The position numbers and the translations under genes are program-made. Below, in pieces: positions 1 to 46,606 of a stretch of DNA of 46,606 nt; within the stretch, counting starts at the first letter, position 1, and each line of letters opens with the position of its first letter. The DNA is taken from the NCBI GenBank assembly GCA_905480605.1, contig CAJQRD010000008.1, positions 1-46,606 on the forward strand, read 5' to 3'. Below the pieces are notes generated by a model, which worked only from the letters and a program-made list of their open reading frames with translations, did no database searches and was not told the origin of the DNA. Source of the DNA: an uncultured Saprospiraceae bacterium. Its GTDB lineage: Bacteria > Bacteroidota > Bacteroidia > Chitinophagales > Saprospiraceae.

Positions 1-891
1 GAATTTTTCTATTGAAAAATCCACCCCTCTCTATACTAAAGATGGGAAAAGGCAGCGCATACTTTGTTCTTTTTCTGCTTGAGAGAACTGGTACACTCAC
101 CCCAAATTTTTCTATTGAAAAATCCACCCCTCTCTATACTAAAGATGGGAAAAGGCAGCGCATATCTTGTTCTTTTTCTGCTTGAGAGAACTGGTACACT
201 CACCCCGAATTTTTCTATTGAAAAACCCACCCCTCTCTAAACTAAAGATGGGAAAAGGCAGCGCATACCTTGTTCTTTTTCTACTTGAGAGAACTGGTAC
301 ACTCACCCCGAGTTTTTCTATTGTAAAACCCACCCCTCTCTAAACTAAAGAGGGGAAAAGGCAGCGCATACTTTGTTCTTTTTCTGCTTGAGATAACTGG
401 TACACTCACCCCGAATTTTTCTATTGAAAAATCCACGCCTCTCTAAACTAAAGAGGGGAAAAGGCAGCGCATACTTTGTTCTTTTTCTGCTTGAGATAAC
501 TGGTACACTCACCCCAAATTTTTCTATTGAAAAATCCACCCCTCTCTATACTAAAGAGGGAAAAAGGCAGCGCATACCTTGTTCTTTTTCTACTTGAGAG
601 AACTGGTACACTCACCCCGAATTTTTCTATTGAAAAACCCACCCCTCTCTAAACTAAAGAGGGGAAAAGGCAGCGCATACCTTGTTCTTTTTCTGCTTGA
701 GAGAACTGGTACACTCACCCCGAATTTTTCTATTGAAAAATCCACCCCTCTCTATACTAAAGAGGGGAAAAGGCAGCGCATACTTTGTTCTTTTTCTGCT
801 TGAGATAACTGGTACACTCACCCCGAATTTTTCTATTGAAAAATCCACCCCTCTCTAAACTAAAGAGGGGAAAAGGCAGCGCATACCTTGT
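1..891. repeat. Tandem array of 103-bp repeats (about 8.6 copies)
   Basis: Units begin at 1, 104, 207, 310, 413, 516, 619, 722 and 825; the last stops after about 67 bp and the first may continue left of the window. Copies differ by only a few substitutions and no indels. Each unit holds two inverted repeats: ATTTTTC-TATT-GAAAAAT near the unit start, and CCCCTCT-N9-AGAGGGG about 15 bp further on. Some copies weaken the second stem (GATGGG at units 1-3, CGCCTCT at unit 5). Because 103 is not a multiple of 3, the roughly 64-codon open frames inside read successive units in different frames, so I treat the array as non-coding. Recent tandem duplication or homogenisation is inferred from the near identity. 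Confidence 0.95.
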
Positions 892-904
892 GTCATCCTG
901 TCTC

Positions 905-1253
905 TTAGTTTTACATCATGTAACTTTTGCCATACTTCACTTTCAAATGGGTTTGGTGAAAATTTGTAAATAATAATCAGTTCGTTATTTTATTTGGAAA
1001 GATATTGTTCTGTTTTGACATTTAAGGTCATTGCTTTGAGATTGAAAAATGCTTCTAAGGTATTGACTGCTCCTTTAAAAGATGATACTATTTTATTGCT
1101 TTTTGTTTTTTCAATTGTTTCTGTTTTTTTTTTCGATGCCGTCATTTCCTGAACGATCTTCTATGCGTATCAGCCCATGAAAATATTTTTGAAGACCATC
1201 AGCTAATTCACTTTCACTTAGTTCCAAATTACGCTCTATTTTTCAAGCGAAAA
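905..1253 (-). pseudogene. Decayed coding remnant, family unknown
   Basis: The minus strand carries protein-like stretches in two frames. One (about 1130-1253) reads IERNLELSESELADGLQKYF and onward, and runs into a homopolymer of ten T on the plus strand (1124-1133). A shift there continues an open frame through KGAVNTLEAFFNLKAMTLN to a TAA at 990-992. Past that stop the same frame remains plausible (FESEVWQKLHDVKLRDR) to the edge of the repeat array. Upstream, another stop separates MFSLEK from the IERN segment. This pattern fits a frameshifted, dead gene. I do not recognise the family. The boundaries are approximate. Confidence 0.45.
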
Positions 1254-1287
1254 CATATGACCATAAAACTTCAGAGTCTTTTACTGC

Positions 1288-1786
1288 TCAGCCTCTTGGA
1301 AATCTAACATCTTTTTTATTTCTTGGATTTAGCTCTATTGATTTTTGATAATTCTCAATGGCTTTTGGTTTGTTTCGAAATAGCATAATTGCTTCGGCAT
1401 AACTGTCATAAGCATTTGATGAACCAGGAAATGCTTCTACATTTAATTTGAATATTGACAATGCATCACTTGAATTTCCCACATGTAAAATTTCATGCCC
1501 AAAAAAAATATTTCATTTTCATCAGTATCGAAATCTTTAGGATTAGTGATTTGTATCCGTTTACATCTCCAGAGTATTCTCTGGTTCGAATTTTTTCTTT
1601 GGTATTTCCAATGTGCATTTCGCAGATAATCCAACCGTAGCCATAGGATTGTCCCCAAGCGGGTATATGCTTCTTAAAAATTAGATGCAAGTATTTCTTA
1701 GGCAATAATATGTGCGAATACAGAGCCTGGTCCCAAAGAAATTGATTTTCAACTGTAGAGAAGATTCCTTTGGCAGAAATGCTCAT
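1288..1786 (-). pseudogene. Remnant of a beta-lactamase-family serine hydrolase with C-terminal TPR
   Basis: The segment 1493-1786 encodes AKGIFSTVENQFLWDQALYS and an AWGQSYGYGWIICEM stretch. This resembles the C-terminal part of PF00144 serine hydrolases (class C beta-lactamase/esterase-like). After a frame change around 1490-1560 the frame 1288-1482 gives a TPR-like tail, GNSSDALSIFKLNVEAFPGS and AIENYQKSIELNPRNKK, which commonly follows such domains in Bacteroidota. The N-terminal half with the SxxK nucleophile is absent: the next gene ends at 1865, 79 bp upstream. At least two frameshifts and the missing 5' end make this a pseudogene. The family call rests on motif recognition only. Confidence 0.7.
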
Positions 1787-1864
1787 ACGAACAAAGTTAA
1801 GTCATAACAGCTTTGTTATCCATTGTGTAAGTGTCTTTGACTCCGCGATCTAGATATCGTTTGC

Positions 1865-2287
1865 TTAATCCTTAAAAACCTCGATATCTTTTTGTGCAAC
1901 AATAAGATCTGTAAACTTGCCTTTAAAACGAGTAGCTTTGACTAAGTGATTGTCAATCCAATGATAATTGCCTCCTCTTGGCTTCCCCATAAGCATACCA
2001 TGATACTTAAATCCAAATTTATCTAACCAAGCTTCGGTAATTTCTCTATGATTCTCTGTTCTTGATGTGAAAAAAGTTATAATATGGCCATCATCGTACC
2101 ATTTATTTAATATTTCCAAAGCATCGGGATATAATTCAGCGGTTATCATACGGTGGGGTTCTTCATTTGGAATATCATCACAAATGGTACCATCAATATC
2201 GATAAGATAATTTTTGACATCATTAGAAAGCTGAGGGCTCAATAAATTTCCGTCTTTGTCTTTTAACTCCTGTAACTCATCAGACAT
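1865..2287 (-). CDS. HAD-superfamily phosphatase/hydrolase, 140 aa
   Basis: A small cytoplasmic HAD-fold phosphohydrolase. Motif I is DIDGT at residues 30-34, with D30 the expected nucleophile and D32 the acid/base. Motif II is the FFTSRTE segment near residues 91-97. A lysine in GKPRGGNYHWID probably serves as motif III, followed by a DN pair. The length fits cap-less class III HAD enzymes. The first roughly 25 residues precede the fold and are polar. There is no signal peptide. The substrate cannot be read from sequence; some relatives in Bacteroidota carry sugar-phosphate names that I would not transfer. It ends in TAA. The LytM gene lies 40 bp upstream on the same strand, so co-transcription is possible. 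Confidence 0.8.
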   Translation of the reverse strand: MSDELQELKDKDGNLLSPQLSNDVKNYLIDIDGTICDDIPNEEPHRMITAELYPDALEILNKWYDDGHIITFFTSRTENHREITEAWLDKFGFKYHGMLMGKPRGGNYHWIDNHLVKATRFKGKFTDLIVAQKDIEVFKD

Positions 2288-2327
2288 AATACTTCTTTTG
2301 AATATTTTAAATCACTGAGCATCAAAA

Positions 2328-3140
2328 TTAGTTAAAACTAAGATAGTCAGTTGGATTAATAGCTTTTCCGTTGTTCCATAATTCGAAATGTACATGAGGT
2401 CCGGAGGTTAATTCACCCGTATTTCCAATTATTGCAATGGCCTCCCCCTTTTTAACAAAATCTCCAGTTTTTTTCAATAGCACTGAATTGTGCTTGAAAA
2501 TAGAGACCAAGTTGCCTTTGTGCTGCACACTTATTGTATTACCAGTTTTATCTGACCAATCAGAATTAATGATCACACCATCAAGAATATTTAAGATTGG
2601 TGTTTTTTCTGGTGCAACAATATCAACTCCGTAATGATTTGATTCTGAATCAAACCCTGAGCTGATTTCTCCTTTGAGTGGAATGCAAAAATAGAAATGT
2701 TCTAAAGATAATGTATTAGAAATTGTATTATTTTTTTGCCATTTTGTTGAAAAATTATTAAAATTATCGACATTGAACGTTGGACCATCAACAGAAATGC
2801 CGCTAGGGTTTAGAAGTTTTTTAAATCCTTCAGTATAAATCTTTTGAGCATCAAGAGATTTTTCAAGTATTTCAATCTTGTGATTCAGTTCAACATAAAT
2901 TTTGTTATTATTTATTTCGGCATAGCCAGGAATTGTATAGCGCAAAGGTGTAAATGCAAATAGTGAGAACGTTATACCTGAAACCAATAAAATACTTGCT
3001 ACAATCCATGTAATAAGCCCAAATATGGTAAATTTTGAGCTTCGAACCTCTCTTAAAGTATCATCTTCAATTACAACGAATCTGTATACTTCAGTGAGTT
3101 TTTTTTGTTTATTTCCTCTTTTATCTTGTGGTTCTGCCAT
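2328..3140 (-). CDS. Membrane-anchored M23 (LytM-type) metallopeptidase, 270 aa
   Basis: A predicted zinc endopeptidase acting on peptidoglycan, or a regulator of amidases. Residues 1-35 are cytoplasmic and basic, one transmembrane segment lies at about 37-63, a probable short coiled coil at about 75-110, and the LytM domain at about 150-268. The catalytic set is complete: H169 and D173 in the NHYGVD motif, H217 in FKHNS, and H249/H251 in GPHVHFELW. This suggests an active enzyme rather than a degenerate EnvC/NlpD-type activator. The protein has one anchor and no cleavable signal. The gene is divergent from the PorW/SprE gene, with 289 bp between the two starts, and runs toward the HAD gene. 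Confidence 0.9.
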   Translation of the reverse strand: MAEPQDKRGNKQKKLTEVYRFVVIEDDTLREVRSSKFTIFGLITWIVASILLVSGITFSLFAFTPLRYTIPGYAEINNNKIYVELNHKIEILEKSLDAQKIYTEGFKKLLNPSGISVDGPTFNVDNFNNFSTKWQKNNTISNTLSLEHFYFCIPLKGEISSGFDSESNHYGVDIVAPEKTPILNILDGVIINSDWSDKTGNTISVQHKGNLVSIFKHNSVLLKKTGDFVKKGEAIAIIGNTGELTSGPHVHFELWNNGKAINPTDYLSFN

Positions 3141-3388
3141 TCTTATGTTTATTTATCGCAATTAGGCATTCTTTTTGACAAAATCTTTATATAGTTTTGC
3201 TATCAATTTTATAATAAAATCGGGCTAATTCAGTTATTATCTAGATAAATTGTGATTAATCTGAGCACATTTATAAGATATAAGAGAATTGAGACCTAAA
3301 ATAAGGGTGAAAAATGCTACTTTTTTATTAAGTACACCATCAATTACTCAATATTTGAACAAAGCTAGTTTAAAATTAATTTAAAATC

Positions 3389-3410
3389 ATTCAGAGATAT
3401 CATTCTGAAT
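3389..3410 (+). promoter_or_regulatory. Hairpin in the leader of the porW/sprE gene
   Basis: The 7-bp arms ATTCAGA (3389-3395) and TCTGAAT (3404-3410) enclose an 8-nt loop and are followed by TTTT, ending 20 nt before the TTG start at 3430. It could be a 5' UTR structure controlling translation, a weak attenuator, or chance in AT-rich DNA. No clear Shine-Dalgarno sequence is visible. Confidence 0.3.
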
Positions 3411-3429
3411 TTTTAAAATAAGTATTCCA

Positions 3430-6400
3430 TTGAAAAAGATAAATATTACAATATTCCTTTTTGCATTTGCCATTGTTTTTTCTGCTTGTTCCTCGAGGAA
3501 GAAGAAAAGTGAAGTCAAAGGTTTTAAAAAGTTTTATCATAACACGACTGCTAAGTTTAACGGCTATTTTAATGCTGAAGAACTTATGAAAGAAAGTATG
3601 GTGACACTTCAGGACATGAATGTCGACAACTACAATAAGATTCTTAGTGTTTACGATTATGTGAATATCGATAATAACCAAGCTGTTAAAGCAGACATGG
3701 ATAAGGCCATAGAAAAATTGTCAACTGTTGCAACGATTCATGAGGTTAGTAACTATGTTGATGATTGTTATTTGAATATTGGTAAAGCTCAATTTTACAA
3801 ACAAGATTATATAGCTGCTGAAGAAACATTCATATTTTTTGAAGAAGTTTTTGACCCCCGTAATCCATATGGAAAAGCATATGATAGCAAGGCCTATAAA
3901 AAGAAATCAAGCGGAAGAAAAACCAAGAAGGAAGTAAAACAAGCTCGGAAAGAAAAAGAAGCTGTTAAAGAAGAACGAAATGAAATAAAAAAGGAAAAAG
4001 TAAAAAAACAAGAGGATATAAGAAAAGAAAAGGATAAGGAAAGAAAAGAAAAAGTAAAGGCAAGAAAGAAAGCGAAAAAGGAAAGGGAAAAAGAAAAAAG
4101 GAATAAAAAGAAAAATAAGAAGAACAAAAGCAGTTCTAGCAAGAAAGAATCTGCAAGTAAAGACACTGCCAAAGCTGCAACTAAGAAAGCAGTGCCAGTA
4201 CCATTGACTCCAGAACAAGAGGCGTTGTTAGCTCAACAAGAAGCTGAGGCAGCAGTCCTAGAAGAGGAAGCTAAACGTAGGAAAAAAATAGAGGAGGAAA
4301 AGAAGCTCAAAAAGGAAAAAGAGGATGAGAAATATAAGAACCAAGGTGAGGGTGGTGTTTTCAAAAATAAATCAGCTTATGTTGAAGGATTGTACTGGTT
4401 GGCTCGTACATATATTGAAACAAGAAGATATACTGCCGCAGAATATGCATTTGAAAGGCTGATAGAAACGCCAGGCTTAAGCAAAGATATTGAGTCAAGA
4501 ATTCCAGTTGCTAGAGCCCACTTGTTTTTACAAACTAAAGAATACGAAAAGGCTGTTTTGGAATTGGAATCAGCCATTGAGTTGGAAGGCAATCGAAATA
4601 AAAGAGCTAGATATTCATTTATATTGGCGCAATTAAGTGAATTGCGCGATGATGATGCAGCAGCTTATGAAGCATACAAAAAGGCAAAAAAATTCTCAAC
4701 TAAATATGAATTGGAATTCAATGCCAATCTTAATGAATTAAAATTGTCATACCGAAAAGGCAAAACCACTCAAAAAAAGGCACTGAATAAATTAGAAGGA
4801 TATCTTGAGGATAATAAAAATAAAGAGTTTCAAGATCAAATTTATTTTACGCGAGCTCAAATAAAATTGGACGGAGGAGATATAGATGGTGCAGTAGCTG
4901 ATTTTGAATCATCAATTGGAAGTTCAGGAGGAAATAAAAATGTCAAACTAGAAGCTTATTATAAATTGGCTGATGTGTTGTTTAAGAAAGGACTTTACAC
5001 TGAGTCGAAAGCCAATTATGACAGTGCTCTAAAACTCATGAATAAGGGGGATGAGCGTTATAAAGCAACAGAAAGAATTGCTAAGAGTCTGACAGATATT
5101 GCACTCAATATGGAGACAGTAAAGCTTCAGGATAGTTTGATACAATTGAGCAAGTTGTCAGAAGATGAATTGAAAGAAATTGCAGAGGCAATTATTACGG
5201 AGAGAAAATCTCAAGAAGTTGAAAATGGTGTTGAAGAGAAAACCAATCAACGTAAACCAAGTATTATTCCAAGCAATCGCACAAATGCTGGAAGAAGCAA
5301 GTTTTTTGCTTACAACCCAATCGTACTAAATCAGGGTAAAATTGAATTTAAAAGATCTTGGGGAGATCGTGTATTAGAAGATGATTGGAGAAGGTCACAA
5401 AGATCAAATGCTAATCAAGAAACAGTGGATGATGAGTTTTTAAATGAGGATGAAGAATTAGTTGACAAAGTTTCTGATGAAGAAATTAGAGAGCTTTTAA
5501 GAGATGTGCCTCGTACAGAAACACAATTGGCAACTGCCAATACCAGAATCGAAAATGCTTTGTTTCAGCTAGGTGTGTTGTTTAGGGAAAGGGTGGGTGA
5601 CTACGAAAAGTCAATTCAAGTTTTGGAAAGATTGGTTAATGATTACCCACAATACAATAAGAGAGATGAAGCTTTATTTTACTTGTACTTATCTTACTTA
5701 GATATAGAGAAAGGAACGGATGCCAATAGGGTTAAAAATATACTTATTAGCGAGTACCCTGATTCTAAATTTGCAAAACTGGCAGGCGATCCTTCTTATG
5801 CTAAAACATTGCTCGCAAATGAAGACAGTATTGAAAAATACTATGAAACCACTTTTACCCTTTTTGAAGATGGTAAATATAGTGAAGTGATAGATCGTGT
5901 TTCAAAAAAGGATAAACTGTATAAAAAGCAAAGAACTTACTCTGCTAAATTTGCAATGTTAAATGCAATGTCATTAGGGAACGTAAAAGGCAAGACGGAT
6001 TATATTCAAGCACTTGAGCAATTGATTCGTTCTCACTCAAAGACTCCTGAAGAAGTAAAGGCAAAGGAAATTCTTAAATTTTTAAAAGGGGACCAAGATG
6101 CATTTAGTGAAATAATATATGAAGAAGCTGTTCAGGCCTTTGAGGACCAACCAGATAAATTACACTATGTTTTTATTGTAACTTATGAATTGTCGCAAAC
6201 TCAATTTGACAGAGCTAAAATTGACATCTTAAATTATAATAAAAAATTCCATAGGTTTGATAATCTTCAAATAAGTAACATTTCTCTTAGCAAAGAAAAT
6301 GATTCAAGAATCATTTTGGTAAGGTCATTTGATGACAAAGAGAAATCTATGAAATACTATGAAGGTGTTCAAAAAAACAAAGAACTCTTTATCAAAGGTG

Positions 6401-6513
6401 AAAATGTAGGATATGATATTTTTCCAACAACACAGAAGAACTACAGAGAGGTAATCAAGCAAAAAACCATAACCAATTACAGATTGTTTTTCGAAAAACA
6501 GTATAAGAATTAG
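3430..6513 (+). CDS. sprE: PorW/SprE-like T9SS lipoprotein with TPRs, 1027 aa
   Basis: Likely the periplasmic T9SS/gliding lipoprotein called SprE in Flavobacterium and PorW in Porphyromonas. The start is TTG at 3430, giving MKKIN and a lipoprotein signal ending FSAC, with the lipidated cysteine at residue 20. A FKKFYHNTTAKFNGYFNAEE segment matches the family's conserved N-terminal region. TPR-like helices fill about residues 60-150, 315-600 and 700-1000. Residues 156-305 (nt 3898-4345) are an unusual Lys/Glu/Arg-rich low-complexity insertion splitting the first TPR block. The KFFAYNPIVLNQGKIEFKRS segment near residue 620 also fits the family. It stands alone, ends in TAG, and is followed by a strong terminator. 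In related bacteria the protein is required for T9SS secretion; whether this copy works is inferred. Confidence 0.85.
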   Translation: MKKINITIFLFAFAIVFSACSSRKKKSEVKGFKKFYHNTTAKFNGYFNAEELMKESMVTLQDMNVDNYNKILSVYDYVNIDNNQAVKADMDKAIEKLSTVATIHEVSNYVDDCYLNIGKAQFYKQDYIAAEETFIFFEEVFDPRNPYGKAYDSKAYKKKSSGRKTKKEVKQARKEKEAVKEERNEIKKEKVKKQEDIRKEKDKERKEKVKARKKAKKEREKEKRNKKKNKKNKSSSSKKESASKDTAKAATKKAVPVPLTPEQEALLAQQEAEAAVLEEEAKRRKKIEEEKKLKKEKEDEKYKNQGEGGVFKNKSAYVEGLYWLARTYIETRRYTAAEYAFERLIETPGLSKDIESRIPVARAHLFLQTKEYEKAVLELESAIELEGNRNKRARYSFILAQLSELRDDDAAAYEAYKKAKKFSTKYELEFNANLNELKLSYRKGKTTQKKALNKLEGYLEDNKNKEFQDQIYFTRAQIKLDGGDIDGAVADFESSIGSSGGNKNVKLEAYYKLADVLFKKGLYTESKANYDSALKLMNKGDERYKATERIAKSLTDIALNMETVKLQDSLIQLSKLSEDELKEIAEAIITERKSQEVENGVEEKTNQRKPSIIPSNRTNAGRSKFFAYNPIVLNQGKIEFKRSWGDRVLEDDWRRSQRSNANQETVDDEFLNEDEELVDKVSDEEIRELLRDVPRTETQLATANTRIENALFQLGVLFRERVGDYEKSIQVLERLVNDYPQYNKRDEALFYLYLSYLDIEKGTDANRVKNILISEYPDSKFAKLAGDPSYAKTLLANEDSIEKYYETTFTLFEDGKYSEVIDRVSKKDKLYKKQRTYSAKFAMLNAMSLGNVKGKTDYIQALEQLIRSHSKTPEEVKAKEILKFLKGDQDAFSEIIYEEAVQAFEDQPDKLHYVFIVTYELSQTQFDRAKIDILNYNKKFHRFDNLQISNISLSKENDSRIILVRSFDDKEKSMKYYEGVQKNKELFIKGENVGYDIFPTTQKNYREVIKQKTITNYRLFFEKQYKN

Positions 6514-6554
6514 TAGCGTTCTTTGTTACTAAGTCATAGATTTACAAGTGATAT

Positions 6555-6590
6555 AAATAAGGAAACAATGCATTTTGTTTCCTTATTTTT
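6555..6590. terminator. Intrinsic terminator downstream of sprE
   Basis: A perfect 14-bp stem (arms 6555-6568 and 6575-6588, core GGAAACAA/TTGTTTCC) with a 6-nt loop, followed by a T run on the plus strand. It lies about 40 bp past the stop codon. The A-rich 5' flank could let it work in the opposite direction too. Confidence 0.85.
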
Positions 6591-6705
6591 TTGCTGTTTA
6601 TAAATGTAGGCCAGAGTTCTACACTGCATTTGGGTGAACCGAGAATGCAGGTTGAAAGAATTTGTCTTTTTAAGCAATGAACAGTTTATACATTCACTCC
6701 AAAAA

Positions 6706-6745
6706 TAAGAATGTCCTATTTTAATATTAAAATAGGACATTCTTA
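6706..6745. terminator. Perfect 40-bp palindrome, probable terminator of the PPIase operon
   Basis: The sequence equals its own reverse complement over 40 bp, centred at 6725/6726, with no spacer (inner bases TTTTAATATTAAAA). On the minus strand it is followed by TTATTTTTGG, as expected for an intrinsic terminator of the leftward operon that ends at 6798. It could also extrude as a cruciform, or be a binding site. Confidence 0.75.
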
Positions 6746-6797
6746 AAAGAGAAAAATTAAGATTCAAACACTGAGGTTTGATTCTTTTTCTTTATAA

Positions 6798-8213
6798 TTA
6801 TAACTTATCTCCAGAGATCATTTTATCCAAATTTGGACAATTTAAATATGTCTTATCAATTTCAATAAACGTTTTGGCAAGCTTATCTTCTAGCCAAGTT
6901 GCAAAGTATGAACTCTTTTTACTTTCCTTAGCGAATTGTAATATTTTGTTGTAATCTTCTTCTAAACTTGCTTTGTGAGGACGTTCTTTGTAATCCAAAC
7001 TGATCAGTCTATAATATGTTTCTCCGGTGGGTAGTGGGTAATCTAAAGTTTCTGTTATATCGCCAACCTTTAGATCTTCAATTGCAAAATATATTTCTGA
7101 AGGCAACTCTGATGTTTCAAACATTGGTTTTCCTGTTTTTTGATTTTGGATTCTACCATTATTGTGGAAACTTGGAACATCCTCTAATGAGAATTTTTTA
7201 ACGGCCTCAGCAAATTTATATTTACCATCTATTATTTGTTTTCGAATAGTGTCTAATTTGATCTTGGCAAGATCTCTATCTGCTTCTGTAATATCTGGTT
7301 TGATCAAAATATGTTTAACGTGAATTTTATTTCCTCTTCTGTCAATCATTTTTATAACGTGAAATCCATGTACTGTTTCAACTGGATCCGAAATTTCATT
7401 TTCTTCCAGACTAAAGGCTGCAGCTTCAAATTCTTGAACATATAAACCTCTTTCAGCATATCCTAAATCACCACCTCTAGAACCAGAACCAGGATCATCT
7501 GAATATTTTTTAGCCAACTCCTCAAAGCTAGCCTCTTCGCTTATGACACGCTTTCTGATTTCTAAAATTTGTTTCAAAGCAGTTACTTTTTCATCATCAT
7601 TCACTTCTGGTTTTGCAACAATTTCAGATATTTCAACAGCAGCACTTAGGTATGGGATACTATCAACTGGGATACTGTAGAAAAATTCTTTTACTTCTTT
7701 CGGTGTAATTGCAACACTGTTTAGTACTTCTCCTTGCATACGTTCTGCAAGCATTTGTTGCTCAAGGTCATCCCTTAGGTTTTCTCTCATTTGAGCAACA
7801 GTCTTACCATATACTTCTTCAAATAATTCAGTGTCACCTCCCATCTGCCGCAGAACACCATCAATTCTAAAGTCAAGACCAGATTCTATTTGTTCCTCTG
7901 GGATTATTATACTATCCAATTTGGCCTGGTTAACAATTAATTTTTGACCTACCAATGATTGCAGTATTTCGCACTTTACATCTGGTGTAATTTTTCCAGG
8001 CGACTGGTCAAGTGCATAAGCATATTGACTCTCAACGTCCGATAATAATATACTTTCAGTTCCTACCTTAGCGATCACTTTATCAATAACAAGATTGTCT
8101 TGACCCACAGTTAGAGAATCAATGACGGGATTGTCCTGACCAATAACTGAAGATGATGATAGTGTCAATGCACAAAAAGCTGTGGTTTTTAATATATTTT
8201 GAATGTTTTTCAT
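6798..8213 (-). CDS. SurA/PpiC-type peptidyl-prolyl isomerase, 471 aa
   Basis: A periplasmic chaperone/prolyl isomerase of the SurA family, expected to help fold outer-membrane proteins. A signal peptide (MKNIQNILKTTAFCALTLSS, cleavage near VIGQ) precedes a SurA-like N-terminal helical domain at about 45-175 (VIDKVIAKVGTESILLSDVE). Two parvulin domains follow: about 183-290, with the GSGSRGGDLGYAERG and HGFHVIKM signatures, and about 298-410 (HVKHILIKPDI), more divergent and lacking a clear GGDLG loop. Just after the signal peptide a 12-residue unit is duplicated (GQDNPVIDSLTV / GQDNLVIDKVIA). It is the last of three adjacent leftward genes; its ATG lies one base past the TGA stop of its upstream neighbour, implying translational coupling. 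Confidence 0.9.
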   Translation of the reverse strand: MKNIQNILKTTAFCALTLSSSSVIGQDNPVIDSLTVGQDNLVIDKVIAKVGTESILLSDVESQYAYALDQSPGKITPDVKCEILQSLVGQKLIVNQAKLDSIIIPEEQIESGLDFRIDGVLRQMGGDTELFEEVYGKTVAQMRENLRDDLEQQMLAERMQGEVLNSVAITPKEVKEFFYSIPVDSIPYLSAAVEISEIVAKPEVNDDEKVTALKQILEIRKRVISEEASFEELAKKYSDDPGSGSRGGDLGYAERGLYVQEFEAAAFSLEENEISDPVETVHGFHVIKMIDRRGNKIHVKHILIKPDITEADRDLAKIKLDTIRKQIIDGKYKFAEAVKKFSLEDVPSFHNNGRIQNQKTGKPMFETSELPSEIYFAIEDLKVGDITETLDYPLPTGETYYRLISLDYKERPHKASLEEDYNKILQFAKESKKSSYFATWLEDKLAKTFIEIDKTYLNCPNLDKMISGDKL

Positions 8214-8214
8214 G

Positions 8215-9057
8215 TCAATTTAGTGTATTTGAATTCACTTTAATTTGCTTACTAGTTATACGCTGATTGTATAGTTCGCTTTTTTTCTTTTTGAGAAGTT
8301 TATTTTTTCTCTGCTGCAAGATACGATGCTTTACCCGTTCGTGTAGAAAAGAAACGGGTACTTCATCAGTATCTTTTATTATTTCTAGGACTTTAACATA
8401 ATATTTTGATCCTTTATCGGTTCCAGAATAACTATTGGGCTTTTTTAAGCTTATTTTTTTATTGATCGACTCAGGTAAGATGTTTTTTAATTCGGATAAA
8501 TAATACCATTTGCTCAAGTTTATTAAGGAAACACCTTCGTTAATAGAAGTGAAATATTTTAATCCTGGCAAGTCTTCAGTTTTCCAATAGCTGCTCAGTG
8601 TATCATTACTAAGGGAATCAGGTACCTTTATGAAAATATATCTGAGAATTGTTTCTGGCAATGCAAATTCCTCTTTATGAATACTTATAAATGTATCTAG
8701 TTCGATTTGAGAAACTGTAGTGTCTAGATTTTGCTCTATATACATGTTGTCAAATGCATTGATATAAATTGATCTTTTATAATCATCAACTAAAACATTT
8801 AGTTCAGTTTTATTGGCAACATTTTTTAGTGCTTCTTCAAAAAGAATTTGCTCAAAAATCCAAGTATCAACCAGTTTGTCTTTTAGACTTTTATCGTCGC
8901 CACTTTTATTATTAAGGGCTAACTTGTTGGCGATATCTGATAAATATAGTTTATTACCATAAGCTTCAGCTAGGAGTTTATCATCAGCATTTCTTGACTG
9001 TGGTTGTTGACAAGAAGTCAATGCAAAGCAAAAGAATATGAAGATATATTTTATCAT
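8215..9057 (-). CDS. Lipoprotein, SurA-N-like, lacking a parvulin domain, 280 aa
   Basis: A lipoprotein signal (IFFCFALTSC, lipidated cysteine at residue 16) precedes a largely helical protein that begins like a SurA/PpiC N-terminal domain: KLLAEAYGNKLYLSDIANKL followed by a helix with DKLVDTWIFEQILFEEAL. I see no parvulin signature (GGDLG or HGFHI). The C-terminus is very basic (RILQQRKNKLLKKKKSELYN). It sits between two PPIase genes, 28 bp downstream of the 661-codon one and 1 bp upstream of the SurA-like one. A role as a non-catalytic, membrane-tethered partner in outer-membrane protein folding is inferred from this context. Similar lipoproteins occur at this position in other Bacteroidota, from memory. 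Confidence 0.8.
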   Translation of the reverse strand: MIKYIFIFFCFALTSCQQPQSRNADDKLLAEAYGNKLYLSDIANKLALNNKSGDDKSLKDKLVDTWIFEQILFEEALKNVANKTELNVLVDDYKRSIYINAFDNMYIEQNLDTTVSQIELDTFISIHKEEFALPETILRYIFIKVPDSLSNDTLSSYWKTEDLPGLKYFTSINEGVSLINLSKWYYLSELKNILPESINKKISLKKPNSYSGTDKGSKYYVKVLEIIKDTDEVPVSFLHERVKHRILQQRKNKLLKKKKSELYNQRITSKQIKVNSNTLN

Positions 9058-9085
9058 TAAATCACTTCATTAATTAAAACTAAAC

Positions 9086-11035
9086 TTACTTGGTCAAAGA
9101 TTTAAGAACCTTTTTATTCACTTTAACTGGGTATTTTTTTTGTAATTCGGCAATCCATTCTTTTTCCAAGTAATCTTGATAGTCAGCAATGACATAGCCT
9201 TTAGCCTCGTCTATTGTTTTTGGTGATGGCTTTACTTTTGCCACGTACGCATAGAAAGTGGCAGGTTTAGGAGTCAAAGTTAACTTGCTGACTTTTCCTT
9301 CTTCCAGTTCCATTCCAGAGATTAATTCAGAGTCAATATCAACAATCATTTCCTCAAACGATACATCGATGTCTTTGTCTTTACGGTACTTGTCAATAAT
9401 TTTGTTAGCCCCTTTTTTCTGGTAATAAGTATATGCACTAGAGGCACCAATTTTATCAGATAAAATAGTGTATTTATTTATCTTAACACGTTCTGGCCAT
9501 TGATAATTTTCGGTATGAGCATTGAAGAATTTATTCAAACCTACAGTATCTTTTGATGCTTTGTCCCAAACTTCTTGTTTAGTGATCTCAAACAACAATA
9601 TACCTTCTCTGTATTCTCTCATCAAAGACCTAAAGTCATCATGCTTTCTTTCAAGATTAGCCTCTTCATAAGCCATAACTTTTTCCTTGACGAACTTTTC
9701 AAACAACTCTTCTGTAGCTTCTTCAAGATTTTTTGTTTTATTGAACTTAAGTCTTTCTCTTACATTTGACTTTATAAAAAAAGCAAAATCAGATAGGTTG
9801 TATTTTTCACCTGCCAATTCAATCAAGCCAACTGTGTTTTCATATTCAGGGGCTTGCCATTTGTAACTGTAAAATGTTTCGTCTAAGGCTGTGGCAAATC
9901 TTTTTAATGACAATCTGTCTTCCTTGTATCCAGCTTCTATTTTTACATCCTCAATCATTTTAACTTCCGCAATTTCAAAGCGGTCATTTTTATTGATTCT
10001 AGCTTGAATTCTTTTCTTTAACCTTGGTATGTCTTGGTTGTCTCTCTTTGAAATTCTTTTGATAATATGGTATCCTATGTTGGTAGCCAATGGTTCTGTA
10101 TAGTCACCATCTTTATTAAGATCAAAAGCTGCTTTTTCAAAAGTTTCTTCATATTGGTTGATGCCAAAAAAACCAATGTAACCACCATTGTGTTTTGTTT
10201 TAGTGTCGACAGAAAATTTTGCAGCTAAGTTATCAAAACTCTTACCTTCGTTTAGTAAGCTGTAGACTGAATCAATTAAGATTTTCGCGCCTGCTTTCCC
10301 TCTATCTTTATTACGGATAAGGATATGAGCGATTTCCATCTCACCTCTAGCTGGTCTCTTGCTAACAGGTCTGATAATATGGAATCCCATTCTTGATCTT
10401 ACAGGTTTTGAAATGTCACCAATGTTGGTATTGTACATGGCGTTTTCAAATTCATAAAAACCATCGGGAAGTGGGGAAGTGTAGAAACCTAATCTCCCAC
10501 CATTTGGTGCTGTTATTTTATCCTCTGAAAGAGTTTTTGCCATTTCTTCAAAACCATTGCCATCATTTTGCATCAATTTATCATAAACGTTATTGATTTT
10601 TGCTTGTGCAGTTGCCAGTTTTTCTTCCGAAGTTTTTAAATCAACGGCTACAAAAATATGCTGTATTTCAATATCTTCCTGCATACGAACAGCTACTTCC
10701 TCTATTAATTTGTTGGATATTTCTTTATCTTTTAAATAAGATTTTGCCAATTGCTTACGGTATCCAGCTAACTCATCTTGCAAACTTTTAACAGTATCCA
10801 ACCCGATATCTTTTGCTCGCCTAACTTTTAGTTTGAACTTTTTATACAATCCTAAATACTCATCTAAACTTTCTTTCGAATAGTCAGCATTATCAGCATT
10901 GTTCTTTTCGTAGATATATTTGAATTCAGAAACTGATACTTCATTGTTGTCAACAGTAAATAATACATCATCGTTTTTTTGTGCATTTAAACTTAATGTA
11001 GACAAAACGATAAAGACTAAATATAAAATCCTCAT
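9086..11035 (-). CDS. Periplasmic PPIase with two parvulin domains, about 649 aa
   Basis: The first gene of the periplasmic-folding operon. I place the start at 11035 because MRILYLVFIVLSTLSLNAQ is a normal signal peptide; an in-frame ATG at 11071 would add 12 polar and aromatic residues in front. An N-terminal VDNNEVSVSEFKYIYEKNN segment (SurA/PpiD-like) precedes two parvulin domains at about 120-222 (IQHIFVAV, NGGRLGFYTS, MGFHIIRP) and 225-335 (IAHILIRN, NGGYIGFFG, IGYHIIK). A roughly 300-residue helical C-terminal region ends in basic residues. Compared with E. coli SurA (about 430 aa) the C-terminal part is longer, as is usual in Bacteroidota. It probably acts on outer-membrane or T9SS cargo, but no substrate can be read. 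Confidence 0.88.
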   Translation of the reverse strand: MRILYLVFIVLSTLSLNAQKNDDVLFTVDNNEVSVSEFKYIYEKNNADNADYSKESLDEYLGLYKKFKLKVRRAKDIGLDTVKSLQDELAGYRKQLAKSYLKDKEISNKLIEEVAVRMQEDIEIQHIFVAVDLKTSEEKLATAQAKINNVYDKLMQNDGNGFEEMAKTLSEDKITAPNGGRLGFYTSPLPDGFYEFENAMYNTNIGDISKPVRSRMGFHIIRPVSKRPARGEMEIAHILIRNKDRGKAGAKILIDSVYSLLNEGKSFDNLAAKFSVDTKTKHNGGYIGFFGINQYEETFEKAAFDLNKDGDYTEPLATNIGYHIIKRISKRDNQDIPRLKKRIQARINKNDRFEIAEVKMIEDVKIEAGYKEDRLSLKRFATALDETFYSYKWQAPEYENTVGLIELAGEKYNLSDFAFFIKSNVRERLKFNKTKNLEEATEELFEKFVKEKVMAYEEANLERKHDDFRSLMREYREGILLFEITKQEVWDKASKDTVGLNKFFNAHTENYQWPERVKINKYTILSDKIGASSAYTYYQKKGANKIIDKYRKDKDIDVSFEEMIVDIDSELISGMELEEGKVSKLTLTPKPATFYAYVAKVKPSPKTIDEAKGYVIADYQDYLEKEWIAELQKKYPVKVNKKVLKSLTK

Positions 11036-11287
11036 GTGTGTTTTAAATTTTTTGCAAAAATAAGAATTCATAATGTAAGTCGTTGAAATAAATGAAATCT
11101 GTTATTTGCGTAAGGTGTTGTAAATCAATTACTTGTGTTCAAGTGTAAATATAAATACAAAAATATCTTTCAGGATAGGTCACTTTAAGACATCCTATAA
11201 ATGAAAATGGGCACTACTTGCTTTCATTTTAGACGCATTTTAAGATAAATTTAGTGTTTTATATGGCTGTTTTTTACTCAAAAGTAT

Positions 11288-11524
11288 CTAATTGTATGTG
11301 TAAATGCGTTTTACCCTAGGAGCAATCCGGCTGATAATTTCATAACTGATTGTACCACAAGCCTTCGCTAAATCCTCTAAAGGGACGTTTTTGCCAAATA
11401 TTTCAACTTCATCATATATTTTGACATGTGGCACATGTGAAATATCAATCATCATAACATCCATACATATATTTCCTATTGTCGGACAGAACTGGCCATT
11501 TAAGTAAACTGAGTGTTTGCCATT
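11288..11524 (-). pseudogene. Severed 3' end of murF-alr (alanine racemase C-terminal segment)
   Basis: Directly after the TGA at 11525-11527 the same frame continues for 78 codons to a TAG at 11288-11290: NGKHSVYLNGQFCPTIGNIC, then MDVMMIDI, DEVEIFGK, LAKACGTISYEII and RIAPRVKRIY. This is the normal end of alanine racemase, including the CMD motif that helps form the active site of the partner subunit. No frameshift is present; only one codon separates it from the upstream reading frame. Confidence 0.9.
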
Positions 11525-13741
11525 TCAACTTGATCGCATTAATCCATCAGCGTATCCTATTGAAATTGTTGCTATCGTAGTGTCGTCTAGAGCTTTTCCT
11601 GATCGACTATAACCTGTTGTTTCGCCTTTCTTAAGATGTTTTATTTGTAATATTTTAGCTTTCAAGTTGTGAACTTTTTCCAATTCGTTTTTAACTTCCT
11701 GCGTTTCATCAATGCCATATAATCCTAATCCCAACCTTATCATTTCAAATTGATACTGTGGAAACCTAATCACGCCACCAGTATTGAGAATATGCCTTTT
11801 AGGTCTATATCCTAAGACCTCAACTATCTGCTTATACATTGTTTTAAATCTAGAAACTTGACCATTGGTAAAGTCATCATATTGATCGTTTTCTGAAGCT
11901 GATAAATGGGAGAAAATTGAGGTTATGTGCAAGTTTGAAAATGCTAATATTTTCAATAATTCAACAATTTCATTTTCTTCAATTCCTAATCTTCTCATAC
12001 CAGTATCCAATTTTAAATGGATGTTTAAGGTAATGTTTTGTTCTTCTGCAAATGAAGACAACGACTTGAGCAATGATAAACTATAGATCTCTGGTTCTAG
12101 ATTGTAATCCCATAATTTTCGAAAACTATCATTGTGAATATTAAAAACCATTAATGGTAAATTGCATCCAGACTTTCTAATTTTAATGGCTTCGTCAATT
12201 AGGGCAACCGCTAAATAGTCCACACCTTTTTGTTCTAGATATTCTGATATCGAAATACTTCCACTTCCATAAGCATCAGCTTTTATAACAGCCATTATTT
12301 TTGTCTTGTTATCCAAGTGAGATTTGTATAAATTAAGATTGTTCTCTAGGGCTGAAAAGTTCGTTTCTAATATGGTTTGATGTACGACATACGAAAGATT
12401 TTCAAATATATTTTCAAGTTTAAATTTGCGTGCGCCTTTTATCAATACACTCTTATTTTCAATAGGATTTTTATTTAAAAAATCGGTTATATCATCTGTC
12501 TTTTCAAAAAAAACAATGTTTAACTTTTCAAAAAAAATATGTAATTGTTCATCAATTCCAACGGCTAGTAATTTATCTATTTTTTTCTGCTGAAAAAGTA
12601 TCGCCAATTCTTTATAAGTGGTTTCTTTAGATGTTTGTTGATCAAAGTCAGAAAAAATAACAATTCTAGTTAGTTGCTTGTTGTGTTGTTCCTGATATTC
12701 TAAAGCCAGCTGCATTGAAGACATATCTGCACTGTAAGAATCATTTATCAAAATACAACTGTTTTCACCTTTTTTTATTTCCAATCGATTTGGTAAAACG
12801 TCCAAAGAATTTAATGCAAAATTTATTTGATTTTGATCAAACTTAAAATGTAAAAGACAAACAATAAGATGCATTGAAAGATCAATAAATTGCTTGTTTG
12901 TAAACGGTATAACTACTTTGTATTTTCTAGATTTAAACTCTAGTTCAACCTGTGTCTTTTGATCAATATATTTTTCAGAAATTATTTGAATTTCTGAGGT
13001 GGATTCATGTCCCCAGCTTAATGTTTGTAATGGTTGGTTGGCCATTACTACATTTGAAATATTTGTGCTGTCAGTGTTGTAAATTAGTTGATTAGTGTTT
13101 GAAAACAACAATAATTTTTCATTTATTTTCGTTTTTTGATTTTCAAAACCTATGCTGTGTGCATCTCCAATATTTGTAAGAATTCCAACTGTAGGGCGTA
13201 TCATTGCTTCCAGATTTCTCATTTCATTTGCTTGAGAAATTCCTGCTTCAATTATTGCTATTTCATGTGTAGCATTTAATTTCAATAATGAGAGTGCAAC
13301 CCCCAATTGTGAGTTATAACTATTTGGACTTTGAATGACTTTGAACTTAGCTGAAAGAGTTTTTTGAAGCCATTCTTTTAAGATAGTTTTTCCATTGCTT
13401 CCTGTAATGCCAATAACTGGAATATCAAATTGATTTCTATGGTGTTTTGCTAATCTTTGCAAAGCACTCAAAGTGTTCTTTACAATAACATAATTGGCAT
13501 CTTTGTGTTTCTTTAACTCTGGGATATATGTGACAACAAAGTTTCTAATTCCTTTTTGATAGGCTTGATCGATATAGTTGTGACCATCATTATTTTCAGT
13601 AGTGAACGCAAAGAAGACAGATGATTGTGCAAATGAAATTTTTCTGGTGTCAAATACCACGTTGTTCAAATCAATATTCTGCCCTAGAAGAGATAATTTC
13701 CCTTCAACAATATTCGATACTTGAAGAATGTTATATTTCAT
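11525..13741 (-). CDS. MurF-Alr bifunctional protein, cut short by an in-frame TGA (738 aa)
   Basis: A fusion of UDP-MurNAc-tripeptide:D-Ala-D-Ala ligase and PLP-dependent alanine racemase, typical of Bacteroidota; both steps feed peptidoglycan precursors. The MurF half (about 1-450) has the ATP-binding loop GITGSNGKT at 111-119, SPNSYNSQLGVALSLL and an INDSYSADMSSM motif. The Alr half (about 457-738) has the PLP lysine at K487 in AVIKADAYGSG, KLDTGMRRLGI, and SIGYADG with the catalytic Tyr near 731. Translation stops at TGA 11525-11527, yet the frame stays open for another 78 codons of normal Alr sequence, giving the expected total of about 817. Relatives have glycine where this stop lies. 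TGA is a genuine terminator elsewhere here (8215, 24232), so recoding is unlikely. A nonsense mutation or a sequencing error are the main options. It follows purD by 13 bp. Confidence 0.9.
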   Translation of the reverse strand: MKYNILQVSNIVEGKLSLLGQNIDLNNVVFDTRKISFAQSSVFFAFTTENNDGHNYIDQAYQKGIRNFVVTYIPELKKHKDANYVIVKNTLSALQRLAKHHRNQFDIPVIGITGSNGKTILKEWLQKTLSAKFKVIQSPNSYNSQLGVALSLLKLNATHEIAIIEAGISQANEMRNLEAMIRPTVGILTNIGDAHSIGFENQKTKINEKLLLFSNTNQLIYNTDSTNISNVVMANQPLQTLSWGHESTSEIQIISEKYIDQKTQVELEFKSRKYKVVIPFTNKQFIDLSMHLIVCLLHFKFDQNQINFALNSLDVLPNRLEIKKGENSCILINDSYSADMSSMQLALEYQEQHNKQLTRIVIFSDFDQQTSKETTYKELAILFQQKKIDKLLAVGIDEQLHIFFEKLNIVFFEKTDDITDFLNKNPIENKSVLIKGARKFKLENIFENLSYVVHQTILETNFSALENNLNLYKSHLDNKTKIMAVIKADAYGSGSISISEYLEQKGVDYLAVALIDEAIKIRKSGCNLPLMVFNIHNDSFRKLWDYNLEPEIYSLSLLKSLSSFAEEQNITLNIHLKLDTGMRRLGIEENEIVELLKILAFSNLHITSIFSHLSASENDQYDDFTNGQVSRFKTMYKQIVEVLGYRPKRHILNTGGVIRFPQYQFEMIRLGLGLYGIDETQEVKNELEKVHNLKAKILQIKHLKKGETTGYSRSGKALDDTTIATISIGYADGLMRSS

Positions 13742-13754
13742 TTAATTCATTTGA

Positions 13755-15014
13755 CTATAAATCGAATCCTATATCTTTTCTATAGTTCATTTTTTCAAAA
13801 CTTATATTTTGAATTGTCTCTATTGATGCGTTAACAGACTCCTTATGGTTGTCTCCAAAAGAAGTCACTGCAATGACACGACCTCCATTTGTAATTAATT
13901 GATTGTTTTCTATTTTTGTACCCGCATGGAAAACAATTGAGTTGTTGTTATTTCTTTCAATAGTTATTGCTTTTCCTTTCTCATATGCTTCAGGGTATCC
14001 ACCAGAAACCAACATCACTGTCGCTGCACTTCGATCATCAATTTCAATTTCAATATCTGAAAGTTTTTTATCAAACACCCCATTTATAAGCGAAAGTAAA
14101 TCTGTTTTTAATCTAGGTAATATTACTTCAGTTTCAGGATCTCCTAATCTGCAATTGTATTCTATTACGTAGGGTTCATTGTTGACTTTTATAAGTCCAA
14201 TAAAAATGAAACCATGATAATCATAATCTCTTGTTTTAAGACCTTCAATTGTAGGTTCTACTATTCGAGATATGACTTTCTTTTTCATAACATCGTCAAC
14301 AAAAGGTACTGGTGAAATGGCGCCCATACCCCCGGTATTTAGTCCAGTATCTCCTTCACCAATACGTTTATAGTCTTTAGCAATAGGAAGAATTTGATAT
14401 TGATCACCATTTGTCAATACAAAAACAGAAAATTCCAGGCCATCTAAAAATTCTTCTATGACAACTCTTGCAGAAGCTTCACCAAATTTTCCGCTCAGCA
14501 TTAACTTTAGCTCTTCTTTTGCTTCTTCTTTGCTATCAAGTATTAAGACACCTTTCCCAGCTGCTAAACCATCAGCTTTAAGGACAATTTTGGAAGGTTG
14601 CTTGTCAATAAAATCCAAGCCTTCTTGAATATTATTGGGCCCAATTGTTAAATAGCCTGCGGTAGGAACATTGAATTCCTTCATAAATTCATTGGCAAAT
14701 GCTTTTGAACCCTCAAGTTGTGACGATGCTCTTGATGGTCCTAGGACATCTACTGGATGATTTTTGAAATGATCGTAGATACCTTCAACCAAAGGCGCTT
14801 CTGGCCCAACAATTATAAGGTCAATTTTATGCTTTTCAATTGCTTTTTCGATTCCATCAAAATCAAGTACTGCAATATTCAAGTTTTTACCACATTGTTT
14901 TGTTCCAGCATTGCCTGGAGCAATAAAAAGCTTACCACAATTATGACTTTCCTTGATTTTCCATGCTAAAGCATGTTCTCTGCCTCCACTCCCTAAAATC
15001 AATATATTTTGCAT
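13755..15014 (-). CDS. purD: Phosphoribosylamine-glycine ligase, 419 aa
   Basis: GAR synthetase, the second step of purine biosynthesis: 5-phosphoribosylamine + glycine + ATP to glycinamide ribonucleotide. It is a full-length ATP-grasp protein. The N-terminal nucleotide-fold motif ILGSGGREHALAWKI starts at residue 5, LIIVGPEAPLVEGI follows near 65, and GPSRASSQLEGSKAFANEFM near 94. The ATP-grasp core contains VLKADGLAAGKGVLIL (about 145-160), GLNTGGMGAISPVP and the metal-binding EYNCRLGDPETEVILPRL (about 285-302). The length matches the usual 420-430 residues. It is the first gene of a leftward pair with murF-alr. Confidence 0.97.
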   Translation of the reverse strand: MQNILILGSGGREHALAWKIKESHNCGKLFIAPGNAGTKQCGKNLNIAVLDFDGIEKAIEKHKIDLIIVGPEAPLVEGIYDHFKNHPVDVLGPSRASSQLEGSKAFANEFMKEFNVPTAGYLTIGPNNIQEGLDFIDKQPSKIVLKADGLAAGKGVLILDSKEEAKEELKLMLSGKFGEASARVVIEEFLDGLEFSVFVLTNGDQYQILPIAKDYKRIGEGDTGLNTGGMGAISPVPFVDDVMKKKVISRIVEPTIEGLKTRDYDYHGFIFIGLIKVNNEPYVIEYNCRLGDPETEVILPRLKTDLLSLINGVFDKKLSDIEIEIDDRSAATVMLVSGGYPEAYEKGKAITIERNNNNSIVFHAGTKIENNQLITNGGRVIAVTSFGDNHKESVNASIETIQNISFEKMNYRKDIGFDL

Positions 15015-15337
15015 AAAAATTATCTTTTTCGAATGGTAAAAATAGGATTATTGGGGATAATAAAATTGGTTGGTTAAAACTATCAAATTTTAACATATAC
15101 ATCTTTTGTACATTTTACAAATTATCATAAACGCATTTGCTTGATTTAAAATAAATTATACATTATGAAATTTATTAATATGAAATGAATATTATTTTAT
15201 ATCTTCGCCCCTATTTTATTCCTAAGAATAATGGATTTTAATGCAATATTTATCCGAATTAACTGGTTTAGTATGGTTTATGATCAATTATTCAATTTTT
15301 AGGATGAAATTTGAATAAAAAGAGTCAAAAATAAGTT
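15015..15337. other. Divergent intergenic region between purD and ruvA
   Basis: 323 bp of very AT-rich sequence that must hold the promoters of purD (leftward) and ruvA-sprA (rightward). TATCTTCG at 15200-15207 resembles the Bacteroidota -7 element (TAnnTTTG), but no convincing -33 TTG is placed upstream. A 23-codon open frame (15230-15301) looks like chance. No RNA gene or operator was recognised. Confidence 0.5.
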
Positions 15338-15928
15338 GTGATAGCGTACTTAGAAGGTAAGATTAACTACAAAGCAGCCACTAATATCTATTTAGATATT
15401 GGAGGTATAGCATATGATGTTCAAATTAGTTTGAACACTTTTGCTGAAATTGAGCCGTTAAAAAATGTCAAATTGTACACGCACTTGATAGTTCGTGAGA
15501 ATGAACACTCGATTTATGGCTTTTTTACCATGTCTGAAAAGGATTTATTTGGAAAACTGATATCAGTGTCAGGAATTGGGCCTAATACAGCGAGAGTAAT
15601 CTTGTCTTACATGACTCCAAATGAAGCAAAAACTGCAATTTTGACGGATAATGTTGTAGCATTTAAAAAAGTGAAGGGGGTTGGACCCAAAACTGCTCAA
15701 AGGATTATTTTAGACTTAAAGGATAAAGTAGCGAAAGAAGGTCTTGAATTGGATACAAATATTAATCTTCCGACTTCTTCATTGAGAGATGAAGCATTAT
15801 CAGCTTTACTGGCATTAGGGTTTAATAAAAACATTGTTGCAAAACAAATTGACAAGGCTTTTAAAGATAATCCTGATATAAATCAAGTTGAAAATTTAAT
15901 CAAGGCGGTTTTAAGACAGTTATCATAA
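15338..15928 (+). CDS. ruvA: Holliday junction DNA helicase subunit RuvA, 196 aa
   Basis: RuvA binds four-way junctions as a tetramer and loads RuvB for branch migration. It starts with GTG at 15338 (MIAYLEGKINYK, the standard RuvA beginning). Domain I is an OB fold (about 1-63). Domain II has two helix-hairpin-helix motifs, VSGIGPNTARVILS near 78-91 and VKGVGPKTAQRIILDLKDK near 113-131. Domain III (about 146-196, RDEALSALLALGFNKNIV) is the RuvB-contacting module. The length is normal. It ends four bases before the first possible start of sprA, so the two genes are probably co-transcribed. Confidence 0.97.
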   Translation: MIAYLEGKINYKAATNIYLDIGGIAYDVQISLNTFAEIEPLKNVKLYTHLIVRENEHSIYGFFTMSEKDLFGKLISVSGIGPNTARVILSYMTPNEAKTAILTDNVVAFKKVKGVGPKTAQRIILDLKDKVAKEGLELDTNINLPTSSLRDEALSALLALGFNKNIVAKQIDKAFKDNPDINQVENLIKAVLRQLS

Positions 15929-16024
15929 GATTTGAGGAATAGAAACATAAATCATATTTTTTTACGTTTAAAGACAAGTGGTATCAAAAACACAGGGCAA
16001 ATCACTAGATATTATATAGAACAG

Positions 16025-19000
16025 ATGGCTAGAAAAAGCACGGTTAAACGGAGCCTCATAGTATTTGGGCTGTTTTTGTTATTTACGGATATGTTTGCAT
16101 CGGGTATTACTTTACCTGGTCCAATAGACAGTTATCACGCTTCTATTGATACCATTCCGCTAAAGGATAGACAAGGAGATTTTGTCACAGATAAAACATA
16201 CAACCCTTTCGATATTTATCCTTCAGAATTGCAACAAACTGTAGAATATGATCCTGAGACAAACACATATATCGTTTATGAAAAAATCGGTGATGAATAT
16301 TTTCGAACTCCAACATATTTGACTTTTGAGGAGTATTTGGCATGGAGGGAGAAAAAACAGCAAAGGGAATATTTTGATAGGTTGGCTGGATTTACTGAAG
16401 AGTATGACTCAAAAGCCACCGTCATTGTAGATCCGCTTTCCAAAATCAATATTGAAAAAAACCTTATTGATAGATTGTTTGGTGGAAATGATATTAACAT
16501 TGAGCCGCAAGGAAATATAGATTTGACATTCGGACTAGACTACAGAAAAGATGAAAATCCTAACTTAAATGCAAGCCGACAAAATCAAGGTGCTTTGTTT
16601 GATTTTGATATGGATATCAAAATGAATGTTGAAGGTAATATTGGTGATAAGATGGACTTAGGCTTTAATTATGACACCAATGCAAGTTTTGATTTCGATC
16701 GAAAGATTAAATTGGCGTATGATTCCGAAAAGTTTTCTGAAGATGATATCATCAAAAAAATTGAAGCTGGTAATGTTTCACTGCCTTTAAGAGGAACATT
16801 AATTCAAGGCGCACAAAGTTTGTTTGGTCTTAAAACAGAATTGCAATTTGGAAAATTAAGATTGACAGGTATTGCATCTCAGCAAAGATCTAGACAAGAA
16901 ACTCAAACTATTCAGAATGGTGCTACCATTCAGGAGTTTGAAATGAGACCAGATGACTATGATGAAAATAGACACTTTTTCATATCACATTATCACAGAT
17001 CCACCTTTGAAGAGAAACTGCAAAACCTTCCTTATATCACAAACAATATGCGTGTGACAAATATTGAAGTTTGGATTTCTGATGATCGACTTGATTATCA
17101 GCAAAATCAAACTATGATATGCGCTATTGCTGACTTGGCAGAACCAGAACCTTCCAACTTTTCTAATCCTACAGCAGACTATTCCATTGATAGGATGAGA
17201 CAACCTAACATTTATTTTGATGATAAAGGTAGGCTGCTTCCTGAAAACGGTACCAATAAATTGTTTGAGGAGTTGATAAATGATGAACAGACAAAAAGAA
17301 TTGAGCGAACGCATTCTAATTTAACGGGAAGATACGATCTTGATGATCCACGTGATTTTTCAGTGTATCAGGGTAGAAAATTAAATACCTCTGAATATAC
17401 TTTTAATGAAGAATTGGGTTTCGTTTCCTTAAATGTCAGGTTACGTCCAAATCAGAATTTATCTTTATCATATGAGTATTTTTATACACTAAAATGTGAT
17501 GACATTTATAAAGTAGGTAGCACTACTGATGAAACCAATGTACCCAATACAAATAGTATGGGAGAGGTTGAATCTCAAGGAGTGATTTATACAAAAATGC
17601 TAAAAAGTGCTACTCAAACGGTTAAGCACCCAACGTGGGATTTGATGATGAAAAATGTCTATCCACTAAGAACTAATAATTTAAGTGAGGTGGATTTTCA
17701 ATTTGATATATTCTATGAAGATGATGCTGATGGTTCTCTTAAAAAGTTTTTACCTGAGGAGGGATTTAGGAATCTTCCTTTACTAAATATCTTCGGATTA
17801 GATAAATTGAATTCTAGAAATGATCCGCAGCCAGATGGTGTTTTTGATTTTGTTCCTGGTATTACTGTTGTGCCGCAAAGTAGCAGTATTGTATTTCCCG
17901 TACTTGAACCATTTGGTCGGTCACTAGAGCAGTTGATCCAAGATCCAGATATTGCTGCAAAGTATAGTTTTTCGGAGTTGTATGATACTACCGTTACAGG
18001 TGCTCGTGAACTTCTTGTTAAAAATAAATTTGTAATGGCAGGTAGAGTTAAGTCAGATGTATCTTCTGAATACTCACTTGGAGCTTGGAATATACCGCAA
18101 GGATCTGTAAGGGTAACTGCCGGTAGAGAATTGGTTGAGGGACAAGATTTTGAAGTTGATTATTCAATTGGTCGGGTAAGAATTATAAATGAATCAATCC
18201 TTCAATCTGGTGTTCCAATAAACGTTTCTTATGAAGACAATTCTGTTTTCAGTCTCCAACAAAAAACGATGTTGGGCTTGCGGGCAGATTATGAAGTCAA
18301 TGATAATTTTTACATTGGTGGTACTTTAATGCGATTATTTGAAAGACCCTTTACCGAAAAAGTAAATATTGGTGATGATCCTATCAATAACCACATGTAT
18401 GGTTTGGATATGGATTTCAGTTCTGAGGTGCCTTGGGTCACACGAGCTGTAGATAAACTTCCTTTCTTAAGCACAAACGTTCCTTCAAATATAAACTTTA
18501 CCGCAGAAATTGCAGTATTGGACCCTAGTCACTCTGGAGCGATAAACCTTAACAATGATGATGGAGGAGTTGTCAGTATAGATGATTTTGAAGGTGCTGT
18601 TAGTGGATTTCCATTGAGCAGTCAAGCCTTAAATATTTGGAATTTAGCCAGTGTACCTCAAACGAGTGATTATCCAGAGTCACAAGAAATCAACAGTTTG
18701 AATTCTGGAGTGAACAGAGCAAGATTAAGTTGGTACGTTTTTGAACAATTTGGAAGTCAGGGAGGCAATGCAAACTCATATACAAGGAACATTAGTCAAC
18801 AAGAACTATTTAACCGTCAAATTCCTCAAGGATTGACTGGGAACTTGTTGACTTTTGATATGACATATAATCCAACTCAAAGAGGACCGTATAACTTTGA
18901 TGGTGGAAATGGGACACCTTTTTCTGCTGGGTCAACAGTTAATGACGCAGGTGAGGTTTCTTTAAAAGAGCCTGAAACAAGATGGGCGGGTATAATGCGT

Positions 19001-22000
19001 TACATGCAAAACAGTGATTTTGAAGCCAGCAATTATCAATTTGTAGAATTTTGGTTACTGAATCCATTTATGGAGAAACCAGACGGTACAGGACATGATC
19101 CTGATGAGAGTGGATTTATGACCTTCCATCTAGGAAATGTATCTGAGGATATCTTAAGAGACAACCTTCAGTTTTACGAAAACACATTGCCGGTAGGTGA
19201 TGAAAATTTGCCAATCGTAGATAAAGCCTATGGTAAGGTTTCTTTGGCAATTCCTAAGAATGATGGATTTGATATTGAAGGCCAAGCTCAGCAAGATTTG
19301 GGATTAGATGGATTGACTGATGATCAAGAACAAAATAAATTTAAGGATTATTTGGAGAGTTGGGGTCAAATTCAACCTCAAGAAGTATTTCTAGATCCAA
19401 GTGGTGATAACTATTGTTATTACAATGATGATGATTGTTTTGATACCAATGACGATCTGTTGGTAAGGTATTCTAAATTCAACAACCCCCAAGGTAATTC
19501 ACCAGATATAAGTGGTGTCAGTACTTTTACAAGAGGTAATCCAAGACCAGACAAGGAAGATCTAAACAATAACAGATCTTTGGATCAAGGTGAAAGTTTT
19601 TATGAGTATAAAATCCCTATTGCTAACAGTGGTGGGGAAATTGACATGACAAATAATGAATTCATAAGAGAAGTTAGAGAAATTGAACTTCCAAGTGATG
19701 CATCAATTACAGAAAAATGGTACAGATATAGAATTCCAATTAGGGAGGGAACTGCTTTTAATGGTATTGAAGGATTCAGGTCTATTCAGTTTATGCGTTT
19801 GCTCGTCAATGGATTCAGGACACAAAAAACATTTAGAATGGCTGAATTCGAATTGATCAGAAATCAATGGAGACAATTGCCAAGTAAATGTGAAGTAGTA
19901 GATGGATTTAAAGATCCAAACTTTACAGTAGATGCTGTGGGTATTGAAGAAAATGGGTCAAAAACACCATACCCTTATACATTGCCTAGAGGTATTAAAC
20001 AAGAACGTGTTTTTAATACTTTTTCAAATGTGCTTCAAAATGAAAAATCTCTGAGTATAGTGTATTCGGAAATGCTCAGGGGATGTGAGGCTTCGATTTA
20101 TAAACTGAATGAACTTGATCTCCGGCTTTATAAAAAACTCCAAATGTTTGTGCATGCTGAGAGTATTGATGAAGAACAGGTTTCTGGTGATATGGCTCTT
20201 TTTATAAGGCTGGGTAAAGATTTTGATCGACATTATTATGAGTATGAAATTCCATTAACCTTGTCCAAGGACAGTACTGGTACAACGGTATCTGATATTG
20301 TTTGGCCAAAGGAGAATTTTATTAATATGCAATTGGACTGGTTTATACAGGCCAAAAAACTAAGAACAGTCTTGGGTGGAAGTTATGTAGATACTTTCAC
20401 TGTTAACGATGCATTGATAAGATCAGCGTATGAGGAATCACGAATGGAATATGAGAGTATAAACTTTGAAGCTTTTCAAGATACTGTTACCAACGATACG
20501 ATATTTATGCCCAAAGGACATAATATTAAAATAGTTGGAAATCCTAACCTGGGAAGAATAAAAGGTATCGAAATAGGGATTAGAAACTTAGATAATACTA
20601 CACCATCTGGTGGACACCAAGGAGAAGTTTGGGTCAATGAATTGCGATTGACAGGATTACAAGAGCGTGGTGGTGTTGCTGGTTTGGCACGTGTTGATTT
20701 ACAATTGGCGGACTTTGGAAATATTGCGGCCTCAGGTAGTTTTTCTTCTATTGGTTGGGGAGCTATTGATCAAAAAGTTCAAGACCGAGCTATAGAATCG
20801 GAACAAGAATTTGATATTTCTGCCAATTTAGAATTGGGTAAAATATTACCTCCTGCTTGGAATTTGAGTATACCATTTTATGCACAATATGCCAAAGCAA
20901 TTAGGACGCCAGAGTTTGATGCATATGATGTTGATATTAAAGTAGAAGACGAATTTGATTTGTTTAAAGATAATGCTCTAAAGCAAGACTCTATTAGGTC
21001 TCGAAATCAAATTGTCAACACCATAAAATCTTTCAACTTCACCAATGTGAGAAAGCAGAGGGGAAGTGGTAAGGTCCAAACCAAGGATACAAGTAAAGCA
21101 AGTAGTAAAGGTAACAAAAGCGGAGCTAAAGAAAATAAATTAGATACTGCAAAGAAGAAAAAACCCAAAAAGCCAATGCCTTGGGATATTGAAAACCTGA
21201 GTGCTACTTATGCTTTTACACAAACAGAATATAGTGATGCTATAATTGAGTCTGAAATATCTAAGGATTATACATTTGGTCTTAATTACAAATACACTAG
21301 AAAGGGAGGCTATATTCAACCATTTAAAAAGGTGAAAGGAAAATCTCTTAAATTTATAAAGGAAATCAATTTTAATCCTCTGCCTAATTCATTTTCATTT
21401 TCATCAGATATAAATAGGTACGTGTCTGAAAGAACTTTCAGAATACCAAATACACCTATTTTTAAGTTTGATGATCGAAGATTCGAATGGGAAAGGCGTT
21501 ATGATCTGACTTGGAATTTTACCAAAGGGTTGAAAATGAATTACTCAGCAATTAATGAATCGTATATAGATGAATTAAGACAAAGAGGTATTGCAGAAGT
21601 TCCTGCAGAAAGAGACTACTTTAATGAAATGGGTGATAATGTTGGACAACGTAGCAGTGATCAAGTAGACGAATATTGGAAGGACAATGTTAGATCTGGT
21701 GGTAGAAACACAAACTTTAGTCATTCTGCAAATGTCAATTATACTTTACCGTTAAAGTATATTCCATACATGGATTGGGTAGATGTTAAAGCCACTTATA
21801 GAACTAATTATTCTTGGGCAGCCGGACCATTAATTGATATTCAAGATGGTGAAAATGTTGGTAATATTATTCAAAACAGTCAGAATAGAAGTGTTACTGC
21901 AAATTTCAATTTGGAAAAATTATACAACAAATCAAAGTACATTAAAAACTTAGATAAGCTCAAAAAAGACAAGAAGAAAAAGAGTCGTTCTAGAACAGTA

Positions 22001-23566
22001 AATACAAGTGATAAAGATAAAAAGGATGATTCTTCTGACAAGAAAGATGCAAAGAAGAAAAAGAAGAAGAAAGATCGTGAACCAAGTAGAATTGAAAAGT
22101 TATTGATTAGGCCTTTGTTTATGTTTAGGTCTCTTCAAATAAACTATAAAGAAGATTTTACAACTGTAATTCCTGGATTTCAACCTTCACCTAAGTTATT
22201 AGGACTTTCAGAAGGATTTGATGCTCCTGGTACTGGATTTATTTTTGGTATCCAGCCTGATATATCTTTTGGCAATACCAATAACTGGTTATATGAGGCA
22301 GCAAACAAAGGTTGGATAACCAAGAGTACAGCATTAAATCAAGAAGTGGTTCAAACAAGATTTCAATCCATAGATGCTAAAATTAAATTAGAACCATGGA
22401 ATGATTTTAAAGTAAATATTGATTTTAAAAAATCTTATAGAAGCAGTCAACAACAGGATTTTAAGTTTATTGATAAGGAGGGATTCTCTGATTTTGCACA
22501 ATTAGCCAATAGAAATGTTGGTTCATTTGAAATGTCTTACTCTGCTCTTAATACATTGTTTAGCGATGATATTAATAAATTGTTTTCCAAGTTTGAGTTT
22601 AACAGGTCGGTGATTTCGTTTAGAAGAAATAACATCGAACCAAGTGGAGCGCATGAAGAAGATGGGGTAGAGTTTGCACGAGGATATGGTAAGCAATCAT
22701 CGCAGGTTTTAGTGCCGGCATTTTTGGCAGCATATACCAATAAGGATCCCAATACTATAGACTTGGATCTGGAAAACATGGTCAACAAGGTTGATTTTAT
22801 TCCTAGACCAAATTGGGATATTAAATATGATGGGTTGAATAAATTACCTTGGTTTAAAGACAAGTTTTCTAGCTTTTCAGTAACCCATGGTTATTCATCA
22901 ATGTTAAGAGTTAACAGCTTCAACAGTGATGTTGAATTTGATCCTTTAAGTCCATATCAAGATATCAAACCAAACGGTAATTACTATTCAAGAATTGAAA
23001 TTCCATCAATTCAGGTGTCAGAACAATTCAATCCAATTATAGGTGTTAAATTGAAGACTAAGAATGATATGAATATTGATTTTGAATATAAAAAGTCAAG
23101 ACAATTAGACTTGTCAATTAATGTTTCAAGTGAATTATTAGAGACGAAGAAGACTGAATATGTATTTGGGTTTGGTTATACAATTAAGGATGCTACGCTT
23201 TTTAAGGGCAAGAAAAAGAAAAAGAAACGTAGGAAAAAAGATGATGGTAAAGATGATGCTAAAAAAAGTGGCTCGAGGTTTGGACGTAATGTAAATTCAA
23301 GTCGTGGATCTGACATGACAATAACAATGAGTTTCTCATTATTGGATGATATTTCTACAGTCCATGAGTTGGATTTCGGAGGACCAAGTATTCCAACAAG
23401 AGGGGGTAAGACTATTTCTTTCAGTCCATCTATAGATTATATTCTGAATGAAAACTTAACGATGAGAGCCTTTTTGGAATATACTGGTTCCAGACCTTAC
23501 GTAAGTAACAATTATGGATTTACTACAATTAGTGGGGGAGTAACAATGAGGATGACATTGAATTAA
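16025..23566 (+). CDS. sprA: SprA/Sov, T9SS outer-membrane translocon protein, about 2513 aa
   Basis: SprA (Sov in Porphyromonas) is the giant beta-barrel through which T9SS cargo crosses the outer membrane. The size, the repeated YRKDENPNL / FNYDTNASFDFD blocks, and the C-terminal FSPSIDYILNENLTMRAFLEY and SGGVTMRMTLN ending all fit the family. I choose ATG 16025, which gives a signal peptide (MARKSTVKRSLIVFGLFLLF to MFAS). A TTG at 15932 would add 31 residues before it. Three Lys-rich low-complexity tracts interrupt the barrel region (nt about 21055-21180, 21961-22083, 23209-23275). It is preceded directly by ruvA and followed by an intrinsic terminator. In related genomes gcvH, vanZ and tonB often follow sprA (from memory); here they lie about 18 kb further on, in the opposite orientation. 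Confidence 0.95.
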   Translation: MARKSTVKRSLIVFGLFLLFTDMFASGITLPGPIDSYHASIDTIPLKDRQGDFVTDKTYNPFDIYPSELQQTVEYDPETNTYIVYEKIGDEYFRTPTYLTFEEYLAWREKKQQREYFDRLAGFTEEYDSKATVIVDPLSKINIEKNLIDRLFGGNDINIEPQGNIDLTFGLDYRKDENPNLNASRQNQGALFDFDMDIKMNVEGNIGDKMDLGFNYDTNASFDFDRKIKLAYDSEKFSEDDIIKKIEAGNVSLPLRGTLIQGAQSLFGLKTELQFGKLRLTGIASQQRSRQETQTIQNGATIQEFEMRPDDYDENRHFFISHYHRSTFEEKLQNLPYITNNMRVTNIEVWISDDRLDYQQNQTMICAIADLAEPEPSNFSNPTADYSIDRMRQPNIYFDDKGRLLPENGTNKLFEELINDEQTKRIERTHSNLTGRYDLDDPRDFSVYQGRKLNTSEYTFNEELGFVSLNVRLRPNQNLSLSYEYFYTLKCDDIYKVGSTTDETNVPNTNSMGEVESQGVIYTKMLKSATQTVKHPTWDLMMKNVYPLRTNNLSEVDFQFDIFYEDDADGSLKKFLPEEGFRNLPLLNIFGLDKLNSRNDPQPDGVFDFVPGITVVPQSSSIVFPVLEPFGRSLEQLIQDPDIAAKYSFSELYDTTVTGARELLVKNKFVMAGRVKSDVSSEYSLGAWNIPQGSVRVTAGRELVEGQDFEVDYSIGRVRIINESILQSGVPINVSYEDNSVFSLQQKTMLGLRADYEVNDNFYIGGTLMRLFERPFTEKVNIGDDPINNHMYGLDMDFSSEVPWVTRAVDKLPFLSTNVPSNINFTAEIAVLDPSHSGAINLNNDDGGVVSIDDFEGAVSGFPLSSQALNIWNLASVPQTSDYPESQEINSLNSGVNRARLSWYVFEQFGSQGGNANSYTRNISQQELFNRQIPQGLTGNLLTFDMTYNPTQRGPYNFDGGNGTPFSAGSTVNDAGEVSLKEPETRWAGIMRYMQNSDFEASNYQFVEFWLLNPFMEKPDGTGHDPDESGFMTFHLGNVSEDILRDNLQFYENTLPVGDENLPIVDKAYGKVSLAIPKNDGFDIEGQAQQDLGLDGLTDDQEQNKFKDYLESWGQIQPQEVFLDPSGDNYCYYNDDDCFDTNDDLLVRYSKFNNPQGNSPDISGVSTFTRGNPRPDKEDLNNNRSLDQGESFYEYKIPIANSGGEIDMTNNEFIREVREIELPSDASITEKWYRYRIPIREGTAFNGIEGFRSIQFMRLLVNGFRTQKTFRMAEFELIRNQWRQLPSKCEVVDGFKDPNFTVDAVGIEENGSKTPYPYTLPRGIKQERVFNTFSNVLQNEKSLSIVYSEMLRGCEASIYKLNELDLRLYKKLQMFVHAESIDEEQVSGDMALFIRLGKDFDRHYYEYEIPLTLSKDSTGTTVSDIVWPKENFINMQLDWFIQAKKLRTVLGGSYVDTFTVNDALIRSAYEESRMEYESINFEAFQDTVTNDTIFMPKGHNIKIVGNPNLGRIKGIEIGIRNLDNTTPSGGHQGEVWVNELRLTGLQERGGVAGLARVDLQLADFGNIAASGSFSSIGWGAIDQKVQDRAIESEQEFDISANLELGKILPPAWNLSIPFYAQYAKAIRTPEFDAYDVDIKVEDEFDLFKDNALKQDSIRSRNQIVNTIKSFNFTNVRKQRGSGKVQTKDTSKASSKGNKSGAKENKLDTAKKKKPKKPMPWDIENLSATYAFTQTEYSDAIIESEISKDYTFGLNYKYTRKGGYIQPFKKVKGKSLKFIKEINFNPLPNSFSFSSDINRYVSERTFRIPNTPIFKFDDRRFEWERRYDLTWNFTKGLKMNYSAINESYIDELRQRGIAEVPAERDYFNEMGDNVGQRSSDQVDEYWKDNVRSGGRNTNFSHSANVNYTLPLKYIPYMDWVDVKATYRTNYSWAAGPLIDIQDGENVGNIIQNSQNRSVTANFNLEKLYNKSKYIKNLDKLKKDKKKKSRSRTVNTSDKDKKDDSSDKKDAKKKKKKKDREPSRIEKLLIRPLFMFRSLQINYKEDFTTVIPGFQPSPKLLGLSEGFDAPGTGFIFGIQPDISFGNTNNWLYEAANKGWITKSTALNQEVVQTRFQSIDAKIKLEPWNDFKVNIDFKKSYRSSQQQDFKFIDKEGFSDFAQLANRNVGSFEMSYSALNTLFSDDINKLFSKFEFNRSVISFRRNNIEPSGAHEEDGVEFARGYGKQSSQVLVPAFLAAYTNKDPNTIDLDLENMVNKVDFIPRPNWDIKYDGLNKLPWFKDKFSSFSVTHGYSSMLRVNSFNSDVEFDPLSPYQDIKPNGNYYSRIEIPSIQVSEQFNPIIGVKLKTKNDMNIDFEYKKSRQLDLSINVSSELLETKKTEYVFGFGYTIKDATLFKGKKKKKKRRKKDDGKDDAKKSGSRFGRNVNSSRGSDMTITMSFSLLDDISTVHELDFGGPSIPTRGGKTISFSPSIDYILNENLTMRAFLEYTGSRPYVSNNYGFTTISGGVTMRMTLN

Positions 23567-23590
23567 TAGAAAAGGAAAATGACATATACT

Positions 23591-23628
23591 AAGGCAGCTG
23601 AAACATATTTTGGCTGCTTTTTTTTATT
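23591..23628 (+). terminator. Intrinsic terminator of ruvA-sprA
   Basis: AAGGCAGC (23591-23598) pairs with GCTGCTTT (23613-23620, one G-T wobble) across a 14-nt loop and is followed by eight or more T. It starts 24 bp after the sprA stop codon. Confidence 0.85.
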
Positions 23629-24092
23629 CCGTCACGTAGCAAATATTTAAGAAATTGGAAAGAGTTAATCTCAAATACATTACTGTCAACTTTTATTAGG
23701 AAAGGAGGCGAAGGCTCTTGTACCAATATTGTTAAGCATTCTAAAAATAATATATTTTCAGAGTGGTTGATATGAGGTGAGGTTCCTTTGATCTTATTTT
23801 ATAAGAAAGACATGGAATGGGTACGACTTACGCAAACCAGTTTAGTTAAATGTTAAGGTGACAGAATTGATAGCATTCCATTTTAGAATATTGAGTCAGT
23901 TTTAATTTTTCCAATAAAAGACATTGTTACTCCAATAAGTGCGAAACATAATTTAGAGATTGTAAATATAAAAGTTGTAAGTGGGGAAACATTTCGAATT
24001 GGTTTCGAAAATGGTTTACCCTTTCATGGCTTTTATTAAGTTCTAAGCTAGGTAAGTAATAAAAGTAACTAATGATGATTTAGATTTTAGAT
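23629..24092. other. Intergenic DNA with a possible short gene remnant
   Basis: Mostly stop-rich sequence in all frames. On the plus strand 23887-24039 stays open and reads VLIFPIKDIVTPISAKHNLE, then VVSGETFRIGFENG, with no start codon. It could be the tail of a small beta-strand-rich protein. The family is not recognised. An in-frame TAG precedes it and a different frame upstream reads ELIAFHFRI, so it is at best a decayed gene. Confidence 0.3.
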
Positions 24093-24137
24093 TAAAAAAA
24101 ACACCTTTAAGGAGGTAATCCTTGAAGGTGTTTTAAA
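24093..24137. terminator. Bidirectional terminator downstream of the amidohydrolase operon
   Basis: The arms AAAACACCTT (24097-24106) and AAGGTGTTTT (24125-24134) pair perfectly, and an inner AAGGA/TCCTT stem extends the hairpin almost fully. An A run on the left and T run on the right allow function in both directions, between convergent sprA and the leftward amidohydrolases. Confidence 0.85.
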
Positions 24138-24177
24138 ATAATGTTTAAAGTTGACTTAGGGTCCAAAGCGTCAAAGC

Positions 24178-24227
24178 ACTGCGTGACCCGAAGCTTTAGC
24201 GAACTGCGTGACCCGAATCTTTAGCGA
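24178..24227. repeat. 25-bp direct repeat, two copies
   Basis: ACTGCGTGACCCGAAGCTTT... (24178-24202) is repeated head-to-tail at 24203-24227 with one G-to-T change. The pair ends four bases before the stop codon of the last amidohydrolase gene. It is GC-richer than its surroundings, and TTTAGCGAAGGATC continues into the gene end. A small repetitive element is the likely nature; the function is unknown. Confidence 0.75.
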
Positions 24228-24231
24228 AGGA

Positions 24232-25500
24232 TCAACGCTCCAGAAACTCATCATACAAATAAGTATGGCGACTTTCTAACGGTATGTTATATCCATCAAT
24301 AAATAAGTACTTGATGGTGGTCTTAGTTTCAAATGGATCGCCATCTGTTACAAAAACATTAGCAACTTTGGTTCTTTCAACAGAACCATACTTGTTTTCA
24401 ATGCCAAACATCTCTGCAGCATTGATCGTAACTGCTTTGAATGCTTCTTTAAAGCCCATTCCATATGCTGCAGCAAATCCGGCATTGTATGGTAAGTTTC
24501 TTACGTTTTCTGTTTCGTTTGTTCTTATCGCTACCTTTATGCCGGCCTTTTGCATTTTTCCCGCATTAGAATATCCAATATTATAATGATCGGAACTTCT
24601 ACCTGGATTGTTTAAGATTGGCCCAGTGATAACAGGTATATTATATTTAAGTAAACTGTCAATAACCAAGTACCCTTCTGATACACCAGTGAAAATTACA
24701 TTGATGTCATTCTCATTGACCCAAGAAATAGCTGATAAAATATCTGATTTTTTATTAACCTCTACAAGTAAAGGAGCTTCTTTGTTTATTATTGGAACAA
24801 GAGCATTTAATTGAGGGTTGTAGTCCAAAGATGATGCTTTATCTGTACCAGATATTTTTGTATACAATCTCGCCTTGCTGATAAAATCTTTGATTTTTTT
24901 ATTAGCTTTTTCCTCAGCTTTTTTAATGTCTTCATCTGATCTTCTATCCCAAGAACCTCGCTTTCCAGTGGAGGGGTAGTTGAAAACAACAGCACTAAAG
25001 CCCGCGTACATATCATTCGGCGTATAGCCATATAGATTTATCAGTGCAGCTGTACCCGGAAATCTTCCTCCAGATGGAACAGAAAGTGCAGTAGTGATGC
25101 CATTGACTCTATTTACAGGGATGTTTACTGAGCTGGGATTCACTGCCGTTAAAGCTTTCATATGCGGCGTAAATTCTCCGATCTCATTGTGATCTTGTGT
25201 TAGTGAAACCGAGCTCACCTCTGCCAACCCTATCTTAGTACCACTGTCAATCATACCTGGGTAAATAGTAAGACCTGTACAGTCGAATTTTTTCGCTCCT
25301 GGATGTTCTATCATCTCAGAAACTTCCTTGATGATTCCATCTTGCATTAGCACATCAGCTTTGATTTTCCCGTTGTCATGGGTATAAACTTCACCATTTT
25401 TTAAAAGAAAGATGCCTGTAGTTGCCTTTGTTATTTGCTGTCCATTTGCGAATGTTGCTATTGCCAATAACAGAATTATATATATGCTATTAAGTTTCAT
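24232..25500 (-). CDS. Secreted amidohydrolase-fold protein, probable pseudoenzyme, 422 aa
   Basis: The third gene of an operon of three amidohydrolase paralogues. The signal peptide MKLNSIYIILLLAIATFANG is followed by the small beta-sandwich (KNGEVYTHDNGKIKADVLMQ) and a TIM-barrel start YPGMIDSG. At the usual HxH metal site (consensus PGxIDxHxH) it has SGTKIG, so both histidines are gone. The later metal positions also look lost: VEVNKKSD in place of a His-bearing strand, and IRTNE where Asp is expected. The ending (AFKAVTINAAEMFGIENKYG, KVANVFVTDGDP) is typical imidazolonepropionase-like. The fold is clear and catalysis unlikely. The upstream gene's stop is 4 bp from its ATG, so the products are probably made together. 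Confidence 0.85.
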   Translation of the reverse strand: MKLNSIYIILLLAIATFANGQQITKATTGIFLLKNGEVYTHDNGKIKADVLMQDGIIKEVSEMIEHPGAKKFDCTGLTIYPGMIDSGTKIGLAEVSSVSLTQDHNEIGEFTPHMKALTAVNPSSVNIPVNRVNGITTALSVPSGGRFPGTAALINLYGYTPNDMYAGFSAVVFNYPSTGKRGSWDRRSDEDIKKAEEKANKKIKDFISKARLYTKISGTDKASSLDYNPQLNALVPIINKEAPLLVEVNKKSDILSAISWVNENDINVIFTGVSEGYLVIDSLLKYNIPVITGPILNNPGRSSDHYNIGYSNAGKMQKAGIKVAIRTNETENVRNLPYNAGFAAAYGMGFKEAFKAVTINAAEMFGIENKYGSVERTKVANVFVTDGDPFETKTTIKYLFIDGYNIPLESRHTYLYDEFLER

Positions 25501-25504
25501 GTTT

Positions 25505-26857
25505 TTAGTGCTTATGTTCGAATAAAAGTTCGCTTACACCTTGCAAGCAGTTGTCATGATTGTGTCCAGCTTCTGATTCCTGAAATGCTGGAATTTTTTC
25601 TTCAGGATCGATGTCAATTCTCATATCTTGAGGGTCTTCATTGATATCAAACCTTACAATGCCATCTACAATTGTATATTGAGGAATAGCATAAATAGAT
25701 AAAGGGTGGTTTTGGAAAATGACTACATCACCTTCTTTGTTAACTTCTAAAGATCCAACTCTTTTATCTATACCAAGTTGCTTAGCCGGGTTTATTGTAA
25801 TCATAGAAAGGGCTTCAGTATCTGAAAGTCCACCATATTTTTGAGTCTTGGCAGCTTCATGATAAAGGTGTCTAATTAATTCTCTAGAGTCTGAATTAAT
25901 TGAAGTAGTGACACCGTTTTTCGAAAGTATTGTTGCATTATAAGCTGTTGAATAATACACTTCAAATTTATATGCCCACCAATCTGAAAAGACTGAGGCA
26001 TAAGCACCAAATTCTGCAAGTTCAGGAGCGACCTTAAATCCTTCGTTTACGTGTTGGAAACAAATTTGATCAACGCCATAATCGGTTAGGACGTTCATTA
26101 GCATTAGAATTTCATCAGCACGATATGAGTGGCAGTGAATCATTATTTCACCAGATAGAATATCAGCAAGGGCTTCTTTTCTAATGTTGTATTCAGGAGC
26201 AATTTTGGTAGTTCCGTTGTTGTATGCTTTCCATTCTGCAGCATAAGCCTTTCCTTGTTCGAATGCATTTCTGAATACTTGCTCCACACCCATTCTTGTA
26301 TTTGGAACAATATTACCACCTTCTCCATGAACCCGAATTGGGTTTTCTCCAAGTGCAAATTTTATTGTTTTTTTAGCACCTTCCATTCTCAAATCATTGG
26401 GATCTAAAACTCCCCATCTGTGTTTGATAGTTTCGCACTGTCCACCAATGGCATTTGCCGAACCATGCATGGCATGTGAAATTGTTACTCCACCTGCCAA
26501 AGCTCTATAGATATTTATATCATAAGGGTCTAAAGCATCTCCAACCCAAACTTCTGCAGTTACGGGATTTGTAGCTTCATTGACTGCATCGATTGCTATG
26601 TGAGAGTGCGCATCAATAATTCCTGGCATAACATACATCCCATTGGCATCAATCGTTTTGATTCCTTCAGGAGCTTTTATGCTTTTTCCAATCTTAGATA
26701 TTTTTCCTTTCTTAATCAGAATATCTGTTTTTTCTTTTTCACCATCTGAAATGGTAAGAAGGGTCCCGTTTTTTATGAGCACATCGCCCATGTCCACTTG
26801 TGCAGAAAGACAAGTTGTTGCTAAAAGACCTAGTATTATATTTTTTATATTCAACAT
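25505..26857 (-). CDS. Secreted amidohydrolase, metal site intact, 450 aa
   Basis: The middle gene of the trio and the only one with a full metal site. A signal peptide (MLNIKNIILGLLATTCLSAQ) precedes the beta-sandwich (VLIKNGTLLTISDGEKEKTD) and then MPGIIDAHSHIAID with the HxH pair at about 86-88. Later ligand candidates are the His residues in IMIHCHSYRADE and CFQHVNEG, and the Asp in SINSDSRE. The C-terminus (ALSMITINPAKQLGIDKRVG, EGDVVIFQNHPL) is imidazolonepropionase/prolidase-like and ends in a His-containing tail. It probably hydrolyses a cyclic amide or peptide-like substrate in the periplasm. The substrate is unknown. Gaps to its neighbours are 9 and 4 bp. Confidence 0.88.
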   Translation of the reverse strand: MLNIKNIILGLLATTCLSAQVDMGDVLIKNGTLLTISDGEKEKTDILIKKGKISKIGKSIKAPEGIKTIDANGMYVMPGIIDAHSHIAIDAVNEATNPVTAEVWVGDALDPYDINIYRALAGGVTISHAMHGSANAIGGQCETIKHRWGVLDPNDLRMEGAKKTIKFALGENPIRVHGEGGNIVPNTRMGVEQVFRNAFEQGKAYAAEWKAYNNGTTKIAPEYNIRKEALADILSGEIMIHCHSYRADEILMLMNVLTDYGVDQICFQHVNEGFKVAPELAEFGAYASVFSDWWAYKFEVYYSTAYNATILSKNGVTTSINSDSRELIRHLYHEAAKTQKYGGLSDTEALSMITINPAKQLGIDKRVGSLEVNKEGDVVIFQNHPLSIYAIPQYTIVDGIVRFDINEDPQDMRIDIDPEEKIPAFQESEAGHNHDNCLQGVSELLFEHKH

Positions 26858-26866
26858 GTCTATTTA

Positions 26867-28546
26867 TTATTCTGGTGATGAAATTTTTGAACCTTCCATA
26901 TTTAAAGCGCCCATGCCTTCAATAGTTGCGGTTCCTGAAAAATCCTCGGCATTAAAATCTAATGTAATATCTACGGCCGTTTCCTGGCCTCCACCATCAA
27001 CAGTTACGTTAAAGCTAAGTGTGCCATCATTATAGGATATTCCCGTAGCGTTATCTGTATCATTTGGTGTGTTGTCGTCAGTAAGTTCGATTTGAATATC
27101 ATCACCATTTTGCGTTATAGTCATTTTACCAGTTTGTTCTTCACCAAAAACATCTACAGAGTATGACCAAATACCGAGTACGGCTTTTATTCCTTTAAGT
27201 GAACCTTTACCCTCCTTTTTCTTTTTTTGTTTAATTTCAGTCATATGTCCTTCAACAAAAACATATTTTAATTTTGATTCTTTTTCAAAATAAGGCTTAT
27301 CGCTTAAGATGATATTAGCGAGCTTTCCAGCTTCTAACGTTCCAGCAATATCATCAATGCCTAATATTTTAGCTGGGTTAGTTGTCAATGCTGCAAGTCC
27401 TGCTGATTTCGAAAGTCCATGTTCAATCAACTTAATTATGTTTGATTTCAAATCTTTTGATTTGCCAGACATCATTGTAAATGCAAATGCAATGTTGGCT
27501 TTTTCTAAATTGGCTGCCTGTGTTAAATATTCATTATAACTTTTTGCTTTGCGCTCCATCATGCTTTTCTTCAACGCATCCACTTCTGTGGAATCTTTTT
27601 TACTTTTCTTTTTATCTTCTTCTTTGGGAAGATCTAAAGATAAAAGGATATCTATTTTTGAAGATTTTAAATGTTTTTGTGCAGCTCCTATTTGTTTCAC
27701 ATCGCAAAGAACTAGATCATAGCCCAATTCTTTTTGTAATTCAACGGCTCTAAAAATATCTTTCACTTTTTTAGTAGTCATAAATACTGGTCTGGATCCA
27801 TTTGTAACAGGAATAAGTGCATTTAATGTTTTATCCTCATGAGGTCTTTGAATTCCGTTCGCAGATAATTTATAATTCTCTAAGTTTTTATTATGGAAGT
27901 GTGCCTTGCGATAAAGGTCTCGCCATTTTGCCATAACCCCTATCACAGTACTCGGATAATATCCTCTTGCACCACTAAACTGTAGGAAAGTTGAAGTTTG
28001 GTCCTTTAAGATCATTTCGTCTGCACTCGAGCCATGTAAACTTATGATACTTCCTTGTCCTGGTAGCATTTTACCTCTAGGGACTATATGTGCGATTGTA
28101 AATCCTGCGTCTCTGTGTGACTTAATACTACCTTCTGAGTGAGATAAATCAGCACTTGCTAATTTTTCTGGCGTAATACCGGCAACCTCATTTGGTGGAA
28201 AACCTTTGAATTTGACTTCTGGTCTTTTCCCGTTGGGTTCTTTTTTAGGTATTCCTAGATGTGAAAAGGCATCAATAAAGCCCGAGTAGGCATAAGCAGA
28301 ATCTGCTTCTATAATTTTTGCATCAACGGGAGGGGTCATATTTGTACCTATTTGCACAATTAGGCCGTTTTCTATCAAAATATCTGAGAGTCCTATGTTC
28401 AATGTAGGCGTTTTTTGAACATGAACATCATTTATAAATATTTTGTCAGTAACCTCCGGGATATTGTTGTAGTCAATTTGCCCTGAGGTATGGGTGGCAA
28501 GAAGTAAGCAAACGCCTATACTTCCTGCAAAGCATTTCAAGTTCAT
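26867..28546 (-). CDS. Secreted amidohydrolase-fold pseudoenzyme with C-terminal beta domain, 559 aa
   Basis: The first gene of the trio. A signal peptide (MNLKCFAGSIGVCLLLATHT) precedes an amidohydrolase fold (DILIENGLIVQIGTN; ALTTNPAKILGIDDIAGTLE). The metal site is degraded: AYSGFIDAFSHLG has Phe in place of the first His, VFMTTKK replaces the His-bearing strand 5, CDVKQ replaces the strand 6 His, and no Asp is visible at strand 8. A charged linker (KQKKKKEGKG) near residue 435 joins a roughly 110-residue beta-rich domain (MTITQNGDDIQIELTDDN, LSFNVTVDGGG, LDFNAEDFSGTATIEG) absent from the other two paralogues. That domain looks lipocalin-like; the assignment is tentative. A scaffold or substrate-capture role for the active paralogue is inferred. 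Confidence 0.85.
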   Translation of the reverse strand: MNLKCFAGSIGVCLLLATHTSGQIDYNNIPEVTDKIFINDVHVQKTPTLNIGLSDILIENGLIVQIGTNMTPPVDAKIIEADSAYAYSGFIDAFSHLGIPKKEPNGKRPEVKFKGFPPNEVAGITPEKLASADLSHSEGSIKSHRDAGFTIAHIVPRGKMLPGQGSIISLHGSSADEMILKDQTSTFLQFSGARGYYPSTVIGVMAKWRDLYRKAHFHNKNLENYKLSANGIQRPHEDKTLNALIPVTNGSRPVFMTTKKVKDIFRAVELQKELGYDLVLCDVKQIGAAQKHLKSSKIDILLSLDLPKEEDKKKSKKDSTEVDALKKSMMERKAKSYNEYLTQAANLEKANIAFAFTMMSGKSKDLKSNIIKLIEHGLSKSAGLAALTTNPAKILGIDDIAGTLEAGKLANIILSDKPYFEKESKLKYVFVEGHMTEIKQKKKKEGKGSLKGIKAVLGIWSYSVDVFGEEQTGKMTITQNGDDIQIELTDDNTPNDTDNATGISYNDGTLSFNVTVDGGGQETAVDITLDFNAEDFSGTATIEGMGALNMEGSKISSPE

Positions 28547-28736
28547 AGTTAATTAAGTTTCTTTTATAGAAAAGTGACAATTATACGGCTAAATATAATA
28601 ATTAAGTACAGAATTCTTTGCAAGAATGAGATGTGATCATTATTGTGAGGTATAATCACATTTCTGATGGTTAAAACATGTTTAAAAGCTATTCGGCAGA
28701 ATAAAATTTTGTTTTTAGAGACTTTTTTGAGCAGGG

Positions 28737-28772
28737 GACCCCTCTCTGGCAGAGACCCCTCTCTGCCAGAGC
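28737..28772. repeat. Near-identical 17-bp tandem pair forming an 11-bp inverted repeat
   Basis: GACCCCTCTCTGGCAGA (28737-28753) is followed at once by a copy with one G-to-C change (28754-28770). That change makes CTCTGGCAGAG (28744-28754) and CTCTGCCAGAG (28761-28771) perfect complements with a 6-nt loop. No T run follows on either strand, so it is not a standard terminator. It sits in the roughly 300-bp divergent region between the amidohydrolase operon and the TMTC-like gene and shares the CACCCCTCTCT-like core of the 103-bp array. The rest of 28547-28843 shows nothing recognisable. Confidence 0.8.
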
Positions 28773-28843
28773 TTAAAAAATTTAAAGCAAGAAAGCCATA
28801 TTATATATTATGATTTTTTGTAATTTGTAACTTTGTGATAATT

Positions 28844-30814
28844 ATGAGTAAAAAGAGAAAAAAACAAGTTTCAAAATATATTCCCATGGTTTCAAAACCT
28901 CAAATTGCCAATAACCCATTTTGGTTGCAAGCCAAATGGCATATGATCATGATTTTTGGATTGGCCTTTATTTTATATGCCAACACAATCACACATGATT
29001 ATACGCAGGATGACGCAATTGTCATTTATGATAATATGTTTACTCAACAAGGTGTTAGCGGTATTCCTGGTATTCTTGGGAACGATACTTTTTACGGTTT
29101 TTTCAAAGAAGCTGGAAAAGCAAACCTAGTGTCGGGAGGAAGGTACCGACCCTTTACTTTGGTTATGTTTGCAATTGAGTGGCAGTTATTTGGCAGAACA
29201 CCAGCAGTCGGACACTTTATAAATATTCTCTTATATGGCTTTTTAGGTATTATGCTTTACAAGCTTTTTGAGATAATGTTTTTACGAAAGAAAGATACTG
29301 ATGATCTTAGAATATTGGCATTTATAACTTGCTTATTGTTTGTGGCACATCCTATACATACCGAAGCTGTTGCCAACATAAAGGGTAGAGATGAAATCAT
29401 GACTTTTCTAGGAGCCATTATCGCACTATGGGCAGCATTCAAACATAAATATTCTTCGAATGTTAAATGGATAGTGCTTGTTATTGTCAGTTTCTTCGTG
29501 GCCTTAATGAGTAAGGAAAATGCCATTACCTTCTTAGCTGTAGTGCCTTTAAGTTTTTTCCTTTTTACAAAGGATAGAATAGGAGGATCGCTGACGAGGC
29601 TTTGGCCATTTGCGGTTAGTACTTTTGTTTTTCTTTTTATACGATTTTCAATATTAGGAATGGACTTTGGAGGTGCTCCAAATGAATTGATGAATAATCC
29701 ATTTTTGAAAATAGTAAATAACCAGTATGTGGACTTTTCTACTGGGGAGTGGTTTGCTACAATTATGTTTACTCTTGGAAAGTATGTGCAGTTATTGACT
29801 TTTCCACATCCATTATCACATGACTACTATCCAAGAGCAATTGAAATAATGCAATTATCTGACTGGCAAGTTATAGTCAGCCTTCTGGGATATATTGGAG
29901 CAACAGTAATTGCTTTTATATCATGGAGAAAAGATAGAATAATAAGTTATAGTATTTTTTTCTACATCATTACATTGTCAATTGTTTCGAATATTGTATT
30001 TCCGATTGGCACAAATATGAGTGAACGATTCGTCTTTATTCCTTCCTTGGGCTTTCTATTGTTGTTGACTTATTTGTTTCAAAAATTCTTGCCGAGCCGA
30101 AAGATTTTTATAACGGTAATGCTTTTTATTATCGGAGCCTATAGTATAAAAACAGTAACACGAAATATGGTTTGGAAAGATGATTTCACATTGTTTACTA
30201 CAGATGTGAAGAACAACTCCAACAGTGCTAAGTTGTTAAATGCTGCAGGAGGTGCACTGACTACAACGGCATCTGAAATGCCAGACGGTCCTAAAAAAAC
30301 TAAATATTTAAATGAGGCTATAACTCATTTACAAAAAGCAGTTAAAATTCATCCAACATATCGGAATGCATATTTGCTACTGGGAAATGCGAATTATTAT
30401 CTTAAAAACTTTGAATCTTCAATTGCGTATTTTGACCAGTCATTGGCATTAGATAGTGATTTTAAGGATGCGCTTAAAAATTTGCCAATTGTGCTCCGTG
30501 ATGGTGGACGTCATATGGGACAAGTCGAAAATAATTTTCCTATGGCAGAAAAATGGCTGAAAAGATCGTTTGAACTGAATCCTCAAGACTATGAAACATG
30601 TCGTTTGTTAGGAATCACTTTTGGCATTCAAAATAAACATGAAATGGCAGTTAATTATTTTCAAAAGGCAATTGCATTGAGACCAGACATTGCTGCGAAC
30701 TATAAAAGTTTGGGTACTGCATATATGAATATGGGTGATCAAGAAAAAGCAAGGGAAGCATTAAATAAAGCTGTTGAGTTAGATCCTGCAGCATTGGGTA
30801 AAATTCAAAAATAA
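28844..30814 (+). CDS. TMTC-like polytopic membrane protein with C-terminal TPRs, about 656 aa
   Basis: Resembles TMTC/DUF1736 proteins, a GT-C-fold group whose animal members O-mannosylate proteins. A basic N-terminus precedes about ten or more membrane segments (residues about 33-440). The first extracytoplasmic loop carries TQDDAIVIYDN, with the DD pair expected of a GT-C active site, and later HPIHTEAVANIKGRDE and GTNMSERFVFIPSLGF are family-typical. Residues about 475-655 form TPRs (AITHLQKAVKIHPTYRNAYL, KALNKAVELDPAA). I start at ATG 28844; GTG 28835 adds three residues. A dolichol/undecaprenyl-sugar-dependent protein glycosyltransferase role is inferred from the family. It is the first of three rightward genes; the next start is about 23 bp downstream. 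Confidence 0.85.
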   Translation: MSKKRKKQVSKYIPMVSKPQIANNPFWLQAKWHMIMIFGLAFILYANTITHDYTQDDAIVIYDNMFTQQGVSGIPGILGNDTFYGFFKEAGKANLVSGGRYRPFTLVMFAIEWQLFGRTPAVGHFINILLYGFLGIMLYKLFEIMFLRKKDTDDLRILAFITCLLFVAHPIHTEAVANIKGRDEIMTFLGAIIALWAAFKHKYSSNVKWIVLVIVSFFVALMSKENAITFLAVVPLSFFLFTKDRIGGSLTRLWPFAVSTFVFLFIRFSILGMDFGGAPNELMNNPFLKIVNNQYVDFSTGEWFATIMFTLGKYVQLLTFPHPLSHDYYPRAIEIMQLSDWQVIVSLLGYIGATVIAFISWRKDRIISYSIFFYIITLSIVSNIVFPIGTNMSERFVFIPSLGFLLLLTYLFQKFLPSRKIFITVMLFIIGAYSIKTVTRNMVWKDDFTLFTTDVKNNSNSAKLLNAAGGALTTTASEMPDGPKKTKYLNEAITHLQKAVKIHPTYRNAYLLLGNANYYLKNFESSIAYFDQSLALDSDFKDALKNLPIVLRDGGRHMGQVENNFPMAEKWLKRSFELNPQDYETCRLLGITFGIQNKHEMAVNYFQKAIALRPDIAANYKSLGTAYMNMGDQEKAREALNKAVELDPAALGKIQK

Positions 30815-30837
30815 TATTTAGAATTAGAAAAGTGGAA

Positions 30838-33771
30838 ATGATTAAATTGAATAAATATTTTTTGTGTTTTATTTTACTTGCCTTTGCTTGTAATATAAAT
30901 ATAATTGCACAGGGTAACGCAGCGGATGATTGGGCAAATTTTTCTCTTTCTAAAATGTCCCTCGACGAAAAGATAGGACAATTGTTTACAATAAGAGCAC
31001 ATTCAAATAAAGGACAAGATCATATAAATCAAATTCAATCTTATATTAAAAAATATCAGGTTGGTGGACTTTGTTTTTTTCAAGGAACGCCCCAAAAGCA
31101 AGTAGAGCTTACAAATAAATATCAAGCACTTTCCAAAACACCTTTGATGATTTCAATGGATGCGGAATGGGGATTGGGTATGCGTCATAAAGAGCATGTT
31201 GTTTCTTTTCCACGTCAATTGACTTTAGGGGCAATCAGTGATAATACATTGATTTATGAAATGGGAAAAATGATTGCTGATCAATTATCAGATGTTGGTG
31301 CTCATATCAATTTTGCACCTGTAGTTGATGTAAATAACAATCCTTCTAATCCTGTCATTCACAACAGGTCTTTTGGTGAAGACATGTTTAATGTTGCTAC
31401 TAAATCGTATGCTTATATGAAAGGCATGCAAGATTCAAAAATTATAGCTTGCGCAAAACACTTTCCTGGACATGGCGATACAGATGTTGACTCTCACAAA
31501 GACTTACCTGTTTTATTACATGATCGAGAGCGATTGGACAGTTTAGAGTTGATGCCTTTTCGAGTGATGTCTCAATTGGGAATTAAGAGTATGATGTCTG
31601 CTCATTTATCTGTACCATCAATTGATAGCAGTCCAAATAGACCAACTTCTTTGTCTAAGATAGCTATTGAAGATATTTTAAGAGGTGAGCTGAATTTTGA
31701 TGGGTTGGTTTTCACAGATGCATTAGAAATGCAAGGTGTTGCAAAGCACTTTAATCCAGGGCAAATGGAAGTAGAAGCTTTGAAGGCTGGCAATGATGTG
31801 TTGTTACTTCCTATCGATTTGGATAAAGCTGTGACCTCAATAAAGGAAGCTATTAAAAGTGGTGAATTGAATGAGTCGGATATTGATGAAAAGGTTTTGA
31901 GGATATTGAAAGCAAAACACTTTTTGGGATTAACAAAAAAACAATACATTTCTTCGGGATCAGGTTTGAAGAAAAAATTAAATAGCAATAAGATAAAAGC
32001 ATTCAAAACCAAATTGTATGAAAAGGCTGTAACCTTGGTTGTAGACAAGAATAATGCAGTGCCAATAGCAGATATACCTGCTAATGCATTTGCATGTTTG
32101 AGTATCGGTGTGAAATCTAAAAGTGCCTTTCAAGAATCCTTACAGAAATTTGGTATTACCAATTCTGCAAATGTAAAATCAAATTTTACAGCAGCCAGGC
32201 AAGCTGAAATTGTACAGAAATTTCAAAAAGCAGAAACGATAATAATTGGTATTCATGATATGTCGATTTATAAGAGCAAAGATTTCGGAATATCAAAACA
32301 AACATTTGATCTTATCTACAAATTAAAAACTACTAAGAAAGTTATTCTTTGTGTTTTTGGAAGTCCATATGCCTTGCAATATTTTTCAGATGTGCCGTCT
32401 ATTCTTATGGCTTACGAGGATGATGAGCTGATGCAAGATGTTGCCGCCCAAGCAATAATGGGAGTGACACGTATAGAAGGTACATTGCCTGTAACAGCAC
32501 ATGAGAAGTTTCCGGTAAAAGCGGGTCTAATGCGTACAGGATTTAATCGATTGGGTTATGCTATTCCTGAAAGTGTATTAATAAATTCTGATACACTTTT
32601 GAAAATAGATACTATAGTACAGGAAATGTTTGATGAGAATGCAGCGCCAGGATGTCAAATATTAGCAGCAAAAAATGGTAAAATATTCTTTCAAAAATCA
32701 TATGGATACCATACGCCAAATAGAAAGAAAAAAGTTATTGAAAGTGATGTTTATGATGTAGCATCAGTAACTAAAATTTTAGCGACTACAATTTCTGTAA
32801 TGAAGTTGTATGATGAAGGAAAAATTAATTTGTATGAACCTGTAAAAAAGTACCTTCCTCAAATGGATACAACCAATAAAGGAGGTTTGATACTAGAAGA
32901 TATTTTGGCTCACCACTCTGGCCTTCCAGGCTGGATTGCATTTTATGAAAGTACACTTGACCCAGACAGTGAATCATTGCATAGGGTTGATAATTACTTT
33001 AGTGATATTGAATCGGACTCTTTTCCATTTCAAGTATGTGATGATCTTTTCTTACGTAATGATTGGAAGGATAGCATTTACAACATGATTTATAATTGTG
33101 ACTTGAGAGATTCTCGGAATTATAAATATAGTGACTTGGGTTTTTATTTGTTTAATCAAATGGTTGAAAAAATATCAGGCAAGCCCTTAGATCAATATGT
33201 AGAAGAGAATTTTTATAGACCGATGGGGTTACACAATACATTATTCAATCCTCTTCAACGAATTGACCAGGGTAGAATTGTACCTTCGGAAAAAGATGAT
33301 TATTTCAGAGGTCAAGTTATACATGGCCATGTTCATGACATGGGGGCAGCTATGTTGGGAGGTGTTAGCGGTCATGCAGGTTTATTTTCAAGTTCTAGGG
33401 ATCTTGCAGAATTGATGCAAATGCTTTTGAACGGAGGAAGCTATGCCGGACAAAATTACCTTAAACCTAAAACTATTAATAAGTTTACCAAAAGATATTA
33501 TAAGTCAACGAGGAGAGGTCTGGGGTTTGATATGAAGGAACTTGATCCTGATAAAAATTTCAATATGGCAGAAGAAGCATCATCAAATGCTTTTGGACAT
33601 CTTGGTTTTACAGGAATATCTGTTTATGCAGACCCAAAACATGATTTGATTTATGTATTTTTATCAAATAGAACTTATCCCACAATGAAGAACTATAAAT
33701 TCGCCAAAAATAACTACAGATCTAGAATTCAATCTGTTTTTTACAATGCAATAATGAATCCTCGTACTTAA
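30838..33771 (+). CDS. GH3 NagZ-like glycosidase fused to a beta-lactamase-family serine hydrolase, about 977 aa
   Basis: Two enzymes in one secreted protein, a fusion seen across Bacteroidota. After a signal peptide (cleavage near NIIAQG), the GH3 domain (about 30-350) has the NagZ loop ACAKHFPGHGDTDVDSHKDL and the nucleophile Asp at about 294 in GLVFTDALEMQGV. A GH3 C-terminal-like region spans about 380-575. The beta-lactamase-type domain (about 590-977) has S643-V-T-K646 (SxxK), a YSD triad at Y764, and HLGFTG at H921 as the third motif. The GH3 part should cleave GlcNAc from muropeptides; the hydrolase may be an amidase, esterase or D,D-peptidase. I start at ATG 30838; GTG 30832 adds two residues. 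Its stop abuts the next ATG. Confidence 0.93.
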   Translation: MIKLNKYFLCFILLAFACNINIIAQGNAADDWANFSLSKMSLDEKIGQLFTIRAHSNKGQDHINQIQSYIKKYQVGGLCFFQGTPQKQVELTNKYQALSKTPLMISMDAEWGLGMRHKEHVVSFPRQLTLGAISDNTLIYEMGKMIADQLSDVGAHINFAPVVDVNNNPSNPVIHNRSFGEDMFNVATKSYAYMKGMQDSKIIACAKHFPGHGDTDVDSHKDLPVLLHDRERLDSLELMPFRVMSQLGIKSMMSAHLSVPSIDSSPNRPTSLSKIAIEDILRGELNFDGLVFTDALEMQGVAKHFNPGQMEVEALKAGNDVLLLPIDLDKAVTSIKEAIKSGELNESDIDEKVLRILKAKHFLGLTKKQYISSGSGLKKKLNSNKIKAFKTKLYEKAVTLVVDKNNAVPIADIPANAFACLSIGVKSKSAFQESLQKFGITNSANVKSNFTAARQAEIVQKFQKAETIIIGIHDMSIYKSKDFGISKQTFDLIYKLKTTKKVILCVFGSPYALQYFSDVPSILMAYEDDELMQDVAAQAIMGVTRIEGTLPVTAHEKFPVKAGLMRTGFNRLGYAIPESVLINSDTLLKIDTIVQEMFDENAAPGCQILAAKNGKIFFQKSYGYHTPNRKKKVIESDVYDVASVTKILATTISVMKLYDEGKINLYEPVKKYLPQMDTTNKGGLILEDILAHHSGLPGWIAFYESTLDPDSESLHRVDNYFSDIESDSFPFQVCDDLFLRNDWKDSIYNMIYNCDLRDSRNYKYSDLGFYLFNQMVEKISGKPLDQYVEENFYRPMGLHNTLFNPLQRIDQGRIVPSEKDDYFRGQVIHGHVHDMGAAMLGGVSGHAGLFSSSRDLAELMQMLLNGGSYAGQNYLKPKTINKFTKRYYKSTRRGLGFDMKELDPDKNFNMAEEASSNAFGHLGFTGISVYADPKHDLIYVFLSNRTYPTMKNYKFAKNNYRSRIQSVFYNAIMNPRT

Positions 33772-34989
33772 ATGTCATTTCTATCATTAGACATTGCACG
33801 TAGATATTTATATGGTAAAAAATCTGCCAATTCTATAAATATAATTACTGGAATTTCAGTTTTCGGGATCTCCATCGGTACTGCAGCACTGATTCTCATT
33901 TTAAGTGTTTTTAATGGATTGGAAGGGTTGCTGTCAGGCTTGTTTAATGCATTTAACCCTGACCTAAAAGTTCTTCCATATGAAGGCAAATTCTATGATA
34001 TAGATGAAGATACGTATACAAAAATTTCAGAAATTGCTGGCATTGCATTCGTTTCAAAAACAATAGAAGAAGTTGCGCTTATTGAATATAAAGGAAGTAA
34101 AGAGATTGGTGTCATTAAGGGCGTTGATGCAAACTATGTTGATGTCACTGGTTTAGATTCATTAATAGTTAACGGAAAATACCTATTGCAGAACAATCAA
34201 ATACAGTATGCAATAGTAGGGTCTGGTTTGAGAAATAAATTGACTTTGAGTATTGAAGATAGGTTGAGTCCTATGACAATCTATATGCCTCAGAAGAAGA
34301 AAAAAATAATGGGGAAAGAATTCAAATCAAAAGATGTTTATCCATCTGGAATTTTCTCGGTTAAGAGTGACACAGATTACAGTTACTTGATAACAAATAT
34401 GTCTTTTGTATCTAATCTTCTGGATCAAAAAAATAAAGTAAGTGCCCTTGAGATAAAATTGAAAAGTGATGCTGATGAAATTCAAATTAGAGAAAATATC
34501 GCAACAATTTTAGGTAAAGGGTTTGTTATCAAAAATAGATACGAACAAGATGAAGCTTATATGAAAGTAATGGCTATTGAAAAATGGTTTAGCTTTTTAA
34601 TTATTGGATTGACAATGGTGCTTATTGCTTTCAATTTGGTGGGTGCACTATGGATGATCGTTTTGGAAAAGCAAAAAGACATTGCCGTTTTAAAATCTAT
34701 GGGTTATACTAAAGAGAATATTCGCTCAGTATTTCTATCATTAGGACTTCTAATCTCTTTAATTGGTGTTATTATAGGATTTATAATCGCTTTGTTATTG
34801 TATTATGTTCAGAAAGAATATGGTGCCATAGGCTTTACTGATGGGTTTTTGATTGATGCTTATCCAGTTAAACTAAGGATTACAGATTTTATAATTACTA
34901 CAACTACAGTCTTATTTATAGGCTTTTTAGCATCCTTATTGCCTTCCAAAAAAGCAGCAGAATCAGAAGTTGTCCTCAAAAGTCAATAA
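33772..34989 (+). CDS. FtsX/LolC-LolE-like ABC transporter permease, 405 aa
   Basis: A four-helix permease of the MacB/LolCE class, expected to work with a LolD-type ATPase in releasing lipoproteins or in other mechanotransmission; no ATPase gene is adjacent. It opens LDIARRYLYGKKSANSINII, the usual LolE beginning. TM1 is at about 22-45, followed by a large periplasmic domain (about 46-265), then three TM segments at about 272-300, 318-345 and 372-392. The EKQKDIAVLKSMGYTKENIR coupling helix sits after TM2. The ATG directly follows the stop of the glycosidase fusion with no gap, implying translational coupling. Confidence 0.9.
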   Translation: MSFLSLDIARRYLYGKKSANSINIITGISVFGISIGTAALILILSVFNGLEGLLSGLFNAFNPDLKVLPYEGKFYDIDEDTYTKISEIAGIAFVSKTIEEVALIEYKGSKEIGVIKGVDANYVDVTGLDSLIVNGKYLLQNNQIQYAIVGSGLRNKLTLSIEDRLSPMTIYMPQKKKKIMGKEFKSKDVYPSGIFSVKSDTDYSYLITNMSFVSNLLDQKNKVSALEIKLKSDADEIQIRENIATILGKGFVIKNRYEQDEAYMKVMAIEKWFSFLIIGLTMVLIAFNLVGALWMIVLEKQKDIAVLKSMGYTKENIRSVFLSLGLLISLIGVIIGFIIALLLYYVQKEYGAIGFTDGFLIDAYPVKLRITDFIITTTTVLFIGFLASLLPSKKAAESEVVLKSQ

Positions 34990-34996
34990 AATACCT

Positions 34997-35008
34997 GGGG
35001 AAAACCCC
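34997..35008. promoter_or_regulatory. GGGG-AAAA-CCCC inverted repeat
   Basis: A short dyad 7 bp after the permease stop, in the context CTGGGGAAAACCCCTA. Related half-sites GGGGGAAAAC (35161-35170) and TTGGGGAAAACC (41319-41330) occur elsewhere in the window. It may be an operator, a weak hairpin ending the operon, or chance. Confidence 0.3.
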
Positions 35009-35147
35009 TAATTTTGTTGCATTTATCATACATATCACAAAAAAATCTAATTTTTTATTCTCAAAAATGAGTTTGGCAAGATATCTGCATATGTAGAGTT
35101 GTTCAGATTATTGGAGAGTAATTTTATTATATGATAAAATCTTCTTC

Positions 35148-35187
35148 AGGCCGGTTCGTAGGGGGAAAACTATAGCCGGCTTTTTTT
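35148..35187 (+). terminator. Intrinsic terminator directly in front of an ORF start
   Basis: GCCGG (35150-35154) pairs with CCGGC (35176-35180), extended by A-T and G-T pairs, and is followed by seven T (35181-35187). The ATG of the next open frame begins at 35188, the very next base. Confidence 0.75.
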
Positions 35188-35625
35188 ATGCCCCTAATTA
35201 AGGAAATAAGCAATATTGATTCTGATGCTAAGTTAGTCTTAGGGCAAGATATATTGTACGCTGCGCAAAATAGTATTGATCTGACTACTGGCTTTGAAGT
35301 CCCTTTTGGTGCTGATTTCGAAGCGATAATTGATTATTGCGTTCCTGCAGTTATTGCCAATGCAGTTATGGATCAACCTCAAGACAATCTTTCAATTTTG
35401 GTGAGCGGTTTTATTGGAAAAATAAATAAAATTTTCTCCATGCAATCAGAATTGCAAATTAAAATATTTGGTTCGAAAAGAAAAGAAATTATATCGGGAG
35501 TCAATGTAGATAACGTTGAGGTGAGTATGTTGAATGAAATTTCTAAGCTTGAGCAAGGCATTTATTTTTTAAATGTGTCAAATGGTACTGATGAAATAAA
35601 TCAGAAATTTTTAATTGTAGAATAG
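35188..35625 (+). pseudogene. T9SS cargo remnant: C-terminal part with Por-type sorting tail, 145 codons
   Basis: The frame encodes SIDLTTGFEVPFGADFEAII, a segment commonly found before T9SS C-terminal domains (LxPGFEVxxGxxFxA type). The end, KLEQGIYFLNVSNGTDEINQ followed by KFLIVE, matches the type A sorting tail (GxYxxxVxxG ... KFxVxE). There is no signal peptide, so the protein as written could not reach the T9SS. The ATG touches the T run of a terminator. It is therefore best read as a 5'-truncated gene. The remaining frame is undamaged and codon use looks like that of its neighbours, so truncation may be recent. Confidence 0.65.
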
Positions 35626-35668
35626 TAAGTTTGGTGTTGACTTCTAAGTGGTATAAGTCATGGTTAGA

Positions 35669-36394
35669 CTATTGGGCAGTATCATTCAAATCTATAATGG
35701 CTTCTCGTGCGGCCATGATATAAACTAAGGCACTTACCGCAATTAATCCAGGGATGCGATAAATTGCTCCTACAACAAAAAAGAACAATGCTACTAGTCT
35801 GCCAATAATAGAGGCAATTTTTGTAGCCTTGTGATTGCCTAACCTAATGGATAGTAATGCACGCAGTATGCGACCACCATCCATTGGAAATGCAGGAATA
35901 AGATTTAGAATGAAAAACAATAGATTGATAAATCCAATTTTATAAACTATGCTAAAGTATTCTGTGTAAATAAAAGTGTTGAGTTCACTTATTTGAATGT
36001 TTTCTTTTGAAATTACCAAAACATAAAACAGACTGCTAAGAAATAGAATTAAATTCATAATCGGTCCGGCGCTTGAAATCAAAACTTCTTTTTCGGGTTT
36101 GTCTTTTAACGATTCTATTCTCGCCAGTCCACCCAAGGCACTTATAATAATATCTTTTGGTTTGACACCAAGATATTTAGCAGTAATAGCATGGCCCAGT
36201 TCATGAATGAATACTGAGAAAAATAAAATTATAAATGTTATAAAAAACTGCCTGCTTCCACCTTTATTGAGGTATTGATCGCTTCCCACAAAGAGTACCA
36301 AAATGATTACAATAATAAAACTCCAATGAATTTTAAAATCTATACCTTTTATTTGGCAGAGTGTAATTGTTTTGTTTAGTATTTTTTGTAGCAC
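35669..36394 (-). CDS. Site-2 protease family (M50) intramembrane metallopeptidase, 241 aa
   Basis: A small polytopic zinc protease of the SpoIVFB/S2P type. HELGH is at residues 64-68, with zinc ligands H64 and H68 and catalytic E65; the third ligand is D172 in IPAFPMDGGR. About five to six TM segments are evident. There is no PDZ or CBS domain, so it is a minimal version. The N-terminal GIDFKIHWSFIIV segment is typical of group III S2Ps. It is the last gene of a leftward operon, 28 bp after the MFS gene. Such proteases often cleave membrane-bound anti-sigma factors, but no candidate substrate is adjacent. Confidence 0.92.
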   Translation of the reverse strand: MLQKILNKTITLCQIKGIDFKIHWSFIIVIILVLFVGSDQYLNKGGSRQFFITFIILFFSVFIHELGHAITAKYLGVKPKDIIISALGGLARIESLKDKPEKEVLISSAGPIMNLILFLSSLFYVLVISKENIQISELNTFIYTEYFSIVYKIGFINLLFFILNLIPAFPMDGGRILRALLSIRLGNHKATKIASIIGRLVALFFFVVGAIYRIPGLIAVSALVYIMAAREAIIDLNDTAQ

Positions 36395-36422
36395 ATTATA
36401 AGTTTTAAATCACTTCAGTATT

Positions 36423-37694
36423 TTATTCATTTGATAAACTTAAATCAAATGTCTTGTAGTGTTTTGCCATTAACAAGGTAGCTATAAATAGTATTGAACT
36501 TAGAATTATAAATGCATATATAATATTATTGCTTTCTTGGAAAAAAGGCAAAGTGAATAGGAGAAGCAATAGAACTCTGAAAATTACATTGGCGAAAAAC
36601 AAAACACTTCCTACACGACCAAAATACTGATTGGGTACATTTTTAAACAAGTACGTCATTCGAGCAATTCTTGTTCCTGCATTCATCATACCAGCAAAAA
36701 ACATCATACAGAAAAATATAAGCAATGATTGTGAAAATGCCAAAGTCATATATATTATACCCATTAGTAAAGTCATCAACATTACTGCCATTGGGATGCT
36801 TATATACTTGAAAACAAATCTTAAAGTAAATCCAATAAATATAGCACCAAATGCATAGGCCATTTTAGAATTTGAATACACATCTCCACTTTCCTGCAAG
36901 TGGTTTGATACGTATGAAACTCCTAAGTAGAAAGCTTCCAGCAGCAGCGCAAGAAAAACAGTGTAGGAAAGAATTCCAAACCAGAGTATGCTTTTGTTTT
37001 GCTTTAGATATCTTATACCTACATTTAATCTTTTTATAAGATTGCCACTTTCAACTTTGCGCTCTAGAATAGGTTTGTATTTGATAAAAGCTATAATTAC
37101 AAAAGCGACAAAATATGTTGAACTGTCCAAAAGGAAAATTTCATGAATTTGCCAGGCATCTATATTAAAGCCAAGGTAGATCTGTTGACCGAATATAACT
37201 AAAAATCCATCTTGTGTGCCTTCTAAGAGCAAAGTTGCAAATGCACCAGCAATTACGGTTGTAAACTGTCCTACGACTTCAAGTAAAGAGGAAATTTTCG
37301 AATAGTATTTCCCTTCTGTAATCTCTTGCACAAAAGCATACAAACAAGGGTAATGAATGTTGTAATTAAGGAAGGTAATCATGAAGACTGATGCCACAAT
37401 TAACGGAGGTAATTCTCCCAGACTGTAACCCAAATAAGAAACAGCTCCAATGGTACAACCTACAATGATTGTTAATACTAAGAATATTTTTTTACGGTCA
37501 TATTTGTCAACAATAGATCCGCTTATTGGCATCCAAAAAAGAACAATGATATTAGTAACGATATATACAAACCCAAAATAAGATAGCATTTCTTTTTGAG
37601 CAAAATACCAAGGTATGGCGATCATACTCATTCCTTGGGCAACACCTGATATGGCATTGGCTATGAAAACCAGGATGAGTGCTAGTCTATTCAG
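36423..37694 (-). CDS. MFS transporter, probable non-AUG start, about 423 aa
   Basis: A twelve-helix major facilitator, closest in appearance to the EntS/MFS_3 efflux type. It has the loop 2-3 motif GSIVDKYDRKKIF and a half-repeat region around LKQNKSILWFGILSY. The first ATG (37631) begins inside TM1, at MSMIAIPWYFA. In the same frame upstream the codons read NRLALILVFIANAISGVAQG, the expected first half of TM1, and remain open to a TAA at 37701-37703. No ATG, GTG or TTG occurs there, so CTG 37694 (or ATA 37700) is the likely start. It lies 2 bp past the DUF4286 stop, compatible with translational coupling. The substrate is unknown. Confidence 0.85.
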   Translation of the reverse strand: MNRLALILVFIANAISGVAQGMSMIAIPWYFAQKEMLSYFGFVYIVTNIIVLFWMPISGSIVDKYDRKKIFLVLTIIVGCTIGAVSYLGYSLGELPPLIVASVFMITFLNYNIHYPCLYAFVQEITEGKYYSKISSLLEVVGQFTTVIAGAFATLLLEGTQDGFLVIFGQQIYLGFNIDAWQIHEIFLLDSSTYFVAFVIIAFIKYKPILERKVESGNLIKRLNVGIRYLKQNKSILWFGILSYTVFLALLLEAFYLGVSYVSNHLQESGDVYSNSKMAYAFGAIFIGFTLRFVFKYISIPMAVMLMTLLMGIIYMTLAFSQSLLIFFCMMFFAGMMNAGTRIARMTYLFKNVPNQYFGRVGSVLFFANVIFRVLLLLLFTLPFFQESNNIIYAFIILSSILFIATLLMAKHYKTFDLSLSNE

Positions 37695-37696
37695 AG

Positions 37697-38041
37697 TTAT
37701 TTATTTATATAGGAATTGTAGTACAACCTTTCCATTTTTGTTGTGAAATACACGTATTGACCCCGATAGTCTTGGTCAACTAAGGACAAAAACTTTTGCA
37801 TAGTTGTCAATTTGTGAATTGAAAATATACTTTCATTCAAGTAAGTAAATTGTACTGCATAAGTTAAATCATTATCTTCTTCCTTCTGTGAAAGATGAAT
37901 TATATTTATTTGAGAACCTACAATAATTTGACCGTCAGTACATGGTGGAAGGTAGTTGACTTGCATTTGTTTTAGCCATTCATCTGAAATCTCCTTTCCT
38001 ATTTTAAAAGTGATGTTGAAAACGATAGGATTCTTGTGCAT
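37697..38041 (-). CDS. DUF4286 family protein, 114 aa
   Basis: A small cytoplasmic protein matching the DUF4286 pattern: IVFNITFKIGKEISDEWLKQM at the start (NVTxxVxxxxxxEWLxWM-like), a central TYAVQFTYLNE strand, and DQDYRGQYVYFTTKMERL at the end (FxGKxVxFRTxLE-like). The fold is predicted as an alpha/beta dimeric barrel, and no biochemical function is known to me. It overlaps or abuts the start of the MFS gene and lies 52 bp downstream of the TPR gene. Confidence 0.8.
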   Translation of the reverse strand: MHKNPIVFNITFKIGKEISDEWLKQMQVNYLPPCTDGQIIVGSQINIIHLSQKEEDNDLTYAVQFTYLNESIFSIHKLTTMQKFLSLVDQDYRGQYVYFTTKMERLYYNSYINK

Positions 38042-38093
38042 ATCTAATTTTTAAATAGACCAATACTATTAGGGGATCTATTATTTTGTTTAT

Positions 38094-39905
38094 TTATTGA
38101 ATATCATCTCCTCTAAGGATACGGTATCTTTTTCTAGCTTCAATTGCAAAAGTACTGTTAGAGAAATCAATGAATAATTTTTCATATAACGACTTGGCTT
38201 GATCTAAATCTTTTAATTGATTTTGATAAATTTCAGCTGCTTTAAACAATGCATTATCTGCTCGAATTTCTTCAGGATAATTTTCATATACTGCAGTGTA
38301 TAATTCAATAGCTTTATCGATATTTTTTAGACGCTTGTGAAGTTCTGCTTTTTGATAAATAATATCATCCTCAAGACTGTGTTCAGGAAATAAAATGGAT
38401 ATAGAATCTAACTTTATAAAAGCTTCATCAAATTTATTTTGCACAGTAAATAATTCTGCTTCTGAAAACATTTTGAGAGGTACATCCGTAGTATCCAATC
38501 CTATGTTATCCATTATGAAAATAGACATATCAATAGCATCATTTGAAATTAGTTTAGACGTAGCCGTTTTAAGGATGCTAAACTTTTCTTGTGCCCATTC
38601 AAATTTTCCGGCGTAGTACGATAGCATTGCATTTTTAAACCTTGCTGTTTCACCAATATATCCTTCCTTATTTGATTTTTCAACTTGCGAATAGAGTAGG
38701 GTGGCTTCCCAAATTTCACCTGTCATCAAATAATAATCTCCCATAGATATTTTGCTATTCGCTTTTACACTTCTACTGATACTATTAGATGCTGTTAATT
38801 CTTTAAGCACCTCAATTGCGCCTAATAAATCATTTTTATAAAGTGCTTGAAAGTCAGCATACTCTTTAACTATCTGTTCAGTTTGAGAATTTATACCAAA
38901 TGAATTGATAAAGGTTTTATATTCTGCTGTTATCGTATCTAATTGATAAAGTTCATAGTCATAACTTAATATAACCTTATTTTTCTTGGCTCTTAGCAAT
39001 GCCTTTTTAGAATTTATAAATAAGCTGCTGTTTATAGATTCTATTTGTGTCAAATATTCATAAGCTTTAATGGCTGTATCGTAATCACCATCATTATAGG
39101 CGATAGCTGCAATTTCTGCTACACGGGTTCCATTCTCATTGTATTTTCTATCCAAAGATCTTGCTTGCCTTAGTGCTTTATCATATTCCTTTTTTTCTAT
39201 AAATACCCATTGCAATAATTCTGTATAAGCAATATTGTCTGGGTCATCTTGTAAGAAGGCATACAATTGTTTTCTTAATGTATCCAATTCTTCATTTGTT
39301 CTAAGTGTTTTTTGAAGGTTGGATTTGTAATAAGCAATGTTCTTTGGATTTTGATTTACAGCCTTAATATAGTATTCAATCATTTTAGGCTTGTCTCCTT
39401 TTTTATTATAAAGATTCGCTAGATATGATGCAAAGATGCCTTCGTTATCTAAAAGCGCAGCGCCCTTTTCATAAACTTCAATTGCCATATCATATTTTGC
39501 CAAACGGTCAAAAGCACTCGCCAAGCTTCTTATTGAATTTATGTTTGGAGGTATATTTTTAATAGCATCCTTATATACTTTATCAGCCTCGTCAGTCAAA
39601 GACTGCCTTTCTTTTAAGTTTCCTAAAGTAACATAATATTGAATTTTAGAAGGATCTTTTTTGATTTGATCTTCAATCTGGCTTTCGGCTTCTGCATAAT
39701 CCTCCATCGCCAATAGACAGTCTACATAGTTGTTGAAGTAGCCTGTTTGATGGGGTTGATTTGCGAAAAGTTTTTTATAAACACTAGCGGCTTTTTCATA
39801 CTCACCTGATCTATAGTACTGCATGGCAAGCCTTTGATTTTGCCCGAAAGCAAAAACGGCAGTTGATATAAAAACTAGAAATAATAAGAACTTCTTCATA
39901 CTCAT
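38094..39905 (-). CDS. Periplasmic tetratricopeptide-repeat protein, 603 aa
   Basis: A signal peptide (KKFLLFLVFISTAVFAFG, cleavage before Q) is followed by TPRs over almost the whole length. Examples are QYYRSGEYEKAASVYKKLFA near 30, KDAIKNIPPNINSIRSLASA near 130, and a YbgF/PorW-like C-terminal set: ELHKRLKNIDKAIELYTAVY and LKDLDQAKSLYEKLFIDF. There is no catalytic domain. An internal ATG at 39899 gives the same signal peptide two residues shorter and may be the true start. It heads a leftward operon with DUF4286, the MFS transporter and the M50 protease. A scaffold role in the periplasm is all that can be inferred. Confidence 0.88.
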   Translation of the reverse strand: MSMKKFLLFLVFISTAVFAFGQNQRLAMQYYRSGEYEKAASVYKKLFANQPHQTGYFNNYVDCLLAMEDYAEAESQIEDQIKKDPSKIQYYVTLGNLKERQSLTDEADKVYKDAIKNIPPNINSIRSLASAFDRLAKYDMAIEVYEKGAALLDNEGIFASYLANLYNKKGDKPKMIEYYIKAVNQNPKNIAYYKSNLQKTLRTNEELDTLRKQLYAFLQDDPDNIAYTELLQWVFIEKKEYDKALRQARSLDRKYNENGTRVAEIAAIAYNDGDYDTAIKAYEYLTQIESINSSLFINSKKALLRAKKNKVILSYDYELYQLDTITAEYKTFINSFGINSQTEQIVKEYADFQALYKNDLLGAIEVLKELTASNSISRSVKANSKISMGDYYLMTGEIWEATLLYSQVEKSNKEGYIGETARFKNAMLSYYAGKFEWAQEKFSILKTATSKLISNDAIDMSIFIMDNIGLDTTDVPLKMFSEAELFTVQNKFDEAFIKLDSISILFPEHSLEDDIIYQKAELHKRLKNIDKAIELYTAVYENYPEEIRADNALFKAAEIYQNQLKDLDQAKSLYEKLFIDFSNSTFAIEARKRYRILRGDDIQ

Positions 39906-40296
39906 AATTACATTAAGTGTAAATATAACGTTGCTAAGGTGAAATTGATTCTAATAAACCACATAAATGCGGGTAATTACTTATTCTTTTATAGAAGTGA
40001 AGAGCAATTGATTGAGTGAATTAACTTAGCACATACTATGTATAAGGTATTCCAGGTCTTATTCTGTATTTAAATTACCATATTAGGATCCTACTATTTT
40101 TGGTTATAATGTATTGATTCTGTAAATCTATTTTGATAATCGCTTTATCAGGCTAAAAGGGCCTACTAAAAGAGCAGGTTTTTGGATCTTTTTATATTAT
40201 GAACTATGATCTGAATTGTGATGAGGATTACTTTAATTTGAAACGGAGGAGTGTACAGTACTTTCACAGCGCGTCCACGTTGTTTACCTGGTGTGT
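39906..40296. other. Intergenic DNA without a recognised gene
   Basis: 391 bp, AT-rich, with no coding signal on either strand. A weak hairpin (CCTACT/AGCAGG with one mismatch, 40162-40178) is followed by five T on the plus strand. The only long open frame here (40199-40591, plus) is antisense to the TonB remnant described next and has an unusual composition, so it is not called. Confidence 0.5.
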
Positions 40297-40500
40297 CTAC
40301 TTAAAGGCATTGATTTCTGAATGTTTAACACTAGAATTCAGGACTTCCATCTCAGAATCTTCATTGTGGCTTTTTGAAAGCTTAGTACTTGATATGTTTT
40401 TAAAATATATTTTGAATAATGTGATTATGCCAATTACCACGAAAGTTAATATTGCAATTGCCAATAGGGTTTCTTTTCCTGAGAGTTACATTTGTGTCAT
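40297..40500 (-). pseudogene. Decayed N-terminal remnant of a third tonB copy
   Basis: The minus strand reads MTQM, a TAA (40486-40488), then LSGKETLLAIAILTFVVIGI, a short TLFKIYFKN stretch, and later HSEINAFK followed by TAG (40297-40299) and THQ. This parallels the N-terminus of the intact tonB at 41382-42293: ELSGTAAIIATLAIVALVLL, FRKMFKKN, then PDVNAFNWTRP. The stop replaces the Trp codon. Two nonsense codons and the absence of a C-terminal domain downstream mark it as dead. It lies just past the terminator of the TonB-domain lipoprotein gene, making this the third unit of a tandem series. Confidence 0.65.
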
Positions 40501-40693
40501 AATATCTTATTTCAGTGTGAATAATTTCTTTGATACTATGATGAGGTTTGGAAGTGGTTTTGGTGTGAAAAGTTTAAAAGAGATGACTTGAAGGTATTCA
40601 AAATATTGCAAGGATGATAAGGAGAAATAAGAAATAAGTTAGAAAGGCTTTTGAAAATAGGCTAGGGGGAAGTATGTTTATAATAAGAAATGC

Positions 40694-40725
40694 TAAAAAA
40701 AGCTTGCAAATTTTTGCAAGCTTTT
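40694..40725. terminator. Terminator of the TonB-domain lipoprotein gene (copy 2)
   Basis: AAAGCTTGCAAA and TTTGCAAGCTTT pair around a short T-rich loop, with A and T runs on both flanks. It is nearly identical to the hairpin at 41345-41374 and lies in the same position relative to its gene. Confidence 0.9.
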
Positions 40726-40732
40726 ATATTTT

Positions 40733-41197
40733 TTACTCCAACTTGAATTTAATTGGAAGTGTGTATAACACATTTACTGGTTGGCCCTTTTGTTTACCAG
40801 GAGTCCATCTTTCTGGAAGATTGTTCATGGCTAGGACAACTTTTTTACCAGCGTCACCACAACCTGCTCCAATATCTCTAACAATTTTAACATCGTCAAT
40901 CTTCCCCGTTTCAGTTACGACGAATTGTAATACGGCCATACCTTCAGCACCCTTTTCTCTGGCAATTGCTGGGTACTTAAGGTTTTTATAAATGTATTGA
41001 AGCATTTTTGTTTTTGCACAATCTTGCTTTTCTTCTTCAGATCCTGTTTCTTCACAACCTGGGAATCTAGGCATTTGTTCTACCACTTTGAATATTTCTG
41101 GATTTTTTGGTTCTTCTGGTTGACATCCTGTTGTTATAAAAACCGAAATCCCTATTGCTAAAATGACTGCCAATAATGTGAGTTGCACATTTTTCAT
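40733..41197 (-). CDS. TonB C-terminal-domain lipoprotein, 154 aa
   Basis: A lipoprotein signal (ISVFITTGC, cysteine at about residue 25) is followed at once by a TonB_C domain: YPAIAREKGAEGMAVLQFVV, TGKIDDVKIVRDIGAGCGD and NNLPERWTPGKQKGQPVNVL. By hand count 112 of 122 residues match the C-terminus of the neighbouring TonB (41382-42293). It lacks the transmembrane anchor and Pro-rich spacer, so it cannot couple to ExbBD as TonB does. It may bind TonB-box partners or peptidoglycan from the periplasmic face of a membrane. The gene arose by local duplication that included the terminator. Confidence 0.9.
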   Translation of the reverse strand: MKNVQLTLLAVILAIGISVFITTGCQPEEPKNPEIFKVVEQMPRFPGCEETGSEEEKQDCAKTKMLQYIYKNLKYPAIAREKGAEGMAVLQFVVTETGKIDDVKIVRDIGAGCGDAGKKVVLAMNNLPERWTPGKQKGQPVNVLYTLPIKFKLE

Positions 41198-41344
41198 AAT
41201 TTTCTTTTATTTTTTTGAATAAAATAATATCTACTATATTATGATGATAATTGAAAGTGTTTTGGTGTAAGTGTAATAAAGAGGTTTAGTAATAATGTCT
41301 TCTAGTACATTTACATACTTGGGGAAAACCATAAAACGACAAAA

Positions 41345-41374
41345 AAAAAGCTTGCAAAATTTTGCAAGCTTTTT
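41345..41374. terminator. Terminator of the citrate synthase-tonB gene group
   Basis: AAAAAGCTTGCAAAA (41345-41359) is the exact complement of TTTTGCAAGCTTTTT (41360-41374), a spacerless palindrome with A and T runs outside. It lies 7 bp past the tonB stop. Confidence 0.9.
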
Positions 41375-41381
41375 ATATTTT

Positions 41382-42293
41382 TTACTCCAATTTGAACTTA
41401 ATTGGAAGTGTGTATAACACTTTTACTGGTCGACCCCTTTGTTTACCAGGAGTCCATCTTTCTGGAAGATTGTTCATGGCTACGACAACTTTTTTACCGG
41501 CGTCACCACAACCTGCTCCAATATCTCTAACGATTTTGACATCGTCAACTTTACCTGTTTCAGTTACAACGAATTGCAATACTGCCATACCTTCAACACC
41601 ATTTTCTCTGGCGATTGCTGGGTATTTAAGGTTTTTATAAATGTATTGAAGCATTTTTGTTTTTGCACAATCTTGCTTTTCTTTTTCAGATCCTGCGTCT
41701 TCACAACCCGGGAATCTAGGCATTTGCTCTACCACTTTGAAGATTTCTGGTTCTTCTGGCGGCGGTGGTGGAGGAGGCGGCGGTGGAGGAGGCGCGTCCT
41801 CAACTACTGGTTCTTCCACAACATCTTCTTCTTCGACATCCATATCCTCGAAAACAGGTTCTTCCTCTTCTAGGATTTCCTCTTCCGGTACCTCTTCAAT
41901 TACGGGAGGTGGTGGAGGAGGAGGCGGCGGAGGTGGCTCCGCAGTACGTGGTGGTTCAATTTCCATTTCCTCATCCATTTCTAATGCACCGTCTGGAATT
42001 ACCACAGCTTTGTCATATGTTGTCCAACTAAACGCAAATAAAGTAACAGCTACAGCTGCTGCTAATCCCATCAAGAAGATAGGTCGCGTCCAGTTAAAAG
42101 CATTGACATCTGGATACTTGTTACGGGCTAGAAGTGGCGAACTCCAATGATGATCTTTATACTTTTCAGTAAGATCTTCATTTGAGTTCTTTTTAAACAT
42201 TTTTCTAAATAGGAATATAGCAAGCAAGACTAAAGCTACTATTGCTAGTGTCGCTATTATTGCAGCAGTTCCTGATAATTCAAAATCACCCAT
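41382..42293 (-). CDS. tonB: TonB family energy transducer with two poly-proline runs, 303 aa
   Basis: TonB links ExbB/ExbD proton flow to outer-membrane TonB-dependent receptors. Here there are two hydrophobic segments (about 8-30 and 71-90), not one. They flank a cytoplasmic-looking KMFKKNSNEDLTEKYKDHHW loop, so the N-terminus is probably outside. A periplasmic spacer (about 100-180) contains runs of about 11 and 12 prolines separated by an acidic EEVPEEEILEEEEPVFEDMD block. The TonB_C domain (about 185-303) ends PVKVLYTLPIKFKLE. The gene starts one base inside the vanZ stop (TAATG overlap). In sprA-containing Bacteroidota a gcvH-vanZ-tonB set beside sprA is common, as I recall. Confidence 0.93.
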   Translation of the reverse strand: MGDFELSGTAAIIATLAIVALVLLAIFLFRKMFKKNSNEDLTEKYKDHHWSSPLLARNKYPDVNAFNWTRPIFLMGLAAAVAVTLFAFSWTTYDKAVVIPDGALEMDEEMEIEPPRTAEPPPPPPPPPPPVIEEVPEEEILEEEEPVFEDMDVEEEDVVEEPVVEDAPPPPPPPPPPPPEEPEIFKVVEQMPRFPGCEDAGSEKEKQDCAKTKMLQYIYKNLKYPAIARENGVEGMAVLQFVVTETGKVDDVKIVRDIGAGCGDAGKKVVVAMNNLPERWTPGKQRGRPVKVLYTLPIKFKLE

Positions 42294-42652
42294 TAGGATT
42301 TAATTTTTCGTACTAAGTAAAAAATAATGCTCCCAATCAAAGAGCCATTAATATTAGCAATAATATCAAAAGAATCAAAATATCGACCTGTATTTAGTGC
42401 ACCTTGTAAAGATTCTATTAGAAATCCGTACGACGATGACAGTAAAACAGCTATAAATATTGATTTGGTTGAAATTATTGAATTTTTGTAATTAAGATAA
42501 TTTAAGATTAAAAAGGCCATTACTCCAAAAAAGAAGGCATGAACAAATTTATCTCTATTACCAAAATCTTCAATTTTCAAATCATATGTAGGCATTAACA
42601 AAAATATTGTAATGACTACAGTCCACACGATCAAAGGTAGTATTGCTTTCAA
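42293..42652 (-). CDS. VanZ-like family membrane protein, 119 aa
   Basis: A small four-helix membrane protein of the VanZ-like family. MKAILPLIVWTVVITIFLLM is TM1, then the conserved acidic/FxxHAFFFGVMAFLIL motif in NRDKFVHAFFFGVMAF, a SSYGFLIESLQGALNTGRYF stretch and SFDIIANINGSLIGSII, all typical of the family. It starts with TTG at 42652. The frame is open further upstream with no ATG, so the start is uncertain by some residues. The stop overlaps the tonB start by one base. The family's molecular role is unknown outside teicoplanin resistance. Confidence 0.88.
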   Translation of the reverse strand: MKAILPLIVWTVVITIFLLMPTYDLKIEDFGNRDKFVHAFFFGVMAFLILNYLNYKNSIISTKSIFIAVLLSSSYGFLIESLQGALNTGRYFDSFDIIANINGSLIGSIIFYLVRKIKS

Positions 42653-42723
42653 GTACTTCTTTCTTTCACCTTGTTTTAAGATAGATGCAAGGAAATTAAT
42701 TAATGGTGTGAACGCTAAAGATT

Positions 42724-43113
42724 TTATTCAATTAATGCTTTATAGTCATCAGCACTCATTAAAGTGTCGATTTCATCAGCATTTTGAATTTCTATTTTTA
42801 CAATCCAACCTTCACCATATGCATCAGAGTTTACCAAGTCTGGCTGGTCATCTCCTTCCTCATTTAGCTTAGGATTAAATTCTATCACTTTACCTGTAAT
42901 AGGAATAAATAGATCAGATGTTGTTTTTACAGCTTCTATAGTGCCGAAAATCTCATCTTTTTCAATTGTTTCTCCCACTGTGTCTACTTCAACATACACA
43001 ATTTCTCCCAATTCACTTTGAGCAAAATCAGTAATACCGACAGTTGCGATATTATCTTCTACTCTAATCCATTCATGTTCTTTAGTGTACTTTAAGTCTT
43101 CTAGAATATTCAT
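42724..43113 (-). CDS. gcvH: Glycine cleavage system H protein, 129 aa
   Basis: A lipoylated carrier that shuttles aminomethyl groups between the P, T and L proteins of glycine cleavage. The lipoyl-lysine is K63 in GTIEAVKTTSDLFIP. The N-terminal LKYTKEHEWIRVEDNIATVG and C-terminal NSDAYGEGWIVKIEI are diagnostic, and the length is normal. No gcvP or gcvT is nearby. It lies 11 bp downstream of the citrate synthase gene, so the two are likely co-transcribed. Confidence 0.97.
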   Translation of the reverse strand: MNILEDLKYTKEHEWIRVEDNIATVGITDFAQSELGEIVYVEVDTVGETIEKDEIFGTIEAVKTTSDLFIPITGKVIEFNPKLNEEGDDQPDLVNSDAYGEGWIVKIEIQNADEIDTLMSADDYKALIE

Positions 43114-43124
43114 TTATATATTAA

Positions 43125-44432
43125 TTATCCGTTATTAATTTGTGATTTAAGCCATTTTGAATTTACAGACTTTGGTCTCTCAAGTGGTAACCCAAGTGCT
43201 CTTGACCAACAAGTTGCAGCCATAACTCCTAATGCTCTTGATACACCAAACAAAACTGTATAGAAAGTATATTCTTTCAAACCATAATGAACTAAGATTG
43301 CACCTGAGTGGGCATCTACATTAGGCCACGGGTTCTTAACTTTCCCTAATGCTCCGAGAATATCTGGAACTACGTTGAATAGTTTCCATACGATTTCTAC
43401 ATAATCGCTGTCTTGAATATACTCTTGAGCAAATACCCTTTGAGCTGTAAATCTTGGGTCAGGTTCTCTTAAAACAGCATGCCCATATCCTGGGATTACT
43501 TTTCCATCAGCCAAAGTATCATTTACATAAGCAGCTATCTGCTCCTCTGTAGGTTTAGTGGTTCCAATTGACTCAGTCATTTCAAATATCCACTTAATTA
43601 CTTCTTGGTTAGCCAATCCGTGCAGTGGTCCTGCCAATGAAGACATTGCAGCTCCAAATGAAAGGTAGACATCTGCCAAGGTAGAATTAACTAAATGTGC
43701 TGTATGTGCTGAAGCATTACCACCTTCATGGTCTGCGTGAATAGTTAAGTATAATCTCATCAAACTCTTAAAGTCCTCGCCTTCAATTCCAAGCATGTGA
43801 GCAAAATTACCTGCCCAATCCAAGCTCTTATCTGCTTTGATATGATTACCGTTATGATAAACACGTCTATATATATACGCTGCCAAAGCTGGAAGTCTTG
43901 CAATCAAATTCATTGCATCTTCATAAGTCGCATCCCAGTATTCGCTTTTATTCATGCCTTCAGAATATCTTTTGGCAAAAATGCTGTCTTCTTGCATGCT
44001 GTTTATCCCAATAATAAACTGTGTCATTGGATGGGTATCTCCTGACATTGCATTCAATACATCATATGTAGATTTAGGTAATTCAGCTCTTTTTTCCCAT
44101 TCGTCAGAAAGCCAAGCAGTCTCTTCTGCAGTTGGAATTTCATCAACCAACATCAACCAAAATAATCCTTCAGGTAGAGGTTCTCTTCCGTCTTTCTTTT
44201 TTGGCAACAATTCCTTCAATTCTGGTATAGAGTATCCTCTAAATCGAATTCCAACGGTAGCATCCAATTCTGATGTTTCCCACAAGATACTTTTGATGCC
44301 TCTCATACCACCAATGATTTGACCAATATTAACTTGATCAACAACTTGGCTACCACTTTCTTTACTCATCGCTCTTATTTCAGTTCTGAGAGCAGATGAC
44401 TTATCGTAGAATTTTTGTTTTAAAACGTCCAT
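43125..44432 (-). CDS. Citrate synthase, mitochondrial (type I eukaryotic-like) form, 435 aa
   Basis: Condenses oxaloacetate and acetyl-CoA to citrate. The catalytic residues are H271 in GPLHGLANQEV, H318 in PGYGHAVLREPDPRF and D373 in NVDAHSGAILVHYGL. The spacing almost equals that of the pig mitochondrial enzyme (H274, H320, D375). The RFRGYSIPELKELLPK and LPEGLFWLMLVDEIPTAEE regions also match the mitochondrial type rather than the hexameric Gram-negative form, so no NADH-binding N-terminal domain is present. There is no signal or transit peptide. It lies 29 bp after a small secreted-protein gene and 11 bp before gcvH. Confidence 0.95.
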   Translation of the reverse strand: MDVLKQKFYDKSSALRTEIRAMSKESGSQVVDQVNIGQIIGGMRGIKSILWETSELDATVGIRFRGYSIPELKELLPKKKDGREPLPEGLFWLMLVDEIPTAEETAWLSDEWEKRAELPKSTYDVLNAMSGDTHPMTQFIIGINSMQEDSIFAKRYSEGMNKSEYWDATYEDAMNLIARLPALAAYIYRRVYHNGNHIKADKSLDWAGNFAHMLGIEGEDFKSLMRLYLTIHADHEGGNASAHTAHLVNSTLADVYLSFGAAMSSLAGPLHGLANQEVIKWIFEMTESIGTTKPTEEQIAAYVNDTLADGKVIPGYGHAVLREPDPRFTAQRVFAQEYIQDSDYVEIVWKLFNVVPDILGALGKVKNPWPNVDAHSGAILVHYGLKEYTFYTVLFGVSRALGVMAATCWSRALGLPLERPKSVNSKWLKSQINNG

Positions 44433-44461
44433 TTATTTTTTTTGGGTAAATTATAATTTGC

Positions 44462-44815
44462 TTATCTATTTTGTTTTTTTGGAGCCTTGGGCATTTTTTC
44501 CTTAATACCATTTGCAATTATTTGTTGTGCTTCAAAAATCTTCTTTTGATCATCATTTAAAATTGCTAGGAATGACTTCTCATAAGATGTTTCAACGTTT
44601 TCTATAGCTTCATTTTTATCAATGCCCTTAGAAGCGTTGACTTCAGACATAGATTTTGCTTTTGTCTTAAGAATTGATAGGTATTGAGCTGCTTGACCAT
44701 TATCCATTTTATACATGGCAATCATGGGCTTGGCTTGCTTTTCTATCTGCGCATCTGTTTGACTATAAAGACTAGCCGAAAACAAGAAAAGAGTAATAAA
44801 AATTATATTTTTCAT
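44462..44815 (-). CDS. Small secreted protein of unknown function, about 117 aa
   Basis: A signal peptide (MKNIIFITLFLFSASLYS, cleavage before Q) precedes an all-helical, charged domain (KAKSMSEVNASKGIDKNEAI, ESYEKSFLAILNDDQKKIFE-like segment) ending in a basic KAPKKQNR tail. The heptad-like LNDDQKKIFE pattern recalls Spy/CpxP-type periplasmic helical proteins, but the LTxxQ motif is not convincing. I start at the ATG at 44815 because the seven residues from 44836 (MRYKYIL) would precede the signal peptide. It is the first gene before citrate synthase on this strand. Confidence 0.75.
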   Translation of the reverse strand: MKNIIFITLFLFSASLYSQTDAQIEKQAKPMIAMYKMDNGQAAQYLSILKTKAKSMSEVNASKGIDKNEAIENVETSYEKSFLAILNDDQKKIFEAQQIIANGIKEKMPKAPKKQNR

Positions 44816-45113
44816 TAGTATATATTTATATCGCATGTGCGGTGAATAAACGTCAAAAATTTATAGAATATTTTGTCAATCTACTAAGCTCCGAATTTAC
44901 AACAAAAAAGTATATTATTCTTAGCAATTAAACCTTTGAATGCTGACACTTTGCTATTTGTTACACATATTAATAATACACAATTTGTTATGCTCTAATT
45001 ATCAGAACGAAAACAACATGGTTGGGTTTATGTTTTGTGTATAAAAACTTGTAAAAATTTAACTTTTACGTTTAAATGATAGATTTGATCAATGAAGTGA
45101 TTTAATTTGCATT

Positions 45114-45695
45114 ATGATTTTAATAGAAGAAGTACTTGTATCGGAAGATATTATTGAAAAAAACTTTGCTTGTAATTTAAATGCTTGCAAAGGGGCTTGC
45201 TGCATTGAGGGGGATTATGGAGCTCCATTAACTAAAAATGAACTCTTGATCATTGAAGACTTACTAGAAACGGTTTTCCCTTATTTGCCTGAAGCTTCAC
45301 AAAATAAAATCAAAGAAAAAGGGTTTGCAACCTATAATAAGGAGGTAAAGGTTGATGAAACTGCCTTAATGGATGATGGTGCCTGTGTTTTTATGGGTCA
45401 CGATGAGCTGGGAATAACCTTTTGTGGTATCGAAAAAGCGTATTATGATGGCAAGACAACATTTAAAAAGCCAATAAGCTGCCATTTATACCCAGTTAGG
45501 GTTAAAAAGAATGAGGCAGTAGGCTTTGAAGCACTAAACTATGACAAATGGGACATTTGCAGTGCTGCCTGTGATAACGGAAATAAAAAGCAAATTCGCA
45601 TCTATGAATTCTCCAAAGAAGCACTAATTCGCCAATATGGTGAAGAATTTTACACAGATTTAGACAATGCCGCTAAGGATTTAGGGCATAAATAA
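45114..45695 (+). CDS. DUF3109 family cysteine-rich protein, 193 aa
   Basis: Matches DUF3109, related to the YkgJ cysteine-cluster proteins. The N-terminal CNLNACKGACCIEGDYGAPL (C20, C25, C29, C30) is the signature. Further cysteines lie in DGACVFMG, ITFCGIEK, PISCHLYPVRV and WDICSAACDNG. The pattern suggests binding of zinc or an iron-sulphur cluster. It is cytoplasmic, without signal or TM. It is a single gene with its own roughly 280-bp upstream region (44837-45113), in which I see no feature beyond AT-rich sequence, and it converges with tatA. The function is unknown. Confidence 0.88.
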   Translation: MILIEEVLVSEDIIEKNFACNLNACKGACCIEGDYGAPLTKNELLIIEDLLETVFPYLPEASQNKIKEKGFATYNKEVKVDETALMDDGACVFMGHDELGITFCGIEKAYYDGKTTFKKPISCHLYPVRVKKNEAVGFEALNYDKWDICSAACDNGNKKQIRIYEFSKEALIRQYGEEFYTDLDNAAKDLGHK

Positions 45696-45711
45696 GTGCT
45701 TTTATAGATTT

Positions 45712-45942
45712 TTAGTCTTTGTTAGACTTTGGTTCGTTTTTATCTATTTCTTTTATGCTGTCACGCACTTCAGATTCGATGTTAGCCTTTGCGTTATTGA
45801 ATTCTCTAATGCCTTTCCCAAGTCCCTTCATTAACTCTGGAAGTTTCTTTCCCCCAAATAATAATAGAACAACAAAAGCAATAAGTAATAATTCTGGACC
45901 ACCCGGTAAACCAAATAATATAATTGAAAGCATTTGAATCAT
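45712..45942 (-). CDS. tatA: Twin-arginine translocase subunit TatA, 76 aa
   Basis: The pore-forming small subunit of the Tat pathway for folded proteins. One N-terminal TM helix ([20 protein letters not shown]), the hinge [20 protein letters not shown] and an amphipathic helix are followed by a short polar tail. The length and the FGxKKLPEL motif fit TatA/TatE rather than TatB. Translation could also begin at the fourth codon (MLSI). No tatC is in the window. It converges with the DUF3109 gene; 16 bp separate the two stops. Confidence 0.92.
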
Positions 45943-46282
45943 GTTTTGCGCAAATTTAAGATATAATCTTTATTAATGTTTAATTATTTAGAAAGCTATT
46001 CATCAGATGCTTGGTATTTGTTTAGATTTTAGTCACACGGTCAGAAACGCATACTATTGTTTGATTTAATCCAATTCCCTGCTCATGGTTATTAACGAAG
46101 CATAAACAATTGAACCAAATCCATACAACAAAACTTAATGTATCAGATCTATGGGTTAATTGTTAAGACAGTTAGAATGGATTATGCCCTACCAAAATAG
46201 TTGATAATTTGTCTTTTGTTCGAGGTATGTTTCAACCTCCTAATGGGAATGTATATTTGTTTGATGATAAAAAATAAGCTTT
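45943..46282. other. Intergenic DNA without a recognised gene
   Basis: 340 bp upstream of tatA. The only protein-like stretch is on the plus strand near 46190-46278 (KIVDNLSFVRGMFQPPNGNV then YLFDDKK and TAA), which has no start codon. It may be part of the same decayed locus as the following open frame. Confidence 0.4.
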
Positions 46283-46507
46283 TTGCAAACTGATCAGTTT
46301 GTCACAGTTTTAGAAACATTAAAAACTATTTTAGATGTAGATGTTGGACATTCATTTATTGCGGTCCTGTATGATGGTGAATTTGATTTATACAACAGCG
46401 AATTTGAAAAAGTAAATTCCTTTAATATCAATTTTGAAATTAAAAGAGATTTGTGTTATAGATTCGTATCCGTAGGAGCATCTACATGTATAGATTTGGA
46501 GTATTAA
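46283..46507 (+). other. Unrecognised 74-codon open frame next to IS66
   Basis: A TTG-initiated frame giving MQTDQFVTVLETLKTILDVD, then VGHSFIAVLYDGEFDLYN and a Cys-containing end. The composition is protein-like but I know no family. The last 26 bases overlap, on the opposite strand, the end of the IS66 transposase frame. It is possibly a remnant of the gene interrupted here; it could also be chance. Confidence 0.3.
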
Positions 46508-46606
46508 AATTATTGGGTAAGAGCTTATGAATCTCTGTTATTTTGGTATCATTAATGCTCTCAAGAACATAAGTGAGCCACTCCCTGGGATTAACATCAT
46601 TTAGTT
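46482..46606 (-). mobile_element. 3' end of an IS66-family transposase, cut by the window edge
   Basis: The minus-strand frame entering from the right edge reads LNDVNPREWLTYVLESINDT, KITEIHKLLPNNF, then NTPNLYM and TAG at 46482-46484. The NGVNPxEWLxDVLxRI...HxINxxxELLPHNW pattern is the conserved C-terminus of IS66 TnpC. Here the usual end (LLPNNF) is followed by seven extra residues, so the normal stop is missing or the element end lies there. The terminal inverted repeat could not be identified with the other end out of view. Confidence 0.8.

Follow-up and report, generated by a model that had tools for sequence, protein, structure and literature searches.

Two paralogues without a full metal site accompany a probably exported amidohydrolase in at least seven phyla

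Three adjacent genes, here called A, B and C, quite probably encode the subunits of a single exported hetero-oligomeric amidohydrolase, in which B would be the catalytic subunit and A and C non-catalytic ones, a reading that draws on sequence comparisons and structure models. The genes lie in a 46,606-nucleotide stretch of DNA from an uncultured Saprospiraceae bacterium, hereafter the window. Sequence data show the triplet itself, the missing ligands of the examined homologues, the selection acting on the genes, their fusions, the co-occurrence of B and C and the existence of a second operon of related make-up. An 'amidohydrolase' label on each gene predicts three enzymes, whereas there is probably one.

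The gene trio and its metal ligands

The first gene of the operon, A (26867..28546, minus strand; 559 aa), and the last, C (24232..25500, minus strand; 422 aa), encode probably exported pseudo-amidohydrolases, and the middle gene B (25505..26857, minus strand; 450 aa) encodes a probably exported, putatively catalytic amidohydrolase with a complete metal site. According to the ORF coordinates, A and B are separated by 9 bp and B and C by 4 bp. BLASTP aligned A with C at an E-value of 7e-27, B with C at 1e-17 and A with B at 3e-08, with identities of 21-24%, and judged by these alignments the three proteins are distant paralogues. All three exceed the cut-off of 25 bits for Pfam family PF01979 (A 37.2, B 72.5, C 32.9), and their N-termini, read by eye, show a run of hydrophobic residues, then a small residue and Gln. 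This combination is a typical Bacteroidota export signal, and A, B and C apparently carry such signals. A first-pass annotation of the window had described three paralogues with 4- and 9-bp gaps that all keep signal peptides and the fold; the gaps, the paralogy and the fold stand, and the signal peptides are apparent. Protein A also has a C-terminal β-rich accessory region (26870..27208, minus strand; about residues 447-559), delimited by the secondary structure of the fusion model described below, with an approximate boundary.

In B, the alignment of ligand columns places the HxH metal ligands at H84-S85-H86 (26600..26608), and the tally of ligand columns points to H243 (26129..26131) and H269 (26051..26053) as metal ligands and to D323 (25889..25891) as a metal ligand and candidate general base; K145 (26423..26425; all these positions on the minus strand) is a candidate carboxylated metal-bridging lysine, the column holding Lys in 159 of 161 sequences and Arg in one, with one sequence not covering it. 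This set, HxH, Lys, His, His and Asp, is that of the two-metal amidohydrolases with a bridging lysine. Profile-profile alignment sets F94, H96, S169, T257, D282 and M359 of A and G87, K89, N155, E247, G272 and N328 of C against the six ligands of B, and the window's counts are 6/6 for B, 1/6 for A and 0/6 for C. In the place of the HxH motif, A has F94-S95-H96 (28259..28267, minus strand), in which the first His is lost and the second kept, and C has S86-G87-T88-K89 (25234..25245, minus strand). The earlier claims that only the middle gene has HxH and the later His/His/Asp, that FSH and SGTK replace HxH in the outer two and that these have lost the downstream ligands (the last three residues of each series above) therefore all proved right. 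The lysine ligand is likewise lost in A and C, an observation absent from the first-pass annotation.

For all three proteins, the nearest PDB sequence is 3ooq, a Thermotoga maritima amidohydrolase (E-values of 2.7e-53 with B, 3.1e-71 with the C profile and 6.8e-36 with the A profile), which is thus the closest solved relative of A, B and C by sequence; it differs from the trio in being one gene product with ligands. In the alignment of B with 3ooq, the ligand places are occupied by DAHSH, IK, HAH, EH and CD. A search of the open-access literature for 3ooq under its names found nothing.

Ligand loss across homologues

The loci compared, 161 in total, comprise the window, 80 fetched relatives and 80 named loci, the latter being the best 80 of 588 relatives; one locus occurs twice (L050 and L128), and the ligand tally for the named loci took a single segment from each, the best one. 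In this set, best 80 of 588 relatives included, all six ligands are present in 158 of the 161 B sequences; the other three are one with a Lys-to-Arg change (L099), one masked with N (L103) and one of which our script took only half the domain (L186). By the same tally, the 158 A sequences keep no ligand in 109 cases, one in 43 and two in 6, and the 153 C sequences keep none in 89, one in 55, two in 8 and three in a single case (L093). The first-pass annotation would have been contradicted by orthologues of the outer two proteins with complete metal sites; none was found among the 158 A and 153 C homologues examined, the maxima being 2/6 and 3/6, respectively. Since a full set is missing from every A and C homologue examined, the ligand loss is neither chance nor local decay. 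A loss confined to the window's lineage was likewise rejected, homologues of A and C elsewhere also being without the site.

The loss of ligands in A and C is not uniform. The His aligned with H243 is kept in 18 of 33 C proteins from loci in which A and B are fused and C is separate, and the Asp aligned with D323 is found in 35/153 C and 15/158 A sequences (best 80 of 588 relatives included). At the position of H269, Gly predominates in both proteins (104/158 A, 142/153 C), and at most ligand positions the residues differ greatly from one A or C sequence to another.

Distribution, gene fusions and co-occurrence

With A as the query, matches turned up in 47 of 60 genomes from the order, a count that includes matches to paralogues. 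Among the best 80 of 588 relatives, the closest named relative of B (73%) is from a Saprospiraceae MAG, in keeping with the window's own family, and the loci belong, by their NCBI names, to Bacteroidota, Balneolota, Ignavibacteriota, Acidobacteriota, Planctomycetota, Verrucomicrobiota and Pseudomonadota, two named loci being without phylum assignment. The spread thus covers at least seven phyla by NCBI names, and the triplet and its ligand losses, whose conservation across Bacteroidota the first-pass annotation had put forward as a check, are conserved there and across these seven phyla. Among the same 80 named loci, some Acidobacteriota A proteins are shorter by about 100 residues.

Across the window and the 80 fetched loci, the three genes are separate in 41 cases, A and B are fused and followed by C in 33, and an AB fusion is found without an adjacent C in 7, one of which is masked; the A counterpart is thus fused to the N-terminus of B in 40/81 loci. 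The 80 named loci (best 80 of 588) show A-B-C in 51 cases, AB-C in 16, ABC in 3, A-BC in 3 and BC-A in 2; four others end at a contig edge, three as B-C and one as A-B, and one of these four, L175, has a piece of A at its end. The three triple fusions all come from Planctomycetota among the best 80 of 588 relatives, with open frames of 1390-1452 aa. Split and fused forms are mixed within the window's own family. A B-A-C order in L184 turned out to be an effect of overlapping frames, and an apparent 2531-aa fusion in genome G020 was rejected, its frame crossing a masked N stretch.

Co-occurrence was assessed in 198 genomes of the window's phylum, as drawn by the tool, scoring up to 8 candidates per genome in the B and C-profile scans and setting aside from the B count 8 genomes with only a distant type of paralogue (O, see below). 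B was found in 109/198 genomes and C, by its profile, in 108/198, every one of which is among the 109 with B; C without B was thus found in none of the 198. The sole genome with B and without C is G020, which has an N-masked stretch where C would lie, and three B-less genomes searched again yielded no C at an E-value of 1e-20. In 12 of the 108 genomes, C sits on a different contig or at a great distance from B; in two of these (G098 and G114) it shares B's contig, 0.97 and 1.4 Mb away. In G287, C lies 349 kb from AB. Being present even where it is far from B, C is kept without linkage too, and these unlinked cases weaken the case for strict co-translation.

A second operon of related make-up

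In Bacteroidota, the C profile also matched a protein, D, that adjoins O, a more distant paralogue of the active type. Twenty O+D loci were chosen via listed C-profile or O matches, a choice that in part builds in the 20/20 pairing but leaves the ligand counts unaffected. The complete six-ligand set is present in O at 20/20 loci, and D has lost the equivalents of H86, H243, H269 and D323 in 20/20, keeping that of K145 in 20/20 and the first His in 14/20. The window's genome holds no second B-like match at an E-value of 1e-20. Like the trio, this operon joins an active-type amidohydrolase to a related one without the full ligands; it differs in having two genes instead of three and in D's retention of the lysine and, frequently, of the first His. 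On the simplest reading of these sequences, one ancestral active/dead pair would have given rise to both O+D and A+B+C.

Structure models of natural fusions

AlphaFold2 modelled a natural AB fusion (L082, 1011 aa) with a pLDDT of 86 and a pTM of 0.84 from an alignment of 39 rows, which comprised 39 of the 40 fused proteins, the masked L103 being left out. The model contains two amidohydrolase domains and a small β-rich region after A, and its best Foldseek match is again 3ooq, with a target TM-score of 0.88 over 392 columns. A natural BC fusion (L180, 943 aa) gave a pLDDT of 83 and a pTM of 0.83 from 30 rows, drawn from 7 of 8 BC stretches (L186 left out) and 23/37 loci in which B and C share one frame, those 23 having exactly one stop; in this model, residues 467-524 between the domains form a disordered linker of 58 residues with pLDDT below 50. 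By our own estimate, undocked or randomly placed domains of these sizes would reach a pTM of about 0.48-0.59, so values of 0.84 and 0.83 imply a defined domain placement in both models. On the strength of these pTM values, the A-B and B-C domains would be docked in the fusions, and the interaction that the first-pass annotation had predicted finds support in the models. The placement by AlphaFold2 may also reflect a remembered homodimer of paralogous domains.

Phylogeny, selection and alternative explanations

In a tree from 28 of the 161 loci (C from 27), A, B and C each formed one clade, with supports of 98, 100 and 100, and in a later, unrooted tree from 21 of the 161 loci and 10 of the 20 O+D loci, the supports were 100/100, 100/100 and 99/99. 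The loci of split type form a clade in each of A, B and C (nine loci in the former tree, six in the latter), which indicates that the parts of the trio travel together.

It is extremely improbable that A and C are duplicates in the course of decay, passengers alongside B. In 14 locus pairs picked from 93 close pairs (one genome entering twice, through the duplicated locus L050/L128), dN/dS was 0.04-0.18 for A, 0.01-0.17 for B and 0.01-0.19 for C, with many dS values near saturation and with two values for A, one for B and two for C uncomputable. Ratios so far below 1 in all three indicate that the dead copies are maintained and speak against decay, as do the single clades over seven phyla, the long open frames and the fusions; they also bear out the earlier argument that full-length frames speak against simple decay. 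The faster evolution of A compared with B (mean pairwise identity 0.30 for A, 0.40 for C and 0.53 for B) is what decay would lead one to expect, and such fast divergence does appear loose for an obligate subunit. These sequences show A, B and C as three ancient clades, each held under purifying selection, A being the loosest. We also regard as rather unlikely that the dead lineages are convergent, having lost the site several times independently in pairings of different kinds. The stepwise losses implied by D, which keeps the lysine and mostly the first His while A and C are mostly without both, would suit such a history, as would a tree that included a distant outgroup of four other proteins of the window's genome, in which one outgroup row fell inside {A,C} and A and B+O received 89/93 and 93/73; the four outgroup branches are long and do not group together, and an HxH-like motif is missing from three of these frames, so that the selection may include unsuitable ones. 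Against convergence, the unrooted tree separates {A,C,D} from {B,O} with support of 100/99, and the split persists at 99/94 after removal of the ligand motifs and their surroundings (119 columns), which also led us to reject long-branch attraction by the lost motifs.

Two further explanations grant A and C a function of another kind, and residue conservation bears on both. It is unlikely that they are substrate-binding or capture proteins, co-expressed with B without a stable complex and delivering the same substrate to B or to a transporter. C does have conserved acidic (E94, D103, E106) and basic (R131, R334) residues that could form a ligand pocket, and it is unlinked from B in some genomes; the AB, BC and ABC fusions and the high pTM of both models argue instead for a fixed arrangement, and A is almost without conserved polar residues (4 at 90%). 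Two of the acidic residues fall in the loop T101-G108 of C (25177..25200, minus strand), which lies in a stretch with an insertion of 8 residues relative to B and is a candidate interface or ligand-binding loop; in it, best 80 of 588 relatives included, D103 is conserved in 152 of 152 sequences covering it and E106 in 149/152. It is very unlikely that A and C work as enzymes through a different active site, metal-independent or re-located. In favour, five H/D/E/K/C positions of C are conserved at 90%, against 24 in B; these five include no His or Cys, A has no such position in 158 sequences, and the variability of most ligand positions together with the Gly usual at the H269 position also tells against it.

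Proposed mechanism and comparison with known systems

We favour the reading that treats A, B and C as the subunits of a single enzyme. Hydrolysis, if carried out by any of the trio, would be done by B as the sole carrier of the two-metal site, and A and C, which come from B's enzyme family, are without the site in all homologues examined and have stayed full-length alongside B. They would bind B directly in a ratio of about 1:1:1 within an exported complex, standing in for the identical active neighbours of a homomeric ancestor, and may stabilise B and shape or gate the mouth of its active site. A, in which not one H, D, E, K or C reaches 90% conservation, would be mainly a scaffold, and C, with its conserved acidic residues and R131/R334, would be the better candidate for contact with the substrate or with the active site of B. 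Since the trio occurs in several phyla, at times fused, the dead copies seem to be necessary components of a single complex. The pseudoenzyme complex proposed in the first-pass annotation thus gains support from the AB, BC and ABC fusions, from the co-occurrence of B and C without linkage and from the pTM values of both models; fusion, operon and co-occurrence equally fit a shared pathway without contact.

A bolder version is possible, albeit on the doubtful side: a hitherto undescribed class of exported three-subunit metallohydrolases found in at least seven phyla. Both O+D and A+B+C would go back to one ancestral active/dead pair, and the active site of B, inactive by itself, would be completed or gated by loops from the dead subunits, most of all by C's conserved acidic loop.

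An enzyme with pseudoenzyme subunits is a known principle, of which the trio would be an unusually clean and widespread example. MPP and the M16B peptidases have the unrelated M16 fold and comprise two subunits, not three. In a review, MPP is described as a metal-binding active subunit paired with a subunit that is free of zinc ligands and supplies other needed residues, a pairing of active and ligand-free subunits shared with a bacterial M16B heterosubunit peptidase that appears there by reference title (PMC11266112); the terms amidohydrolase and M38 are absent from that review. Closer in fold is the Pseudomonas pDHO, an inactive dihydroorotase homologue required for ATCase activity according to its description, which also mentions a homologous yeast pDHO domain without zinc ligands (PMC7053772). 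The likeness lies in an inactive amidohydrolase needed by a partner enzyme; the partner in the class A2 ATCase-pDHO system is a transcarbamoylase, whereas here an active-type paralogue stands with two dead paralogues. The fused or adjacent partner in the trio is an amidohydrolase bearing an active site, not an aspartate transcarbamoylase. Among the open-access matches listed, we found no description of an amidohydrolase whose subunits include dead paralogues, in line with the first-pass annotation, which knew of none.

The natural series of split, AB, BC and ABC forms, together with a half-lost two-gene relative, offers a way to ask why dead paralogues replace active subunits and what they do. 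A widespread, probably exported enzyme also becomes testable, provided that all three subunits are expressed together.

Neighbouring genes and substrate

Neighbour families were assigned by running Pfam on one example each. An NlpC/P60-type peptidase gene directly follows C in 11 Cyclobacteriaceae loci, and 12 loci have a gene for an M28-type peptidase downstream, 4 of them within 600 bp. These neighbours are a hint only and may reflect synteny by descent; among neighbours present in at least 8 loci, none has a fixed place across phyla. The most likely substrate would be a peptide or another amide, a suggestion that comes from neighbours in one family only. The commonest neighbour family is of the ABC-transporter ATPase type, found at 16 loci in mixed places and orientations.

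A two-gene operon encoding a related amidohydrolase

In Bacteroidota, a paralogue related to B, the amidohydrolase with the full metal site, and predicted from its sequence to be active (O), forms with its neighbour D, a second amidohydrolase-family protein, a separate two-gene operon, for which 20 loci were fetched (L199-L218) via hits to the profile of C or to O. O keeps all six ligands, at the positions of B H84, H86, K145, H243, H269 and D323, and four of the six are gone from D across these 20 loci.

Among the other fetched loci, L050 and L128 are one contig (Balneola sp.), counted twice. The apparent 2531-aa gene fusion at L103 (G020:C2, from a genome of the window's phylum) was rejected, its frame being a masked run of N.

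Surroundings of C and other frames in the window

In Cyclobacteriaceae, a frame of a cell-wall peptidase of NlpC/P60 type, assigned by Pfam on L130 only, lies 3' of C on the same strand and starts about -18 to 221 bp past it (L126, L127, L129-L132, L134, L135, L140, L145 and L167). In the window, C (24232-25500, minus strand) is immediately followed on its 3' side by a 25-bp tandem duplication (24179-24228), whose two copies differ by one base; no further copies were found elsewhere in the window.

Other frames in the window include a 979-aa fusion of a glycosyl hydrolase family 3 domain with a beta-lactamase-fold domain (30832-33771), a 738-aa frame uniting Mur ligase and alanine racemase domains (11525-13741), and a 2544-aa frame with SprA-type motility/secretion domains (15932-23566), which is adjoined by a RuvA-like frame.
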